This document shows, piece after piece, positions 1 to 64,000 of a DNA stretch of 64,000 nt. Source of the stretch: Erysipelotrichales bacterium (GTDB lineage: Bacteria; Bacillota_I; Bacilli_A; Erysipelotrichales; Erysipelotrichaceae). The first letter of the stretch is position 1. The number at the start of each line of letters is the position of its first letter. The translations under genes and the position numbers were made by a program. Under the pieces are notes generated by a model. It saw nothing but the letters and a program-made list of their open reading frames with translations, searched no databases and was not told the origin of the DNA. The stretch is from assembly GCA_910575705.1 (NCBI GenBank), contig CAJTFG010000003.1:124001-188000 (forward strand), in the 5' to 3' direction.

Positions 1-1263
1 TTCCTTGATAAGTTCCAATGCTTTACGCATCCGCAGATCATAAGAAACTGCATCATTTGAAACCATCTGTTTGATCTTATCGATCTCCATATTGTACATC
101 TTGGAAATGCTTTCCATCTCTTCTTCAATCTCTTTTTCGCTGACTTCCAGTTTTTCTGCATCCGCAATAGCTTCCAATACCAGACGAACCGTCACTTTCT
201 TATCTGCATCTTTGGCCATCTCATTACGAATACTTTCTTCGCTCATCCCGGTAATCTGTAAATACTGTTCCAAGCCGAAGCCCTGTGATTGAAGTCTCTG
301 CGCAAAATCGTGATACATATTGTCAGTTTCTTCATCGATCATGACCTGAGGCACATCTACGCTCGCATTATCAACGACCTTCGTTAACAATTCATTTGTA
401 AAATCTTCCTCAGCTTTATTTTCTTTCTGTTTCTTTAACTCTTCTTTCGTATGTTCTTTAAACGCATCCAGCGTTTCGATATCTTTCATCTCTGCCTGCT
501 TGATCAGTTCATCATCCGCTGCCGGCAATTCCTTCGTCTTGATCTCATGGACGGTTACTTTGAATGTTGCTTCCTGTCCGGCCAGATCCGCAGCCTGATA
601 ATTTTCCGGGAACGTAACCTTGATCTCTCTTGTTTCCTCTGCCTTCATTCCGATCAGCTGCTCTTCAAATCCCGGTATGAATGATCCGCTTCCGATCTCC
701 AACGGATAATTTTCTCCTTTACCGCCTTCGAAAGCAACACCGTCTTTGAAGCCTTCAAAATCAATAACGGCAGTATCTTTCTCCTCTACCGCTCCGTCTT
801 CTTTTACAACCAGTTCCGCATAGCGTTCCTGCAATCTGGTAACTTCTGCAGCTACATCCTCATCCGTTACAGAAGCATCTGCCTTTTTTACATCTAAATT
901 CTTATATTCTCCTAATGTCACTTCCGGTTTTACCGTAATGATGAATTTAAAATCCACTTTCTCTTCATCGATCCCATCAAAATCCAGCTGCGGACGAGCT
1001 ACCAGCTGCAGATCATGTTCTTCCACACCATCCATCAACGCCTTGCCAGCCACTTCTTCTACAGCCTCCATCAGGATACTCTGTGTACTGATGTGCTTTT
1101 TAATCAAGCTCTCCGGAGCCTGCCCTTTACGAAACCCTGGCAGCTCCACATTCTTCGCCAATTTTTTAAATGCCTTATTCTGTGCTTTTTTCCACGTATC
1201 TCCTGATACCGTCGTCGTCAATTCACCTACGGAATGTTCCTTCAATTCCCATTTTGAGCTCAT
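1..1263 (-). CDS. tig: trigger factor (partial, C-terminus outside window)
   Basis: Ribosome-associated peptidyl-prolyl isomerase and chaperone that meets nascent chains at the ribosome exit. The frame is open from the ATG at 1263 to the window edge, giving about 420 residues, so only the last few residues are missing. The N-terminal ribosome-binding domain carries the signature G-F-R-K-G-Q (about residues 44-49). The central part has the FKBP-like domain, including V-I-D-F-E-G-F near residue 165, and the rest is the charged helical C-domain. The start was chosen because AGGAGGT lies 7 bases upstream (1271-1277) and the product begins MSSKWELKEHSVGEL, as in the family. It is followed upstream by a DUF3196-like gene on the same strand. 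Confidence 0.96.
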   Translation of the reverse strand, partial: MSSKWELKEHSVGELTTTVSGDTWKKAQNKAFKKLAKNVELPGFRKGQAPESLIKKHISTQSILMEAVEEVAGKALMDGVEEHDLQLVARPQLDFDGIDEEKVDFKFIITVKPEVTLGEYKNLDVKKADASVTDEDVAAEVTRLQERYAELVVKEDGAVEEKDTAVIDFEGFKDGVAFEGGKGENYPLEIGSGSFIPGFEEQLIGMKAEETREIKVTFPENYQAADLAGQEATFKVTVHEIKTKELPAADDELIKQAEMKDIETLDAFKEHTKEELKKQKENKAEEDFTNELLTKVVDNASVDVPQVMIDEETDNMYHDFAQRLQSQGFGLEQYLQITGMSEESIRNEMAKDADKKVTVRLVLEAIADAEKLEVSEKEIEEEMESISKMYNMEIDKIKQMVSNDAVSYDLRMRKALELIKE

Positions 1264-1317
1264 TATTCATACCTCCTAGTACGTCTTCGATCATATTTTC
1301 AGCAAACAGCATTCCTA

Positions 1318-2046
1318 TCAAATGCCGTACTTATATAATAATAATTCAAAACCACCTGTTTGCGCAAGTGCTTTTTCACGAATAAATGCCGTAAAGCCAC
1401 TTTTATTCCCGTTTGCTTCAAACACATATCCCGCGATTGCCGCCGCAGCAAAAACGCCTTCATCTTCTTCTATGGCAAATGGCATTCGCAGATATGCTTC
1501 TTTCACAAGACTTTCCATACACATTCTAAGAAAAGAGGGATCTTCATTTTCAAACCACTCATGCAACATTTCCGCAGCTATCACAGCCCCTTCACTATCC
1601 ATCGGCATGTCCAATGCACATGGAAGAAACGTGATGTCCATCCCTTCATAGCACATGTGTATTTCTTCTGTCACATGCTGTTCCATCATCGCTTCTATCA
1701 GATAAGAGCGGATCAGCACATGCACATCTTTGCATAAGCATGCTTCAACCACATCCAGATGCTTCCGAATATTGCTGTTTTTCAATAGTTCCACAGCAGC
1801 CAGCTGCTCTTCAAAAGAACCATCCAACAACCGGGCGATGTCCTCCTCATCATAAGAACGCTGTACCTTGTTCAATTCCAGCGCATGACGACACTCATTA
1901 TAAAGAGAGATCAATTCCTCCTCACTGTCCTTGGGAATATAGGGCATAGCCAGTTCCGCCTCTAAAACAGCATATGCTTCCTGCATATTTTTTTTCTCCA
2001 TCAGCGTTTTAATCTCAGAGATAACATCCTTATAATATGTGTCCAT
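1318..2046 (-). CDS. conserved hypothetical protein, DUF3196-like
   Basis: A 242-residue soluble, helix-rich, acidic protein with no signal peptide or membrane segment. It begins with a coiled-coil-like charged helix and continues with repeated helical segments rich in E, L and A, as in TPR or armadillo-like folds. Size, composition and its place directly upstream of tig resemble the DUF3196 family known from Mollicutes and Erysipelotrichia; that assignment is from memory and not certain. The start has GAGGTCG just upstream, and a good promoter (TTGTAT, 17 bases, TATATT) sits at 2076-2104. It may be cotranscribed with tig, since only about 55 bases separate the two. No biochemical function can be assigned. 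Confidence 0.7.
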   Translation of the reverse strand: MDTYYKDVISEIKTLMEKKNMQEAYAVLEAELAMPYIPKDSEEELISLYNECRHALELNKVQRSYDEEDIARLLDGSFEEQLAAVELLKNSNIRKHLDVVEACLCKDVHVLIRSYLIEAMMEQHVTEEIHMCYEGMDITFLPCALDMPMDSEGAVIAAEMLHEWFENEDPSFLRMCMESLVKEAYLRMPFAIEEDEGVFAAAAIAGYVFEANGNKSGFTAFIREKALAQTGGFELLLYKYGI

Positions 2047-2075
2047 ATACGACCTCTTTCATGAAACTACACATT

Positions 2076-2104
2076 AATATAACATACTTTACCTTCATAT
2101 ACAA
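2076..2104 (-). promoter_or_regulatory. sigma-A-type promoter of the DUF3196-like/tig unit
   Basis: On the minus strand TTGTAT (2099-2104) and TATATT (2076-2081) are separated by 17 bases, about 30 bases upstream of the start at 2046. Confidence 0.6.
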
Positions 2105-2130
2105 TTTTAACACATATGGCTATCTTTCTA

Positions 2131-2171
2131 AAAAAAACGATGTAATGACAAAGATACCATTCTGCCATTAC
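2131..2171 (-). terminator. intrinsic terminator of the LytTR/ABC operon
   Basis: On the minus strand an inverted repeat with arms like GTGTAATG and CATTACAT is followed by a run of eight T. It lies downstream of the ABC permease gene and upstream of the DUF3196-like gene's promoter. Confidence 0.7.
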
Positions 2172-2230
2172 ACCGTCATGCAATTACTATGATGCAAGCG
2201 ACCCGTCTTTTCTTATACGAAAAAACGCCT

Positions 2231-3082
2231 TTACTGTTTCTTCTTCGCCAGCCGTGCAAGCGACAGCAGGAAAAAAAGTACCGCTGTTCCTATCATAAAT
2301 GCAAGACTCATCCAAACCGTGATCTCTGTATCTCCGGCCTTCAGGATCACACCGAGTTCTTCCTGCAGCTGTTTTGCGACCTGCGGCATCGTTGCTGTTA
2401 TCGTTTCCAATGGCTGTTCCATCAATATCTGGCGAAATAAAGCAGACGCATGCGCTGTAGGTATGATACGGACAAAGCTCTGCACACCTAACGGCAATGA
2501 ACCGATCGGCATATACATTCCCGCTAAAAAGCCTATCAGCGTACCGACAACCGTAGATGCTCCGCTGCAACTGCTGTTGGAATGAAGAAACCCTGCCAGA
2601 AAAAACATAACGGCACTGCTGGATATGACACTGATCACCAGCAAACCGATAATTTTTAAAAAGGAAGATAGCGGCAGAAGTTCACCGCCGCGCATAACGA
2701 TGCAGATCTCTCCTAATACAAGAACGATAAAGCTCATGATCAATCCGATGATGCAGGAAGAAAAAACATAAGACAATGCGATCGTGCTCCTCTTCATAGG
2801 ACTGACTAAAAAATCCTTTTGAATATGATACGTTTCATCTTCTACCATGGTACCGTAGCTTCCCAAAGTGATCGTAACGGACATAATGGCCAAAGCTCCT
2901 GCTAAAAACCAGCTGTCCAACAAATACGTCAACCCAGCGATCCCCTCCATGCTGCGTTCCATATTCGCTGCCAAAAACAAAAAATAAATACCCAATGCTA
3001 TAAAGACAGACAGCAATGAAAAAAATACGGAGGAGCGATCTCGAAAATAAAGATATAAATTACGTCTTATCAGCATTCGCAT
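2231..3082 (-). CDS. ABC-2 type exporter permease
   Basis: A 283-residue membrane protein with about six hydrophobic segments (near residues 20-40, 60-80, 105-130, 140-165, 175-200 and 255-275), the pattern of ABC-2 transporter permeases. It overlaps the ATPase gene by 13 bases (3070-3082), so the two are probably translationally coupled and form one exporter. The family exports drugs, peptides or lipids; the substrate cannot be read from the sequence. The same operon starts with a LytTR regulator and a DUF3021 protein, a layout repeatedly seen in Firmicutes around self-regulated exporters. Confidence 0.88.
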   Translation of the reverse strand: MRMLIRRNLYLYFRDRSSVFFSLLSVFIALGIYFLFLAANMERSMEGIAGLTYLLDSWFLAGALAIMSVTITLGSYGTMVEDETYHIQKDFLVSPMKRSTIALSYVFSSCIIGLIMSFIVLVLGEICIVMRGGELLPLSSFLKIIGLLVISVISSSAVMFFLAGFLHSNSSCSGASTVVGTLIGFLAGMYMPIGSLPLGVQSFVRIIPTAHASALFRQILMEQPLETITATMPQVAKQLQEELGVILKAGDTEITVWMSLAFMIGTAVLFFLLSLARLAKKKQ

Positions 3083-3993
3083 ACGTCTTCCTCCTTGTGA
3101 ATGATATGCAGAAACGCATCATCCATCGTACCGTGAACAACTTCAAAACTCGTCAGATCATCTTTCAGATGCTGTACGATCGGCAGTGCATCCAGCGTTT
3201 TTTCCAGCGATACTTCCATTCCGTCCTGTATATAGCGAAATGCTATGTTCTGTTCCAACAGAAATTTAGAAACCACAGCAGGATGTGCACTCTGCAAACG
3301 AAGGATATCCCGGGCATACTGCCTTTTTAACTGCTCAGGCGTACCTTGTACTGCGATCTTTCCTTTATTGATAATGACAATATGATCCGCGCTGCTCGCT
3401 TCTTCCATATAATGGGTCGTTAAAAATATGCTCATGCCTTTTTCTTCCTGCAGTTTTCTGATCAGATCCCAAATCATCGCTCTGGTTTTTGGATCCAGTC
3501 CCGTCGTAGGTTCATCCAAAAATAAAATTTTCGGAGTATGAAGCAATGCTCTGGCAATATCTGCACGACGGCGCTGCCCGCCACTCAGCATGCCGTATCT
3601 TCTCTTACGTATTTCCTGAAGTTCACACATAGAAATGACATTCTCCACCGCCTGCCGCAGTCGACGGCCTCTCAGCTGATATAAACTGCCCCTGCAATAC
3701 AGATTTTCCTCTACCGTTAACACCTTATCCAAAAGGCTTTCCTGAAAAACAGTTCCAATACTTTCCCGTATCTTATCATCCGCTTCCCCAAGAAGGTATC
3801 CGTTGATCATGACCTCGCCCTCATCCGGTTTTAAAAATGTCGTTATCATATTGATCGTAGTAGACTTACCGGCGCCATTCGGTCCTAAAAAAGCGAACAG
3901 TTTTCCTTTTTCCACATAGAAATCAATACCTCTAACCGCTTGGATATCACGATAGGACTTCTTTAGCCCTCGAACTTCAATGATCTTTTCCAT
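3070..3993 (-). CDS. ABC transporter ATP-binding protein (DrrA/CcmA-like)
   Basis: A 307-residue ATPase that powers the adjoining permease. Walker A is G-P-N-G-A-G-K-S-T (residues 38-46), the signature LSGGQ is near residues 137-141, and Walker B is L-F-L-D-E-P near residue 158, followed by the switch histidine in T-T-H-Y. After residue 220 there is the extra C-terminal region (DUF4162-like) typical of drug and antibiotic exporters of the DrrA type. It overlaps both neighbours, the DUF3021 gene upstream and the permease downstream, so the four genes 4859 to 2231 read as a tightly packed operon. Confidence 0.92.
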   Translation of the reverse strand: MEKIIEVRGLKKSYRDIQAVRGIDFYVEKGKLFAFLGPNGAGKSTTINMITTFLKPDEGEVMINGYLLGEADDKIRESIGTVFQESLLDKVLTVEENLYCRGSLYQLRGRRLRQAVENVISMCELQEIRKRRYGMLSGGQRRRADIARALLHTPKILFLDEPTTGLDPKTRAMIWDLIRKLQEEKGMSIFLTTHYMEEASSADHIVIINKGKIAVQGTPEQLKRQYARDILRLQSAHPAVVSKFLLEQNIAFRYIQDGMEVSLEKTLDALPIVQHLKDDLTSFEVVHGTMDDAFLHIIHKEEDVCEC

Positions 3994-4408
3994 GATGATC
4001 CTCCTTCGTTATCTTCTTTCGACTGCCTAACTTCTCATTAATGGCATCTGCAGCCTGTTTATCCATCTCACGAATCATAAAGCAGCATAGTATATATACA
4101 AACAATATCGCCACTGTGATAGATATGTAAGAAGATACTTCTAAAGGGATCAGATGAAAAACAAATGTCCCCAATCCAAATACCGATAAAAACATCCCCA
4201 GCATCGAACATACATATACCATCCACTCTTTGGGATAATTTACCGATAAAATCATTTTCATAACAATGCTCGTTGCCGCGCATAACCAAAATGTCTGGCG
4301 CAATTCCTGCGTGCTGATGGGTATATCGCCGATAAAAACATTGATCGACACGATGCATGTATATGAACAACAGAGCATTAAAACGATATCTTTCAGAATA
4401 CTTTTCAT
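3977..4408 (-). CDS. DUF3021 family membrane protein
   Basis: A 143-residue protein with four predicted transmembrane helices and a short basic cytoplasmic tail (near K-L-G-S-R-K-K-I-T-K), matching the DUF3021 family that almost always follows a LytTR-domain regulator. The family is thought to modulate the regulator or sense the membrane; that role is inferred from genomic pairing only. The start at 4408 was chosen because GGAGAAAA lies a proper distance upstream. The first bases overlap the end of the LytTR gene (stop at 4422-4424), supporting coupled translation. Confidence 0.85.
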   Translation of the reverse strand: MKSILKDIVLMLCCSYTCIVSINVFIGDIPISTQELRQTFWLCAATSIVMKMILSVNYPKEWMVYVCSMLGMFLSVFGLGTFVFHLIPLEVSSYISITVAILFVYILCCFMIREMDKQAADAINEKLGSRKKITKEDHHGKDH

Positions 4409-4421
4409 ACGGTTTTCTCCT

Positions 4422-4859
4422 CTACACATTAAATTTTTTCTTAAATTGCTTTACATAATGGCGATTCACAACGACAATTTCCCCATTATTTAATACGGCT
4501 TCAAACTTACCGTCAAACAGCGGTTTCACATATGACAGGCAATCAACATTTAAAATGACAGATTTGGATATCCGCAAAAAAGATGTCGTACACAAAAGCT
4601 TTTCAAGCTCATATAATTTCTTATCACAACGATATACCCGGGAAGCACAATACATATACGTTACATCATCCACAGACTCAAAATAGTAAATTTCTTCTAA
4701 TGGTATATTACGCGTCTCATTATCCCAAATCCCTTTTATGGTTAAAGAACAAGAGTGTATATGTTCAATCAGCTTCTGTAAACGCTCATCAAGAGAAGCA
4801 CAACGGATCGTGATCTCTACTTCTTCCTGATCCTTACATTCTTCTATAAAGAGTTTCAT
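4422..4859 (-). CDS. LytTR-domain transcriptional regulator
   Basis: A 145-residue DNA-binding protein without a receiver domain. Residues about 45-140 form the LytTR domain: the I-Y-Y-F-E-S-V-D-D strand, the turn C-T-T-S-F-L-R-I-S-K-S, and the end V-V-N-R-H-Y-V-K-Q-F-K-K-K-F. The N-terminal 40 residues are a short helical extension as in other LytTR/DUF3021 pairs. It heads an operon with DUF3021 and an ABC exporter and probably autoregulates it. The upstream region 4900-5025 carries several GGTA/TACC repeats that could be its sites. No histidine kinase is nearby, so the input signal is unknown. Confidence 0.93.
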   Translation of the reverse strand: MKLFIEECKDQEEVEITIRCASLDERLQKLIEHIHSCSLTIKGIWDNETRNIPLEEIYYFESVDDVTYMYCASRVYRCDKKLYELEKLLCTTSFLRISKSVILNVDCLSYVKPLFDGKFEAVLNNGEIVVVNRHYVKQFKKKFNV

Positions 4860-4914
4860 CTCTATGCACGCCCTATCTTTTTTTATATTTTATCGTAACC
4901 ATACTTTCGATAAA

Positions 4915-5020
4915 AGGTATCTTACCCATTAAAAAAGAAAGGTTACCGATAATCGTTATAAATATACAGTAAAAATCTCTCTTTTTAAGAATACCTTTTC
5001 ATTTACCTTTTTATAGGTAA
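4915..5020. promoter_or_regulatory. inverted-repeat cluster upstream of the LytTR operon
   Basis: The gap between the LytTR gene and the plus-strand Spo0A-like gene holds a perfect inverted repeat TTACCT-N6-AGGTAA (5003-5020) and a shorter GGTA-TCT-TACC copy near 4917-4927, plus a GGTTACC near 4940. The spacing suggests operator sites, most simply for the LytTR regulator. No experimental basis. Confidence 0.4.
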
Positions 5021-5062
5021 TAACGATCTATCAGATACATATAGTTTGCTATTTTAAGTAGA

Positions 5063-5079
5063 TTCGAGGTAGTTCGTGA
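5063..5079 (+). promoter_or_regulatory. tandem 0A-box-like sites upstream of the Spo0A-C-like gene
   Basis: TTCGAGG at 5063-5069 and TTCGTGA at 5073-5079 lie as direct repeats exactly 10 bases apart, about 60 bases before the gene. The known Spo0A box is TTCGACA (complement TGTCGAA), and Spo0A is known to bind boxes in tandem with about one helical turn of spacing. A nearly identical pair precedes the related gene at 51727. Confidence 0.55.
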
Positions 5080-5138
5080 TGATATTTTAAAAATGTATCC
5101 ATAATTAATGTAAATAGCATAAATATATGGAGGTAATG

Positions 5139-5477
5139 ATGGAAATTACAAAGGTGGGAACGGCAGATCTGTTGATCAAAATAGGAGTCAGAGCAGATCT
5201 GCTGGGGTTTGAATACATGGTGGATATATTGGAAATCTGTCTTCAGGATCCGAATTTAATACATGGAGGCATGATGAAATTATATAAAATGGTGTCTGCA
5301 AAGCATAATGTATCGTATATCAATGTGGAAAGCAGGATCCGTAATGCGATAGAAATCACATTTGAACAGGGGGATACGGAGGAATTGTACCGATTGTTCG
5401 GCAACTCTATCAATAAGGATAAGGCAAAACCGACTACCAAACAATTTATAGCGACGATATTATGGTATCTGCGATAA
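5139..5477 (+). CDS. stand-alone Spo0A C-terminal DNA-binding domain protein
   Basis: A 112-residue protein that corresponds end to end to the DNA-binding domain of the sporulation regulator Spo0A, without the phospho-receiver half. Visible landmarks are G-V-R-A-D-L-L-G-F-E-Y-M at the start of the domain, the recognition-helix region N-V-E-S-R-I-R-N-A-I-E-I-T, then F-G-N-S-I and K-A-K-P-T-T-K-Q-F-I-A at the end. The start at 5139 is preferred to 5127 because the ribosome site GGAGG lies inside the longer reading. It is one of three paralogues in this window. Without a receiver it cannot be switched by phosphorelay directly; it may compete with or assist full-length Spo0A. It is one of only two plus-strand genes. 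Confidence 0.85.
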   Translation: MEITKVGTADLLIKIGVRADLLGFEYMVDILEICLQDPNLIHGGMMKLYKMVSAKHNVSYINVESRIRNAIEITFEQGDTEELYRLFGNSINKDKAKPTTKQFIATILWYLR

Positions 5478-5517
5478 TCAACAGATCTTGTTTTTATATC
5501 AGTTATAAAAAAATTTA

Positions 5518-5579
5518 AACAAAGTGGATTCCTACTTAAAGGTTTCTCTATTTCAATGGCATTCATAGTAAGATCCGTA
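5518..5579. repeat. degenerate copy of the tRNA-Arg 3' end and its flank
   Basis: This stretch aligns without gaps to 5897-5958 (36 of 61 positions identical by eye). Shared blocks are AAACAAAG, AAAG, AATGGC and, over the tRNA 3' part, 12 of 17 bases. The copies bracket the broken IS200-type gene. They could be relic attachment or duplication ends of an inserted element, or the stump of a lost second tRNA gene. Confidence 0.35.
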
Positions 5580-5883
5580 TAAAAAATAATGATTTATATT
5601 TCATATTCCCCCATTTTTGGTATATTATTATGCTGCTTTTTCCTTTCAAAAATCCCATAAAGTTTGATACAGATATTTTTGGTGGTATTTCTATCAACAT
5701 ATGCACATGATCCGGGCATACTTCTGCTGTTATTATTTTTACTCCCTTCCATTCACATAATTCTCTCAGTATTGCTCCTATTTCCAGCCTCTTTTCTCCA
5801 TAGAATACTTTCCTTCTATATTTCGGTGCAAATACTATATGATATTTGCAATTCCACTGCTGTAAGATAAAATATCCAAACAA
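5563..5883 (-). pseudogene. IS200/IS605-type transposase TnpA remnant
   Basis: The 106-residue frame matches the N-terminal two thirds of Y1 HUH transposases: C-K-Y-H-I-V-F-A-P-K-Y-R-R-K-V-F-Y, E-W-K-G-V-K-I-I, C-P-D-H-V-H-M-L (the HUH metal-binding motif), and F-M-G-F-L-K-G-K-S-S. The normal protein continues for about 40 residues with the catalytic tyrosine in a G-Y-Y-V-S-T-like motif. Here the frame drifts after N-M-K-Y-K and stops, so the catalytic tyrosine is missing, and the first residues are also atypical. It is therefore inactive. It lies between the degenerate repeats at 5518 and 5897, next to tRNA-Arg. Confidence 0.85.
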
Positions 5884-5896
5884 TAAAAAAAGTCTC

Positions 5897-5958
5897 TAAA
5901 CAAAGGTACCCTTCATTTAAAGACCGCTTCACCAGAATGGCGTCCACAGTAGGATTCG
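5897..5958. repeat. partner of the degenerate repeat at 5518 (overlaps tRNA-Arg 3' end)
   Basis: The last about 20 bases are the tRNA-Arg T-arm and acceptor end. The preceding 40 bases are its downstream flank. See the entry at 5518 for the alignment. Confidence 0.35.
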
Positions 5959-6014
5959 AACCTACGACCGCACGCTTAGAAGGCGTGTGCTCTATCCAGC
6001 TGAGCTATGTAGAC
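5938..6014 (-). tRNA. tRNA-Arg (anticodon TCT), CCA encoded
   Basis: A complete cloverleaf can be drawn: acceptor GTCTACA pairs with TGTGGAC, the D arm is GCTC/GAGC, the anticodon stem CACGC/GCGTG encloses loop CTTCTAA with anticodon TCT, and the T arm is GTAGG-TTCGAAT-CCTAC. CCA is encoded. A promoter (TTGCTA, 17 bases, TATTAT) lies just upstream. Confidence 0.97.
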
Positions 6015-6036
6015 ATCATATATGGAATGCTCAATA

Positions 6037-6065
6037 ATAATATCAAATCCAGCTCAAAATAGCAA
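6037..6065 (-). promoter_or_regulatory. promoter of tRNA-Arg
   Basis: TTGCTA (6060-6065) and TATTAT (6037-6042) on the minus strand, 17 bases apart, about 23 bases before the tRNA 5' end. Confidence 0.6.
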
Positions 6066-6088
6066 CCGCATTTTCTTATTTTTATACA

Positions 6089-6122
6089 AAACCGTAAAGG
6101 GAAGTACGCTTCCCCTTACGAT
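6089..6122 (-). terminator. intrinsic terminator of the pot operon
   Basis: On the minus strand arms CGTAAGGGGAAG and CTTCCCTTTACG close over a 4-base loop and are followed by GTTTTGT. It starts immediately after the stop of the 31-aa peptide gene. Confidence 0.85.
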
Positions 6123-6217
6123 TAAAACTGCAACACAGACAGCAGCATCATGAAAACCACGATTGAAACGATCACAATTCGATATACATGTTCTTTCCAT
6201 TTTGTCTTGTTTTTCAT
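6122..6217 (-). CDS. 31-aa single-span membrane peptide at the end of the pot operon
   Basis: A short frame, MKNKTKWKEHVYRIVIVSIV and then a hydrophobic tail ending in Q-F, encodes a basic N-terminus plus one transmembrane helix. The ribosome site AAGGTGG overlaps the potCD stop codon, and the operon terminator follows at once, so the gene sits between two solid landmarks and is likely translated. Length and layout recall tiny Firmicutes membrane proteins such as Prli42, but no sequence identity is claimed. It could be a small partner of the polyamine importer or an unrelated rider of the transcript. Confidence 0.6.
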   Translation of the reverse strand: MKNKTKWKEHVYRIVIVSIVVFMMLLSVLQF

Positions 6218-6226
6218 CTTACCACC

Positions 6227-8122
6227 TTACTTTGCAATTTTTACTTTCGTCCACAGATCCGAAATTATCTTCTTTGTCATATCATTGTAGCGGAAAATTT
6301 CATCTTTTGCATAACCTACTCTTGGAAGATACGCTTCATTTTCATAAAATTCGCCATCTGCTCCGCTCAGCACATCAAGAACTTCCGCATTGGAACTGGC
6401 ATAGCCCACATATAGGCTGTTTTGATATGCCTGCTCATAATCCAACATGAAGTTGATATACTCATTAGCAAGCTTGGGATTCGCTGCCGTTTTAGGAATC
6501 ACCATGGCATCACTCCATAAGTTCGTTCCTTCCGATGGCATAAAATACCCCATATCTTCATTTTCAGAAAGGATATATGCTGCATCACCGCTGTAAACGA
6601 TCGCCAAGTCTTTGTTTCCGTTTACCATAGAATCGATAACCTCATCCGTAACGATCTCCGCTGACATTGTCGTATTGACTTGCACAAGCCACTCATAAGC
6701 CTGCCGCAGCTCTTCCGGATCATCCGTATTCATAGAATATCCCAAAGCCTTTAACGCGACCATAAAAGAATCTCGTTCAGAATCATAAATATAAAGCCGT
6801 CCTCTATACTTTTCATCTTGTAAGATATTGTACCCCTCTTCTTCTAAATCTTCAAGTGCTACATGATCTTTATGATAAACGATACCGACCGTTCCCCAAT
6901 AAAACGGAACACTGTAAGTGTTGTCTTCATCGTAGGACAATCCTTTAACACCGCTGGCCAGCTGATCCAGATTGGTCACAATGCTTTTATCCAGAGGCTG
7001 AAGCTGATCCTCTTTAATCAGACGTTCGATCATATAGTCGCTTGGCACAAGCACATCATAGGACTCTCCGCCTTGCAGTTTCGTATACATCAACTCATTG
7101 GAATCAAACGTATCATAGATGACCTTTACACCATATTCACGTTCAAAAGCTTCATTTGCCGCGGGGTCCATATATTCCCCCCAATTGTATACCTTTAAAA
7201 CATTGCTGCCATACAAAGCCACTGCTTCCTCAGCATTTCCACCCTGAGAAGAACCTTTCAAAGCATATAACCCACATCCCATAGCAAGGATGAGAAAAGC
7301 ACCCAAAGCCGGTATCGCACGTCTCGCATTTCGATTATGTGAACGTTCCGCCTTTTCTTTAAGAACCGGCAATACATTGACGAGGATCAATGTGATGGTA
7401 ATAATGACGACGATAATCGTAGATAATGCATTAATGCTCGGATTGATGCGCTTAGACATCGTCCACACAAGCGTGGAAATATTTTTCACGCCATTGCCGG
7501 TAACAAAATAGGAAATGATAAAATCATCAAACGACATCGTGAATGCAATGAGCGCACCGGAAACGATTCCCGGCATGATCTGCGGAACGATAACTTTCAT
7601 CATAGATTGAAACGGCGTTGCCCCCAAGTCTAATGCCGCTTCTGCCAAATTGGGATCCAAGCTGCGCAGCTTCGGCATAACGCTCAATATCACATACGGT
7701 ATACAAAAAGCGATATGTGCCAATAACAGGGTAAAAAAGCCTTTCTCCATATGCAGGGATACATAAAACAGCATCAGCCCTACCGCCGTAACGATCTCCG
7801 GATTCATGATCGGAAGATCATTGATTTGCGTAATCACTTCCCGCACGAGTTTTCTTGATTTCGATAAACCGATCGCCGTAACCGTCCCTACAATGGTAGA
7901 AACAACCGTCGCAAGAACCGCAATAACAAGCGTATAGTAAATGGCCTCCAGCATGTTGCGATCCGAAAACATCTTAGCATACCATTGTAAAGAAAAGCCT
8001 TCAAAACTCGTCAAAGACCTGGAATCATTGAAAGAAAAAACGAGCATATAAAGGATCGGAAAGTAGAAAAAGAGAAAGATAAGTCCAAGAACAGCTTTTC
8101 TCCATATGCGATGAGAATTCAT
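6227..8122 (-). CDS. potCD: spermidine/putrescine ABC transporter, fused permease PotC and binding protein PotD
   Basis: One 631-residue protein joins two normally separate subunits of the polyamine importer. Residues about 1-265 are the PotC permease, with six membrane spans and the EAA-like loop A-E-A-A-L-D-L-G-A-T that docks on the ATPase. A further hydrophobic segment (A-L-G-A-F-L-I-L-A-M-G, about residue 280) anchors the external part. From about residue 310 comes the PotD fold: L-K-V-Y-N-W-G-E-Y-M-D-P, then Y-D-V-L-V-P-S-D-Y-M and S-V-P-F-Y-W-G-T-V-G. The start at 8122 overlaps the potB stop (ATGA) with AAGGAG upstream. Such fusions are known in some Firmicutes and mollicutes and keep the binding protein tethered. 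Confidence 0.95.
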   Translation of the reverse strand: MNSHRIWRKAVLGLIFLFFYFPILYMLVFSFNDSRSLTSFEGFSLQWYAKMFSDRNMLEAIYYTLVIAVLATVVSTIVGTVTAIGLSKSRKLVREVITQINDLPIMNPEIVTAVGLMLFYVSLHMEKGFFTLLLAHIAFCIPYVILSVMPKLRSLDPNLAEAALDLGATPFQSMMKVIVPQIMPGIVSGALIAFTMSFDDFIISYFVTGNGVKNISTLVWTMSKRINPSINALSTIIVVIITITLILVNVLPVLKEKAERSHNRNARRAIPALGAFLILAMGCGLYALKGSSQGGNAEEAVALYGSNVLKVYNWGEYMDPAANEAFEREYGVKVIYDTFDSNELMYTKLQGGESYDVLVPSDYMIERLIKEDQLQPLDKSIVTNLDQLASGVKGLSYDEDNTYSVPFYWGTVGIVYHKDHVALEDLEEEGYNILQDEKYRGRLYIYDSERDSFMVALKALGYSMNTDDPEELRQAYEWLVQVNTTMSAEIVTDEVIDSMVNGNKDLAIVYSGDAAYILSENEDMGYFMPSEGTNLWSDAMVIPKTAANPKLANEYINFMLDYEQAYQNSLYVGYASSNAEVLDVLSGADGEFYENEAYLPRVGYAKDEIFRYNDMTKKIISDLWTKVKIAK

Positions 8123-8958
8123 ACGTTCATTCTCCTTTCTGTATGGTCGCGGTCGATCTTTCGCGTAAGATACATGGAAAACATGATGATCAATGCCATG
8201 ATCATGGAAATAGCACTTCCGAAGTTCCACTCGCCTACCGTGATAAACTGCGTTTCTATGATATTTCCAATCAGCATATAGCCGCCTCCGCCTAGTAGCT
8301 TCGGAATGACGAAACTGGAAACGGACGGAAGGAATACAAGTGTGATACCAGAGATGATACCAGGGATTGACAGCGGCAAAGTCACATGCAAAAAGCGTTG
8401 TATTCGATTCGCTCCCAAGTCGTTAGCCGCATCTAAAAGATTCTTATCCATCTTTGCCAAAGAAGAATGGATCTGTAAGATCATAAACGGTATAAAATTA
8501 TATACCATACCCAGTACGACCGCAAAGTCCGTATATAAAAGCTGAGTAGTATTCAAACCGAAAAAGCTGAGGATATGATTCACCAGTCCGTTATCCGCCA
8601 AAATACCGATCCACGCATATGTGCGAACCAGCATATTGATCCACATCGGTAATGTTATGAGAAGAATATAAAGATTACTTCGTTTCGCAGGTGCCGATGC
8701 GATTGCATAGGCGACCGGATACCCCAAAAGAATGCACAACACAGTTGTGATAAAAGCGATTTTCAGTGATAAAAACAAGGTATTCAAAAAGTCGGGATCC
8801 GTAAAAAACTTAATAAAGTGATCAAAGGTAAAAGAAAGTGTCGCTACATCATTTCCTTCCTTTGTGAATGCATACATAACGATCAACAGCATCGGGATAA
8901 CGATCATGAGTGCGATCCATACGATATAAGGAATGACTAGTCTTTTAAACTCTCTCAT
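8119..8958 (-). CDS. potB: spermidine/putrescine ABC transporter permease PotB
   Basis: A 279-residue inner-membrane permease with six hydrophobic spans. It has the docking loop D-A-A-N-D-L-G-A-N-R-I-Q-R-F near residues 180-193, which contacts the PotA ATPase. It begins at 8958, one base before the potA stop, and ends in an ATGA overlap with potCD, so the importer genes are translationally linked. It forms the channel heterodimer with the PotC part of the fusion protein. Confidence 0.95.
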   Translation of the reverse strand: MREFKRLVIPYIVWIALMIVIPMLLIVMYAFTKEGNDVATLSFTFDHFIKFFTDPDFLNTLFLSLKIAFITTVLCILLGYPVAYAIASAPAKRSNLYILLITLPMWINMLVRTYAWIGILADNGLVNHILSFFGLNTTQLLYTDFAVVLGMVYNFIPFMILQIHSSLAKMDKNLLDAANDLGANRIQRFLHVTLPLSIPGIISGITLVFLPSVSSFVIPKLLGGGGYMLIGNIIETQFITVGEWNFGSAISMIMALIIMFSMYLTRKIDRDHTERRMNV

Positions 8959-8959
8959 A

Positions 8960-10531
8960 TTAAAACCCCATCTTGCTCATGACATGGATATCTTCCGGAT
9001 AAAATGTCAAACCGACTTCTTTTCCCTCTTCGTTGATATCGGTCGTATGCACTTTAAATTCACGACCCTGCGTAGAAAATGTCACCGGGTACGTCCCTGC
9101 TGTTATCGTTTCCGGATCAAAATCATAGTCTACATTGGATATTTCCACATCGCTTTCATCACTGAGTTTCCAGCTTTGCGCATTTGCCCATGTCTTGAGG
9201 TCTGTATCAATGGCAGCACTTTCTTTTAATTCATCTACCGTCTTAAAAAAGTTAAAGGCAGATATCGCTTCATTTGCTTTTGGATTTTCTACGTATTGCT
9301 GCTGAACGACAAAAATGCTGATCGTAACACTCGTTCCGGATGCAGTAGAAAAAGTAACCGGATATGTTCCGCATGCTTCCTTAATATCATATTCGATCTT
9401 TGAAATAGACAGGTATTCATCATCTTCCGGATTCCACGCCTGCGCATCCGCACGAGCGATGATCTCTGTGTCATTCAGTTCTTTTACATCCTCAATATCG
9501 ACATAGAAATCATTGGCGGAAATGCGTTCCTTCGCTTCCGTATTTACGATATCGTGCTCCTGGGTAACATTCATGGTAACCGTAACCGTCGTACCGGGTA
9601 CCGTCTCTACCATAATTTCATAATGTACGCCTTTGAAGAGAACCGATTTTATGATCCCGGTCATCTTACCCTCTTGTTCATCCACGATATCCAGATCCTC
9701 CGGTCGTATGACAACATCAACCGCTTCATCTTTTTTAAAGCCGAAGTCCACACAATCGAATGTGATATCATCGAACATCACACGATAATCCTCCACCATT
9801 CGTCCGGGAACGATATTGCTTTCCCCGATAAAATTCGCTACATAGCGGTTTTCCGGCTCATTATAAATATCCGTAGGGGAACCGATCTGCTGTATCTCGC
9901 CGTCTTTCATGACAACGATCTTATCGGACATGGTCAGCGCCTCTTCCTGATCATGTGTTACATAAATAAAGGTGATACCGACTTCCTGCTGAATGCGCTT
10001 CAGTTCATACTGCATCTCCTTACGAAGCTTCAGATCCAATGCACCGAGCGGTTCATCCAGCAATAACACCTTCGGTTCATTTACAAGAGCTCGGGCGATC
10101 GCGATACGCTGCTGCTGCCCACCAGATAAAAGAGTGACGTTCTTCTTTTCATATCCTTCCAAACCGATGAGCTTCAGCATCTTCAGCACTTTCTGTTCAA
10201 TGACATCCTTACTCATCTTTTTGATTTTTAATCCAAATGCAATATTCTCATATACATTCATATGCGGAAATAACGCATACTTCTGAAAAACCGTATTCAA
10301 TTCTCTCTTATAAGGAGGAACATCGCTGATCTCCTTGCCATTAAAGATGATCTGCCCTTCGCTTTGATGCAGAAATCCGCCAAGGATACGCAGCAATGTC
10401 GTCTTACCGCAGCCGCTTGGTCCCAATAACGTCACAAACTCATTCTCATGAATATCAAGATTGATACCTTTTAAAACGAGTTGTCCGTCAAAATCTTTCA
10501 CGATGTTTTTAAACTGAATCAATGTGTTCAT
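8960..10531 (-). CDS. potA: spermidine/putrescine ABC transporter ATPase PotA with a C-terminal repeat insertion
   Basis: ATPase of the polyamine importer. Residues 1-240 are a standard MalK/PotA-type ATPase: Walker [10 protein letters not shown] (37-45), signature L-S-G-G-Q-Q-Q-R (135-142), Walker B V-L-L-L-D-E-P (155-161), switch T-H-D (192-194). A TOBE domain starts near 270 (V-V-I-R-P-E-D-L) but is interrupted at about 312 and resumes at about 491, ending Y-P-E-D-I-H-V. The insert is two tandem repeats of about 85-90 residues, each ending G-T-Y-P-V-T-F-S-T, of the kind usually seen in secreted surface proteins. At 523 residues it is about 170 longer than usual. The start at 10531 follows AAGGAGG. 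It lies 12 bases after the regulator gene. Confidence 0.93.
9062..9598 (-). repeat. two tandem surface-protein-like repeats inside potA
   Basis: Residues about 312-399 and 400-490 of PotA align with each other: V-T-V/I then V-x-Q, N-x-x-A-N/K-E, I-S-A, F, A-x-A-Q-A/S-W, I-S-K/N-V-D/E-Y-D, and G-T-Y-P-V-T-F-S-T. They replace the loop in the middle of the TOBE domain. Confidence 0.8.
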
Positions 10532-10542
10532 AAATATCCTCC

Positions 10543-11076
10543 TTAAAATACCGGCGGTGTCGTTATCCACAGCACCTTTGCCTCTGTTTTTCCTTCATTT
10601 TTTAAATAGTGGGAATATTTTCCCGTTATGTAAAAAGTTTCTCCTTTTTTTACCGGCAGACGCTGCTCTCCGTTTACCAAAATGATCCTTCCCTGCATAA
10701 CATAACCAAACTCCTCACCGTCATGCGGATCGATCGTCGATGAAACACCCTGTGCTTTGATTTCCAGAAGAATGGGTTCCATCTCATTCTTTTGCGCATT
10801 GGGGACGATCCAATGAATCGTGCAGTCATCCTGCTCATCCACAAAAAAATCTTCTTCCTTAAACACGAGCTTTTCATCTTTTGCTTCCGAGAAAAATTCC
10901 GACAACGTCGTTCCTAAGGCTTCCAGAATATCATTTAAAGTCGACACGCTGGGCGATGTCAGATCACGTTCTACCTGCGAAAGAAATCCCTTTGTAAGTT
11001 CGCTTCGGGAAGCCAGTTCTTCCAAGGTAAGTGCATTTTTGATTCGGATCTGTTTGATCTTACGTCCTATTTTCAT
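10543..11076 (-). CDS. XRE-family regulator with C-terminal cupin domain
   Basis: A 177-residue regulator. Residues 1-62 form a helix-turn-helix of the XRE/SinR type ([16 protein letters not shown], then [13 protein letters not shown]). Residues about 105-175 form a cupin fold ([13 protein letters not shown] and [11 protein letters not shown]). PuuR-type regulators with this build sense polyamines or related ligands and sit beside transport genes, and this one directly precedes potA. Perfect palindromes GTTTAG-N5-CTAAAC between its promoter and start suggest autoregulation of the whole operon. Confidence 0.92.
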
Positions 11077-11089
11077 GAGCGCCTCCTAT

Positions 11090-11106
11090 GTTTAGTATTG
11101 CTAAAC
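11090..11106. promoter_or_regulatory. palindromic operator of the pot operon
   Basis: Perfect inverted repeat GTTTAG-TATTG-CTAAAC just before the regulator's ribosome site. A weaker sister, CTAAAC-AAAAA-GTTTGA, sits upstream of the promoter at 11168-11184. Likely sites for the XRE-cupin protein; inferred from position and symmetry. Confidence 0.6.
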
Positions 11107-11133
11107 TTTTTGTGTTATATTTAGAACAATCCT

Positions 11134-11161
11134 ATTATACGTCATATTTTGTCGATTGCAA
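11134..11161 (-). promoter_or_regulatory. promoter of the pot operon
   Basis: TTGCAA (11156-11161) and TATAAT (11134-11139) with 16 bases between, flanked on both sides by the palindromes noted at 11090 and 11168. Confidence 0.7.
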
Positions 11162-11167
11162 TAGATA

Positions 11168-11184
11168 CTAAACAAAAAGTTTGA
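11168..11184. promoter_or_regulatory. upstream imperfect operator of the pot operon
   Basis: CTAAAC-AAAAA-GTTTGA, an imperfect relative of the palindrome at 11090, lying just upstream of the -35 element. Confidence 0.4.
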
Positions 11185-11209
11185 TTTATTAAACAAATCT
11201 AACATAATT

Positions 11210-11340
11210 TCACATGTTTCTCTTATTATGATGACACAAAGCTTTCGTATAGTATGCACAGGCAAAGGAAATATCCTTGCCGATAGAAAATACTTCCCCT
11301 TGATTATTTTCTATACATTCTATCCCCTTATAATAAATAG
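11210..11340 (-). pseudogene. C-terminal fragment of a paralogue of the broken gene at 11458
   Basis: The minus strand reads K-G-I-E-C-I-E-N-N, then F-S-I-G-K-D-I-S-F-A-C-A-Y-Y, which matches the C-terminus of the neighbouring broken gene (K-G-I-E-K-C-M-N-Y then G-H-F-L-A-C-T-Y-Y). The DNA is also alike: CTATCCCCTTA at one end and ATAGTATG-ACAGGCAA at the other. Only the last about 40 codons remain. It is probably the stump of a tandem duplication. Confidence 0.6.
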
Positions 11341-11372
11341 AAAAAGGCGTTCCCCTAGCGCCTTTTTCTATT
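11336..11372. terminator. strong bidirectional terminator hairpin
   Basis: Perfect 14-bp arms AATAGAAAAAGGCG and CGCCTTTTTCTATT around a 9-base loop, with T runs within the arm in either direction. It separates the broken gene from the fragment at 11210. Confidence 0.85.
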
Positions 11373-11457
11373 TATCTTTGATTTCACTATAATGGATGTC
11401 GCTCTTCTTCATAAACCTTATATCTAATTTTTTCTCTTTCACACATTTTAACAAATT

Positions 11458-12346
11458 TCAAACATCTTTATCCTGTACATTTATTATATAGTATGTACAG
11501 GCAAGGAAATGACCTTGTCCGTATGTACTCATCATTCTCCCTAAATGATAATTCATACATTTTTCTATCCCCTTAAATAACATAATGTTGAAAAAAACCG
11601 TATAAATCCCTAATATACGGTTTTTTTCTGGTTTCCAGTGATCTTGTTTCAACGATCTCAAAATAAAATTCACTGTCCGATCAAATGCATACGGATCATC
11701 CGGATTCTGTTTTACTATGCTGGAAAGCCAATCAAAATGAGATTTGATATCTCTTTCTGACAGCTCACAAGATCTTTTCATCTCGATTAAGCCTGTCAAA
11801 TTACTCTCAGCACACGATAACGTAGAGGCAGTGCTGTAATATCGCAATAAACAAATATCTTTTTCTTCATAGCGCCTACACTTTTCTTTATAAAGCTTCT
11901 GCCAGTCCTCTTTTGCGCTTACATTTCTCAATGTCGTTAAAATATGATCTTCGAAATCCCGTTGGATCTGCGCACATATCTCTTCTACAGGCATATCGGA
12001 TGGCAAATAATTTCTATAACCGTCAATGCAGCAATCGTATCCGGAACTGATCGGCGATAAAAAACGCAGGACGGTAAAAAAAAATTTGTTAATGAACCAC
12101 GCGTGTCGACGGCTGCCGTCTTTTCCTCTGCATTACGAAAATAAATCTTAAAGTGAAAATAAGATCCATTTCCCATAGAACAAAACCTACCTGTTTTCAT
12201 ATATATGTAAAGCTCGCCATCCGCAAGCTCCTTTCGCCATGTATTCCCTTTGCATTCGAAGCCTTCTTCTTTTAACAGTTTTTTACTGTTTGTAGTACGA
12301 TTTTATGTTTCTCACCAGGCCACATAGAGATTTCCAGCTTTTTCAT
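11458..12346 (-). pseudogene. frameshifted gene, tentatively DUF4304-like
   Basis: Three frames join into one protein of about 295 residues if two homopolymer slips are repaired. MKKLEISMWPGEKHKIV and L-Q-T-V run into an A6 tract near 12285; after one base the frame continues K-K-L-L-K-E-E-G-F-E-C-K-G-N-T-W-R-K. A T9 tract near 12085 then shifts it again into L-S-P-I-S-S-G-Y-D-C and the open frame down to 11458. The G-F-x-x-K-G-N-T-W start and following strands recall DUF4304 proteins, but I am not sure of the family. Both breaks are in mononucleotide runs, so this is a decayed gene, a phase-variable one, or sequencing error. Confidence 0.65.
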
Positions 12347-12411
12347 CTTATATCATGTTTAACGGTCCTTATGGATTTATTATAGCATCTCATCTGCCCC
12401 TATACCGCAAG

Positions 12412-12447
12412 AAAAATACATCTGTCAAAGAAAACAGACATATTTTT
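12412..12447. terminator. terminator downstream of the 75-aa orphan gene
   Basis: Arms AAAAATACATCTGT and ACAGACATATTTTT close over a short A/G-rich loop, with T runs at the end on the minus strand. It begins right at the stop of the orphan gene. Confidence 0.75.
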
Positions 12448-12675
12448 CTATCGCTTATTTCGATAACTCCTTAACCGTTGTTCATAGCTTTTTATTTCAT
12501 ACGCGATCAGTGTATAATCATTTGCCAATCCGTTTTTTTCTACCCATGTACGATACCGATTGGAAAACTGACGAAACATAACCGCTCGATAATGGATATC
12601 ATGATCATATGCATACTCATTAAAACTGCGTTTATGCTGCTGTACGTACTCTTTGAATAAAAGACATCCTTGCAT
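12448..12675 (-). CDS. 75-aa orphan protein
   Basis: A short, basic, tyrosine- and arginine-rich protein without signal or membrane segment; I do not recognise it. It is predicted largely helical and ends in a very basic tail (L-R-S-Y-R-N-K-R). Evidence that it is real: GAGGTGA at a good distance before the ATG, and a terminator directly behind the stop. It lies 53 bases downstream of the second groEL gene on the same strand and could be cotranscribed with it. The gap between them contains a perfect palindrome (12709-12725). Confidence 0.55.
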   Translation of the reverse strand: MQGCLLFKEYVQQHKRSFNEYAYDHDIHYRAVMFRQFSNRYRTWVEKNGLANDYTLIAYEIKSYEQRLRSYRNKR

Positions 12676-12708
12676 GCGGTCACCTCAAGCATATTGTACG
12701 TACTTATC

Positions 12709-12725
12709 TTGCATATATAATGCAA
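12709..12725. promoter_or_regulatory. palindrome between groEL2 and the orphan gene
   Basis: TTGCAT-ATATA-ATGCAA is a perfect inverted repeat without a T tail, so it is more like a protein-binding site than a terminator. Function unknown. Confidence 0.4.
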
Positions 12726-12728
12726 CAA

Positions 12729-14291
12729 TTACATTTTCATAAAAATACCGGCATCACAGCGAATAAGAAGTGACGCAATCGAACAGGCATTGATCAACGC
12801 TTGTTTTAACACTTTAACAGGATCCATGATGCCGGCATCCCCCATATCGACCCAAACCGCCTGCTGCACATCATATCCGATGGGAAGTTCTTTTGCCAGC
12901 TGCTGCTGCAACATCTGTTCACTGTTCAAATATGCATTTTCACACAATTGAGAAAACGGCTGTAGCAAGGCTTCCATCACCATTTGCATGCCATATTCAA
13001 CATCCTTATTGGCATCATGCAAAACAGGTCGGAGTTTTCGGTAAGCTTCGATATAAGCAAGACCGCCGCCCCATGTAATACCTTCCTCCTGGGCTGCTTT
13101 CGTAGCCTGCAGCGCATCTTCAATGCGCATCTTTTTTTCTTCAATCTCATTTTGCGTATAGCCACCTACTTCAATGGATGCCAGCTTCCCTTCCAGATTC
13201 ATGATACGACGCTGTGTATGTTTTTTATCGTATGACTGTTTGATTGATGGAAGGATCTCTTTCAAATAAGCGATACGCAGCTGTACCTCTTCTGTTTTCT
13301 TCTGAAATATGTGAATCCCATCTTTCGATAAAACGATTTTTTCCACCTGTCCAAGATCCTCTATCTGCATGTTCATGATATCCATATTCAGTTGATCCTG
13401 CTGAAAGACACCTTCTGATACCAAAGCGATGTCATCAAGCATATCATTTTGGTAATCACCGAATCCCGGAGCCTGATAAACGATGATATTGCTGCTGTTT
13501 TTGATATTATTCAACAAAATAGCGGACAGCACTTCCTCGCTCATCTCCTTGCAAAGGATGATCAGCGGCTTTGCATTCATGAAATACATGGAAAGGATAT
13601 GCTCCAGCTGCGGCAGTGTTTCAATACGCTGATTCGATACTAACAAGCTGGCATGGCGATGAATGATCGTATGCTTATTCGCAAAGAAATAAAAGGACAT
13701 TACACGGCAGCTAATTTGCATTCCTTCTTTCAAAATCACCTGTGTATCCGCGGTACTGCTCGTTTCCACATGAACATAAGAAGGATGCTCTACTGCGGAC
13801 AGAGCCTCGGCGATATGCTCGCCGATCTCTTCCGATTTCGATGATATCGCCGCAATATGCGCGATATCCTCAAAATCCCGTATAGCGGTACTATTTTCGT
13901 CCAAAACCTCCAATATCTTCTTCAAGGCTGTTTTCATCCCTTGTACAAGAAGGGAAGGATTGACATGCTGATGCATCATCTGCATGCCCCTTTTCAGCAT
14001 ATAAGAAGCGAGAATAATCGACGTCGTCGTACCATCTCCTGCCTCTTCATTTGTTTTATCGGCAGTTTCTTTTAATACTTCTACTCCCATATTTTCACAA
14101 GGATCACTTAAATGAACATGTTTAGCGATCGTAACACCGTCATTGGTAATCAACGGAGCCTTGTACTCCCTCTGCAGCAACACATGTCTTCCACAAGGTC
14201 CAAGGGTAGTCCGCACGCTCCTGCAAAGCTTTTCCGCTCCCTGTAAAATGCCTTCTCTGACTTCATCATCAAAATAGATATCTCGTTCCAT
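12729..14291 (-). CDS. divergent second chaperonin GroEL-like protein
   Basis: A 520-residue Hsp60 homologue, clearly distinct from the window's ordinary GroEL. It keeps the equatorial ATPase landmarks: T-L-G-P-C-G-R-H-V near the start, A-G-D-G-T-T-T with the catalytic aspartate, and D-A-L-Q-A-T-K-A-A-Q-E-E-G with the second aspartate, then G-G-G. The apical domain has drifted most: the substrate and GroES contact segment reads V-M-S-F-Y-F-F-A-N instead of G-Y-I-S-P-Y-M-V-S. The C-terminus ends C-D-A-G-I-F-M-K-M with no Gly-Met tail. There is no groES next to it and no CIRCE. The start follows GGAGGAATATGT. It sits behind cls, from which a terminator hairpin separates it. A working but specialised chaperonin is the simplest reading. 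Confidence 0.9.
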   Translation of the reverse strand: MERDIYFDDEVREGILQGAEKLCRSVRTTLGPCGRHVLLQREYKAPLITNDGVTIAKHVHLSDPCENMGVEVLKETADKTNEEAGDGTTTSIILASYMLKRGMQMMHQHVNPSLLVQGMKTALKKILEVLDENSTAIRDFEDIAHIAAISSKSEEIGEHIAEALSAVEHPSYVHVETSSTADTQVILKEGMQISCRVMSFYFFANKHTIIHRHASLLVSNQRIETLPQLEHILSMYFMNAKPLIILCKEMSEEVLSAILLNNIKNSSNIIVYQAPGFGDYQNDMLDDIALVSEGVFQQDQLNMDIMNMQIEDLGQVEKIVLSKDGIHIFQKKTEEVQLRIAYLKEILPSIKQSYDKKHTQRRIMNLEGKLASIEVGGYTQNEIEEKKMRIEDALQATKAAQEEGITWGGGLAYIEAYRKLRPVLHDANKDVEYGMQMVMEALLQPFSQLCENAYLNSEQMLQQQLAKELPIGYDVQQAVWVDMGDAGIMDPVKVLKQALINACSIASLLIRCDAGIFMKM

Positions 14292-14303
14292 ACATATTCC
14301 TCC

Positions 14304-14345
14304 AAAAAAAACATCATGTTCATGTATATGTCTGAACATGATGTT
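14304..14345 (-). terminator. terminator or attenuator hairpin between cls and groEL2
   Basis: Perfect 13-bp arms AACATCATGTTCA and TGAACATGATGTT around a 10-base loop, followed on the minus strand by eight T and immediately by the groEL2 ribosome site. It leaves no room for a promoter in between. Confidence 0.8.
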
Positions 14346-14348
14346 TCA

Positions 14349-15890
14349 TTACATCATAGGAGCGAACAAGTTGAGAAAGGCACGTACAACACGGACAAAC
14401 CAGCTGACTTCCAGACAGTCTTCCATCGTGATCTCCTGCGATTTCTCCAGCGTTTTCAAATAGTCTTCCTTTACATCCATAACGACCTTGCTCTTATAAA
14501 ACCAAATACCGCATTCATAATGCAGATAATAGGATCGATAGTCCATATTTACCGTCCCTACAACAGCGACTTTATCATCTACCACAAATGTTTTTGCATG
14601 CACGAATCCCGGCGTATATTCGTAAATTCTGACACCGCTTTGAATAAGATCGCGGTAATTATGCTGGGTCAGAGCAAAAACATAAGGCTTATCCGGAATA
14701 TGCGGAACCAAGATCCGCACATCTACGCCATTTTTCGCCGCCAATATCAAAGCGGTCTTCATCTCATTATCCAATACCAGATAAGGCGTTGCGGCATATA
14801 CATAATCCAGTGCACCGTTAATCATATTGATATGCGTATTTTCACCGACATTTTCATCATCGGTAGGAGAATCCGAAAACGGCTGTACCAGACCGTCATC
14901 AGCAAATATGGCGACCTTTTCCGCTTCCACCTTATAGAGAAAGAAATCCTCCTTTATCGGCTCATCATAATTCCAAAACTGTAAGAACATCAGTGTAAAA
15001 CTCCATACCGCTTCTCCCTTGATCATTACGGCACAGTCTTTCCAATGTCCGAAGCGTTCATATTCGTTTATGTATTCATCCGCAAGATTGATCCCTCCGG
15101 TCATTCCCACGATCCCGTCGATAATCAAGATCTTACGATGATCGCGATTGTTCATCTGCATGGCAAGACGCGGACGTATCGGATTAAACACTTTCGTTTT
15201 AATCCCCAAACGGCAAAGCCTCTTATCATAATCCGTAGGAAGCGTAGCGATGCACCCCGCATCATCATACATAAGGCGCACATCCACGCCTTCTTCCACT
15301 TTTTCTAACAGGATATCCAGAATCGTATTCCACATAATACCTTCCGCTATGATGAAATATTCCATAAAAATGAATTTCTTCGCTTTTTTCAATTCCTCTA
15401 TCATAGCAGAAAACTGATCTTCTCCTAATGGAAAGAAGGTCGTATCGGTATGCTGATACAACGGATAATCCGCGCTTTCCCATATATAGTTGGCTTGTTT
15501 AAAAGAGATGGGATCGTCTTTTTTCAACTCTTCCATCAACTGCTGATTCTGCCATAATACCGACTGCACATCCATCTGCGATTTATGATCTCGTTTACGC
15601 AGTTCCTTCGGTACTTTCTGCCCTCCAAACAACAGATAGATAAGACCTCCAAATACCGGCAATGTCATGATCATGATGACCCATGCGATCTTATAAGAAG
15701 GGTTATCGTTTTTATTTAACACGTAAATGCTCATAATGAAACTAAGCGCAACAAGTATAAAATAAATAAACAAGAAATATTCGCTGAGCATGGAAATGAT
15801 CCACAAGAAAAAGAGCAGCTGAATAAGGATCAGCATCGCTACGATAAACACTTTGCTTTTCAAAAAATTCAGTATCTTTTTCAAACTCAT
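14349..15890 (-). CDS. cls: cardiolipin synthase
   Basis: A 513-residue membrane enzyme that condenses two phosphatidylglycerols into cardiolipin. Two N-terminal membrane spans (about residues 10-60) are followed by two phospholipase-D (HKD) motifs: H-R-K-I-L-I-I-D-G near residue 255 and H-A-K-T-F-V-V-D-D near residue 430, each with the downstream G-G/G-T and N. The length and order are those of bacterial ClsA-type enzymes. The gene starts 11 bases after the M28-like gene, with a GGGAGAA ribosome site, so the two probably form a unit. Confidence 0.95.
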   Translation of the reverse strand: MSLKKILNFLKSKVFIVAMLILIQLLFFLWIISMLSEYFLFIYFILVALSFIMSIYVLNKNDNPSYKIAWVIMIMTLPVFGGLIYLLFGGQKVPKELRKRDHKSQMDVQSVLWQNQQLMEELKKDDPISFKQANYIWESADYPLYQHTDTTFFPLGEDQFSAMIEELKKAKKFIFMEYFIIAEGIMWNTILDILLEKVEEGVDVRLMYDDAGCIATLPTDYDKRLCRLGIKTKVFNPIRPRLAMQMNNRDHRKILIIDGIVGMTGGINLADEYINEYERFGHWKDCAVMIKGEAVWSFTLMFLQFWNYDEPIKEDFFLYKVEAEKVAIFADDGLVQPFSDSPTDDENVGENTHINMINGALDYVYAATPYLVLDNEMKTALILAAKNGVDVRILVPHIPDKPYVFALTQHNYRDLIQSGVRIYEYTPGFVHAKTFVVDDKVAVVGTVNMDYRSYYLHYECGIWFYKSKVVMDVKEDYLKTLEKSQEITMEDCLEVSWFVRVVRAFLNLFAPMM

Positions 15891-15900
15891 AAAATTCTCC

Positions 15901-16842
15901 CTACAATGCTTTTATATATGCTTCCAACAAATCTATTACCTGCTTCAGATTCTCTTCCTCGTAAACAGTATCCTTACTCGTTCCAGTATGCTTAACGCAA
16001 AGATCACCTTTTTCATCTAAGGTTCCGGAAGAGATCATAACAGCTTTAGGAAAATGATCCATCATCGTCTGAAAACGCTTTTTGTCATCCATCTCCATCT
16101 GTTTCCATTTTACCTTATGGAAACGATTCAGCTCCTGTGCCAGCTTTTTGGAATTCACAGGATACCCGATAGCAATATTCTCGCCTGTAGCAATGCAATT
16201 TAAACAGATCATACCGGGAGTGCGGTTTTGCTTTTTCAACTCTTCCGCCGCTAACGCAGCACCCGCATAGCGATTCTTATTCTGATCCGCGAATAAAAAA
16301 CATACCTTTTTACGTGTCTCTTTATCGAAACGCTCGGCCAATTCCAAAGCGGCAATGATCGAAAGAGTATTGCGATTGACATTGTTTCGGTTCATAAACC
16401 CTCGTGAAAGATAAAAGATCAAAAAAGCGATCATGACGTACATGAATACCGTCATCCCCAAGCGCAGCCGTGCATCTTCTATGAGCGAAGGAAGAAACGA
16501 AGTACCGACAAGCAGCATCATATATACGACAAGTGCGGGACCGTATACATAAAACACTTCTTTCATGCTGGAACGATTTCCGTTCAGCGGGTAATATTTC
16601 GGATCAGGCCAAAGCAGCTTCTGTGGAGTATCGTATGGAATATATAAGACGGTTTTCGCATGCTTCGGGTTTCCAAACAGAACATTATCAACCTTGACAA
16701 ATCCTTTTTTACCATGAAACCGCATGCTCGTATATCCGAGATTTTCCATATCCTGTGTGATCTCCTGCAAAAAAAGATCCTTCTGTTTTCTCGTAAATCT
16801 CGTTCCTCTTTCCGTAATATATTTTTCCGATGATGCTTTCAT
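15901..16842 (-). CDS. M28-peptidase-like membrane protein lacking metal ligands
   Basis: A 313-residue protein with two membrane spans in the middle (about residues 90-145) inside what is otherwise an M28 aminopeptidase-like fold. Recognisable blocks are V-L-Y-I-P-Y-D-T, N-R-N-T-L-S-I-I-A-A-L-E-L-A, C-F-L-F-A-D-Q-N-K-N-R-Y-A-G-A and the C-terminal H-T-G-T-S-K-D-T-V-Y. In active M28 enzymes the corresponding segments read H-x-D, D-N-x-S-G and E-E; here the first histidine is proline, the aspartate is asparagine, and the glutamate pair is Q-N. It is therefore probably not an active zinc peptidase. The start at 16842 follows GGAG. It precedes cls. Confidence 0.7.
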   Translation of the reverse strand: MKASSEKYITERGTRFTRKQKDLFLQEITQDMENLGYTSMRFHGKKGFVKVDNVLFGNPKHAKTVLYIPYDTPQKLLWPDPKYYPLNGNRSSMKEVFYVYGPALVVYMMLLVGTSFLPSLIEDARLRLGMTVFMYVMIAFLIFYLSRGFMNRNNVNRNTLSIIAALELAERFDKETRKKVCFLFADQNKNRYAGAALAAEELKKQNRTPGMICLNCIATGENIAIGYPVNSKKLAQELNRFHKVKWKQMEMDDKKRFQTMMDHFPKAVMISSGTLDEKGDLCVKHTGTSKDTVYEEENLKQVIDLLEAYIKAL

Positions 16843-16912
16843 ACGCTTCTCCAATCTATCGTTAAGAATTATTATACTATATATCATACGATTTTAACAG
16901 AGCACGATACGT

Positions 16913-18490
16913 TTATTCACTGTCCAATTCCCTGCCGTTCATCATATTTTTACAAGAGAAGATAATCAGAAAGGAGATCACGACATTCATAGATAATGAC
17001 GAGTATGTCATGATCGATACCGCGGTATCATCAAAGCTGAAATTACTGGAAGATAATACATAGATTACCGCAAAAGCAATGCTCGGCACTGCTGACAAAA
17101 GCATGATCAGCATCCGCATCATGTTCTCCAGCATGGCGTTGTTTCTGCTTTTAAAAATACGTACACTTGCTACACTTGATGATAAAAAGACAAGCAAATA
17201 TCCCCAGAGCATAACGATATACTGTACGATGAGCAAAAGCGGTTTCTCATAAACCATACCCGCGATCCCGACAGCAAGCAAGGTGAGAAGCATGACTTTT
17301 TCCAATGTCGGCAACATGACATACAACAGCTTTTTCAAAGGAGCGTCGGGGATCAGATATATCTGATAGTTTTTCAGCTCATGCATCATATCGCTGTCTT
17401 GGATCATCGCAAATAACCAAAAGACAAGCATATAACAAAATACAGGGAATCCGCCGTGAGGCAGAAAAAAGGAAACCAGAAAATAGATCATGACAACAAG
17501 GATATCCTGTAAGCGAAGAAAGCTTCGCGTCTTTTTCATGAGCAGAATATTCTTGGAATAAATAGCACCTGCCCCTTCCATAAATTTTACATATGTCTTT
17601 TTTACCTTGACCTCTTGCATAAAAGAATTTTGCTTTCCGCTTTTAATGTTTTCCATATAATGTGTCAAAGCTGCAGAATCCATCATCGCCTGTTCGTAAA
17701 AGTCGCCTTTAAAATTTAAAAAGGCAGCCGCCAGTAGTACATACGACAACAGGAGCAGCGCGATCCCCAAGATCATCGATAACCAATTTTGCATTACAAA
17801 AGAGATCAATATCAGCTTTACCCATCCGAACACAGGAATAAGGTAGAAAAGGGAACTTTCCGCAAAACTCATCAAACCCGTTTTTATTTCAAAGTGATTT
17901 ATCGCCAACGAAAGCAAAAAAACAACAATGATGACAACGATCATACCCGCTGCCGCAAGATGGTTCAAGCGTTTATATCTTTCATTTGTGATCGCCATGA
18001 TATACAGAAAGTCAGTCGCATTGATCCAAAACAGATAAAGAAGCGTAAAACAAAGAAAACACAACAGCAAAAAAGGAAGATTCATAGGCATTCCGAAACT
18101 AAAGCTTACCATGATAAACAATACAAACAATGAAAACGTACTCGCTCCCAAAATACTCTGCAGCATGAGATAACCCATGATCTGCGTACGGGTAAACGGA
18201 CCGCAAAACAGATAAAAACTGTCCTGTTCATAAAACAAGGCTTTTCGCTTTTGCAGAAGCTGTGTGAAGATCATAACCGCACTAAAGCCCAGCCCTAAAA
18301 GAATCGACAGATGGACACTTTGCATATTAAAAGATATCTCTGCCTTCTCACTGCTTTTCAACATCATCACAAACAAACCACCGTATATAACGACCATGAT
18401 GATTGTAAAAAGAGCCGTCGTCCATCTGCGAAACAAATTACGAATAACCGCCTTCTGCTTCATCAGCCACAGGCTAATCAGCACTTTCAT
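16913..18490 (-). CDS. ABC exporter permease subunit
   Basis: A 525-residue membrane protein with about a dozen hydrophobic segments and few charges, typical of large two-half ABC-2-like exporter permeases. It starts inside the 3' end of the ATPase gene (17-base overlap, GGAGATTCGG before the ATG at 18490), so the two are translated together. The substrate is unknown. No lipoprotein or peptidase partner is nearby that would hint at bacteriocin or lantibiotic export. Confidence 0.8.
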   Translation of the reverse strand: MKVLISLWLMKQKAVIRNLFRRWTTALFTIIMVVIYGGLFVMMLKSSEKAEISFNMQSVHLSILLGLGFSAVMIFTQLLQKRKALFYEQDSFYLFCGPFTRTQIMGYLMLQSILGASTFSLFVLFIMVSFSFGMPMNLPFLLLCFLCFTLLYLFWINATDFLYIMAITNERYKRLNHLAAAGMIVVIIVVFLLSLAINHFEIKTGLMSFAESSLFYLIPVFGWVKLILISFVMQNWLSMILGIALLLLSYVLLAAAFLNFKGDFYEQAMMDSAALTHYMENIKSGKQNSFMQEVKVKKTYVKFMEGAGAIYSKNILLMKKTRSFLRLQDILVVMIYFLVSFFLPHGGFPVFCYMLVFWLFAMIQDSDMMHELKNYQIYLIPDAPLKKLLYVMLPTLEKVMLLTLLAVGIAGMVYEKPLLLIVQYIVMLWGYLLVFLSSSVASVRIFKSRNNAMLENMMRMLIMLLSAVPSIAFAVIYVLSSSNFSFDDTAVSIMTYSSLSMNVVISFLIIFSCKNMMNGRELDSE

Positions 18491-19184
18491 CCGAATCTCC
18501 TTCCGTACTTGCAAAGAATGTTTCTTTCAATGTTTCCTCCTGCGTATCTTCACGCTTTACGCGATTGATGATCTGCCCTTTATCCATGATATAGGCAACA
18601 TCCCATATCTCTTCTACCACATCAATGATGTGTGTAGAAATCAAAATACTAACGCCATCCGCTTTTAAATCCTGAAACAACCGCAGCGTTTCCTCAATAC
18701 TTGCCGGATCCAATCCTACCATCGGTTCATCCACTAACAACGCACGAGGTGAAATGATAAGTGCGAGAAGCATAGACAGCTTTTGCCGCATTCCCTTAGA
18801 CAGTTCTTTTGCGATGCTGTTTCTCTTATCCTCTAAATGAAACAAAGCGATGTATTTATCTGCCAATGCCTTATAATCCGCACAGCGATACGCTCTTCCA
18901 ATAAACTCCACATGCTCGTCAATCGTCAGCAGATCATAAAGGATCGGTGCTTCCGGTATGTAACCAAAACAGCGCTTTGCCTGAATCGTTCGATTGTCAT
19001 ATCCACAGATGCGGATAGTTCCTTTAAACTTCAGCAAGTTGACAATGCTTTTTATCGTGGTTGACTTCCCAGCACCGTTCGGTCCTAAAAGAATCGTGAT
19101 TTCTTTCGGTTTTGCAATTAAATCTATATTTTCTACCGCTGTAAAAGCCCCATATGCTTTCGTTAATCCGTTTACCTCAATCAT
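18474..19184 (-). CDS. ABC transporter ATP-binding protein
   Basis: A 236-residue ATPase: Walker A G-P-N-G-A-G-K-S-T near residue 34, signature L-S-K-G-M-R-Q-K near residue 129 (K instead of the usual second G, common in exporter ATPases), Walker B A-L-L-V-D-E-P, and switch S-T-H. It follows an XRE regulator by about 40 bases and overlaps its permease gene. Together 19430 to 16913 form a self-regulated exporter operon. Confidence 0.92.
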   Translation of the reverse strand: MIEVNGLTKAYGAFTAVENIDLIAKPKEITILLGPNGAGKSTTIKSIVNLLKFKGTIRICGYDNRTIQAKRCFGYIPEAPILYDLLTIDEHVEFIGRAYRCADYKALADKYIALFHLEDKRNSIAKELSKGMRQKLSMLLALIISPRALLVDEPMVGLDPASIEETLRLFQDLKADGVSILISTHIIDVVEEIWDVAYIMDKGQIINRVKREDTQEETLKETFFASTEGDSDESAD

Positions 19185-19223
19185 GACAGCCTCTTTCTAT
19201 GTCCTTTTGTGACATGTATATCA

Positions 19224-19430
19224 TCATTCCTCTTTTTTATCATCAAATGTAAATACTTTTTCAATAGAGGTATGAAAAAGCTTAGCGATCTTATGAGCCA
19301 GAAGGATCGACGGATCATATCGTCCGCGCTCCAGGGAAATGATCGTCTGTCGGGAAACCTGACATAACGATGCCAGCTCCTCCTGTGTCATTTTTTTCGA
19401 TGATCGTAATTCTCTTATGCGATTATTCAT
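19224..19430 (-). CDS. small XRE-family repressor
   Basis: A 68-residue helix-turn-helix protein: I-R-E-L-R-S-S-K-K-M-T-Q-E-E-L-A, then V-S-R-Q-T-I-I-S-L-E-R-G-R-Y-D-P-S. It is of the small SinR-like class that heads ABC operons. A perfect palindrome lies between its promoter and start, so it probably represses itself and the exporter genes behind it. The gene begins with a GGAGGATAT ribosome site. Confidence 0.92.
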   Translation of the reverse strand: MNNRIRELRSSKKMTQEELASLCQVSRQTIISLERGRYDPSILLAHKIAKLFHTSIEKVFTFDDKKEE

Positions 19431-19444
19431 ATATCCTCCATATC

Positions 19445-19460
19445 GTAAAGTTCACTTTAC
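19445..19460. promoter_or_regulatory. palindromic operator of the XRE/ABC operon
   Basis: Perfect 16-base palindrome GTAAAGTTCACTTTAC just downstream of the -10 element. A second half site, GTAAAG, lies in the spacer of the promoter (near 19475-19482). Confidence 0.75.
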
Positions 19461-19466
19461 AAAAAT

Positions 19467-19495
19467 AGTATAGTCAGCTTTACATAAAAAAGCAA
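19467..19495 (-). promoter_or_regulatory. promoter of the XRE/ABC operon
   Basis: TTGCTT (19490-19495), 17 bases, TATACT (19467-19472) on the minus strand. It overlaps a weak hairpin (AGCATC/GATGCT near 19497-19515) that may terminate cysKE. Confidence 0.6.
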
Positions 19496-19515
19496 GCATC
19501 CCTTAAAAAAAGATG

Positions 19516-20040
19516 CTAAGAGGACGCACCTTTTTCTCTTGCCCGATTGCCGATTACCGTACTATGCGGATTTGTGCTTTTTGTTACAACAGCATTTGCA
19601 CCAATCTTCGTATAATCGGCAATATAAATATTGCCCAATACTTTTGCGCCGGCACCGATCATCACATGGTTTCCTACACTTGGATGGCGTTTACAATGCT
19701 CATGTCCCGTTCCTCCCAAGGTAACGCCATGATAGATCAGACAATCATCACCGATAACCGCCGTCTCTCCGATCACGACGCCCATTCCATGATCGATGAC
19801 AAGTCCTCTGCCGATAACGGCTCCCGGATGAATCTCAATCCCTGTCCAAAAACGGGCGATATTGGAATTCAGCCGCGCTAAAAAATATAAATGATGACGA
19901 TATAGAAAATGCGAAACACGATGGAATATCAAGGCTTTGATATGCGGATATAACAGAAAAACCTCTAAGCGGGAATGCGCGGACGGGTCTTCATAGAACA
20001 CCCGATCGATATTGTAGCGAAGATCTTTGATAAGGCTCAT
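19516..20040 (-). CDS. cysE: serine O-acetyltransferase
   Basis: A 174-residue hexapeptide-repeat acyltransferase that makes O-acetylserine for cysteine synthesis. The N-terminal helical part is followed by the left-handed beta-helix with [12 protein letters not shown], which holds the catalytic histidine, then [10 protein letters not shown]. It overlaps the end of cysK by 4 bases (ATGA), so the two enzymes are made together, as fits the known cysteine synthase complex. The usual C-terminal tail used for complex formation is short here and ends in S-S. Confidence 0.95.
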
Positions 20041-20927
20041 AATTTTTCCTCAAACGGAAGAACAGACAAATATTTTTCTCCGCCATCCGGCGCGATCGTC
20101 ACGATTGTACTATCCGGATAGTAGCGTGCAAGACGCTTGGCCAATACCAGATTGGCACCGCTGGATATCCCTACTAAAATTCCTGTTTCTCTCGCAAACT
20201 GCACCGTTTCCCTTATCGCTTCCTCATCATCGATCATCATGATATCGTCCATCAGATCTCTATCTAAAATAGAAGGCACAAAGCCGGCACCGATCCCCTG
20301 AATGCGGTGTGACCCTGCTTCATGTCCGCTGATAACAGAACTCTTTAACGGCTCCCCTGCAATACAGCGAATATGCGGATCATGTTCCTTCAGCCTTCTG
20401 GCAATACCCGTAAAGGTTCCACCAGTACCAACAGCCGCAACAAAGATATCAATATTCGGTACCTGAGCAAGTATCTCTTTTCCGGTAGTTTCATAGTGAA
20501 TATCCGCATTGGCAGGATTTTCAAACTGCTGCAAAGAAACATATTCCGGGTGCTCTTTCATAAGCGATTTCATCATTTCCAAAGCAGCCTTCATACCGCC
20601 GCTGGCTGCACTTAGCCGCAAGTCTGCTCCATAAGACTTTATCAGCGCTCTGCGCTCCGCGCTCATACTCTCCGGCATGATGATAATTACGGGAATTTTA
20701 TATACGGCTCCTAACATCGCTAATGCGATCCCTGTATTCCCACTCGTCGCTTCGATCAAAACCGTATCTTTCGTTATCATTCCCTTTTCCATTGCCGAAC
20801 GCAGCATACCGAGCACTGCCCGATCTTTTATACTTCCGCCAACATTGAATTTTTCAAGTTTTACATGAATATTCGTATCCTTGATATGATACATCGGCGT
20901 ATTGCCAATCAGTTTTAATGTTTCCAT
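20037..20927 (-). CDS. cysK: cysteine synthase (O-acetylserine sulfhydrylase)
   Basis: A 296-residue PLP enzyme that converts O-acetylserine and sulfide to cysteine. The PLP lysine is in G-G-S-I-K-D-R near residue 36, the substrate loop T-S-G-N-T-G near residue 65, and the phosphate-binding G-T-G-G-T near residue 170. I-G-A-G-F-V-P-S is also present. The start at 20927 was chosen for GGAGGACTAT directly upstream. It is first in a two-gene operon with cysE. No T-box or S-box is evident in the 150 bases upstream. Confidence 0.95.
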
Positions 20928-21179
20928 ATAGTCCTCCATACGTTCCATTGTACGCACACATATTCAGAAGTTTCATCGATTTTCATAAAAATGAAAACAT
21001 TTCATATTGGAATCATTTTATCATAAATATTCCGCATTGTCATGATGAAAAAAAGAATCCCCTATTATTGTATGTTATACATGAAATCGCTTTTTACAAA
21101 AACGGATAATATCCTTATTTCTCCTCAATGTTTTCTTTTTTAACCATAGCCTTCTCTGATTCCTTTAAGCTTCTGTATT

Positions 21180-21398
21180 GAGCCGGACGCTGATAGCTTA
21201 TATTGGTTGTACTCGTTCCCCTCCATGTTTCCGCATACGTAATTCTTCCGGACTCCACGATTATATACCCCAGTCGTCTATCGATAACAGAGGATAACGT
21301 GACACAGGGATCATGAGAGGTACCGTTGATCCAAGACATCTCTATAATTTTCGACTCCATGTAAACAACAGGGACAAAATGGGCATAAGAAATCGTGC
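21180..21398 (-). repeat. relic repeat unit 1 (GCACGATTTCT ... CAGCGTCCGGCTC)
   Basis: The 219-base unit shares both ends with units at 21559 and 27335. An open frame of 105 codons runs through it on the minus strand (21115-21432). Its translation ends R-G-T-S-T-T-N-I-S-Y-Q-R-P-A-Q, like the W-L-R-S ... G-x-R-P-A-L finish of DUF6273/C-lectin-like surface domains. Read as a decayed gene end, not as an active gene. Confidence 0.5.
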
Positions 21399-21558
21399 AC
21401 CATAGAAACGAACACCCTAACCTCATTATCATTTTTACCTACCTTTATATAAAGGATAACAGATACTATGAAAATAGTTGCTAGTAAATATTGAAAATAC
21501 CTATCCTCTGTATGTTATATAGAACTATGATGCTTACCTCAGTTACCTAATATGTACA

Positions 21559-21825
21559 GAGCCGGACGCTGAAAGGAAATAGCGTGAGGGTAGGATACAA
21601 AATGTGCGCCGGTATTGATGCAGTTATAACCGGAGCGTCCTAAATAGAGCGGGTTATGAAGGGACAGCGAGTGATTCCCTATGGAAGATGTCCAATAAAT
21701 TTCGTATTTGACATTTGTCAAAGGAGGAAAATAAAAAGCGGGGTTCAGATTGCCGGTGCATTCGTACAGAGCAGTACAGCCAGTTGAATGAGTAACCGAT
21801 ATCTTCTGATGATAAGAAATCGTGC
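21559..21825 (-). repeat. relic repeat unit 2
   Basis: A 267-base unit with the same ends. The minus strand translates without stop as S-T-I-S-Y-H-Q-K, then W-T-S-S-I-G-N-H-S, then G-R-S-G-Y, and ends I-S-F-Q-R-P-A-L-Y-I-L. A stop precedes it and no good start or ribosome site is seen, so it is a fragment. The rest of the gap 20928-21936 holds nothing else I can name. Confidence 0.55.
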
Positions 21826-21913
21826 TACTTAGTAGGACTCCCTAACCCTATTAAAAAATTCCCGCCCTCTTTATCATCGATCTTCCTTCTGACACCATCA
21901 TATCTGATCCATA

Positions 21914-21938
21914 TATAAAAAGCAGCAGTAATGCTGCT
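21914..21938 (-). terminator. terminator behind the LUD gene
   Basis: Arms AGCAGC and GCTGCT around ATTA-like loop followed by TTTTTATAT on the minus strand, overlapping the stop codon. Confidence 0.75.
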
Positions 21939-22575
21939 AATATCCAAACACACCATCAACAAAAATTACCTTAATACGATCTTTTTTCTGCTGCCAACGT
22001 ATTGTGACATATGCGGAACAAATACGCTCCTTAGATGCGCAATCCATACAATGTCCTACTTTTGAACAAGGCGTCAGCTTATGCAAACGAAGACAGTTGG
22101 CAGGTGCCGCTATCTCTTCCACACGTCTTTTGGCTTCTCCCAGATCACGGACGATCTTATTGGCAGAAACGATCAGTAAAACTTGATCAGGTCCGAAGAT
22201 CACAGCGGCTGCCCGATTCCCGTTTCCATCAACATTATAGATCTCCCCATCTTCCGTGATCGCATTCGCACTGCATACATACGTATCCGACATAAACGCC
22301 ATACGGTGACGCTGCTTTTGTTCTTCCTTCGAAAAAGAACGGTCGTTCTCAATGAGGGTAATATCGCGATCACGCAGCATATCCAATACACCCGTTTCTT
22401 CCAAGGTGACGGAACCTCCGGCGCTGACCTGCTCCCCATCCTTGATAAAAGAAGATACAAGTTGCCGCAGCTCCTCCGCATTATTGCACATATAAGTAGG
22501 AAACCCTCTTTTCTCCAAACCTTTTCGTGCATTTGATATACGTATTCTCATCCATTCGCGCATCTGTTCATTCAT
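21937..22575 (-). CDS. LUD-domain protein (lactate-utilization-like)
   Basis: A 212-residue protein of the LUD family (LutC/YkgG-like): S-A-G-G-S-V-T-L-E-E-T-G near residue 53, F-M-S-D-T-Y-V-C-S-A-N-A-I-T near residue 95, and V-S-A-N-K-I-V-R-D-L near residue 138. The C-terminal part carries cysteines in N-C-L-R, C-S-K-V-G-H-C-M-D-C and I-C, which could bind a metal. Stand-alone LUD proteins have no proven reaction; lutA and lutB are not nearby. It overlaps the carbonic-anhydrase-like gene by 4 bases (ATGA). Confidence 0.85.
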   Translation of the reverse strand: MNEQMREWMRIRISNARKGLEKRGFPTYMCNNAEELRQLVSSFIKDGEQVSAGGSVTLEETGVLDMLRDRDITLIENDRSFSKEEQKQRHRMAFMSDTYVCSANAITEDGEIYNVDGNGNRAAAVIFGPDQVLLIVSANKIVRDLGEAKRRVEEIAAPANCLRLHKLTPCSKVGHCMDCASKERICSAYVTIRWQQKKDRIKVIFVDGVFGY

Positions 22576-23078
22576 CGTTTTTCCTCCTGATATATTCGTG
22601 CTAACGCTACATAATGCTGTGCATTTTTTCTTATCATCTGTTTCTGTTCTTCGCTTATCTGCCGGATGGTCGATACCGGTGAACCGTAAACGACACTGTT
22701 GGGAGGGATCATTTTATGTTCGCTCACAAGCGATCCGGCTCCGATGATCGTATTTTCCCCAATGTGAGCACCATTCATGATGATCGCTCCCATACCGATC
22801 AAAACATTATCCTCGATACAGCAGCCATGCAATATACAACCATGTCCCACAGAGACATATCTTCCGATTTCCAGCTTATGTCCCGCATCGGTATGTAAAA
22901 CACAGCCATCCTGAATATTAGAGCCTTCCTTTATTAAAATCCCATGATTATCTCCGCGCAGTACCGCCTGAAAAAATACAGAAGCATCTCTTTGTATTTC
23001 TACATTACCGATCACATCCGCACTATCTGCGACCCATCCTCGTATACAGGGTTCATGTGTTTGGAATTTCCGTATCAT
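22572..23078 (-). CDS. gamma-carbonic-anhydrase-like hexapeptide protein
   Basis: A 168-residue left-handed beta-helix protein of the YrdA/PaaY type. The metal-site histidines are visible in V-S-V-G-H-G-C-I-L-H-G-C and in the preceding H-T-D-A-G-H. Some family members are zinc or iron carbonic anhydrases; many have no shown activity. It is cotranslated with the LUD gene (4-base overlap). A TATAAT element lies about 25 bases upstream, right after the feo terminator. Confidence 0.88.
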   Translation of the reverse strand: MIRKFQTHEPCIRGWVADSADVIGNVEIQRDASVFFQAVLRGDNHGILIKEGSNIQDGCVLHTDAGHKLEIGRYVSVGHGCILHGCCIEDNVLIGMGAIIMNGAHIGENTIIGAGSLVSEHKMIPPNSVVYGSPVSTIRQISEEQKQMIRKNAQHYVALARIYQEEKR

Positions 23079-23120
23079 AACTACCTCCTGCTTTTTTATT
23101 ATTATACTACTCTTTACGAT

Positions 23121-23149
23121 AAAAAAGAAACCGGACTATGATCCGGTTT
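23121..23149 (-). terminator. terminator of the feo operon
   Basis: Arms AAACCGGA and TCCGGTTT with a 6-base loop followed by CTTTTTTA on the minus strand; it includes the stop codon of the small feo gene. Confidence 0.85.
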
Positions 23150-23321
23150 GCGAATGATCTCCTGGATGATCTTTTTTATACTCCTCATAAAATCGAAAAG
23201 ACGAACATGATGAACAGTCCTTGTGGCAATGATGACAGCCATCCTTTTTCTTAGAACGAGTTGCATAGGCGATTACAGCCAGTATGGCGATCAATGCGAG
23301 AATTACAAGAACATCACTCAA
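23136..23321 (-). CDS. FeoB-associated Cys-rich membrane protein
   Basis: A 61-residue protein: one membrane helix (L-V-I-L-A-L-I-A-I-L-A-V-I-A-Y), a basic stretch R-S-K-K-K-D, then C-H-H-C-H-K-D-C-S-S-C. This is the small FeoB-associated family found behind feoB in many Firmicutes, thought to assist iron uptake. I place the start at the TTG at 23321, which overlaps the feoB stop (TTGA) and is preceded by AGGGAGAG; the family normally begins at this point. Last gene of the feo operon. Confidence 0.85.
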   Translation of the reverse strand: MSDVLVILALIAILAVIAYATRSKKKDGCHHCHKDCSSCSSFRFYEEYKKDHPGDHSQTGS

Positions 23322-25360
23322 ACTATCACTCTCCCTATCTGATAGATCAGCATGGCCGTAATATAGGCGATCCCCGTTTGAAACGCTGCGGTAGCCAGAG
23401 CCTGTTTCATGGAACCAAGTTCTCGCTTTGTTGCGGCAAATGCTGCAATACAAGGCATATAAAGAACCGTAAAAGCCAAATAAGCATAAGCGCTTAAAGG
23501 CGTAAAGATCGTCTGCAGTGCTTGGGTCAATCCTGCATCACTGGACGATTGCGTCAATACGCTCAAGGTAGATACAACACTTTCTTTAGCGGTAATACCT
23601 GTTACCAAAGCGGTAGATGCCCGCCAATCAGAAAAACCCAGAGGCGTAAATAAAGCAGATACCCACGTACCGAAAGAAGCAAGCATGGAAGAAGCACTGT
23701 CCTCTACTAGGTGCAGTCGGAAATCAAAGCTTTGCAAAAACCAGATGATCATACTGGCTACAAAGATAATGGTAAAAGCCTTGCGCAGAAAATCCTTGGC
23801 TTTTTCCCACATATGAAGCAATACGCTTTTGGCATCCGGAATGCGGTATGCGGGAAGCTCCATAACAAAAGGAACCGGGTTCCCCTTAAATATTGTATTC
23901 TTCAAAAATAATCCTGATACAACGGCAACGAGCATTCCCAACAAATAAACACTGATCATGACCACAGCAGTATGATCCGGAAAAAAAGCTGCGGTAATCA
24001 TTCCATAGATCGGTAACTTGGCACTGCAGGACATGAAAGGAGTTAACAAAATCGTCATCTTGCGATCGCGCTCAGAACTCAGTGTTCGCGTAGCCATGAT
24101 CGCCGGTACACTACAGCCAAAACCGATCAGCATCGGCACAAAACTGCGTCCGGACAAACCGATCTTACGAAGCGCCTTATCCATAACAAACGCCACTCTG
24201 GCCATATATCCGCTGTCTTCCAAAAGTGATAAGAAAAAGAATAAGATGACGATCAACGGAAGAAAGGAAAGAACGCTTCCTACTCCCGCACAGATACCGT
24301 CAATGATCAGAGAATGAAGCCATTCACTTACTTGTATCTCCGATAAAAAATCGGAAAATGCAGCGGTAAGCAAAGCGATGCCTTCTTCCATCCATCCTTG
24401 AAAAAAGGAACCGAAAACATTGAACGTCAAATAGAAGATCAAAAGCATGATCCCGATAAAAATAGGGATCCCAAAATATTTATGCGTCAGCCAATGATCG
24501 ATCTTCTCCGAACGAACCTGTTCTTTGGTATTATGGTGCTTATGAACACACATACGACATATCTCTTCGATAAACGTATAACGCATGTCTGCCAAAGCCG
24601 CCTCCCGATCCGTATCCAATGCATGCTCCATCGCTTCTGTGATATGTTGAATGATATCGATATCCTCTTTATGAAGATGCAGCGATTCTAAAATGATCGG
24701 ATCGCCTTCTACCAGCTTAGTTGCCGCAAAGCGTACCGGATAACATCCCTGCTGTGCGTGATCCTCAATAATATGTGCGATCGAATGGATAGCCCGATGA
24801 ACTTCCCCCTTACAGAAATCCGGATGATGCTCATGCTTTTTTTCCTGCTGATGATCATACGCATGTTGCAAGGCTGTTTTTTTCACAACGCGCATTAATT
24901 CCGCTATACCGTCATTCTTACTCGCAGATATCGGTATGACAGGAAGATGCATGCTTTGCGCAAGCCGATCAACATCGATGCTGTTGCCGCTGGCAGTCAC
25001 TTCATCCATCATATTCAACGCGATGATCATCGGCGTATCCAGTTCCATCAACTGTAAAGAAAGATATAGATTTCGCTCTATGTTGGTAGCATCCACAATG
25101 TTGATGATCGCATCCGGCTGCTCCTTCAATATAAAATCTCTCGTTACGATTTCCTCGTTCGTATACGGAGACAATGAATAAATCCCCGGTAAATCGACCA
25201 GTGTCATATCGGCATGCCCTTTGATCTTTCCCATCTTTTTTTCAACGGTTACCCCAGGGAAGTTTCCTACATGCTGATTGCTTCCCGTCAATCGATTGAA
25301 TAAAGTCGTTTTACCACTGTTTTGATTACCCGCCAGCGCAATAAGATATTCCTTTTCCAT
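23318..25360 (-). CDS. feoB: ferrous iron transporter FeoB
   Basis: A 680-residue Fe(II) importer. The N-terminal G domain has G-N-Q-N-S-G-K-T-T (G1, about residues 10-18), D-L-P-G-I-Y-S-L (G3) and N-M-M-D-E (G4). A helical linker rich in histidine (Q-Q-E-K-K-H-E-H-H) follows, then about eight membrane spans with the two Gate motifs. The start at 25360 overlaps the feoA stop and follows GAGGAAGTGTG. It is translated with feoA and the Cys-rich peptide. Confidence 0.96.
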   Translation of the reverse strand: MEKEYLIALAGNQNSGKTTLFNRLTGSNQHVGNFPGVTVEKKMGKIKGHADMTLVDLPGIYSLSPYTNEEIVTRDFILKEQPDAIINIVDATNIERNLYLSLQLMELDTPMIIALNMMDEVTASGNSIDVDRLAQSMHLPVIPISASKNDGIAELMRVVKKTALQHAYDHQQEKKHEHHPDFCKGEVHRAIHSIAHIIEDHAQQGCYPVRFAATKLVEGDPIILESLHLHKEDIDIIQHITEAMEHALDTDREAALADMRYTFIEEICRMCVHKHHNTKEQVRSEKIDHWLTHKYFGIPIFIGIMLLIFYLTFNVFGSFFQGWMEEGIALLTAAFSDFLSEIQVSEWLHSLIIDGICAGVGSVLSFLPLIVILFFFLSLLEDSGYMARVAFVMDKALRKIGLSGRSFVPMLIGFGCSVPAIMATRTLSSERDRKMTILLTPFMSCSAKLPIYGMITAAFFPDHTAVVMISVYLLGMLVAVVSGLFLKNTIFKGNPVPFVMELPAYRIPDAKSVLLHMWEKAKDFLRKAFTIIFVASMIIWFLQSFDFRLHLVEDSASSMLASFGTWVSALFTPLGFSDWRASTALVTGITAKESVVSTLSVLTQSSSDAGLTQALQTIFTPLSAYAYLAFTVLYMPCIAAFAATKRELGSMKQALATAAFQTGIAYITAMLIYQIGRVIV

Positions 25361-25587
25361 CACACTTCCTCGATTTCTATTTTTGCGGCGTCATCTTTGC
25401 GAATAGACAAATTATATCCACGCAAATACAATTCAATAGGGTCTCCCATCGGCGCTACTTTCCGAACTTCTACTCTCGTCTTCGGTGTCAATCCCATATC
25501 CAACAGCCTTCTACGCAATGCGCCTTCTCCGCCGACACTGCAAATTTTACCGCTATCTCCCGGACTTAATTTATCCAATGTCATCAT
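25360..25587 (-). CDS. feoA: ferrous iron transport protein FeoA
   Basis: A 75-residue SH3-like protein that supports FeoB. It shows L-S-P-G-D-S-G-K-I, L-L-D-M-G-L-T-P and the closing L-R-G-Y-N-L-S-I-R-K-D-D-A. First gene of the feo operon, behind a promoter with two inverted repeats. Confidence 0.94.
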   Translation of the reverse strand: MMTLDKLSPGDSGKICSVGGEGALRRRLLDMGLTPKTRVEVRKVAPMGDPIELYLRGYNLSIRKDDAAKIEIEEV

Positions 25588-25603
25588 ATGATCGCCTCCA
25601 AAT

Positions 25604-25660
25604 GTTATACTAAGCTAACTCGTATGCTACCATCATACGCTAATTTTGTAATTTTATCAA
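25604..25660 (-). promoter_or_regulatory. feo promoter with metal-box-like repeats
   Basis: TTGATA (25655-25660), 17 bases, TATGAT (25632-25637). The inverted repeat CGTATG-N7-CATACG (25621-25639) covers the -10, and GTTAG-N6-ATAAC (25604-25619) lies between it and the ribosome site. The second matches, with one change, the palindrome GTTAG-N6-CTAAC at 27201. DtxR- or Fur-type control by iron is likely but inferred. Confidence 0.6.
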
Positions 25661-25674
25661 TCCTTATTATCAAT

Positions 25675-26988
25675 TTATTGCACTTCAACGGAATATTTAC
25701 GTTTATACATCCAATAACATACAAACGAACTTCCCATCTCCGCTGCCGGAACAACTAACCAGACACCACGCAACCCTAGCCACGGAACAAAAAAAGCCAT
25801 CGCCGCCAACACAAAAACAAATCCTTTAACCAAAGCGATTATCGTAGACAGCCGTCCTTCTTCGATCGATTGAAAATAATTCATCATCACCGTATTGATT
25901 CCCATAAATACCAATGCTGAAAAATATATGCAGATACCATTTGCCGCAAGCGCAATCAAAGAGAGATCTTTTGACGCAAAGATACCGGCAATCTGGTCCG
26001 GAAACAATAAAAACAAAAGATACAGCAGGATGGAAAAGATAAGCGTATAACGAAGGGATATCTGCCATGCCTGATGGACAGTATCCATTTTCTTCGCACC
26101 ATATCCAGAAGCGATTAACGGCTGGGAAGCCTGCGCAAAAGCAACCAAAGCTCCTTTGGCAACATAGGCGATATTCGTAATAATAGAATAAGCTGCCAAT
26201 GCCTGTTCTTTACCGACTACCAAAATAACCGCATTAAAGATAACGATGACGACTCCTGCGCTAATTTCCATGATACCGCTGCCCATTCCTGCGCTAAGCA
26301 TTCTTTTCATAGTAGGCAAGTCATAAAAATCCTTTACAAAATGAACGGTATTTCTTTTTGAAACAAAATGCAAAGAAGCGATCGTTACAGTGATCAACGG
26401 CGATATCGCGGTTGCGATACTAGCACCTGCGATCCCCATATGAAATACCATCACAAAGATATAATCCAAGATGATATTAGAAAAATTACCGACCATCACC
26501 GCAGCCATCGCCAATTTAGGATTGCCATCGCTTCTTAAAAGCGTACTGATAGCATACGTCATGACGAAGGGGATCGCCGTTATCAAGATCGGCCGCGTAT
26601 ACAATACTGTCGGAACGATCAGTTCATCACTAGCTCCTAACAGATAAGCAAATCGTTCTACAAAGACAGTCCCGCATAAACTGATAAAGGCGCCGCATAT
26701 AAACATCAATACCATGCTTAAGGTAAAGGATCGATCTTTCAAACGCTGATCACAAGAACCTTGTGCAATAGAAATCAACGTTGCACCGCCGACCCCTAAC
26801 AGCGACCCTATGGCAGAATAAAGCGTATAGATCGGCATAGCGATATTTAATGCAGCCAGACCGATACTGCCGGATCCTATCGAAATAAAATATACATCGA
26901 CAAGGCAATACAAAGAATTAGAAAGCATGCCGATAACGGTCGGTATGAGAATATGCCGATACTGTTTTGTAATACTTCCAGATTCCAT
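25675..26988 (-). CDS. MATE-family efflux transporter
   Basis: A 437-residue protein with twelve membrane spans and the internal two-fold pattern of MATE/NorM exporters, which expel drugs or metabolites with Na+ or H+. Early residues include I-P-T-V-I-G-M-L-S-N-S-L-Y-C-L-V-D-V-Y-F-I and the G-V-G-G-A-T-L-I-S block, both family-typical. The start at 26988 follows AAGGAGTGTTGT. Its own TATAAT lies about 40 bases upstream, behind the terminator of the candidate small RNA. Substrate unknown. Confidence 0.93.
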   Translation of the reverse strand: MESGSITKQYRHILIPTVIGMLSNSLYCLVDVYFISIGSGSIGLAALNIAMPIYTLYSAIGSLLGVGGATLISIAQGSCDQRLKDRSFTLSMVLMFICGAFISLCGTVFVERFAYLLGASDELIVPTVLYTRPILITAIPFVMTYAISTLLRSDGNPKLAMAAVMVGNFSNIILDYIFVMVFHMGIAGASIATAISPLITVTIASLHFVSKRNTVHFVKDFYDLPTMKRMLSAGMGSGIMEISAGVVIVIFNAVILVVGKEQALAAYSIITNIAYVAKGALVAFAQASQPLIASGYGAKKMDTVHQAWQISLRYTLIFSILLYLLFLLFPDQIAGIFASKDLSLIALAANGICIYFSALVFMGINTVMMNYFQSIEEGRLSTIIALVKGFVFVLAAMAFFVPWLGLRGVWLVVPAAEMGSSFVCYWMYKRKYSVEVQ

Positions 26989-27087
26989 ACAACACTCCTT
27001 CATGCAGCTTATTATAGCATGACAAAATAAAAAGAAAAAGCAACACCAACAGTTTGAAAAGAATATATACCTTTCTGATTTCCATAA

Positions 27088-27194
27088 AAAAGGATACGTC
27101 AAACGTATCCTTTGCTGAGTCTATTTTATTGATTAGCCAGTAATGTTATGAATGTAAAAGGAACAGCTCAGCAAGATCACACAATGTGCTTTCC
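27088..27194 (-). ncRNA. candidate small RNA (about 107 nt) under a metal-box-like palindrome
   Basis: A strong promoter at 27201-27229 would start transcription near 27194, and an intrinsic terminator (arms AAAGGATACG and CGTATCCTTT, then six T) ends it at 27088. No convincing reading frame with ribosome site lies in between. The region could instead be a leader of the MATE gene. Function unknown. Confidence 0.5.
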
Positions 27195-27200
27195 ACTTAT

Positions 27201-27229
27201 AAGTTAGCATCAACTAACTTATTTGTCAA
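27201..27229 (-). promoter_or_regulatory. promoter overlapped by a perfect 20-bp palindrome
   Basis: TTGACA (27224-27229) and TAACTT (27201-27206) are 17 bases apart. The palindrome AAGTTAGCATCAACTAACTT (27201-27220) covers the -10 and spacer. It resembles DtxR-family metal boxes and the feo box at 25604. Confidence 0.6.
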
Positions 27230-27334
27230 CCCTTTTCTTATTTCTGCCAACACCTTTTTACATACTTATATAAATCTCCTCTGCATATCAAGATGCATAT
27301 AAAACCGCTTCTATATGAAACTTCTTGTAATTGC

Positions 27335-27554
27335 AGAGCCGGACGCTGCGCATGGATATTCGTATGCACAGGATTTCCTCCAATATGTCCGGAAGACCGC
27401 ACCAATATCGAATGAATATTCCCTACTCCTATCCTGTTGGAAGACAACCACATGAATCGTTCATCACCGGGCGAATAATAGAAAGCGTGATCACAGGATC
27501 CCAGATTGTTAGAAACAGGGATCGGCTTGATCAAATGATGAACAGAAATCGTGC
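27335..27554 (-). repeat. relic repeat unit 3
   Basis: A 220-base unit, same ends as the units at 21180 and 21559. Minus-strand translation contains Y-Y-S-P-G-D-E-R, W-L-S-S-N-R-I-G, V-R-S-S-G-H-I-G-G-N and ends A-Q-R-P-A-L-Q-L, close to the finish of DUF6273-type domains. It lies about 20 bases behind the stop of the XRE membrane regulator. Confidence 0.55.
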
Positions 27555-27573
27555 GATATATCGCCAAATGGTC

Positions 27574-28083
27574 TTATTCCTTCTTGCGTGTCAAGAAAAC
27601 TCCGACGATTGTGCCAATGAGGATAATCGGTGCTATTCTGATAAACAGCCATTCAAATGCATGAAATCCCACTGCAAGAACTGCTGTTTCAGGATCCCTA
27701 TGATCCCATCCCAAGTAAGGCATTTCCAACGCCGATAAAATCACAAAAATTGCGACTATAACTACGCATAATGAAATAAAAATCCAGTGTAAAATCCTTT
27801 TTCTCGTTATTTTTCGCTGTGCAAGCTGTAAGTTTATTACCTCTAATTTTGCGGAAATCGCCTTTATGTCATCCACTTTTGACTCCATGACGTTTTCTCC
27901 GAGCAACACACTCACAGGAGTCTCAAGCACTTCCGATATGGAAATCAACATGTCAGAATCGGGAACTGACGATCCTTGTTCCCATTTAGAAACTGTTTGC
28001 CGCACCACGTTCAGCTTGACAGCAAGCTCTTGCTGCGAAAGCCCTTGTGATTTTCTAATCACTCTAATATTTTCGTTAAGCAT
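27574..28083 (-). CDS. XRE-family regulator with C-terminal membrane spans
   Basis: A 169-residue protein. Residues 1-60 form a helix-turn-helix (I-R-V-I-R-K-S-Q-G-L-S-Q-Q-E-L-A, then V-V-R-Q-T-V-S-K-W-E-Q-G). A linker follows, then two hydrophobic helices (about residues 100-120 and 140-162) and a basic end. Such membrane-tied XRE proteins are common in Firmicutes; what they sense is unknown. A promoter TTGTGG-N17-TACAAT sits at 28119-28147. Confidence 0.9.
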   Translation of the reverse strand: MLNENIRVIRKSQGLSQQELAVKLNVVRQTVSKWEQGSSVPDSDMLISISEVLETPVSVLLGENVMESKVDDIKAISAKLEVINLQLAQRKITRKRILHWIFISLCVVIVAIFVILSALEMPYLGWDHRDPETAVLAVGFHAFEWLFIRIAPIILIGTIVGVFLTRKKE

Positions 28084-28118
28084 CAGGGATAACCACCTTT
28101 CTTTTCGTTTTCACCACT

Positions 28119-28147
28119 ATTGTAGGCGGAACAGCCCGTTGCCACAA
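28119..28147 (-). promoter_or_regulatory. promoter of the XRE membrane regulator
   Basis: TTGTGG (28142-28147), 17 bases, TACAAT (28119-28124), about 35 bases upstream of the start at 28083. Confidence 0.5.
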
Positions 28148-28300
28148 GCAACACATTTTAACATTCCGGCAAAATGACAAATTCCGATCTTTTCAGTTGT
28201 ATTTTGCTGAACGTATGTGTTCTTCGCAAGATGCGCAAATAGTCATACAAAAAAAGCTGCTTTCTTCAACACCACAGCGGATATAAAAAAAAACATCCTG

Positions 28301-28828
28301 CTATCTCTTACCATACACCGCATCAATAAAACCGTTCGTCACAGTGACACTCTTTAAACAAAGAGGCTGCAGCGTATCCGAAAACAGGGATATTCCGCCT
28401 CCTAAGATTACCGGAACGATCGTCATATGATAGCGATCGATCAACCCTGCCTGATGAAACTGCCGCACGACATCAGCACCGCCGCAAAGCCAGATGTTCT
28501 TTCCCTTTTTCGCTCTTAAATCTTTCAACAGATCATCCGCAGTCATAGATACAAATTGGATCTCGCCTGTATTCTGGCAAGCTTTTTTCGTCAGCACATA
28601 CGTCATTTTCCCTTCATACGGCCATGCTTGGGGTGATAGTTCGTTCACAACTTGATCATACGTATGTTTTCCCATGATAATGGTATCAATTTGTTCTAAA
28701 AATTTTTGATAACCGATATCTTCATCAGAAGAAGGATCGTTCCCCGCGATCCAATCTACCTTCCCATCCTTATCCGCTATAAACCCATCCAAGCTGATTG
28801 CTATGTACAACACCAATTCCCGGTTCAT
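28301..28828 (-). CDS. dihydrofolate-reductase-like protein (RibD C-terminal family)
   Basis: A 175-residue NADPH-dependent reductase-like protein of the YwjB/YyaP type: L-Y-I-A-I-S-L-D-G-F-I-A at the start, I-I-M-G-K-H-T-Y-D near residue 51, and L-W-L-C-G-G-A-D-V-V near residue 115. Related to the RibD reductase domain and to DHFR; the substrate of this branch is unknown. No riboflavin or folate genes are near. AGGAGG precedes the start. Confidence 0.9.
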   Translation of the reverse strand: MNRELVLYIAISLDGFIADKDGKVDWIAGNDPSSDEDIGYQKFLEQIDTIIMGKHTYDQVVNELSPQAWPYEGKMTYVLTKKACQNTGEIQFVSMTADDLLKDLRAKKGKNIWLCGGADVVRQFHQAGLIDRYHMTIVPVILGGGISLFSDTLQPLCLKSVTVTNGFIDAVYGKR

Positions 28829-28884
28829 AAAAGCCTCCTGACTATAAAAAAACTATTTCAAAAAGAAATAGCACTTATATATCA

Positions 28885-28961
28885 TGGTCGGGATAACAGG
28901 ATTTGAACCTGCGACCTCTTACTCCCGAAGCAAGCGCACTACCAAGCTGTGCTATATCCCG
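28885..28961 (-). tRNA. tRNA-Pro (anticodon CGG), CCA encoded
   Basis: Cloverleaf: acceptor CGGGATA/TATCCCG, D arm GCAC/GTGC, anticodon stem CTTGC/GTAAG with loop TTCGGGA (anticodon CGG), T arm GCAGG-TTCAAAT-CCTGT. Encoded CCA at 28885-28887. Confidence 0.95.
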
Positions 28962-28969
28962 ATGTGATT

Positions 28970-28997
28970 ATTGTATCACGTTCAAAATACATTACAA
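28970..28997 (-). promoter_or_regulatory. promoter of tRNA-Pro
   Basis: TTGTAA (28992-28997), 16 bases, TACAAT (28970-28975). Confidence 0.55.
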
Positions 28998-29027
28998 GAT
29001 AATTTTTCATTTTTTCTTATATAACAT

Positions 29028-29055
29028 AAAAAAACGACTCATAAGAATCGTCTTT
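29028..29055 (-). terminator. terminator of clpB
   Basis: Arms ACGATTC and GAGTCGT with loop TTAT, then seven T on the minus strand, directly behind clpB. Confidence 0.8.
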
Positions 29056-29060
29056 TTATG

Positions 29061-31616
29061 TTAGGCAGATCGTTTTACCATCACCTGATATTCATCGTTT
29101 ACCGCTTTCAGATATAAAGTATCCTCTTTGCCGACGTTACCTTCGATCATCTTTCTGGCGATCAATGTTTCGATATAACGCTGAATATAACGTTTCATCG
29201 GACGAGCTCCGTATAAAGGATCGACTCCCTGCCGGGCGATCTGCTCATATACAGACGGATCGACTTCCAAGCAGATGTCCTTTTTCATAAGACGCTTTTC
29301 CAACTCTTTCATAAACTTATGTGCGATCTTAAAGAGCATATCGTCATTCAAGGCGTTGAAAACGATGATTTCATCAATGCGGTTAATGAATTCCGGTTTA
29401 AAATACTGTTTCACTTCCTGCATATAATGCTCATCACGATCTTTTTCATCAAAAGCAAACTGTGATCCCAAATTGCTCGTCATGATCAAAAGCGTATTTT
29501 TAAAATCAACGGTAACACCTTTAGAATCCGTGATACGTCCATCATCCAAGATCTGCAACAAAACATTGAATACATCCGGATGCGCTTTTTCCACTTCGTC
29601 AAACAAAACAATAGAATACGGATTGCGGCGTACGGCTTCACTCAACTGCCCGCCTTCCTCATAACCGACATATCCCGGAGGAGCACCGATCAAGCGGGAT
29701 ACGCTGTGCTTTTCCATATATTCACTCATATCAATACGAACGATATGACTCTCGCTGTCAAATAGCTGTTCTGCCAAAGCTTTGGCAACTTCCGTCTTTC
29801 CCACACCGGTAGGCCCTAAGAATAAGAAAGACCCTATCGGACGATGCTCATCCTGAATCTGTGCTTTGCTGCGAAGGATCGCATCACTGACGAGTTCCAA
29901 TGCCGTATCTTGACCGATCACCCGTTTTTGTAAAAACTCTTTCAGCTTCAGTAACTTTTGTCGTTCGCTTTCTACCAAACGCGTCACTTCTACTCCGCTC
30001 CATTTGGAAACGATCTTGGCAATCTGCTCTTCATCTACCGTTTCCTGGATCAAGGAATCCTGTTTTACCGTTTCCGCAGCTTTTCGTATGCGTTCTTCCA
30101 ATGCGGGGATCGTACTATATTGCAGCTTCGCCGCTTCTTCATAACGAGCCTCATTTTGTGCCTGTTCCAAATCCAGCTTTGCCTTTTCCAGCTTTACCTT
30201 ATCTTCTTTGCTTTTCGCAAGTTCATGCTTTTCGTCTTCCCATTTTGTATAGAGTGCATCTTTCTGTTGTTTTAAAGAAATAAGTTCCTCTTTGATCTGA
30301 TTGCGGCGTTCTACGGTTTTTTTATCTTCTTCCTGCTTTAAGGCCGTTTCCTCAATTTCCAGCTGCATGATCCTGCGCATCAGCTCATCCAATTCCTGCG
30401 GCATGGATTCCATTTCCACACGCAGAGTTGCGCATGCTTCATCGATCAGATCGATGGCTTTATCCGGGAGGAAGCGATCCGTAATATAGCGATTGCTTAA
30501 AACAGCGCTGGAGATGATCGCTTCATCCAAGATCTTAACACCGTGATACGATTCGAAGCGATCTTTCAACCCTCGAAGGATGCTGATGGTATCCTCTACC
30601 GTCGGTTCCTGCACCATAACTCTTTGAAAACGGCGTTCTAAGGCAGCATCTTTCTCAATATACTGACGGTATTCCTGAAAGGTCGTAGCACCGATGCAAC
30701 GCAGCTCTCCGCGTGCCAGCATCGGTTTCAAGAGATTCGCGGCATCCATAGATCCTTCTGTTTTTCCGGCGCCAACCAGATTATGGATCTCATCGATAAA
30801 CAAGATAATGCCGCCTTCTGCCTGTTTTACTTCTTCCAATATCGCCTTTAAGCGCTCTTCAAACTCTCCGCGATATTTGGCACCGGCAATCAGCGATCCC
30901 ATATCCAACTCAATCAAACGCTTATCTTGTAATGACTGCGGGATATCCCCTTTCATAATACGCCAGGCGATCCCTTCCACAACCGCAGTCTTACCGACAC
31001 CGGGCTCTCCGATTAAAACCGGATTATTCTTTGTCTTTCTTGATAAGATCTGGATCACTCGACGAATTTCATCATCGCGGCCAATGATAGGATCGATCTT
31101 TCCGTTTTTTACATCCTCTACCAGATCTCGGCCGTATTTTTTCAATGCTTCCACATTGTTTTCCGCATTCGGTGTATTCATCTTCTTCCCTCCTCTTCTC
31201 TCTAATTCCGCTTCTATACAAACAGACTTCTGTAAATGAAATTCCTGTACCAGTTTCTTTGCTATATATGATCTATTAAACATCAGCGCGATCCAGACAC
31301 TGGCAACGCCCAGATAAGTCTCCTCTACGCTCTCGCTCCACTTCTGTGCTTCTGCAAAACTTTGCATCACCGTATTGGAAAACTGCGGATTCGCATTGCC
31401 GGAAACCGCTACCTTGCCCATTTCCTCATCAATAATCGCAAGCGCTTTATGCTTATCTACGTGCAAACGAGAAAACAGACCATCCATTACTTCATGTTCA
31501 AAGATCGCTTTCAACATTTGAATGGTATCCAATGTACTATGTCCGTAAGAACGGCAAATTCCCAACGCCTTCATGATCACTTCCTGAAGACTTTCCGACA
31601 TCTTTTCAAAATCCAT
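29061..31616 (-). CDS. clpB: ATP-dependent disaggregase ClpB
   Basis: An 851-residue AAA+ chaperone that rescues aggregated proteins with DnaK. N-domain (about 1-145), first AAA module with G-E-P-G-V-G-K-T-A and I-L-F-I-D-E-I-H, a long coiled-coil middle domain (about residues 400-525, K/E/Q-rich), second AAA module with G-P-T-G-V-G-K-T-E and V-L-F-D-E-V-E, and the C-terminal domain. The middle domain separates it from ClpA and ClpC. The start at 31616 follows AAAGGAG; an upstream GTG is too near the ribosome site. Two CIRCE operators control it. Confidence 0.95.
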
Positions 31617-31631
31617 AGCAATCACTCCTTT

Positions 31632-31658
31632 TTAGCACTCTAACACTTTAACTGCTAA
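31632..31658. promoter_or_regulatory. CIRCE operator, clpB proximal
   Basis: TTAGCACTC-N9-AACTGCTAA, 16 of 18 arm positions match the HrcA consensus. Lies between -10 and start. Confidence 0.85.
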
Positions 31659-31662
31659 TCGT

Positions 31663-31690
31663 ATTATAACACACATATTAGCACTGTCAA
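31663..31690 (-). promoter_or_regulatory. promoter of clpB
   Basis: TTGACA (31685-31690), 16 bases, TATAAT (31663-31668); the -35 lies within the distal CIRCE and the -10 just above the proximal one. Confidence 0.85.
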
Positions 31691-31704
31691 GCATTGAGTG
31701 CTAA
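31678..31704. promoter_or_regulatory. CIRCE operator, clpB distal
   Basis: TTAGCACTG-N9-GAGTGCTAA, one mismatch to consensus, overlapping the -35 element. Confidence 0.9.
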
Positions 31705-31751
31705 TATTTTTTATTTTCTTATGATTGTATATATCCTATTATGCCCATAAT

Positions 31752-31786
31752 AAAAAAAGATAACGCCGCAATCTTTTGCGCCGTTA
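31752..31786 (-). terminator. terminator-like hairpin between clpB and the Na/Pi gene
   Basis: Arms TAACGGCGCA and TGCGGCGTTA (one mismatch) followed by seven T on the minus strand, that is, oriented against antisense reading from 31809 onward into clpB. On the plus strand it forms the leader hairpin of the symporter mRNA. Confidence 0.5.
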
Positions 31787-31808
31787 CAATATCGATAGGA
31801 GGATCTTC

Positions 31809-33434
31809 ATGGAACTGTCTTATATTCGAAATTTACTAGGAGGACTTGCCTTATTTTTATATGGCATGCATATGATGTCGGAAGGATTGGAACAAGCTGC
31901 CGGAAACCGGCTGCAAAGCGTCTTGGAAAAGCTGACAAGAAATCCATTCACAGCGATTTTGGCAGGAGCGGTGATCACAGCAGTTATTCAAAGCTCTTCT
32001 GCCGCTACCGTCATGATCATCGGATTTGTCAGCGCCGGCCTTATGCCGTTAAAAAAAGCGGTATGGTTTATCATGGGAGCTAATGTAGGAACAACCATTA
32101 CCGGACAGCTCATCGCTTTGGACATCGATCTTATCGCCCCGCTGTTTGCCTTTTTCGGTACTATCATGGCAACCTTTTTAAAAAAACGTAAACTGCACTA
32201 CATAGGCATTGTAATAACCGGTTTGGGAATTTTGTTTATCGGTATGAACATGATGAAAGATGCTATGAAGCCTTTACAGGACAGTGCGGCTTTCATCCGG
32301 ATGATGACCGCCTTCTCTAATCCTCTTTACGGCATCTTTGCCGGTGCTTTGTTTACCGCCGTCATCCAAAGTTCGTCCGCATCGATCGGTATTTTACAAA
32401 CATTAGCTTCACAAGGTCTCATTTCCTTATCAAGCAGTGCTTTTGTTTTATTCGGACAAAATATCGGAACGTGTATTACCGCCTGCATCGCATCTTTAAA
32501 CGGGAACAGAAATGCAAAGCGGGCAGCGGCCATCCACCTCTTATTTAATATCATCGGAACCGCTGTCTTTATCCTCATATGCCTGTATACTCCATTCATC
32601 GATCTGATCGCTTCATGGTCACCGAACGATCCTATGTTACAGATCGCCAATTTACATACATGCTTCAATATTCTCACGCTTATCATGCTCATACCATTTG
32701 GAGGTTTATTGGCCGATATCGCCGTATGGCTGATTCCGTTCAAGGACAAAGAAGCAGAACGAACAAGCACATTGATAGAAGAAATACCGATCGGTACTTC
32801 GGCATTGGCTGTCAATCAGATGAAGATCTATCTGCAAGAGATGTTTCATCTGGCAGAAGAGAGTTTCCTATCTATCAGCGATTCCTTTTCAAACGATACG
32901 AAATGTGAAGACGAACTCATTCATACAAATGAAGACCGTGTCAATCGATTGCACTTTCAAATATCGGAATTCATGAAAAAGCTATCGCACCTCGATCTTC
33001 AGGAAGGCGATCAGCAGCAATGCAACATCATATTTCGCCTTGCTATCGATATCGAACGAATTTCCGATCATATCCTAAATCTGTTGGAATACGGCAGCAT
33101 GATGAATCAACACGAAATCATATTTACTAAACCCATCCAAGAAGAATTAGATAAAATGACAGAAAATATCCAGCGCTGTTTCCACTTTTTGAAAGAAGCA
33201 AACTCCTACCAATCGGATGCTTCTTTGAGCTTTATCGGCAATCTGGAACAACAGATGGATGATATGTGCCATACCTACCGAGAAAATCAGATCCAGCGGC
33301 TTACCAGTGATACATCAGATTCTAAAACGACCGTCATCTACAGCGATCTGTTGACAAACATGGAACGTATCAGCGACCATATGAAAAATCTGGCAGAAGC
33401 CTTATATATGACAAACATTGATCTTAAAGCATAA
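31809..33434 (+). CDS. Na/Pi cotransporter family protein with PhoU-like domain
   Basis: A 541-residue membrane protein of the NptA/YjbB type. Two inverted Na_Pi repeats carry the paired Q-S-S motifs, A-V-I-Q-S-S-S-A-A near residues 60-68 and A-V-I-Q-S-S-S-A-S near residues 181-189, that bind sodium and phosphate. Residues from about 340 form a PhoU-like helical cytoplasmic domain with E-R-I-S-D-H motifs (twice). The start at 31809 follows AGGAGG. It is a plus-strand gene flanked by minus-strand units and ends at a two-way terminator. Confidence 0.93.
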   Translation: MELSYIRNLLGGLALFLYGMHMMSEGLEQAAGNRLQSVLEKLTRNPFTAILAGAVITAVIQSSSAATVMIIGFVSAGLMPLKKAVWFIMGANVGTTITGQLIALDIDLIAPLFAFFGTIMATFLKKRKLHYIGIVITGLGILFIGMNMMKDAMKPLQDSAAFIRMMTAFSNPLYGIFAGALFTAVIQSSSASIGILQTLASQGLISLSSSAFVLFGQNIGTCITACIASLNGNRNAKRAAAIHLLFNIIGTAVFILICLYTPFIDLIASWSPNDPMLQIANLHTCFNILTLIMLIPFGGLLADIAVWLIPFKDKEAERTSTLIEEIPIGTSALAVNQMKIYLQEMFHLAEESFLSISDSFSNDTKCEDELIHTNEDRVNRLHFQISEFMKKLSHLDLQEGDQQQCNIIFRLAIDIERISDHILNLLEYGSMMNQHEIIFTKPIQEELDKMTENIQRCFHFLKEANSYQSDASLSFIGNLEQQMDDMCHTYRENQIQRLTSDTSDSKTTVIYSDLLTNMERISDHMKNLAEALYMTNIDLKA

Positions 33435-33458
33435 AAAATAAGGCGTTGCCTTATTTTC
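33432..33458. terminator. bidirectional terminator between convergent genes
   Basis: Arms AAAATAAGGC and GCCTTATTTT with loop GTT serve the symporter gene (+) and the ABC ATPase gene (-). Confidence 0.85.
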
Positions 33459-34155
33459 AATAACGAAATTTTTCACGGAACAGTTCATCTATCGATTTTC
33501 CCGTTTCCTGACGCAGTTCTTCTACATCTCTATCTAAGGTAATATTTCCTTCTTGAATGAAAATAACAGAATCAAAGATACGTTCGATATCGGCAATCAA
33601 ATGGGTAGCGATCAAAATCGTCTGTTCCTCAAAGCTATTTGATAAGATCGTGTCTAAAATAACGTCTCTGGCAGCCGGGTCAACGCCGCCGATCGGTTCA
33701 TCCAAAATAATGATCTTAGCTCTGCGTGCCATAACAAGAGAAAGCTGAAATTTCTCTTTTGTTCCTTTTGACATCGTTTTTATAAGCATATTGTTTTGAA
33801 TATCAAAACGTTTACACAATTCCCTGCACCGCTCTACATCAAAGTCCGCATACATATCGCAAAAAATTCCAATAGCATCCTTTACCTTCATCCATGCCGC
33901 AAAATAAGGCTCGTCCGGCAAATAAGAAATGATAGATTTTGAATGAACACCGATAGGATGGCCGTCAATAACGATCTCTCCCCTGTATTCCCTCAGCAAT
34001 CCGCACAAAATTTTGATCAAGGTTGTTTTACCACTCCCGTTAGGGCCTAATAACCCTATGATATTCCCTCTTTTCATCTGTAGGTTCACATTATGCAGAA
34101 TCTCTTTATGCCCATAAGACTTTGACAACCCGCTGATATTAATCATCGCTTCCAT
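33457..34155 (-). CDS. ABC transporter ATP-binding protein (YtrB-like)
   Basis: A 232-residue ATPase: G-P-N-G-S-G-K-T-T near residue 34, signature M-S-K-G-T-K-E-K near residue 126, Walker B I-I-I-L-D-E-P, switch A-T-H. It overlaps the GntR gene by 17 bases. The group 35255 to 33457 (membrane protein, YtrA-type GntR regulator, ATPase) resembles the ytr operon of Bacillus, which answers cell-wall-active antibiotics; here that role is only inferred. Confidence 0.9.
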   Translation of the reverse strand: MEAMINISGLSKSYGHKEILHNVNLQMKRGNIIGLLGPNGSGKTTLIKILCGLLREYRGEIVIDGHPIGVHSKSIISYLPDEPYFAAWMKVKDAIGIFCDMYADFDVERCRELCKRFDIQNNMLIKTMSKGTKEKFQLSLVMARRAKIIILDEPIGGVDPAARDVILDTILSNSFEEQTILIATHLIADIERIFDSVIFIQEGNITLDRDVEELRQETGKSIDELFREKFRY

Positions 34156-34507
34156 TGTGTATTCCCCTTTCTATATGACGAATAATTTCATCATCCGTAA
34201 TGCTTAATCCTTTTAAATCGGTAATAAATGTTTGTACTTTTTCGTTTATAAATTGATCTTTCAACTCTTGGATAATTTTTATATCTTCCGTAATGTACCG
34301 TCCTGAAGTACGTACGCTTTTTACCAATGCAAATCTTTCAAGTTCTGACAGCGCTTTTTGTACAGTGTTAGGATTTACACCATACTCCATAGCTAAGTCA
34401 CGAACCGATAATACTTTATCAGAAGGCCCATATTCCCCCGAAATAATCCGCTTTTTAAAATCATCTATGATCTGTACATAAATTGGGATATTTGTATTGA
34501 ATATCAT
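34139..34507 (-). CDS. GntR-family regulator, YtrA subfamily
   Basis: A 122-residue repressor with the short YtrA layout: N-terminal winged helix (I-P-I-Y-V-Q-I-I-D-D-F-K-K-R-I-I-S-G, then L-S-V-R-D-L-A and N-P-N-T-V-Q-K-A-L-S-E-L-E) and about 50 helical residues for dimerisation, with no large ligand domain. It lies between the membrane protein and ATPase genes it probably represses. Confidence 0.93.
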   Translation of the reverse strand: MIFNTNIPIYVQIIDDFKKRIISGEYGPSDKVLSVRDLAMEYGVNPNTVQKALSELERFALVKSVRTSGRYITEDIKIIQELKDQFINEKVQTFITDLKGLSITDDEIIRHIERGIHNGSDD

Positions 34508-34517
34508 ATAATTTTCC

Positions 34518-35255
34518 TTATTCCACTTCCAACTTATGATCTAAAAGATAACAAGTAGCGAAAAGGTACAAACCGCTAAGACCGATAACTAGGATCAGCT
34601 GGAAAAAATAATCCGATAAGAAAGAAAAACCAAACAGAAAATGCAATACAAAAGTTTCCGTGTATTTTATCAAAAAATAAATAATGGCACCTGACAGGAA
34701 TCGATGTTTATGAAAATAACAGGTATGGACAACAGTCGTCACAAAGAACAGCTGTAAAACAGAGAACATCCAAGTAAAAATCCCTTCCAGCATATTAGCG
34801 CCCCAAGCTCCAAACATTGTATCTCCAAGAGAAATATCCATCCCTATCTTTACGTATGGCGAATCGACATACCAAAAAATATTCGCAGACACTTCTATAA
34901 TGATAAACGAAACAATCATCCAAAATACAGAAACTATCAATTTAGACAGTACTAACTGCATGGAAGATACCGGAAGCGTCTGTGTCAGATAAGCTTCCTT
35001 TCCAAACATAGATTTAGAAAAATTACGAACAATGCTTACAACGACGGCCATAAGAAGCGACGTTATACCAAAGATAAACAGCATCGTCATGATAACGGTA
35101 AATAAATCAAAAACAGAATGGAAATGTGCTTCTCTTAAAAACGTCCTTATACTATTAAAAACACTACATAAGATCAAAACTACATAAAACGGTATAAAAA
35201 CACGCCGTGAATATTTTAATTCCATCTTACACAATTTAAAAAACAAATTCATCAT
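34518..35255 (-). CDS. ABC exporter membrane subunit
   Basis: A 245-residue protein with six hydrophobic spans and no signal peptide, of the ABC-2 kind. It is the first gene of the operon with the GntR regulator and the ATPase, so it is most likely the permease for that ATPase. Sequence alone does not reveal a substrate. GGAGATG precedes the start, though the first methionine and the second are equally possible. Confidence 0.78.
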   Translation of the reverse strand: MMNLFFKLCKMELKYSRRVFIPFYVVLILCSVFNSIRTFLREAHFHSVFDLFTVIMTMLFIFGITSLLMAVVVSIVRNFSKSMFGKEAYLTQTLPVSSMQLVLSKLIVSVFWMIVSFIIIEVSANIFWYVDSPYVKIGMDISLGDTMFGAWGANMLEGIFTWMFSVLQLFFVTTVVHTCYFHKHRFLSGAIIYFLIKYTETFVLHFLFGFSFLSDYFFQLILVIGLSGLYLFATCYLLDHKLEVE

Positions 35256-35281
35256 CTCCTTTGTGTTATATGCCTAATACA

Positions 35282-35310
35282 ATAATACACATTTTAAACA
35301 CATTTTGCAA
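35282..35310 (-). promoter_or_regulatory. promoter of the GntR/ABC operon
   Basis: TTGCAA (35305-35310), 17 bases, TATTAT (35282-35287). The spacer contains a repeated AATGTGT that may be the GntR site. Confidence 0.55.
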
Positions 35311-35390
35311 GTTCATACGAAATTTATTTTCATTCGGTTATGTTAGAAAGCACAAAATACATACTGCTATCATGAAATTTTTTAGCAAAC

Positions 35391-35418
35391 AAATAGAAAA
35401 GCAGCATTATCTGCTGCT
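35391..35418 (-). terminator. terminator of the lysine importer operon
   Basis: Arms AGCAGCA and TGCTGCT around GATAA followed by TTTCTATTT on the minus strand, including the stop of the ATPase gene. Confidence 0.8.
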
Positions 35419-36147
35419 TATATAACGTCCTAAAAATTCTCTTGTACGCTCTTCCTTCGGCTCTTCAAAAAGCTGTTTCGGTGTTCCTTCTTCCGCGATA
35501 ACGCCTTTATCCATGAAAACAACTCTGGTAGAAACTTCCTTCGCAAACTGCATTTCATGTGTGACTACGATCATAGTAAGTCCTTCATCTGCCAGCTGCT
35601 TCATAACATCCAAAATGCCGCCGACCATCTCCGGATCCAGCGCGCTCGTCGGTTCATCAAACAAAAGCACTTCCGGATCCATACATAAAGCTCTTGCTAT
35701 CGCCACACGCTGTTTCTGTCCTCCGGAAAGCTGCGTGCTTCCTGCATGTGCAAACTCTTTCATGCCTACTTTTTCCAAATAGTACATCGCTTTCTGCATA
35801 GCTTCTTCTTTACTTCTCTTCAATACTTTGATCTGTCCGATCATGCAGTTATCCAGCACATTTTTATTATTAAAAAGGTTAAAGCTCTGAAATACCATGC
35901 CGATTTTGGTACGATGATGGTTAATATCCATCGTTCCTTTTAGAATGTCCTTGCCATGATAGAGGATCTCACCTTCATCAGGTCTTTCCAGCAGATTGAT
36001 ACATCGAAGCAGGGTGCTTTTTCCGCTGCCGCTGGAACCGATGATCGTGATAACTTCTCCTTTATCCACATGGAATTCAATGTCATTCAGCACTTCCAAA
36101 TTTCCAAAATGCTTGCGCAGATGATTGATTTTTATGATATTTTCCAT
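35407..36147 (-). CDS. amino-acid ABC importer ATPase (probably lysine)
   Basis: A 246-residue GlnQ/HisP-type ATPase: G-S-S-G-S-G-K-S-T near residue 36, L-S-G-G-Q-K-Q-R near residue 139, [12 protein letters not shown] near residue 162, V-T-H-E. This form is specific to polar amino-acid importers. It is the third gene of an operon whose leader is a lysine riboswitch, so lysine is the likely substrate. Confidence 0.94.
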
Positions 36148-36151
36148 GGCA

Positions 36152-36946
36152 CTACTCCTTATTCAGCATATTCGCCTGTGGTGTTGTTACCGATGCAGGA
36201 TAGCTGGATCTCTTATGATTCATACGTTTCTCGATCATTCCCAAAATGCGTGATGTTACAAAGGTAAGCAACAAATATATACAGCCTACGATGAAAAACG
36301 GCTCTGCATAAGAGAAGATCGTTCCCTGAACGCTTTTTGCGATGAAAAACAATTCGGAAAACTGAATGCAGTTTAACACACAACTATCTTTGATATTGAC
36401 GACAAATTCATTTCCGATCGATGGGAAAGAATTTTTGATCGCCTGCGGCAAGACGATATAACGCATCGTCTGAATATTGGACATACCGATGCTTCTCGCT
36501 CCTTCAATCTGTCCATTATCTACAGATTGTATACCGGCTCTCATGATCTCAGCCATATAAGCCCCGGTATTTACTGAAATAATGACCATGGCGCTCATCA
36601 TCGGCGTCCAGCGAAACAAGGGAGCAAAAAAGGTATAATAGAGAAACATCGCCTGTACCATCATCGGCGTTCCCCGAAAAATTTCTACATAAATACTCGT
36701 AATCCCGTATATCACCTTGTTTGCCACCTTGGTAAAAGGGCTGTGTGTCTGTTCTACATGGGATGTAACGGCACGGATACCACCGATGATAAGTCCAATG
36801 CACAAGCCTGCGATCGTACCTACAAATGCAACAAGCAATGTGGATTGAATCGCATTCAGGAATAAAGGTTGATATCGAGTAAAGACATCCCATGTTTTTG
36901 TGAAAAACCCATCACTTTCTGCTGCCATCAATAGATACATAGACAT
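36152..36946 (-). CDS. amino-acid ABC importer permease (probably lysine)
   Basis: A 264-residue permease of the HisM/GlnP family with about five spans. The docking loop is [23 protein letters not shown] near residues 165-187. One permease gene only, so it probably works as a homodimer. Four bases separate it from the ATPase gene. Confidence 0.94.
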
Positions 36947-36951
36947 ACTCC

Positions 36952-37782
36952 TTATTCACCAGCCGGCTGGCGCTTTGTAGCATCTTCCATCATTTGCTTT
37001 CTCGTATCTTCGCTCATCTTATCCAATGCGCTCTGCACGCTGTTCAGCAATTCCGTGTTTCCTTTTTTAACCGCGATAGATACCGCTGTATCACTTAAAT
37101 CGATCTGGAATCCTTTTCCGTCTTCAAACTCTACCATAGCCAATTCCGGATGAGCAGCAACTGCTCCTAATGCCACCGGCGTCTCTGCGGTAAGAGCATC
37201 TACAGTTCCGCTTTTTAATGCCGCGATCATATATGGATAATTCTCTAAGGGCTGTGCATGCGTAACGCCTTCGATCTGATCGATCACATCGTCATACATC
37301 GTATTCAGCTGTCCTTGTACCGTAGCTCCTTTAAAGTCTGCCAAAGATGTCGCATTTGCATATTTACCGTCTTTCAACACGATCATAGCCATCTTAGACT
37401 GATAATACGGCGTTGTAAAATCCGCATTCTTACGGCGATCTTCCGTATCGGTCATACCGGCGATGATCGCATCGATAGAACCGCTGTTCAGGCTAGGTTC
37501 CAATGAATCCCAATCCATCTTGACAATTACCAATTCTTTTCCTAATTCATCCGCTATGTTGCGTGCGATCTGAACATCGTAACCATCACAATATCCACCG
37601 GCATCCACAGCGACGTTGCGATCGGAAGACTCTGCCTCCGTCCAGTTAAACGGTGCATAGTTGCATTCCATTCCAACAACAAACGTATCCTTTTCTGCGC
37701 CTTCAGATTCCTTAGATCCGCATCCGGCAAGTCCTGTCAACAGCAATACTGCCATCCATAAGCATCCTAATCTTTTCATCAT
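36952..37782 (-). CDS. amino-acid ABC importer binding lipoprotein (probably lysine)
   Basis: A 276-residue extracellular solute-binding protein. The signal peptide ends in a lipobox L-A-G-C near residue 21. Then the type-3 amino-acid-binding fold: F-V-V-G-M-E-C-N-Y-A-P-F-N-W, G-Y-D-V-Q-I-A-R, M-D-W-D-S-L-E-P-S-L-N-S-G-S-I-D and I-A-G-M-T-D-T-E-D-R-R. First gene of the operon, right behind the riboswitch terminator. Confidence 0.94.
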   Translation of the reverse strand: MMKRLGCLWMAVLLLTGLAGCGSKESEGAEKDTFVVGMECNYAPFNWTEAESSDRNVAVDAGGYCDGYDVQIARNIADELGKELVIVKMDWDSLEPSLNSGSIDAIIAGMTDTEDRRKNADFTTPYYQSKMAMIVLKDGKYANATSLADFKGATVQGQLNTMYDDVIDQIEGVTHAQPLENYPYMIAALKSGTVDALTAETPVALGAVAAHPELAMVEFEDGKGFQIDLSDTAVSIAVKKGNTELLNSVQSALDKMSEDTRKQMMEDATKRQPAGE

Positions 37783-37805
37783 ACTCTCTCCTTTTCCAAA
37801 TATAT

Positions 37806-37834
37806 AAACAAAAGCCGTGCTATTAACACGACTC
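37806..37834 (-). terminator. expression-platform terminator of the lysine riboswitch
   Basis: Arms AGTCGTG and CACGGCT (longer with wobble) then TTTTGTTT on the minus strand, between the aptamer and the binding-protein gene. Confidence 0.85.
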
Positions 37835-37854
37835 TACTTATCATACGGAGTGTT

Positions 37855-38010
37855 TTAATAGCGCCTCTTCAAATGAAGGAGTGTTATAAGTATTCCCTAT
37901 AACCCCAAGATACCTATCTGCCGATCCGTATCTTTCGGCGATGATTACCTTTCCTGCATTTCTCTGCCTGCCGGCTCCATGCAGTACTCTGATGCATCGC
38001 TGCCTCTATA
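37855..38010 (-). promoter_or_regulatory. lysine riboswitch (L-box)
   Basis: The minus strand shows the conserved L-box core in order: AGAGGCAGCGAT, AGAGTA, GGAAAGG, CGCCGAAAGATACG, TTGGGGTTATAGGG, and the closing TCCTTCATTTGAAGAGGCGC. With the downstream terminator this is a transcription-off switch at high lysine and marks the ABC genes as lysine uptake. Confidence 0.92.
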
Positions 38011-38027
38011 CTTTTGTTATATGTAAC

Positions 38028-38056
38028 ATATTAAAATAAACACTATCATTTGTCAA
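38028..38056 (-). promoter_or_regulatory. promoter of the riboswitch operon
   Basis: TTGACA (38051-38056), 17 bases, TAATAT (38028-38033), about 15 bases upstream of the aptamer. Confidence 0.75.
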
Positions 38057-38064
38057 TCTTTTTT

Positions 38065-39048
38065 CTATGAATTTTTATGAACGCTCCGGTCGGCAACACT
38101 TTCCCGCTCTTCAAAAACAAAAAATTCTCTTTTTTCAATCATCGGTTTCTCTGAGATCACTGCGATCATATTTTCTGCCGCATATCTTCCAAACCCTTCA
38201 TAATCATAAGCAATGTGAGTTAATGAAGGATTAGCCGCTTCATACAACGGTGTCTCACTGAACGTAAGTACGGATATATCCTGCGGAACGCGAATATGCA
38301 TCTGTGAAAAATATTTCATACAACAAAGAGCGATCTCATCGCTGTCGCAAATCAATACATCCGCCTGATACCGCAAAACTTCTTTCGCCTGATCATACAC
38401 TCCGTTTTCATGCAAAGCGACAGGAAGAACATGTATATCCTGTGTTCCCCACTGCGCTTGCATAGCGTCCTGACGAAGTGCTGATCGATGATGATGCCCC
38501 TTCATATACAAAATACGACGATGTCCTCTTTCTCTCACATGATCCAGCATCATATGGACAGCCTCCTTTTCATATATGCTGACAGCAGGAGCATAAGAAC
38601 ATGTCTGATTGACAAAAAGCGCCTGAATATCTCCCTTCGTAAACATATCCCGATAATTTTCCGCAAACAGGGAATCCAAAAATATAATACCGTCAGCGCC
38701 TTGCTGCTCCAAAAGAGAAACACATTGCGCTTCCATCTTGCATTTCCCACCGCTTTGCAGTATCACACCCTGATAGTCCATTTCTGTCAAAGCCTGCAAA
38801 ATGCCATCCAACATTTTTCCGATCCCGTACCCAGCAAGACTCGGTACGATGATCCCAACGATATGCGACCACCGGCGCTTGATACGCGATGCAAAGTAAT
38901 TCGACTGAAAGCCCGTCTCTTCAATCGCCGCTTGGATCTTCTGAGCATTCTCTTTACTGACATAGCCATGATTTAAATAACGGGACACGCTGCTTTTAGA
39001 GACATTGCACATCTTGGCGATATCATTGATCGTCACTTTTTCTTTCAT
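38065..39048 (-). CDS. LacI-family transcriptional regulator
   Basis: A 327-residue repressor: helix-turn-helix T-I-N-D-I-A-K-M-C-N-V-S-K-S-S-V-S-R-Y-L-N, hinge region near residue 50, and a periplasmic-binding-like effector domain (H-I-V-G-I-I-V-P-S to the C-terminus). It overlaps the HAD phosphatase gene by 4 bases. No sugar operon lies beside it, so its targets may be elsewhere or limited to this pair; sugar sensing is family knowledge only. Confidence 0.93.
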   Translation of the reverse strand: MKEKVTINDIAKMCNVSKSSVSRYLNHGYVSKENAQKIQAAIEETGFQSNYFASRIKRRWSHIVGIIVPSLAGYGIGKMLDGILQALTEMDYQGVILQSGGKCKMEAQCVSLLEQQGADGIIFLDSLFAENYRDMFTKGDIQALFVNQTCSYAPAVSIYEKEAVHMMLDHVRERGHRRILYMKGHHHRSALRQDAMQAQWGTQDIHVLPVALHENGVYDQAKEVLRYQADVLICDSDEIALCCMKYFSQMHIRVPQDISVLTFSETPLYEAANPSLTHIAYDYEGFGRYAAENMIAVISEKPMIEKREFFVFEERESVADRSVHKNS

Positions 39049-39908
39049 AGATGCCTTCCCGCAAGTATATCTTCGATTACCCGAGCGACGCCGTTTTCAT
39101 AATTGAAAGGTGCCTGGTACACAGCCGCACGTTTGATATCCTCACATGCATTGCCCATCGCATAAGAATTCGGAAATCCGGAAATCATCGTCATATCATT
39201 CATGCTGTCTCCGATCGTAACGACTTCATCCTTGGTAAGCCCCATACGCTTCAACACCTTCTCCAACATCCAGCCTTTCTGCGCATGAGTATCGGTAATT
39301 TCGATATTATCCGCTACGGAATTGGACACTTCCACATGCTTCATATCTTTCAGCTTTTCACGTATTTCACGAACAACATGCTCATCATTTACAAACGCTT
39401 CCAGCTTATACACCATAGGATATGCATGTAAAAAAGCATCTAAATCATCGATCGTATGATCAAAGCGGCAAAAGGATCCTTCTCGGATCATCGCATCCAA
39501 CGTTTCTTCCTCCATATGCAATTTCTCTTTCAAACGCTGTTTAAATTCCTGTTTCATTTTTTCAGGATCCGTGCAGGCAACTCCTTCTGAATAAAAGATC
39601 TGCAGCGCGATGTCATAAGACGTTATCAGATCGTAAAGCATGCGAACATCCTCATGTTTCATAGGCACACTATGCTCAAGCTCATTTTTTTCATTCAGAA
39701 ACATCGCCCCGTTCACCAAGATCTTAGCGCATGCGATACCCGCTTTCTCAAAATACGGAAGGACATTTCCCTTCCCTCTCCCTGTCGCTACCATAAAGCG
39801 GATACCGGCGGAATTTGCCTTGCGGATCGCGGCAGCAGTCACTTCGTTCAATTGATGGTTTTCGTCAAAAAGCGTACCATCCAAATCAGAAACTATCAGT
39901 TTGATCAT
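39045..39908 (-). CDS. Cof-type HAD phosphatase
   Basis: A 287-residue HAD-superfamily hydrolase: D-L-D-G-T-L-F-D at residues 8-15 (nucleophile D8, acid D10), T-G-R-G (motif II), lysine in Q-K-G-W-M, and G-D-S-M-N-D-M motif IV, with the C2-type cap of the Cof/YidA group. Such enzymes dephosphorylate sugar phosphates, flavin precursors or PLP. It is cotranslated with the LacI regulator downstream. Confidence 0.93.
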   Translation of the reverse strand: MIKLIVSDLDGTLFDENHQLNEVTAAAIRKANSAGIRFMVATGRGKGNVLPYFEKAGIACAKILVNGAMFLNEKNELEHSVPMKHEDVRMLYDLITSYDIALQIFYSEGVACTDPEKMKQEFKQRLKEKLHMEEETLDAMIREGSFCRFDHTIDDLDAFLHAYPMVYKLEAFVNDEHVVREIREKLKDMKHVEVSNSVADNIEITDTHAQKGWMLEKVLKRMGLTKDEVVTIGDSMNDMTMISGFPNSYAMGNACEDIKRAAVYQAPFNYENGVARVIEDILAGRHL

Positions 39909-39989
39909 CCTATTACCTCATCTATATATAAATATTCTACCATTTCATAAAGGGGAACGCAAAATTTTCTATTTCATGCCTAACTTCAT

Positions 39990-40018
39990 AAAAAAGGAAA
40001 CAGAAATTTCTGTTTCCT
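39990..40018 (-). terminator. terminator of groESL
   Basis: Self-complementary AGGAAACAGAA/TTCTGTTTCCT followed by six T on the minus strand, about 30 bases behind groEL. Confidence 0.85.
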
Positions 40019-40047
40019 CATATAAGAAAATGTAAGAAATACAAGAA

Positions 40048-41676
<1,629 letters not shown>

Positions 41677-41937
41677 CTATTCTACGATTGCTAAAATATC
41701 TTCTGCTTCAATGATGATATACTTTTTGTCATCCATCTCTACATTAGTACCGGAATATTCCTTATATACAACCCGATCATTTACTTTAATTTCAGATTTC
41801 ACATCTTCTCCTACAGCAACAACTGCGGCGATATTAGACTTCTTTTCTGAATTGTCCGTCAAGATGATGCCGCTCGCTGTCTTTTTTTCGGCCTCCTCTT
41901 TTATCAAAATAACATTTTCATGCAATGGCTTTAACAT
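41677..41937 (-). CDS. groES: co-chaperonin GroES
   Basis: An 86-residue Hsp10: M-L-K-P-L-H-E-N-V-I-L at the start, the mobile loop E-E-A-E-K-K-T-A-S-G-I-I-L-T (about residues 14-27), and the closing I-I-E-A-E-D-I-L-A-I. The start at 41937 follows AGGAGGAATATT. Confidence 0.96.
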   Translation of the reverse strand: MLKPLHENVILIKEEAEKKTASGIILTDNSEKKSNIAAVVAVGEDVKSEIKVNDRVVYKEYSGTNVEMDDKKYIIIEAEDILAIVE

Positions 41938-41956
41938 AATATTCCTCCTTTTGCTT

Positions 41957-41983
41957 TTAGCACTCAATAACCTTAATTGCTAA
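41957..41983. promoter_or_regulatory. CIRCE operator, groESL proximal
   Basis: TTAGCACTC-N9-AATTGCTAA; two mismatches in the second arm. Confidence 0.85.
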
Positions 41984-41991
41984 CACACTCT

Positions 41992-42019
41992 ATTATACTC
42001 AATTTTAGCACTTTGGCAA
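41992..42019 (-). promoter_or_regulatory. promoter of groESL
   Basis: TTGCCA (42014-42019), 16 bases, TATAAT (41992-41997), bracketed by the two CIRCE sites in the same layout as clpB. Confidence 0.85.
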
Positions 42020-42031
42020 GTAGTCTGCTAA
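42005..42031. promoter_or_regulatory. CIRCE operator, groESL distal
   Basis: TTAGCACTT-N9-GTCTGCTAA, three mismatches; same 48-base offset from the proximal site as the 46-base offset at clpB. Confidence 0.7.
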
Positions 42032-42091
42032 CTTTTTTGTCATTTTTTTCTGTCTCTTGTAAATCAGGCTACAGTATATGCGGATACAAAC

Positions 42092-42120
42092 AAAAAAAAT
42101 AACATCCTTTGATGTTATTT
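42092..42120 (-). terminator. terminator behind the NifX-like gene
   Basis: Arms ATAACATC and GATGTTAT around AAAG, then eight T on the minus strand. Confidence 0.85.
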
Positions 42121-42494
42121 TACTGACACGTATGCTCGCCGCAGCCATCATGATGTTCATGATGATGATCACACATACCGCTGGGATCATCTTTCAACAC
42201 ACCTTTTGTAAGTTTATTAATGATGATATCCAGATGACCTCTTGCTCCCGATATCAATTCAATATCCTGTTCTTTTAAAGCTTTGCGGGCACCCTCTCCG
42301 ATACCTCCGCAAACCAAAACATCTACCTCATGCTTTTTTAAGAACGTCACAAGGGCACTATGCCCGTTTCCATCTGCAGATACATCCTGCGAAGATACTA
42401 CCTTTCCACTTTCGATTTCCACCATACGAAATCCCGGACATTTTCCAAAATGCTGAAATACCTGTCCTTCATGTGCACAAACTGCATATTTCAT
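42120..42494 (-). CDS. NifX/NifB-type dinitrogenase cofactor family protein
   Basis: A 124-residue protein with an RNase-H-like Nif cofactor-binding fold: V-F-Q-H-F-G-K-C-P-G-F near residue 12, V-D-V-L-V-C-G-G-I-G-E-G-A near residue 58. It adds a histidine- and cysteine-rich tail (D-H-H-H-E-H-H-D-G-C-G-E-H-T-C-Q) able to bind metal. In non-nitrogen-fixing Firmicutes these proteins have unknown iron-sulfur or metal roles. Downstream of an SRAP gene. Confidence 0.9.
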   Translation of the reverse strand: MKYAVCAHEGQVFQHFGKCPGFRMVEIESGKVVSSQDVSADGNGHSALVTFLKKHEVDVLVCGGIGEGARKALKEQDIELISGARGHLDIIINKLTKGVLKDDPSGMCDHHHEHHDGCGEHTCQ

Positions 42495-42509
42495 ATATAT
42501 CGCTCCTCT

Positions 42510-43058
42510 CTATATCTTCTGAAATATCAGATCGTCATTATCTACCAGTAACGGATAACCGCCTTGTAAATAAGCCTCTGCCACTTTATATGATAACATG
42601 ATCGGCGTTCGTTCATGAATGTTTTTCATCATGTTTTGCGATGCTCCCGTTATGATCACAAACTCATCCCTCTGATTATAAAATCCTGCCAAATACTGCA
42701 GAGTTTTCTCTTTTTTAGTAATATAAATTTTATCCTTTTCCCCATTTCGGTTTATCCATTCATAAAATCCATTACATGGAATGATACACCGATTATGAAG
42801 ATGCGGAAAAAACATCTTCTTCGTTTCTATCCCTTCACATCGCGCATTGATGATCAATCTGTTTTGATATCCATGCATCCCCCATGGCTTAACACTTGGC
42901 ACATAGGAACCATTTCCTTTTACAAGTACCAACGCATGCTGCGTAGGAAATATCTCCCCTTGTGCAAAATCGGGGAGTGGATATCGGGAAATCCTCTTTT
43001 TCAATTCCCGTACTGCCAGATCATCCCCATCTAAGCGAAAATAATATCTGCCGCACAT
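42510..43058 (-). CDS. SRAP-domain protein (YedK/HMCES family)
   Basis: A 182-residue protein that in its family crosslinks to abasic sites in single-stranded DNA. Catalytic Cys2 (M-C-G-R-Y) is present, also I-F-P-T-Q, I-N-A-R-C-E and the active-site glutamate in C-N-G-F-Y-E-W, and the histidine in I-H-E-R-T-P. Complete and presumably active. Protects abasic sites during replication by family knowledge. Confidence 0.94.
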   Translation of the reverse strand: MCGRYYFRLDGDDLAVRELKKRISRYPLPDFAQGEIFPTQHALVLVKGNGSYVPSVKPWGMHGYQNRLIINARCEGIETKKMFFPHLHNRCIIPCNGFYEWINRNGEKDKIYITKKEKTLQYLAGFYNQRDEFVIITGASQNMMKNIHERTPIMLSYKVAEAYLQGGYPLLVDNDDLIFQKI

Positions 43059-43070
43059 AAGTCTTCTCCC

Positions 43071-43892
43071 TCACAACAGCCATTGCAGGAGCGCACCGCA
43101 GGTAAACGCCACCAAAAGCATATAAGACGCAATCAACAACAAATCTTTTCGATCGTCTCTGCTTCGGGCCACTACAAGCAATCCAAGACCAGCGTTCGTG
43201 ATCAATCCTGCCGCAAAAGAACCAAAACTGATACTCCCATTTACAAAGAGCTGCGTAAGCACAACACTGGCCGCACAATTAGGAATAAAACCAAAGACCC
43301 CCGCAAGAAAAGGCTGCCAATAGGTATCTGTCATCAAAACGGCAGACAGCCGATCTGTCCCCAGTAGATGAATGATACCGCCGATAAAAAAGTTGGTAAT
43401 TAAAATAAATATAAAAATCTTCAATGTCCGATATACCGCGGCGATGATCATGTGCTCGTGATCTTCACAGCTTTCACACGCGATCGTCTGCGCCTTTTGT
43501 TTCTTATGCCAAACCAGATCGATCAGACATCCTGCCAGAAATGCGATCACAAACTTCCCGAAAACAATAAACATCAGTGCCGAGAATTGATCCGGATAGG
43601 AAATAAGGATCGGAATCGCTTCATCACTCGTCGCGATAAATACAGAGATCAGAGTTCCTATGGATATCGTATTTGATAAATATAATCCCGCAGCGGCGAT
43701 GGAAAAACCACACTGCGGTAAAAGTCCGGCAGCAGCTCCGATAAACGGTCCGATTCCTTTCATGGAAAGAAGCCGGTTTACTTTTTCCAAATGATTATGC
43801 CTCTCTACATACTCAAACACTAAATATGTAAAGAATAAAATCGGAAGGATCGGATAAGAATCCAGAAAAGCATCGATCAGTATATCTCTCAT
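43071..43892 (-). CDS. putative heavy-metal/manganese exporter (ArsP_2-like)
   Basis: A 273-residue protein with about nine membrane spans and two copies of a G-x-x-P-x-C-G/A motif (G-L-L-P-Q-C-G-F-S near residue 57 and G-F-I-P-N-C-A-A-S near residue 206) in inverted repeats. A cytoplasmic loop carries C-E-S-C-E-D-H-E-H. This is the build of PF11449 (10TM putative heavy-metal exporter, ArsP_2), also called putative manganese transporter. Function not proven. Confidence 0.82.
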   Translation of the reverse strand: MRDILIDAFLDSYPILPILFFTYLVFEYVERHNHLEKVNRLLSMKGIGPFIGAAAGLLPQCGFSIAAAGLYLSNTISIGTLISVFIATSDEAIPILISYPDQFSALMFIVFGKFVIAFLAGCLIDLVWHKKQKAQTIACESCEDHEHMIIAAVYRTLKIFIFILITNFFIGGIIHLLGTDRLSAVLMTDTYWQPFLAGVFGFIPNCAASVVLTQLFVNGSISFGSFAAGLITNAGLGLLVVARSRDDRKDLLLIASYMLLVAFTCGALLQWLL

Positions 43893-43973
43893 AGCTATTA
43901 TTTTGCCCTCCTATCGGGTATTTAAACGTATCTTATTATAGCATACTCGTCAAGTAGGGACTGATTTCATCAA

Positions 43974-44003
43974 AGCAAAACTCTCCATAAATACTATGGA
44001 GAG
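43974..44003 (-). terminator. terminator of the 1478-aa surface protein gene
   Basis: Arms CTCTCCATA and TATGGAGAG with a 5-base loop, then TTTTGCTTTG on the minus strand. Confidence 0.8.
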
Positions 44004-44030
44004 CTCTGAAACAATCAAAAAGCTAATTTG

Positions 44031-47000
44031 TTATTCCATGCGGTTTTTTCTGAAGATATAAGCAGCCATTCCTAACATGATAACTACACAACCCGCAACA
44101 ATTCCAATGATGTACGGATTTTCTAAAATAGAAGTACCGCTGCTCGCTGCCAGCTTTTTATAGTTTGAGTTTATCGGTTTATCCACATCCGTTTTATCCT
44201 CATCACTCGTTTTATCCGGCACATCGGCATCTTTGGAATCATCAGAATTCGCAGGATCATTCGGTCTACCGAAAATATTGGATCCGTTCACTATCGCTCC
44301 ATGATATCCATTGGAATTACTCAGATGATCATCAGAATTTCCTCCGTTGCTTCCATTGCCGCCGCTATCAGCTTTTAAAGAATCAATAACCGCTACTAAT
44401 CTTCCTTCATTTCCTGCTTTATCATAGAAAACTATTTCATAGCTTCCGATCTCCGTAAATACGTAAACTCCGTTTCCTTCTTTAAATGTGATCTGCTCAC
44501 TTGGATTTATAACACTCACGGTTACTTTGCCGTTTTCTTTTACGTATTTCAACTCTGCCGTCGGTGAAGTTTTATCGATCCAATCCACACGAGTGCTAAT
44601 AACGCCTACCATTCCTTTACTGTCCACATATTCAAAATCAAAACTGCCGTTCTTATGGAATGTATAAACATTGCTGCCGCCGTTATTCGTTATTTTATAT
44701 CCGGCCTCAATGTCCACAACAACTTCGACATCTTTGTTCGTAAGCTTTTCAACAGAATATTTGATATCGTATTTCGGCAAAGGTGCGATCCAAGATACTG
44801 TTGCAACGGCCGTTCCTCTATTACCGGCTCTATCCACCAATTCAAAGGTAAATGAACCATTATCCTGGAACGTATATGTATTTTGACCGCCATTATTTAA
44901 GACCGTTACAGGTTCACTCGGAGACAATGTCACCGTAACCGGCTTATCCGTCAAATAGCGAGTACTGTATTCAAAATCTGCCGTTGGAGCTTCCTTATCA
45001 ATCCAATCAACTGCAATCGTCTTTGTGCCGATATTGCCTAATTCATCCTCAAATTCCAATTCATACGCAGCGTTATCTAAGAATGTGATCGTCCGACTTT
45101 TATTCTCCGGATGCTCTGTTACCGGAACATCTTTTGATAAGATCGTCGAATTCTTATCAAAGGAAATCGTCGCAACTACTTCTCCATTCGTCGGCTCTGT
45201 TGTATTGAATGTTACCGTCGCTTTCGGCGGTTCTTTATCGATCCAATCAACATGTGCAGTCGCTGTCCCTTTATTTCCATTTTCGTCAACAAATTCAAAT
45301 GTAAAATCACCATTTTGTGTAAAGGTGTGCGATGTTTTTCCATCATTATTCGTTACTGTGATAGGTCTTGTCGGGTTGATCAATTCCGCAACTACATCCT
45401 GATTCGTAGCTCTTGCTATATTGTAGTTGACATCTGCTCTTGGAGTTTCATTTACCAGTACATTTTCATATAATTTTATTATGGAGATCGTTAATGTTAC
45501 AAACTCTCCATCATATACGCTGTCACATTCAAATTTAACATATAACGCTTTTTTAGCAACTGGGAAATCTATATGCTTCAGGTTATCATTGTCCCCCAAG
45601 TTATTCTTACTTGCTGCAAGTTCCCAATTCTTATTGTCCATGCTGACATAAATTTTAACATTTCTTGCTCGACCATAAGGAATAAATCCTATGTATTTTG
45701 CATTTTTATCCGGCATATAATCTAAACCGGATATATATCGAGGTTCATTCAGCTTGATCGTCGCGTAAGCAGGCATCATATTGTTTTTAGAACGCCAATA
45801 CGTATCAGGATTACCATCAATAATATTATCCTTATTTCCTGTCTGTGTCGCATTCACTTCTACTACGCTTAAGTTTTTAGACTGAATATACCATTTCGTA
45901 TCATCGGAGTTATTTTCGGTAAATGTAAAATATACAGGATCGCTGGCAGTTTGTGTTCCAGCCGCTGTCACTCGTACATAAACTCTCTTATTTCCATTGA
46001 ATACAGGATTCGTATTGGCAAATGAATTCCATCCATCTTTCGGATCCAATGTCCATTCCATATCACTCGTAACACCCAGCATTCGATCCTCTTCATCATT
46101 AATGCTAACGACACCACCGGGGAAAGGTCTCTTCGTAATATCGATCGTATAAATATTAGCTGCAGAATAGTCTAAACCGGATATATGAATTTTAATATCG
46201 TTATTCACATTAATGCTTGCGATTTCTTCGGGTGTAAGCTGCACGGAGTGCTCATAGCATTCCTTCCAAGTGACACCGCCGTCCAAACTGTAATCCCAAG
46301 TTACCTGCGCACTTTGCAGCTGCTTGGATAATATGATCTTACCTGCATTTGCTCCGTTAAAGGAGAACGTAGCAAGTTCTGAATTTATTTCTCCAAGAAG
46401 AGCCTGTGCTACTATCGGAACTTCCTTATATTGCAGTGTATTTGATCCCGTTGCCTTTGTCGCCTGACGAAGCGTCTCATTTTGCAGCAACATCAGTCGG
46501 CTTCGATATTCGGGAGAAGTAATTTTCGTTCCGAGTCTGCGCGTTAAATCGTACATAGGAAGAGGGTGATACGTCAATACACCACTGATTTCCTCCGCCA
46601 ATGCGATCAGATCGGCTTCTGATTTTGAACTGTCGCTTATATAAAGGTTTACTAAACCGAGCCAAGCATCCCAATTGATGATCTCTTCATCCAACGCATC
46701 ACGGTAAATTTGCTCTAACTTTTCCCTATCATCTTTATATGTATTGGCGAGCATTAAAACTAACTCAGATTCTTCATATTTATCGTATTCATTCTGTGCT
46801 TCCTGTGCAAGGAAGAAATAAGAAGCCGATTTAATAGAACCGGTATTGGTAACGATACCACTGCTCAGATTCCCCCAATCATTCGGCATTCTGGAATAAC
46901 CTTGTGTATTCGCCCAGGCAGTTGCCGCTACATTGTAAGATAACTGCCAAGCTCCTTTCCCGCCCACTTCATAATAGTAGATGTACGCCGCATGCCCCGG

Positions 47001-48467
47001 CTGTCCTACAACGCTAGCCGGTATTCCCCACACACCGTACAGATTGGCGGCTGTCTTCGATAATCCACCACATACGGCACCTTCCTCAAAAACGATCCAA
47101 AGCTTTGGCTTTCCTGATTGATATGTAATATTATATTTCGACAAATTGTATTTCTGATCCCACTTAGCGTAATTTTCCTGACTGTAATACTGTGGACGAT
47201 AATAACTATAGTTCAATGTATAATTAATATATTTAAACGGATTAAAGCGGTCTACCGTGCTGGAAAATCTCTTCTCTGAATAGTCACGCAGCCACGCGAT
47301 CTCCTCGTCATCGATATTAACATGCATCAACCAACGCATCTCTTCCACCGTAAGCCGTTCAAACATAGCGCTGGAAGACAAGCGATTATTTAAATGCATA
47401 TCTTTGTAAATCTCATAGCGGGTCACTGCATCAGACAGCTGATTCCCGCCAATCCATAAACCGATACTGGAAGAATGGGTCAATGATAAAGAGAGCATCA
47501 TCCTTAAATACAGATCTTTATATTTCGTTCCATTTGCAGTGACATTTTCATTTTTTAAATCTTCTTTATGTGCATGATACAGATTACTGAGCACCTGCAA
47601 TGCATTTTGATAAGAGCCGTTCGGATTTCCTCCGATCGTCCATAAACGCAGTGCTTCTTCATCATTAATAAACCACTCCAGCATTTCTTTATTCTTCGGA
47701 TCATCTTCCATAAAAGAGCGAAGGCGATACTGTCCTATGCGAGCGATAAAATTTCTTTGTAACAGCGTGAGTTTCAGATCATCCTGCACCGCTCCTGAAG
47801 TATATTTTGACTTAATGATCGTATCGAGCTCTTCTACAGAAACCGTGACGTTCTCATCATAATCTTCCTTCACTAACTTAGAATCTGCCCAAACGGCATG
47901 ATCGGAAGCATTAGAACCATTATCATGCGCATACAAACGAATGTAATTCGCATCTCTGATATCGATCTTTACATATCCTGCATTGCTTACACCTTTCATT
48001 GCAGGAGGATTTTGATCTGTTCGCAATGTCCAATTTTTTCCGTCTTCCGAAGTATATACATAAAATTTTACACCATTTCCCGTATTCTGTGCCGTTGTAT
48101 TCAAACCATAATACGTCGTAAAATACGCATAATCTTTATATGCGCTTATGTCATATTCTACCGTAGATGTCGCATGTGCCCAAATTCCCTTTTTAAACAC
48201 CGTAGAAGAACCATTTAATATCAGTATCAAAGGAGTATTTGACTGGGTCTTATCAAAGGAAATATTTCCCCATCCTACTTGCGCTTTACTATAGTCAATG
48301 TCCGATAAAAACAATACCTGATCCTCTGTATCCTCTTTATCAAGGAGTACATTTTTCTGTATTGGCGTATAACTATATACCGGATGATTAAAAAAATTCA
48401 TGATCATCATCGAAACAAGTGCACAGCAAACAAAACAAAGACGTCTCAGTCCGGATCCTTTCCTCAT
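44031..48467 (-). CDS. large multidomain surface protein (NPCBM, transglutaminase-like, discoidin, Ig-like repeats)
   Basis: A 1478-residue exported protein, probably acting at the cell surface. Order: signal peptide (about 1-33); an NPCBM sugar-binding-like domain (about 45-200, with K-G-I-W-A-H-A); a helical region; a transglutaminase-like segment with C in A-V-C-G-G-L-S-K (about 466) and H in Q-P-G-H-A-A-Y (about 492); an F5/8 discoidin domain (about 866-1005, D-G-N-P-D-T-Y-W-R-S); five Ig-like repeats of 70-80 residues, most linked by W-I-D-K-x-x-P-T/K-A; a Gly/Ser/Asn/Asp-rich stretch; one membrane helix and R-K-N-R-M-E. No LPXTG. The start follows GGAGGG; earlier ATGs lie upstream of it. 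Confidence 0.9.
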   Translation of the reverse strand: MRKGSGLRRLCFVCCALVSMMIMNFFNHPVYSYTPIQKNVLLDKEDTEDQVLFLSDIDYSKAQVGWGNISFDKTQSNTPLILILNGSSTVFKKGIWAHATSTVEYDISAYKDYAYFTTYYGLNTTAQNTGNGVKFYVYTSEDGKNWTLRTDQNPPAMKGVSNAGYVKIDIRDANYIRLYAHDNGSNASDHAVWADSKLVKEDYDENVTVSVEELDTIIKSKYTSGAVQDDLKLTLLQRNFIARIGQYRLRSFMEDDPKNKEMLEWFINDEEALRLWTIGGNPNGSYQNALQVLSNLYHAHKEDLKNENVTANGTKYKDLYLRMMLSLSLTHSSSIGLWIGGNQLSDAVTRYEIYKDMHLNNRLSSSAMFERLTVEEMRWLMHVNIDDEEIAWLRDYSEKRFSSTVDRFNPFKYINYTLNYSYYRPQYYSQENYAKWDQKYNLSKYNITYQSGKPKLWIVFEEGAVCGGLSKTAANLYGVWGIPASVVGQPGHAAYIYYYEVGGKGAWQLSYNVAATAWANTQGYSRMPNDWGNLSSGIVTNTGSIKSASYFFLAQEAQNEYDKYEESELVLMLANTYKDDREKLEQIYRDALDEEIINWDAWLGLVNLYISDSSKSEADLIALAEEISGVLTYHPLPMYDLTRRLGTKITSPEYRSRLMLLQNETLRQATKATGSNTLQYKEVPIVAQALLGEINSELATFSFNGANAGKIILSKQLQSAQVTWDYSLDGGVTWKECYEHSVQLTPEEIASINVNNDIKIHISGLDYSAANIYTIDITKRPFPGGVVSINDEEDRMLGVTSDMEWTLDPKDGWNSFANTNPVFNGNKRVYVRVTAAGTQTASDPVYFTFTENNSDDTKWYIQSKNLSVVEVNATQTGNKDNIIDGNPDTYWRSKNNMMPAYATIKLNEPRYISGLDYMPDKNAKYIGFIPYGRARNVKIYVSMDNKNWELAASKNNLGDNDNLKHIDFPVAKKALYVKFECDSVYDGEFVTLTISIIKLYENVLVNETPRADVNYNIARATNQDVVAELINPTRPITVTNNDGKTSHTFTQNGDFTFEFVDENGNKGTATAHVDWIDKEPPKATVTFNTTEPTNGEVVATISFDKNSTILSKDVPVTEHPENKSRTITFLDNAAYELEFEDELGNIGTKTIAVDWIDKEAPTADFEYSTRYLTDKPVTVTLSPSEPVTVLNNGGQNTYTFQDNGSFTFELVDRAGNRGTAVATVSWIAPLPKYDIKYSVEKLTNKDVEVVVDIEAGYKITNNGGSNVYTFHKNGSFDFEYVDSKGMVGVISTRVDWIDKTSPTAELKYVKENGKVTVSVINPSEQITFKEGNGVYVFTEIGSYEIVFYDKAGNEGRLVAVIDSLKADSGGNGSNGGNSDDHLSNSNGYHGAIVNGSNIFGRPNDPANSDDSKDADVPDKTSDEDKTDVDKPINSNYKKLAASSGTSILENPYIIGIVAGCVVIMLGMAAYIFRKNRME

Positions 48468-48590
48468 ACCTACTATTCCCTCCAACATATGTGATCGCAT
48501 ATATATTGCAACAGCATAGAGATAACGCTGTTTTACCCCTGTTTTCCATAAAAAAACTCTTCTTTATATTCTGATACATCGATCGCCTTA

Positions 48591-48619
48591 ATTATAGCAA
48601 TAATGCCGATAAGCGAGCA
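48591..48619 (-). promoter_or_regulatory. promoter of the large surface protein gene
   Basis: TTGCTC (48614-48619), 17 bases, TATAAT (48591-48596). A leader of about 115 bases contains a small hairpin (AACAGC/GCTGTT near 48510-48533). Between 48620 and 48766 I see only A/T-rich DNA with a weak inverted repeat GGCTGA/TCAGCC (48731-48764), perhaps the terminator of the rimO unit. Confidence 0.6.
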
Positions 48620-48766
48620 ATATAAATCCATTATTTTATCTATTAATTGCTGTTTTTTTTAATAGATATAACAAAATAGAATACTAAAAAAGAGAATTTG
48701 TTTTTTCTTCTTACATTTTTTATAAATACAGGCTGAGTAAAAGGTATTTCATCTTAATTCAGCCAT

Positions 48767-49273
48767 CTAAAACACCTCGTGAAAGTCCGCTTGTTCTTCC
48801 AGTTCAAACGGCTGCCGCACCCCTTGAATCTTCTGTAAAGCTCGGTTGTATCCTTCCTCATCATAAGGGATGTCCTTCTGCCGTTGCATCGCTTCTTTCA
48901 ATATTGCACTTGCCGATAAGGAGAGCGTGATCCTGCGGCATGCACAAACGTGATTTTCTCCGTCGATCAAATAAATTTCAACAGAATAGCAATCGCCTTC
49001 TTTTAAAGAAAGGATATGGTCCGCATCTTCGCATACATGAATATCAAAGCTCACATCGCTCGTTTCTATCGCATCTTCTACCGCAAACATAAAGATGGCA
49101 CATATGCGCTCATACAAAAAGGAAAGATGAAGTTTATGATGCTGCAAAGCAGATGTCTCATACGCCTGCCACACATCATCCTTCACCGCTATGATAAAAG
49201 AGCCTTTTACATAATCCATGATGATACCATCTTCTAATTCAACTCCGCAAGAATCTCCGTTTTTCCAAAGCAT
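48767..49273 (-). CDS. hypothetical protein
   Basis: A 168-residue soluble acidic protein; I do not recognise the family. It has no signal peptide or membrane helix, shows alternating strands (G-V-E-L-E-D-G-I-I-M-D-Y, then Y-S-V-E-I-Y-L-I-D-G-E) and a helical end. The start at 49273 follows AAGGAG and lies 3 bases before the end of the glycosylase gene, so it belongs to the rimO transcript. No function proposed. Confidence 0.7.
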   Translation of the reverse strand: MLWKNGDSCGVELEDGIIMDYVKGSFIIAVKDDVWQAYETSALQHHKLHLSFLYERICAIFMFAVEDAIETSDVSFDIHVCEDADHILSLKEGDCYSVEIYLIDGENHVCACRRITLSLSASAILKEAMQRQKDIPYDEEGYNRALQKIQGVRQPFELEEQADFHEVF

Positions 49274-49275
49274 CG

Positions 49276-49779
49276 TTATTCTCCTTCCTTTACAAGCGCT
49301 TGACGCAATGCCGCTTCCCACTTTTTATATAAATCTTCTTCCTTTATTGTTCGATTCGCATTGCTTGTACTGGGCAGTGACAGACAGATCAAAGGAAGAT
49401 CGAAAAAATGCCGCTGATATAAATCATACGCCTTTTTTCCATTACAGATGACATAGCGTAAATCCGGATATTTTCTCACAAGTCCTCTGATATCGTTCAC
49501 TTCTTCACAGCGTATATGGGAATCTAAGCTCCCTTCTCTTTCGCAGGAACCGATGACATCCCATAAAATAAGACGATGTGCAAGAATCAATTTCTTTTTA
49601 TCCTCATAATCATATAGCTCCTCGTGAAAGTATCGGCTTAAAAACTTCCAGAAACGATTATGTTTAAAACCGTAGTATTCCTGCTTTTCCAGCGAGGTGC
49701 CCGATGGCATTGATCCTAAAATCATTGCAATAGGATGTTCTGCAATGATCGGAGGAAATCCCTTAAGCAACTTCTTCAC
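49276..49779 (-). CDS. DNA-deoxyinosine glycosylase (UDG superfamily, HDG-like)
   Basis: A 167-residue base-excision enzyme of the uracil-DNA-glycosylase fold. Motif 1 is I-L-G-S-M-P-S-G-T-S-L near residue 21, followed by Y-Y-G-F-K-H-N-R-F-W; W-D-V-I-G-S-C-E-R-E-G-S-L-D near residue 74; motif 2 is L-P-S-T-S-N-A-N near residue 137. This matches the group that removes hypoxanthine from DNA. Overlaps rimO by 17 bases. Confidence 0.88.
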   Translation of the reverse strand: MKKLLKGFPPIIAEHPIAMILGSMPSGTSLEKQEYYGFKHNRFWKFLSRYFHEELYDYEDKKKLILAHRLILWDVIGSCEREGSLDSHIRCEEVNDIRGLVRKYPDLRYVICNGKKAYDLYQRHFFDLPLICLSLPSTSNANRTIKEEDLYKKWEAALRQALVKEGE

Positions 49780-51064
49780 CCCTCAGATCATGCGGAAGCG
49801 CCTCAGTGATCCGCACTTGGACAAACGATCCAAACGGTATTGCCCGATCGCTTTTAAACATCACGATGCCGTCAACTCCATCCGGAGCACTGGAGCTGTC
49901 TCTTCCTCGATATATCCCCATCAATCCATCTTGCGATTCTACAAGCACCTCAATCGTCTTGCCTATCATCTGTTTCTGGTTTTCTAAAGAAATCTCTTCC
50001 TGACGTTTCATCAGCGTCTGCAGGCGCTGTTCTTTTATATCTTCCGCAACTTGTTCCTTCATCGTATAAGCAGGCGTGTCTTCCTCCGGAGAATAAGCAA
50101 AAGCGCCGACACGGTCCCATCGTACATCTTCAATAAAGCTCATCAATTCCTGAAATTCCTTTTCCGTTTCCTTAGGAAACCCTACGATAAAGGTCGTACG
50201 CAAAGTCGCTCTGGAAAACGATCTGCGTATGTTCGCTATCATAGCCTTCACATCTCGTATACTCCCTCTTCGATTCATCAATTTCAGCATATCATCGCTC
50301 CCATGCTGCATCGGTATATCAAAATAAGGCAACACTTTCGGAAGCTTTGCTATCCCTTCCACCAATTCATCGGTGATCTCATCCGGGTACATATATAAAA
50401 TACGGATCCAATGAAAACCTTCTATCGCATGAATCTTCTGCAATAGATCTAACAAGGACAGTTTACCATACAGATCAATCCCATATTTCGTCGTATCCTG
50501 AGCAATCAAAACCAGTTCTTTTACACCTTGATGTGCCAAGTGCCGTGCTTCGTCCAATAACTTTTCCATAGGAACCGACACATTATCTCCGCGGATCAGC
50601 GGTATCGCACAATATGTACATCGATTTGAACATCCCTCCGCGATCTTCAAATATGCTGTCCACGGTTTAGAAGAAATCAGGCGCTCACTTTTGGAGTAGC
50701 TGGTTAATGACGTTTCATGAAAAAGAGAATTCAGTATTTCATGCATATACGGGTATTCACGAATAGAGATAACAGCATCGATCTCGGGGATTTCCTGCTG
50801 AAGGGATTCCTTATATCTCTGCGCAAGACATCCTGTCACAACAAGATAACGGCAGTTATGCTTTTTCTTTTCTGCCATTTGGAAAATCGTTTTAATGGCT
50901 TCCTCTTTTGCGGATTCAATAAATCCGCATGTATTGATGATAATGGCCTCCGCTTCATCCGCATTGTTTACAAACACATGCCCACCTGATGTCAGCATTC
51001 CCATCATTGTTTCACTATCTACAAGATTTTTGCTGCATCCCAAAGATATAAAACCAATTTTCAT
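49763..51064 (-). CDS. rimO: ribosomal protein S12 methylthiotransferase RimO
   Basis: A 433-residue radical-SAM enzyme that methylthiolates an aspartate of S12. N-terminal MTTase domain with S-L-G-C-S-K-N-L-V-D-S-E; radical-SAM cluster motif C-S-N-R-C-T-Y-C near residue 145; G-F-P-K-E-T; C-terminal TRAM region. G-C-S-K-N marks RimO rather than MiaB. The start at 51064 follows GAGGTG. Confidence 0.95.
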   Translation of the reverse strand: MKIGFISLGCSKNLVDSETMMGMLTSGGHVFVNNADEAEAIIINTCGFIESAKEEAIKTIFQMAEKKKHNCRYLVVTGCLAQRYKESLQQEIPEIDAVISIREYPYMHEILNSLFHETSLTSYSKSERLISSKPWTAYLKIAEGCSNRCTYCAIPLIRGDNVSVPMEKLLDEARHLAHQGVKELVLIAQDTTKYGIDLYGKLSLLDLLQKIHAIEGFHWIRILYMYPDEITDELVEGIAKLPKVLPYFDIPMQHGSDDMLKLMNRRGSIRDVKAMIANIRRSFSRATLRTTFIVGFPKETEKEFQELMSFIEDVRWDRVGAFAYSPEEDTPAYTMKEQVAEDIKEQRLQTLMKRQEEISLENQKQMIGKTIEVLVESQDGLMGIYRGRDSSSAPDGVDGIVMFKSDRAIPFGSFVQVRITEALPHDLRGEEVA

Positions 51065-51117
51065 AAGTAACACCTCATAAGTAATAGTAACATGTATTTT
51101 CTTTCTCGTATAGAAAT

Positions 51118-51147
51118 TTAAAAAGGTCTCGGGAGATTCCCGAAACC
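51118..51147 (-). terminator. terminator of tRNA-Lys
   Basis: Arms GGTTTCGGGA and TCCCGAGACC around ATC then TTTTT on the minus strand. Confidence 0.9.
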
Positions 51148-51159
51148 CTCATATTTGCA

Positions 51160-51235
51160 TGGTGACCTCTCAGGGAATCGAACCCTGGACCCACTGATTA
51201 AGAGTCAGTTGCTCTGCCAGCTGAGCTAAGAAGTC
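51160..51235 (-). tRNA. tRNA-Lys (anticodon CTT), CCA encoded
   Basis: Cloverleaf: acceptor GACTTCT/AGAGGTC, D arm GCTC/GAGC, anticodon stem CTGAC? with loop around CTCTTAA (anticodon CTT), closing CAG, T arm CAGGG-TTCGATT-CCCTG. Encoded CCA at 51160-51162. Confidence 0.96.
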
Positions 51236-51250
51236 ATCTTTAGCTTATTT

Positions 51251-51279
51251 ATAATATCATAAATATATGGTTTTGACAA
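51251..51279 (-). promoter_or_regulatory. promoter of tRNA-Lys
   Basis: TTGTCA (51274-51279), 17 bases, TATTAT (51251-51256). Confidence 0.6.
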
Positions 51280-51324
51280 TACCTGACTTCACTTTTGACT
51301 TCTAAATTTCTTTTTTTACCATAT

Positions 51325-51357
51325 GATATAAAATAGCACCTCTTTAGAGATGCTATT
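51325..51357 (-). terminator. terminator of the Spo0A-C-like gene at 51392
   Basis: Arms AATAGCATCTCT and AGAGGTGCTATT (one wobble) followed by TTATAT on the minus strand. Confidence 0.7.
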
Positions 51358-51391
51358 ATACCGAATTGTCTACGCTCCGCATATCATATTC

Positions 51392-51727
51392 TTATTTCAG
51401 ATATTCTACAATCGTTGCGATAAACTGTGAATTGGTAGGTTTTGATTTCTTAGCATCAATCGTATTACCAAACATCTCATATAATTCTGCACTGTTTCCT
51501 TTATTGAATACAATCTCAATAGCAGCACGGATCGAACGTTCAACATTCCACCACTCAGTGTCGAACATCTCTGCTATCTCAGGATATAATCCTGTCGTCA
51601 TTCTCTTCAAATAAGTTTCATCACCGCACACCATGGGGATCGCTACTTTTAAGTACCGATATCCATCTAAATGCGGAGGCATTCCGATCTTAAAAAGAAT
51701 CTTTTTTGTCTCTGTTAACTTTTCCAT
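51392..51727 (-). CDS. stand-alone Spo0A C-terminal DNA-binding domain protein
   Basis: A 111-residue Spo0A DNA-binding-domain protein with no receiver: G-M-P-P-H-L-D-G-Y-R-Y-L, Y-P-E-I-A-E-M-F-D-T, the recognition-helix region N-V-E-R-S-I-R-A-A-I-E-I-V, F-G-N-T-I and K-S-K-P-T-N-S-Q-F-I-A. It is closest to the plus-strand gene at 5139 in its ending (I-A-T-I-x-x-Y-L). Upstream lie a TATACT element (51773-51778) and a tandem 0A-like box pair. Second of three paralogues in the window. Confidence 0.87.
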   Translation of the reverse strand: MEKLTETKKILFKIGMPPHLDGYRYLKVAIPMVCGDETYLKRMTTGLYPEIAEMFDTEWWNVERSIRAAIEIVFNKGNSAELYEMFGNTIDAKKSKPTNSQFIATIVEYLK

Positions 51728-51799
51728 TTTAAATCTATCTCCCCCTTGAGGATACTTTATATCTCTAGTCTAAGTATAATTCACAGGCTATGAAAATAC

Positions 51800-51816
51800 A
51801 CTCGAATGTCCTCGAA
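51800..51816 (-). promoter_or_regulatory. tandem 0A-box-like sites upstream of 51727
   Basis: The minus strand reads ATTCGAGGACATTCGAG: two TTCGA cores exactly 10 bases apart, 22 bases upstream of TATACT. It matches ATTCGAGGTAGTTCGTG upstream of the paralogue at 5139 in 13 of 17 positions. Confidence 0.6.
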
Positions 51817-51890
51817 TAATGTAGAATTATATACATATTTAGCGTGATTTTATACTTTTTGTTAAAAATAAAAGATGATAGATTTTATGG

Positions 51891-52262
51891 TCAAAAATTC
51901 TTACTTACTATGTGAATATGGTCTGCCAACATGGAAATAAATTCTGCATTCGTAGGCCGCGATTTCGTCGAACTTACCGTATTTTTGAACAGTCGATAAA
52001 TATCATCTACATTGCCACGTGTAAAAGCAACTTCGATAGCATGGCGAATTGATCTTTCGACATTTTGAGGGTCCGTATTATATTTTTCTGCTATGATTGG
52101 ATAAACCTGTGTTGTGATCCGTTTTTTATATATCTGATTTTCATAAACAAGATATATAGCCAAACGCACATATTCAAATCCCAACAAATGTGTCGGCATA
52201 CCCAATTCACGTAGAAAATTCGTAATCTCGCGAACGAGTGCCCGATTGTTTTCTGTTTCCAT
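51891..52262 (-). CDS. stand-alone Spo0A C-terminal DNA-binding domain protein
   Basis: A 123-residue member of the same family: L-G-M-P-T-H-L-L-G-F-E-Y-V, Y-P-I-I-A-E-K-Y-N-T-D-P-Q-N-V-E-R-S-I-R-H-A-I-E-V-A, and K-S-R-P-T-N-A-E-F-I-S-M. Of the three it is the nearest to true Spo0A (I-A-E-K-Y-N-T then R-A/S-I-R-H-A-I-E-V-A). The start at 52262 was chosen over an earlier TTG/ATG frame because GGAGGGG stands 6 bases before it. A perfect 0A box lies at 52324-52330, about 60 bases upstream. It is separated from the giant surface gene by that gene's terminator. Confidence 0.87.
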   Translation of the reverse strand: METENNRALVREITNFLRELGMPTHLLGFEYVRLAIYLVYENQIYKKRITTQVYPIIAEKYNTDPQNVERSIRHAIEVAFTRGNVDDIYRLFKNTVSSTKSRPTNAEFISMLADHIHIVSKNF

Positions 52263-52323
52263 AAGCTTCCCCTCCATTGTCATCATACTATGATTTACTT
52301 TAATTAATAAGCCGGTAATTGTC

Positions 52324-52330
52324 TGTCGAA
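52324..52330 (-). promoter_or_regulatory. perfect 0A box upstream of 52262
   Basis: TTCGACA on the minus strand (TGTCGAA on plus), the exact Spo0A consensus. It could overlap a -35 element. The rest of 52331-52513 shows no gene. Confidence 0.55.
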
Positions 52331-52513
52331 TTTTGGCGAGTTTCCTGAATTTCATTTTCTTCCAATTGCATTATTTTTTTCACAAATCGAAGTCTGTTGT
52401 TTTTCTAATCCATGATCAGCGTTTTATAGCATTGCTTATATGCCTCAAGCCCCTTAAACATTCAACATACGATATAGTCACTATGACATTGTATTTATAG
52501 CCGATCGTATTTA

Positions 52514-52544
52514 AGAAAAAAACGCAGATTTTAATCTGCGTTTT
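52514..52544 (-). terminator. terminator of the giant surface protein gene
   Basis: Arms AAACGCAGAT and ATCTGCGTTT around TAAA, then TTTTTC on the minus strand; the stop codon lies in the loop. Confidence 0.9.
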
Positions 52545-55500
52545 CCTCTATAAATTCTTCGTATTCTTCATCTTCTTCCTTTTTCTTTTTCAGGAAGATC
52601 AACAGCAGCAGCAACAATAAGGTTGCTAATGCGATCAATGCAAATCGGAAGAGATCACCGCCATAAGAAGCAGAGCCGTTAGACTGGTAAAGTCCAAGAA
52701 CACTTGCTTTGCTCAGGATGTTCTTATCTGCCTTGCCATCGCAATCAGTATCAATATTGTAATCTGCTACTCCATCTCCGTCTACGTCAATATTCAGATC
52801 AGGAATTCCATCCGAATTCGTGTCAATGTTCAGACTGCCGCAAATACCATTCATCATGTTATTATTGCTGCCATTTCCAACATTTCCTATTCCATTACCA
52901 TCTGTATTTGAACCGCTTCCTGATGGGTCTACGACAGATATGGTACCATTTCCGCCGCTGTTTCCATTACCGCTTGGAACGTAGATAATAGAACTTCCGC
53001 CAGGGTTAGGATAATAACCGGTATTGCCGCCGTTATTACTTCCGGAATTATTACCGTTATTATTACCATTGTTATTTCCGTTATTATTACCATTGTTATT
53101 TCCAGGATTATCCGGATTGTTTGGATTGTCTGGATTGTCTGGATTATCTGGATCCGTCGGTTTATTCGGATTATCCGGATCGACCGGTTTATCTGGATCT
53201 ACCGGTACATCCGGCAGGGTAGGCTTTAAGTTATCCATCGTTGAATATTGGAAGCCATCCCCTGTCTGATATACGTGATTAGGTTTCCAGTTATCCTTAT
53301 TTACAGTAGTAATATTCTTATTCGGTTTGCCATCACCATTCAAATCGATATTGATATCCGGCTTACCATCTCCATCCGTATCAATATTCAGATCCGGATA
53401 ACCGTCTTTATCCATATCCTTATTGATATCAGCGATAAAGTCACCATTCAGATCTACATTCGTATCCGGATAATGATCACCATTCGTATCAATATTGATC
53501 TCCGGTTTCAATGTATCCATCGTCAAATACGTAAATCCGTTATAAGTGAATTCTTTCTTTGGACTCCAATTATGCAGTTTTACCTGGTTGGTCTTGATTG
53601 GCTCATTGTTTCCATCATACCATGCCACATTGATATTAGGCTGCATATCACCATCGGTATCGATGTTATACATCTTATCCAAATTAGAACCATACGGTTT
53701 ATTCTCTACCACATTGATCGTAGGCTTAATCATAGGATCATACAAATACTGCGTTCCATCAAGAGTCGTACCAACAGCTGTAGGATTCCATGAATCGATA
53801 ACAGCCAAGTTAATATCAGGTATACCATCCTGTGTAATATCGATATTTACATCAGGCTCACCATCACCATCGGTATCGATATTCAAATAAGGGAGCGTAT
53901 CCGTAGGATTCTTCGTTTCATTGATCAGGTTTCCGTTACTATTGATATTCAGATCCGGCAGAACGCCAACCGTATTGCCGAAACGGATAAACCGATATGC
54001 ATCCTTTGTGCAGTTACCTGCAGCATCACATGCCTTAAAGTAAATATATTTCACCTGATCTTTACCGTTTAACGTAAAGTCAACGCTATTCTTAACAGGT
54101 GTGTTATAAGCAACATCTTCGATATTTACGACCGTATCGTAAACTGCATAGTATACTTGCACACCTTCAGAAGCAGTAGTAATGTTGTCAGTCGCAGATA
54201 TTGTAACATCAAATTCCAGATTGTCCGCATCCTTCGCAACAGCATTGTAGCTGACAACCGGATTCGTTCTATCCACATTGATGACGAATCTCTGCCATTC
54301 ACCCTTATTGCCGTCCTTATCGCTCATGCGAATGTAATAATAGTTACTTCCTTCTACTAATGCAGAAGATGCAATCTCATTATTTTCAAATCTCATAAAG
54401 GCTGCCGTAGGGTCACTTGCATTACCTTTTGCGATTTCATAATATCCACCATCATCCAAAGTTTCCTGAATACTTGCTTTCAATTCCAAATAGAGGTCAT
54501 ATTTAGCATTTGTCCAGCTTCCTTCCGGATAGATACTAGAAGACGCATCACGGAAATATGCTTTGTTAATTTTGAAATCAAGCTCAGAATTCTTTGTAAT
54601 GTTGACATTCGTCAGATCAACTTCATCAGAGGATACTTTCGCACCGCTGATTGCAATAAAGTGATATGTCTCATTATGAGCTTGTGTGATACGCAACGTA
54701 TGGTATCCGTTGTTCGTATCGATAATCGGTCTTCTTGTAGAATCCTTATCCGTGTAATACTCATATGTTACACCAGAAACATTTCCGCCAAAACTATCCG
54801 GCTTCTTGATCTGGACGATAATATCTTGATCGGTATCTCCGCCAGTATAAGGAGTTCCGTCAGCCGTAATCGCTTTTACTTCCAACTGCGGCTTCACATC
54901 ATCACGATAAAGCGTCTTAAATGCAGGATATCCAGCTGTACCAGCCGTATTTACAATGCGGAATTTATATCGCAATGCACCATTGATATTCGTTTCTCCA
55001 GCAGCCGGTAATTCCACCGTATTCGTTGACGGAATTACGATCCACTGATCAGCGCCATCAACACATTCATCAGAATCTGCACCTACACGGCAATATTCAT
55101 AATGATCAACACCTAATGAACCACCGTCACCAGCTAATTTCAACGTCACGGTATCGGAGAACCATTCATTGCCACTGTTTGTTGCACGATAATCGGCCAG
55201 TGAACGTGAACGCATTCTCGTATTTACACCGAATGTTACAATCGGCGGATTCGGAATCTTAGCATCTAATGTCAGCTGCTTTCTCTCTCCGACCGTGCTG
55301 TTTCCAGCGGCATCGGTCACCGTCGGCCAGATCTCATAATGCGCACTATCTTCCAAGCGGAATACAAATGTCGTAACACCGTCTTTCGTGCTTGTAGAAT
55401 ATGGCTTCAACGGAGGCATCTCATCAGAACCGACTTTATCTGTCTTGATCCAATTCAATACCGCTGTGCTGACACCACTAGACTCAATCGTCTCTGTTAC

Positions 55501-58500
55501 TCCATCTACTGTAACCTGCTTGATATCATCTGCCTCTATAACTACATAGATAATCTTGTTATAAATGTTATTTGCATTACCGGAGATATTATCAATCGGG
55601 GTACTGCCGTCTGCCAAATAGCTATAAGTGTAACTATTAATATGCGGTGCCGTAACATCGAACTTAAATTCCTGAATGATTTCCTGACTAGTCAATCCCA
55701 TAGCATCCTTCAGCCAGATGCTGGCTTCTATGACGCCTTCGTTGCTGTAAGCATATACAGGAACTTCATTACCGAATGCCGTCTGTCCGTCATTTGGCGT
55801 CTTAATGGAAAGTCTAGCATATCCGTTTGTTGCCGTAACCGTAATATCCTGATTCATCCACTTGCCTTCTTTTGCTTCTTTAGGCGTTGTGAAATAATCA
55901 TTAGCATTGGCAAGAGTTCCAACCAGATCAGCTACACCGAGTACATCGTCATCGCTGACAATATAATTATCAGCAAGCGGTGTACGATCTTCAAAATGAT
56001 CGAAGTAGATCGGATACTGACCTGTTGCATAGTTATGCGCAGCGGCATCCGTTCTGAACACTGCTTTACCCAGATCTTCGATCCTATCGCCATTCTTCAG
56101 ACCATTTACCGTATTCGGATTATCCGGATCGATTTCAATCTTATTGAGATCGGAAATATTCGCAACGGTGATATCTTTTGCTTTTACCTTCAAAGGAGCC
56201 GGATTTACAACAAATTCAATCGGTTCAGACTGTCTGTCTGATAACGTATCAGAACCGCTGTGACGAGCAACAATGTGTACTGTACCAGCATTACCGATCG
56301 TCATCGTAGCTGTCGGTGCTGATGGGTCATTCGTAATCGTTACAACATCCTTGCGAGAATCATCTGTTACCGCAAATTCCACCTTACCAGCGCCGGCAGG
56401 GAGTACAGAACTCAATTCCAGAGTAATCGTTCCCGTATCACCATACGTAGCTGGTGCAAGAGTTTTAACTGCAAATGCGAAGTCATCTTCTTTAACGACA
56501 CGCACGGTTAATGTAGTCTTAGCATCTTCGTATACAGCAGGTACGGTTCTATCGTGAACAAGTACTTCAAAGACCGTCTCACCCGCAGTTACTGCCGTAT
56601 ATGTTCCAGGGTTAGAAGCATCTTCTGTCAAGATGGTCTCTCCTGTCACCGCATCCGTTAATCCCGTTACAGGAGTGAAGGTAACTTCGATATCGTTGCC
56701 CTTAATTCCCTGGATCATAGATGCATCTAAAGTGATCTTATCTCCGACCTTAATTTCTTCAAAACCACGTACCAGAGTATCCTGCTTCATAAGATTAATA
56801 AAGATCTTAAAGTCAGGAGATACTTCCTTATACGTATTAGCTGTATTCTTAACAGAGATGAAGAATGATTTGTCATTATATTCCGCTTTCGCAAAATCCG
56901 TTGTAGGATTTGTCACATACGTAACATAACTGTTACCATTCGCATCCGTTATTACATCGCCCAGTTTTGTGAAATTGTTCGTAATCAGCTTCGGAGTTCC
57001 ACCAGCAACTTCCGGCTGCTGATACAAGTCGATCTTAAACGCATCCGCATCTGCTAACGCATTTGGATCTAACTGAATGGTAATTTTCATATTCATCGGA
57101 CGATCTACATCCATACGCATATCATTAACTGCCTGCAGTTTATGACCAATCAGCTTCGGAAGAACAACAGCACTGAACTCAACTTCTTCCACAATATCAG
57201 TATCTTTATCTTTAAAGGTCATCTTATAGATAAAAGTACCGTCTGTTTCCGCATTTCCTGTAATCGTATAATCAATTACCGTCTTCGTCGGTTCACCGCC
57301 ATTGGCAGGAGTCGTCACAATCGTAGCATTAGAGCCGTCGATATCTGCAATCTTACTCCATGTGCCATCAACCTTCTGCTCATACAATTCATAAGCATAC
57401 AATGTGCTTGGGAAGTTCACATCGTTGGTAATCGTAGCCTGCATCTGAATGCTTCCGCCGACATAAAGCGGATCATTTACGATCTGTGCCGTATATGCAT
57501 TCTTCTTATTTTTCAATGCATTATAACGATCTTCCAGATCCTGTACCTGATCTTTATACAGATCCTGTACATCAGAGCTAGCTTCTCCGAGTTCTTTCTT
57601 TATCTCATTGATGATCTCTTCAAACTCAGGAGTCGGCCTTACTTCATTTACACTAGGAATTCCCAGAACTTCTATTTCTACAGTCGTTTCATTTCCTTCA
57701 CTATCTGTAGCTGTGATCTTATGAACACCTTTTGTATTTGCTACATACGGAGAAGTGATCGGACTTACTATGCCATTATATTCATCTGTGATCTTAACTC
57801 CGGACGTCAGATTTCCATCATCATCGTAATCCGTAACTGCTACGTGTACAGGCAGATAACTTGTGCCTGCTGTATTGGTAGGTCTCGGATCCAACTCGAT
57901 TACCGGTGCGGTAGAATCTGACAATGGAATCGTATAGGAATCACTGGAATACGTGATCGTTTCATTGCCGGCCTCGTCACGTACAAGGAAGCCTAACTGA
58001 TATTTCTGGCCGCGAACACCGGTTACCTTGATGATATTATCACCAGGTACATCTTTAGCCGCACTGCCGTCACGATAGCTTACACCATATGGAAGAACCT
58101 TATACTCAGCAGTCAATGCATTAATATCAGGGTTCAATGGATTTACTTCTACCTCATAACCGTTCGGTAAAGGTGTAGGGCTCGGTTTTACGGTAATTCC
58201 TTCCGGTGCAGTCGTATCAATCAATACATCATAAGGTCCTGCGATCTTGCTGCTATCTTCAAAGCCGTTTACAGTAATAGCCTTAAAGTAGTAACGGAAT
58301 GTTCCCTCAGATGCTTTAGCTACCTTCGCATTTAAGAAGTTGCCCTGATCATCTCTGTTCGGTGTAATAGACATCCACTTATCATCTGTACAATCAGACA
58401 GACCTTCCGTGATATCAACTACACAATACTGATACTCCTGCAGTTTTGACATATCGTCCAAGCCACCGGTCAACGTCAATTCCACCGGAATTGCATTTGT

Positions 58501-61500
58501 CCAGCTCTTGCCCTTAGGCGTTACGGTAATATCTTCAAATACAGCAGACTCAATACTTACCTTAAATTCCTTGCCGGTGAAACCATCAGCAGCATCAGAA
58601 TCAATACCGGCAGCACTTGTCACCTTAAATTTATACTTACCGTTATCTGCCATATCCGTAAAGGTAATCGTATCATTAACAACTACATATTCACCGTTAT
58701 CCTTCATCATATAGAATGTCACATCACCAGCATTTGCTGCCATGTTACTTAACACGAACGTATGACTTCCTATCGTTTTCGTTTCGGTGATATTCAATAC
58801 CGGAACCGTGTTATCAAAGATCAGCGTCTTAACTGCGGCATTGCCACCGGCAGAGCTTTCTCCGGAATTCTTGTATTCCTCATTGGATACGATCTTAAAT
58901 TCATAAGTTCCAGAAGTAGTTACATCAAGCGTTCCTTTGTTATCGGAAGCAGAAATCTTAGTAGAAGTTGCCCAATTATCCGTACTGTACAAGAAGTGAT
59001 GTACTCCAGATAATACAGGATACTTAGGATCTTCACTCAGCGTAATCGTTACCGTACCTGTCTGGTATGGCTTATCTGGTGATACTTCTACAAGCGGCAG
59101 AGAATCATATGTGTTCTCCACTACGAAGTACAGATTTTCTTCCTTGCTGCGGTTACCTGCATGATCCGTAGCACTGATGGACGCCATATAACGCGCATCA
59201 TCCAATGCTGTAAATTCACCTTCAATATACTTCTCATGTGTTACAGGATCCTCTATGACATCCGCTTCTACCATCTGGATATTGTGATCTGTAATAACAT
59301 TGTTAGCATCTACTTTGTTCAGAATTATACGGATCTGATCAACACCGCTTAAATCTGTCTGATCATCAGCTACTACTTTGATCTTACGATCCGTACTTGT
59401 CGTACCGGCATTTACTGCCTTAGATACGATCACTGGAGCAGTAGGATCATACTTGATATTAACAGCCAGCGGCTTCGCAGTAAGTCCCGTATCTGTTTTC
59501 AAGACGATGTTATATGTCTTATCGCCGATCAGATCAGCAGCATAAGAATTCACATCAACACCGGAGTTATTAACTTGCATCATTGTATACGGAGCATTCG
59601 GAGTTAATGTAATAATCTCATTCGTCCAATCAGAAACGGTCAGGTCATATACCGGATCTGTAGTCAGATCAACAGCTGCATCCGCTTCGCGTTTCTTGAT
59701 CGCTAAAGTACCGTATACCTTGCTGTCAAGTACAACTTCATAGTTCTTCGTCACATTCGGATCAGCAGTATGCACGCCGTCTTCAAAGTGATCGAAGTAA
59801 ATCTTACCAGTACCTTCCGGAGTTGCAGCCGTTACCTCATTGTTATAAATATCCACAATGCGGAATACCGGATCGCCGAAGTCTTCAATATTGTCCGTCG
59901 GCAATAAGCCCTGAGCTTCTTTGATTACCGGAGTAGGCAGAGCTTCTCCAGCTACCATCTCAGCATTGTCCGGAAGAATCGTGATCTTCTTCTTCTCAAC
60001 AATATACGTATTGGAGATCGTAATGCTGTCATAGCAGTCATCACTGTTCAATGTTGCCGTGATTTCAGCAGTTCCGACACCGATGATCGTTACATCACCA
60101 TTGCTGTCAACGCTTAATACGTTTGGATCACTGGATTCATAAATGATCGGTTCACTCGGACGCAACGTACTTTCTGCTTGTGCAGAGAAGCTTGCATCGC
60201 CGTATGTGTATTTCAACGTAGGAGCAGGATTGACGAAGTGCAGTTCAGATGCCTGCGGTTTCACGGTAACTTTATACGTAACTGTCTTATCTGCATAAAT
60301 ATCGTTGCCAGCGGCATTGAAGACGAGAATTGCTGTTCCGCTCTTCTTCATATGGAAGATATTCGGATCTGTCGTATCCTGTCCCAATACGCCGTCTAAG
60401 ACAGAATTATCAACATCCAACATCGTTCCGGCTACCGCCTTATTCAACTTACTGTTCAAATCGATTGGATTTGCCGGATCAAATGTCACAACGATCGTTT
60501 CATTCTTCAATGCTGACTGATCCTTCTTATCGATCACAACTTCAAATACATTTGATTTCGTAACCGTTCCGTCAGCTTCAAAGACTGCTAATTGATAAAT
60601 ACCTTTTTCTGTAGGGCTGACCGTTCTGCGGATACGAACATCATTTCCCGTCATATTAGACGTTAACTCAGGCTGGAATACACCGCCTGCATCCTGCTTG
60701 TAAAGAATGTAGGACGTGAATACCGGAGCATCTTTCAGATCCGGATCCGGTGTAACCGTCGTCTCAATGTAGTAGTTAACCGCATCACTTGCCGTATGCA
60801 GATAGTATCTTCCTAAATCATCAGGAGTACCAATCGCAGTCATCGTATGTGACTTATTCGTAATACGTGTATATTCATCACGCAGCGCCTGAATATCCGG
60901 CTGCTGTGTTGCGTGAATCGTCGGATTCTTATCATATTCCGCTTCGATCTCATCTAACAGATCACCGAATTCCGGAGTATTTTTAACGTCGCTTAACGCA
61001 GGCAAACCAGTAATTGTAAATTCTACTGTTGTCTGACGTCCTACATTATCCGTCGCAACGATCGTATATGTTCCAGCCTCAGAGATATAACTGCTATACA
61101 TACCTCCTGTAAGACTTACAGTGGCATTGTTGATCGTTACAGACTTCAGTCCGCTTCCTTCATCCGTAATCGTTACTTTCTTTCCGAGATAAGAAGTATT
61201 CGTGTTCGGCTCTACAACCACAAGCGGATCATGAGCATCAACTACGACCTCATTTGTCTTAACGATCGTCGTATTGCCTGCAGCATCCGTTGTACGGACT
61301 ACTACGACATATGTGCCATCCTGCTTCAGATCAACACCGTTAGAAGGAACTTGCTTCCATTCACCCAATGCTGCGTTCTTAGAAGCAACCAACTGATATT
61401 CAACAGTAATGGTCTCACCATCGTGATCTCCGGCAGGTGCCGTAATGTCAACATGATATGTGTGGCTTCCCGGATCAATTTCCGTAGGGCCAGTGATGAT

Positions 61501-64000
61501 TGCAGGACTTGGATCTACCGTATCAATCTTAACATCATATGGTCCGGCAATCGTATCCGCATCTTCATAGTAGTTCTTTGTAACAGCCTTGAAGAAGTAC
61601 TGGTATTCACCATCTCCTGTAACATGCAACGTACCCTTTTCTACAACACCGTCTGCACCGTAATGCATAGTCACTGTATTCCAGCTAGCAGGACAATCCG
61701 TAACCGTCTGTCCGGCATTTACGACACAGTACTGGTATTCCAAAAGCTTGTTCATGTCATCAAGTCCGCCGCTGATCTCAAAGTCAACCGGCTGGTTTGT
61801 CCAATCTTCTGTCGTAGACGTTACATTCAGATCTTCAAATTCAACAGTTTCTATATTAACAGTATAACCATCTGCAATATCAGATTCCACACCAGCTTCG
61901 CTGACTGCCTTGAATCGATATTGTCCGTTGTCACTCTCGCTTGTGAACGTGATCGTATCACCGGACATTTGTACAAACGGTCCGTTCCCTTTGCTGTAAT
62001 AGAATACCGTTGTTCCTTCATTTGCTTCTGTATTCGCAAGTACAAACGTATGTGATGAAGGTGTAGATGTTTCCGTAACATCAAGCAATGGTTTCTTATC
62101 ATCAAATTTCAAAATGACGCTTGCACCGTTACCGCCGGCATTTCCGCCAGCTTCTGCTTCCGCCTTAGACACAATCTTAAATTCATATGTGCCGCCAGAC
62201 GTTACATCGAGAGTTGCTTTTCCATCCGCGTCTACTGCTAGATCAACCGGTGTTCCACCGTCAACGGTGTATACAAAGTGATCGATACCGGATAATACAC
62301 GGTTGCTCGGATCTTCTTCTACCGTGATCGTTACCGTACCGTGGTAAACAGATGCCGTTGGATTTACGCTCACTTTCGGAGCCGGAGCTGCTGCATTGTC
62401 AATGATGAAGCTGTTTACCAACTCTGCAGAAAGGTTTCCGGCAACATCCGTTGCAATCGCCGAAACACGATAACGTCCATCTGCCAAGCTATCAGCATTC
62501 ACCGTTACTTCATTCTTACTGTCTACGGCTGCAGTCGTATCCGAGATGAGATCAATGACATTTCCATTCTCATCTACTTCATTGATGATGATACGAATCT
62601 CTTTTACACCGCTCAATGTAGCCTGATCAGAAGCGTTAGCTGTAATTACCCGATCGCTAGCATTTGTTCCATTTGCGATCTTAATATTGTTTACAACAGG
62701 TGCTGTTGGATCATATTTTACTTTTGCCGTAGTCGGTTTCGTTGCCAGCTTATCATCTGTCTTGAAGACGATGCTATATACATGCTCACCGATTCTATCA
62801 GCAGTAAAGGAAGCCGTCTCATTTCCGTTATTCACGGACAGTTTCGTAAACGGTGCCTGTGGCGTAAATACGATCGGTACATTCGTCCAAGGCGCCGTCA
62901 CAACATCATAATCCGGAGTAGTAACAAGATCCGTTGATACATCACCGGTACGTCCGGTAACCGTTAAATCAGCCGTATCGAAAATCAATGTATAGTTTTT
63001 CGTCACTGCCGGATTAGCAGTAGCCGTATCAAACTCTACAATATTGATCGTATAGGTTCCTGCCGGACTGGAAGATGTCGCATCCGTAGAGAATTTAGGT
63101 GTACCGAAATCTTCGATCACTGCACCATTCAGCAATCCTGTTACAGAATCTAATGTGAATTCCGGCAGAGGATCACCGGCTACCATCGTTGTAGCCTTCG
63201 GTGATACATGAATATCTTTGGAAGCAATCGTGAACGTTCTAGTTACCGTTTCAGAATCATAATTTCCATCATCAGCGATCGTTGCGGAAATATCAGCAAC
63301 ACCCGTACCTACGATCGTAACCTTACCTTTATCGTCTACACGCAGAACATCTTCATTGGAAGAAGAATAGCTGACTGTACCTTTGCTTAGCGTACTGCTT
63401 GCAGTCGCATCGAACGGCAGATCACCATACGTATAATTCAGCTGAGGATTCAGTTCATCAAAGCTCAACAGACTGCTCTGTTTCTCTACGATAATCGTAA
63501 AGATAACTGTCTTCTCTTCATAAATATCGTCTCCGGAAGCATGGAACGTCAATGTCGTCGTACCAGCTTTCAGGATTTCCCATTCATTTACAAAGGTACC
63601 AGAACCATCTGTATTTTGGAGGATCGGATCAGTTCCTACAGGTCCATCTACCAAAGTAACAGTACCAAAAGCATCCGCAAAGATATCCGCAAAATCGATC
63701 GTCTTATTTGGAGCATAGGAATAGCTAAATGTCTGATCTGTAAAGTTTACCTGATCTTTCTTTCCAACAATGACTTCAAAGACATTAGAAGCCAGTACAG
63801 AACCATCTGCTTCATAAGCCTCTAAGCGATAGATGCCTGCAGAAGCAGCCACTGCTTCTTTATGAATTCTGATCTTCGTTGCGCTTGGAGCCATCGCACC
63901 AGAAGAATCTACAATATCAAATTCTCCGGTAGCTTCATTTCTCTTCAACAGCTTATATTCTCTAAATGAAGTCTTAAAGCCTTCAGCCGCTTCTATATTC
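52531..64000 (-). CDS. giant repeat surface protein (partial, N-terminus outside window)
   Basis: At least 3820 residues; the frame is still open at the window edge, so start and signal peptide are not seen. It is built from Ig-like and MBG-like domains arranged in three large super-repeats that begin near 63760 (K-K-D-Q-V), 60525 (K-K-D-Q-S) and 56790 (K-Q-D-T-L). Each has a Y-T/Y-G-D block, a D-P-T/F-D-V-T-A-P module and a Y-x-Y-C...C...W module (near 61730, 58430, 55100). Then come D-x-D-G-D-G-x-P-D calcium-binding-type repeats (53290-53960, 52690-52860), an N/P/D/G-rich linker (53030-53220), one membrane helix (about 52600-52660) and a tail K-K-K-K then acidic. No LPXTG. Probably an adhesin or stalk anchored by its C-terminus; function inferred. 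Confidence 0.9.
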   Translation of the reverse strand, partial: NIEAAEGFKTSFREYKLLKRNEATGEFDIVDSSGAMAPSATKIRIHKEAVAASAGIYRLEAYEADGSVLASNVFEVIVGKKDQVNFTDQTFSYSYAPNKTIDFADIFADAFGTVTLVDGPVGTDPILQNTDGSGTFVNEWEILKAGTTTLTFHASGDDIYEEKTVIFTIIVEKQSSLLSFDELNPQLNYTYGDLPFDATASSTLSKGTVSYSSSNEDVLRVDDKGKVTIVGTGVADISATIADDGNYDSETVTRTFTIASKDIHVSPKATTMVAGDPLPEFTLDSVTGLLNGAVIEDFGTPKFSTDATSSSPAGTYTINIVEFDTATANPAVTKNYTLIFDTADLTVTGRTGDVSTDLVTTPDYDVVTAPWTNVPIVFTPQAPFTKLSVNNGNETASFTADRIGEHVYSIVFKTDDKLATKPTTAKVKYDPTAPVVNNIKIANGTNASDRVITANASDQATLSGVKEIRIIINEVDENGNVIDLISDTTAAVDSKNEVTVNADSLADGRYRVSAIATDVAGNLSAELVNSFIIDNAAAPAPKVSVNPTASVYHGTVTITVEEDPSNRVLSGIDHFVYTVDGGTPVDLAVDADGKATLDVTSGGTYEFKIVSKAEAEAGGNAGGNGASVILKFDDKKPLLDVTETSTPSSHTFVLANTEANEGTTVFYYSKGNGPFVQMSGDTITFTSESDNGQYRFKAVSEAGVESDIADGYTVNIETVEFEDLNVTSTTEDWTNQPVDFEISGGLDDMNKLLEYQYCVVNAGQTVTDCPASWNTVTMHYGADGVVEKGTLHVTGDGEYQYFFKAVTKNYYEDADTIAGPYDVKIDTVDPSPAIITGPTEIDPGSHTYHVDITAPAGDHDGETITVEYQLVASKNAALGEWKQVPSNGVDLKQDGTYVVVVRTTDAAGNTTIVKTNEVVVDAHDPLVVVEPNTNTSYLGKKVTITDEGSGLKSVTINNATVSLTGGMYSSYISEAGTYTIVATDNVGRQTTVEFTITGLPALSDVKNTPEFGDLLDEIEAEYDKNPTIHATQQPDIQALRDEYTRITNKSHTMTAIGTPDDLGRYYLHTASDAVNYYIETTVTPDPDLKDAPVFTSYILYKQDAGGVFQPELTSNMTGNDVRIRRTVSPTEKGIYQLAVFEADGTVTKSNVFEVVIDKKDQSALKNETIVVTFDPANPIDLNSKLNKAVAGTMLDVDNSVLDGVLGQDTTDPNIFHMKKSGTAILVFNAAGNDIYADKTVTYKVTVKPQASELHFVNPAPTLKYTYGDASFSAQAESTLRPSEPIIYESSDPNVLSVDSNGDVTIIGVGTAEITATLNSDDCYDSITISNTYIVEKKKITILPDNAEMVAGEALPTPVIKEAQGLLPTDNIEDFGDPVFRIVDIYNNEVTAATPEGTGKIYFDHFEDGVHTADPNVTKNYEVVLDSKVYGTLAIKKREADAAVDLTTDPVYDLTVSDWTNEIITLTPNAPYTMMQVNNSGVDVNSYAADLIGDKTYNIVLKTDTGLTAKPLAVNIKYDPTAPVIVSKAVNAGTTSTDRKIKVVADDQTDLSGVDQIRIILNKVDANNVITDHNIQMVEADVIEDPVTHEKYIEGEFTALDDARYMASISATDHAGNRSKEENLYFVVENTYDSLPLVEVSPDKPYQTGTVTITLSEDPKYPVLSGVHHFLYSTDNWATSTKISASDNKGTLDVTTSGTYEFKIVSNEEYKNSGESSAGGNAAVKTLIFDNTVPVLNITETKTIGSHTFVLSNMAANAGDVTFYMMKDNGEYVVVNDTITFTDMADNGKYKFKVTSAAGIDSDAADGFTGKEFKVSIESAVFEDITVTPKGKSWTNAIPVELTLTGGLDDMSKLQEYQYCVVDITEGLSDCTDDKWMSITPNRDDQGNFLNAKVAKASEGTFRYYFKAITVNGFEDSSKIAGPYDVLIDTTAPEGITVKPSPTPLPNGYEVEVNPLNPDINALTAEYKVLPYGVSYRDGSAAKDVPGDNIIKVTGVRGQKYQLGFLVRDEAGNETITYSSDSYTIPLSDSTAPVIELDPRPTNTAGTSYLPVHVAVTDYDDDGNLTSGVKITDEYNGIVSPITSPYVANTKGVHKITATDSEGNETTVEIEVLGIPSVNEVRPTPEFEEIINEIKKELGEASSDVQDLYKDQVQDLEDRYNALKNKKNAYTAQIVNDPLYVGGSIQMQATITNDVNFPSTLYAYELYEQKVDGTWSKIADIDGSNATIVTTPANGGEPTKTVIDYTITGNAETDGTFIYKMTFKDKDTDIVEEVEFSAVVLPKLIGHKLQAVNDMRMDVDRPMNMKITIQLDPNALADADAFKIDLYQQPEVAGGTPKLITNNFTKLGDVITDANGNSYVTYVTNPTTDFAKAEYNDKSFFISVKNTANTYKEVSPDFKIFINLMKQDTLVRGFEEIKVGDKITLDASMIQGIKGNDIEVTFTPVTGLTDAVTGETILTEDASNPGTYTAVTAGETVFEVLVHDRTVPAVYEDAKTTLTVRVVKEDDFAFAVKTLAPATYGDTGTITLELSSVLPAGAGKVEFAVTDDSRKDVVTITNDPSAPTATMTIGNAGTVHIVARHSGSDTLSDRQSEPIEFVVNPAPLKVKAKDITVANISDLNKIEIDPDNPNTVNGLKNGDRIEDLGKAVFRTDAAAHNYATGQYPIYFDHFEDRTPLADNYIVSDDDVLGVADLVGTLANANDYFTTPKEAKEGKWMNQDITVTATNGYARLSIKTPNDGQTAFGNEVPVYAYSNEGVIEASIWLKDAMGLTSQEIIQEFKFDVTAPHINSYTYSYLADGSTPIDNISGNANNIYNKIIYVVIEADDIKQVTVDGVTETIESSGVSTAVLNWIKTDKVGSDEMPPLKPYSTSTKDGVTTFVFRLEDSAHYEIWPTVTDAAGNSTVGERKQLTLDAKIPNPPIVTFGVNTRMRSRSLADYRATNSGNEWFSDTVTLKLAGDGGSLGVDHYEYCRVGADSDECVDGADQWIVIPSTNTVELPAAGETNINGALRYKFRIVNTAGTAGYPAFKTLYRDDVKPQLEVKAITADGTPYTGGDTDQDIIVQIKKPDSFGGNVSGVTYEYYTDKDSTRRPIIDTNNGYHTLRITQAHNETYHFIAISGAKVSSDEVDLTNVNITKNSELDFKINKAYFRDASSSIYPEGSWTNAKYDLYLELKASIQETLDDGGYYEIAKGNASDPTAAFMRFENNEIASSALVEGSNYYYIRMSDKDGNKGEWQRFVINVDRTNPVVSYNAVAKDADNLEFDVTISATDNITTASEGVQVYYAVYDTVVNIEDVAYNTPVKNSVDFTLNGKDQVKYIYFKACDAAGNCTKDAYRFIRFGNTVGVLPDLNINSNGNLINETKNPTDTLPYLNIDTDGDGEPDVNIDITQDGIPDINLAVIDSWNPTAVGTTLDGTQYLYDPMIKPTINVVENKPYGSNLDKMYNIDTDGDMQPNINVAWYDGNNEPIKTNQVKLHNWSPKKEFTYNGFTYLTMDTLKPEINIDTNGDHYPDTNVDLNGDFIADINKDMDKDGYPDLNIDTDGDGKPDINIDLNGDGKPNKNITTVNKDNWKPNHVYQTGDGFQYSTMDNLKPTLPDVPVDPDKPVDPDNPNKPTDPDNPDNPDNPNNPDNPGNNNGNNNGNNNGNNNGNNSGSNNGGNTGYYPNPGGSSIIYVPSGNGNSGGNGTISVVDPSGSGSNTDGNGIGNVGNGSNNNMMNGICGSLNIDTNSDGIPDLNIDVDGDGVADYNIDTDCDGKADKNILSKASVLGLYQSNGSASYGGDLFRFALIALATLLLLLLLIFLKKKKEEDEEYEEFIEENAD
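53030..53200. repeat. low-complexity tandem repeat within the giant gene
   Basis: 12-base units of the type GGN-AAC-AAC-AAC (N-N-N-G in the protein) from about 53030 to 53100, then 9-base units encoding D/N-P-D/N to about 53200. Prone to slippage. Confidence 0.8.

Follow-up and report, generated by a model that had tools for sequence, protein, structure and literature searches.

On the minus strand of the window (the whole 64,000-nucleotide stretch analysed, from an Erysipelotrichales bacterium), a candidate small RNA gene lies upstream of a gene encoding a MATE-family efflux transporter. The following features, all on the minus strand, were identified at the RNA unit and elsewhere in the window.

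27224..27229, minus: -35 hexamer TTGACA of the RNA promoter (sequence), with a TTGACA-box spacing identical in 66 loci of other genomes and at the second feo operon
27201..27206, minus: -10 hexamer TAACTT with TG-N before it, an extended -10 (sequence)
27199..27222, minus: candidate iron operator ATAAGTTAG-TTGATG-CTAACTTAT, overlying the spacer and the -10 (box searches)
27086..27194, minus: candidate small RNA, ~108 nt, its start placed from the -10 and its end from the terminator (no credible frame, folding)
27142..27165, minus: antisense seed UGUUCCUUUUACAUUCAUAACAUU in a predicted exposed loop, 23/24 complementary to a rubrerythrin mRNA over its AUG
27086..27110, minus: intrinsic terminator GGATACGT-TTG-ACGTATCC-TTTTTT (folding, sequence)
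27011..27019, minus: perfect extended -10 TGC-TATAAT (TGCTATAAT), probably a separate MATE promoter (sequence)
25675..26988, minus: MATE-family efflux transporter gene with Shine-Dalgarno sequence AAGGAG at 27000-26995, probably outside the RNA unit
25604..25619, minus: second copy of the box, GTTATACTAAGCTAAC, between the feoA promoter and feoA (FeoA by Pfam)
27554-27332 and 21825-21555, minus: copies of a dispersed cassette
37851-38016, minus: lysine riboswitch (Rfam RF00168, 70 bits)

The two hexamers of the RNA promoter are 17 nt apart and span 27229-27201 (minus), in agreement with the TTGACA-N17-TAACTT of the initial annotation, which left the strand unstated. The perfect 20-bp palindrome described there proved to be a 24-bp inverted repeat (27222-27199) whose 9-bp arms match perfectly and whose 6-nt centre is not palindromic. 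Downstream of the putative start, ~84 non-coding bases precede the terminator, which is present at 27110-27086 (minus) as claimed. The longest open stretches of the unit are 16-23 codons and none has a convincing ribosome-binding site, bearing out the earlier view that the unit holds no credible reading frame.

The RNA has a predicted folding energy of -29 kcal/mol, below that of all 200 dinucleotide shuffles (z about -3.1 to -3.3), a stability owed largely to the terminator, with the RNA body alone at z -1.7. In the predicted fold, a small 5' hairpin is followed by a long stem (UUGCUGAG/CUCAGCAA) around a large open loop and then by the terminator. The antisense seed is mostly unpaired in this fold, with a mean unpaired probability of 0.77.

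Directly upstream of the RNA promoter lies one member of a dispersed family of cassettes, units of 210-270 bp that start with GCACGATTTCTGT, end with CAGCGTCCGGCTCTG and contain a frame TIS...QRPAL with a highly variable interior. There are ~24 copies in ~480 kb of the host genome, including, outside the window, copies at L025 (2562 and 2962), L134 (160 and 573), L138, L139, L142-L146, L150 and L155. The cassettes resemble the C-terminal ends of FGE/lectin-like domains and are perhaps silent recombination or diversity-generation cassettes.

The promoter box and its probable regulator

The full box AGTTAG-N6-CTAACT occurs with zero mismatches at only one place in the host genome, the RNA promoter. 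When up to one mismatch to GTTAG-N6-CTAAC is allowed, the window contains 5 sites as compared to 0.86 expected, a count reached by none of 100 shuffles. The feo-promoter site reported in the initial annotation is among them: GTTATACTAAGCTAAC at 25604-25619 differs from GTTAG-N6-CTAAC by one change and from the full box by two mismatches. Before a second feo operon, whose first product is FeoA-like by reading of its sequence, two one-mismatch boxes stand in tandem 29 bases apart (C1:285856/285885), one of them behind a TTGACA at the same spacing as in the RNA promoter. A two-mismatch box is also found upstream of a ZIP transporter gene.

The exact promoter-plus-box pattern TTGACANNTAAGTTAGNNNNNNCTAAC, which has 19 fixed bases, was found at 66 loci in the genomes of other species, as compared to ~2 expected (equal base frequencies assumed, estimated from the size of the collection). 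At least 26 of these 66 loci are followed within 1.5 kb by a FeoA/FeoB-like signature, and others lie ahead of flavodoxin-like, ZIP-like, FecCD-like and DtxR-like genes, named by reading their translations. Within the family, variants of the box lie before flavodoxin-like genes (L104, L105, L119; L061 shares its box and gene with L104) and before DtxR-type regulator genes themselves (L122, L123, L126, L128). A sister-family genome (L003) carries the box with feoA and an adjoining divergent DtxR-family gene.

Two other groups of boxed genes were observed. Enolase genes, unexpected members of an iron regulon, follow the box in several sister-family genomes (L002, L004, L005, L007, L097). In Gastranaerophilales and similar MAGs the box is directly before a gene for a small conserved protein, DLKVFMHHIYEYKKGLRxLILTTEK (L045, L055, L072-L074, L077, L081, L083, L087, L089, L090).

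The search for the same box elsewhere, which the initial annotation had proposed as a check, thus placed it upstream of two feo operons and one ZIP gene in the host and, in other genomes, upstream of feo, flavodoxin-like and DtxR-regulator genes; we read the box as an iron operator on the strength of this company, and the association points to control of the RNA promoter by an iron regulator. The host genome has a single DtxR-family gene (Fe_dep_repr, C1:289915), ~4 kb away from the second feo operon and its boxes, and the product of this gene matches both the MntR and the DtxR models of NCBIfam below their cut-offs. With this repressor gene present and the box before iron genes, the box set resembles a DtxR regulon, with binding suggested by association, and a DtxR-family protein rather than Fur is most likely the regulator. 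Fur control was rejected: the lone Fur-family gene of the genome adjoins a second rubrerythrin gene and is PerR-like by context. Since feo and flavodoxin-like genes stand under the box, iron fits better than manganese, and manganese control is disfavoured.

Complementarity to a rubrerythrin start

A BLAST search of the whole host genome with the RNA returned the start of a rubrerythrin gene as the top match (23/24, E 1.3e-4, as compared to E 0.14 for the next match), although ATGAATNTAAAAGGAA is a rather common type of gene start and the E-value may therefore overstate the significance. Words similar to ATGAATNTAAAAGGAA were found elsewhere by chance in a search of 272 genomes of the family. 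The rubrerythrin gene (C1, L027 517-1056, minus; NCBIfam rubrerythrin above cut-off) is the second of a pair, behind a gene for a rubredoxin-domain protein. Its mRNA, UAGGAGGA-AAUGUUAUGAAUUUAAAAGGAACA, and the RNA segment UGUUCCUUUUACAUUCAUAACAUU are antisense to one another across the AUG, with 23 of 24 positions in Watson-Crick pairs. The 24-nt duplex would begin 6 nt ahead of the AUG and reach codon 6, with the Shine-Dalgarno sequence AGGAGG immediately upstream of it.

Among 447 start regions from ~480 kb of the host genome, rubrerythrin ranks first for duplex formation with the loop alone (-32.7 kcal/mol, z -5.6; second -25.9). The loop alone discriminates between start regions; duplex energies of the full RNA do not, as long duplexes obtain good scores even when imperfect. 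Of 200 mononucleotide-shuffled RNAs, 1 reached a 23-pair run across the start regions with G-U pairs and one mismatch allowed, a chance probability of about half a percent by a rather lenient count that does not yet require the target to encode an iron protein. Cofolding of the RNA with the rubrerythrin mRNA gains -20.4 kcal/mol. No such complementarity is seen for the second rubrerythrin, whose gene is close to the Fur-family gene (-14.2 kcal/mol). Two weak extra targets, an ABC ATPase resembling SufC and a groEL-like start, were dropped, their 16 paired bases being at the level of the shuffles. On the plus strand the RNA unit reads MNVKGTAQQDHTMCFPLIS, without a ribosome-binding site, and the seed may possibly have originated as a captured fragment of a rubrerythrin start, to which the likeness covers only ~25 bases.

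The covariance models of Rfam gave no RNA match at the gathering score, and a relaxed threshold yielded only chance-level matches with E of 2 or more. When 60 relatives were searched at the DNA level, only the promoter box turned up, in genomes of sister families, and the RNA body did not. The RNA body has no homologue in the 272 family genomes, where only short chance-like matches were found; the seed-overlapping matches that were checked (L159, L166, L177) are not rubrerythrin.

In other genomes the same box stands before more short units without a gene, several of which have a terminator-like end (L068/L091, L098/L103, L088, L109). A ~110-nt iron-box RNA, predicted at L068 (613-760, plus) and L091 (reverse strand), is 97% alike in two Lachnospiraceae genomes and ends with AGAACCCTTTCACACAGGGTTCTTCTTTATT; the downstream genes differ between both genomes. 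Another, in two Clostridia MAGs (L098, L103 on the reverse strand, and L201), contains the anti-Shine-Dalgarno segment CUCCUUAAGUUAAUAAAA. The L103 RNA (query 7-24) can pair with the Shine-Dalgarno region of the reverse rubrerythrin of its own genome (95%, E about 1), and about ten paired bases are retained with the corresponding leader of the sister genome G298. This pairing is only suggestive because anti-Shine-Dalgarno segments are generic. A broader scheme, which we regard as doubtful, is that several unrelated small RNAs of gut Bacillota are driven by DtxR-type iron boxes and evolved repeatedly and independently to silence rubrerythrins, by a 24-nt AUG antisense here and, in L098/L103, by an anti-Shine-Dalgarno segment, which in one of the two MAGs pairs with the leader of a reverse rubrerythrin.

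Proposed function and known iron-sparing RNAs

We propose that the unit probably encodes an iron-repressed, trans-acting antisense RNA that blocks the translation of rubrerythrin. The promoter, the operator, the terminator, the common box and the complementarity are seen in the sequence; the exposure of the loop is predicted from the fold. When iron is sufficient, the lone DtxR-family repressor would occupy ATAAGTTAG-N6-CTAACTTAT and block RNA polymerase at the promoter. As iron falls, the repressor would be released and the RNA made together with the feo uptake systems, the transcript stopping at its own terminator. The large loop that the UUGCUGAG/CUCAGCAA stem keeps open would then pair over 24 nt across the rubrerythrin AUG, so that the ribosome would be excluded, initiation on the iron-rich rubrerythrin blocked and iron spared for other uses. 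We infer the transcription, the repressor binding, the iron response and the translational block in this scheme from these elements. Hfq was not found in the genome by its Pfam model, and a long, near-perfect 24-nt duplex may act without it. The shared box and the iron-protein target support the earlier suggestion of an iron- or manganese-controlled RNA and refine it to iron and a DtxR-family regulator.

Other explanations of the unit were considered. An iron-controlled small RNA might have a target other than rubrerythrin, the complementarity having arisen by chance or from a captured gene start and the RNA acting on other targets or through protein binding. We consider this unlikely: only one strong target was found, no homologue of the RNA body was found in the 272 family genomes and such gene-start words are common (the start of a HAD-hydrolase-like gene, for example, is matched exactly over 15 nt), but the 23/24 match is far above any other place in the genome and lies antisense, exactly on the AUG of an iron protein and in a predicted exposed loop. 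Alternatively, the RNA might be a regulated leader (attenuator) of the MATE gene, with read-through of the terminator giving iron-controlled MATE expression, as the shared strand and the position of the terminator end 98 bases upstream of the MATE start would allow. That the RNA is a mere MATE leader is distinctly unlikely because the MATE gene has its own extended -10, TGCTATAAT, downstream of the terminator, and a well-placed Shine-Dalgarno sequence. The RNA also matches no riboswitch or other Rfam family, and the terminator stem is formed in the predicted fold with no anti-terminator seen. Probably, then, the RNA gene stands by itself.

It is very improbable, in our view, that the unit encodes a very small iron-controlled protein (for example VILLSCSFYIHNITG or VESTLCDLAELFLLHS) in the manner of MntS of E. 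coli. Two short open stretches are available for it, but they have non-ATG starts and no convincing ribosome-binding site, the RNA is predicted to form a stable structure, and the antisense complementarity accounts for the same bases.

If an iron-repressed antisense RNA against rubrerythrin is indeed encoded here, an anaerobic gut bacterium would shed an oxidative-stress iron protein at low iron by means of a DtxR-controlled RNA, and its single long-duplex target would make the proposal directly testable. No iron-sparing small RNA has been described for Erysipelotrichaceae in the literature searched. Iron-sparing RNAs under a DtxR-type instead of a Fur regulator are rare, MrsI being the one found, and the box offers a handle for finding such RNAs across many uncultured gut lineages.

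The proposed logic is like that of RyhB and PrrF, RNAs that repress iron-using proteins and are themselves repressed by an iron regulator. RyhB and PrrF depend on Fur and Hfq and have many targets, whereas the candidate RNA has one strong target in a genome where Hfq was not found. In Gram-positive bacteria, the iron-repressed RNAs FsrA (Bacillus subtilis) and IsrR (Staphylococcus) reduce the synthesis of iron proteins through base pairing with mRNAs (PMC9410917). These are Fur-controlled and present C-rich single-stranded regions, whereas the candidate RNA has a DtxR-type box, a U-rich seed covering the AUG and no Rfam match. MrsI (ncRv11846) of Mycobacterium tuberculosis is an iron-sparing RNA of ~100 nt with a box for IdeR, a DtxR-family protein, in its promoter; it is predicted to be down-regulated by IdeR and targets iron-protein mRNAs in a host without Hfq (PMC8628891, PMC9410917). 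MrsI acts on hypF and bfrA through a 6-nt seed, as compared to the 24-nt near-perfect duplex over the rubrerythrin AUG, and the box GTTAG-N6-CTAAC differs in type from that of MrsI; no sequence relation is known between the two RNAs. With its iron-box promoter, short non-coding unit ending in a terminator and complementarity to an iron-protein start, the candidate RNA is best read as a member of the RyhB/FsrA/MrsI kind without an Rfam relative, and MrsI is the nearest known system in regulator type (IdeR box) and size.
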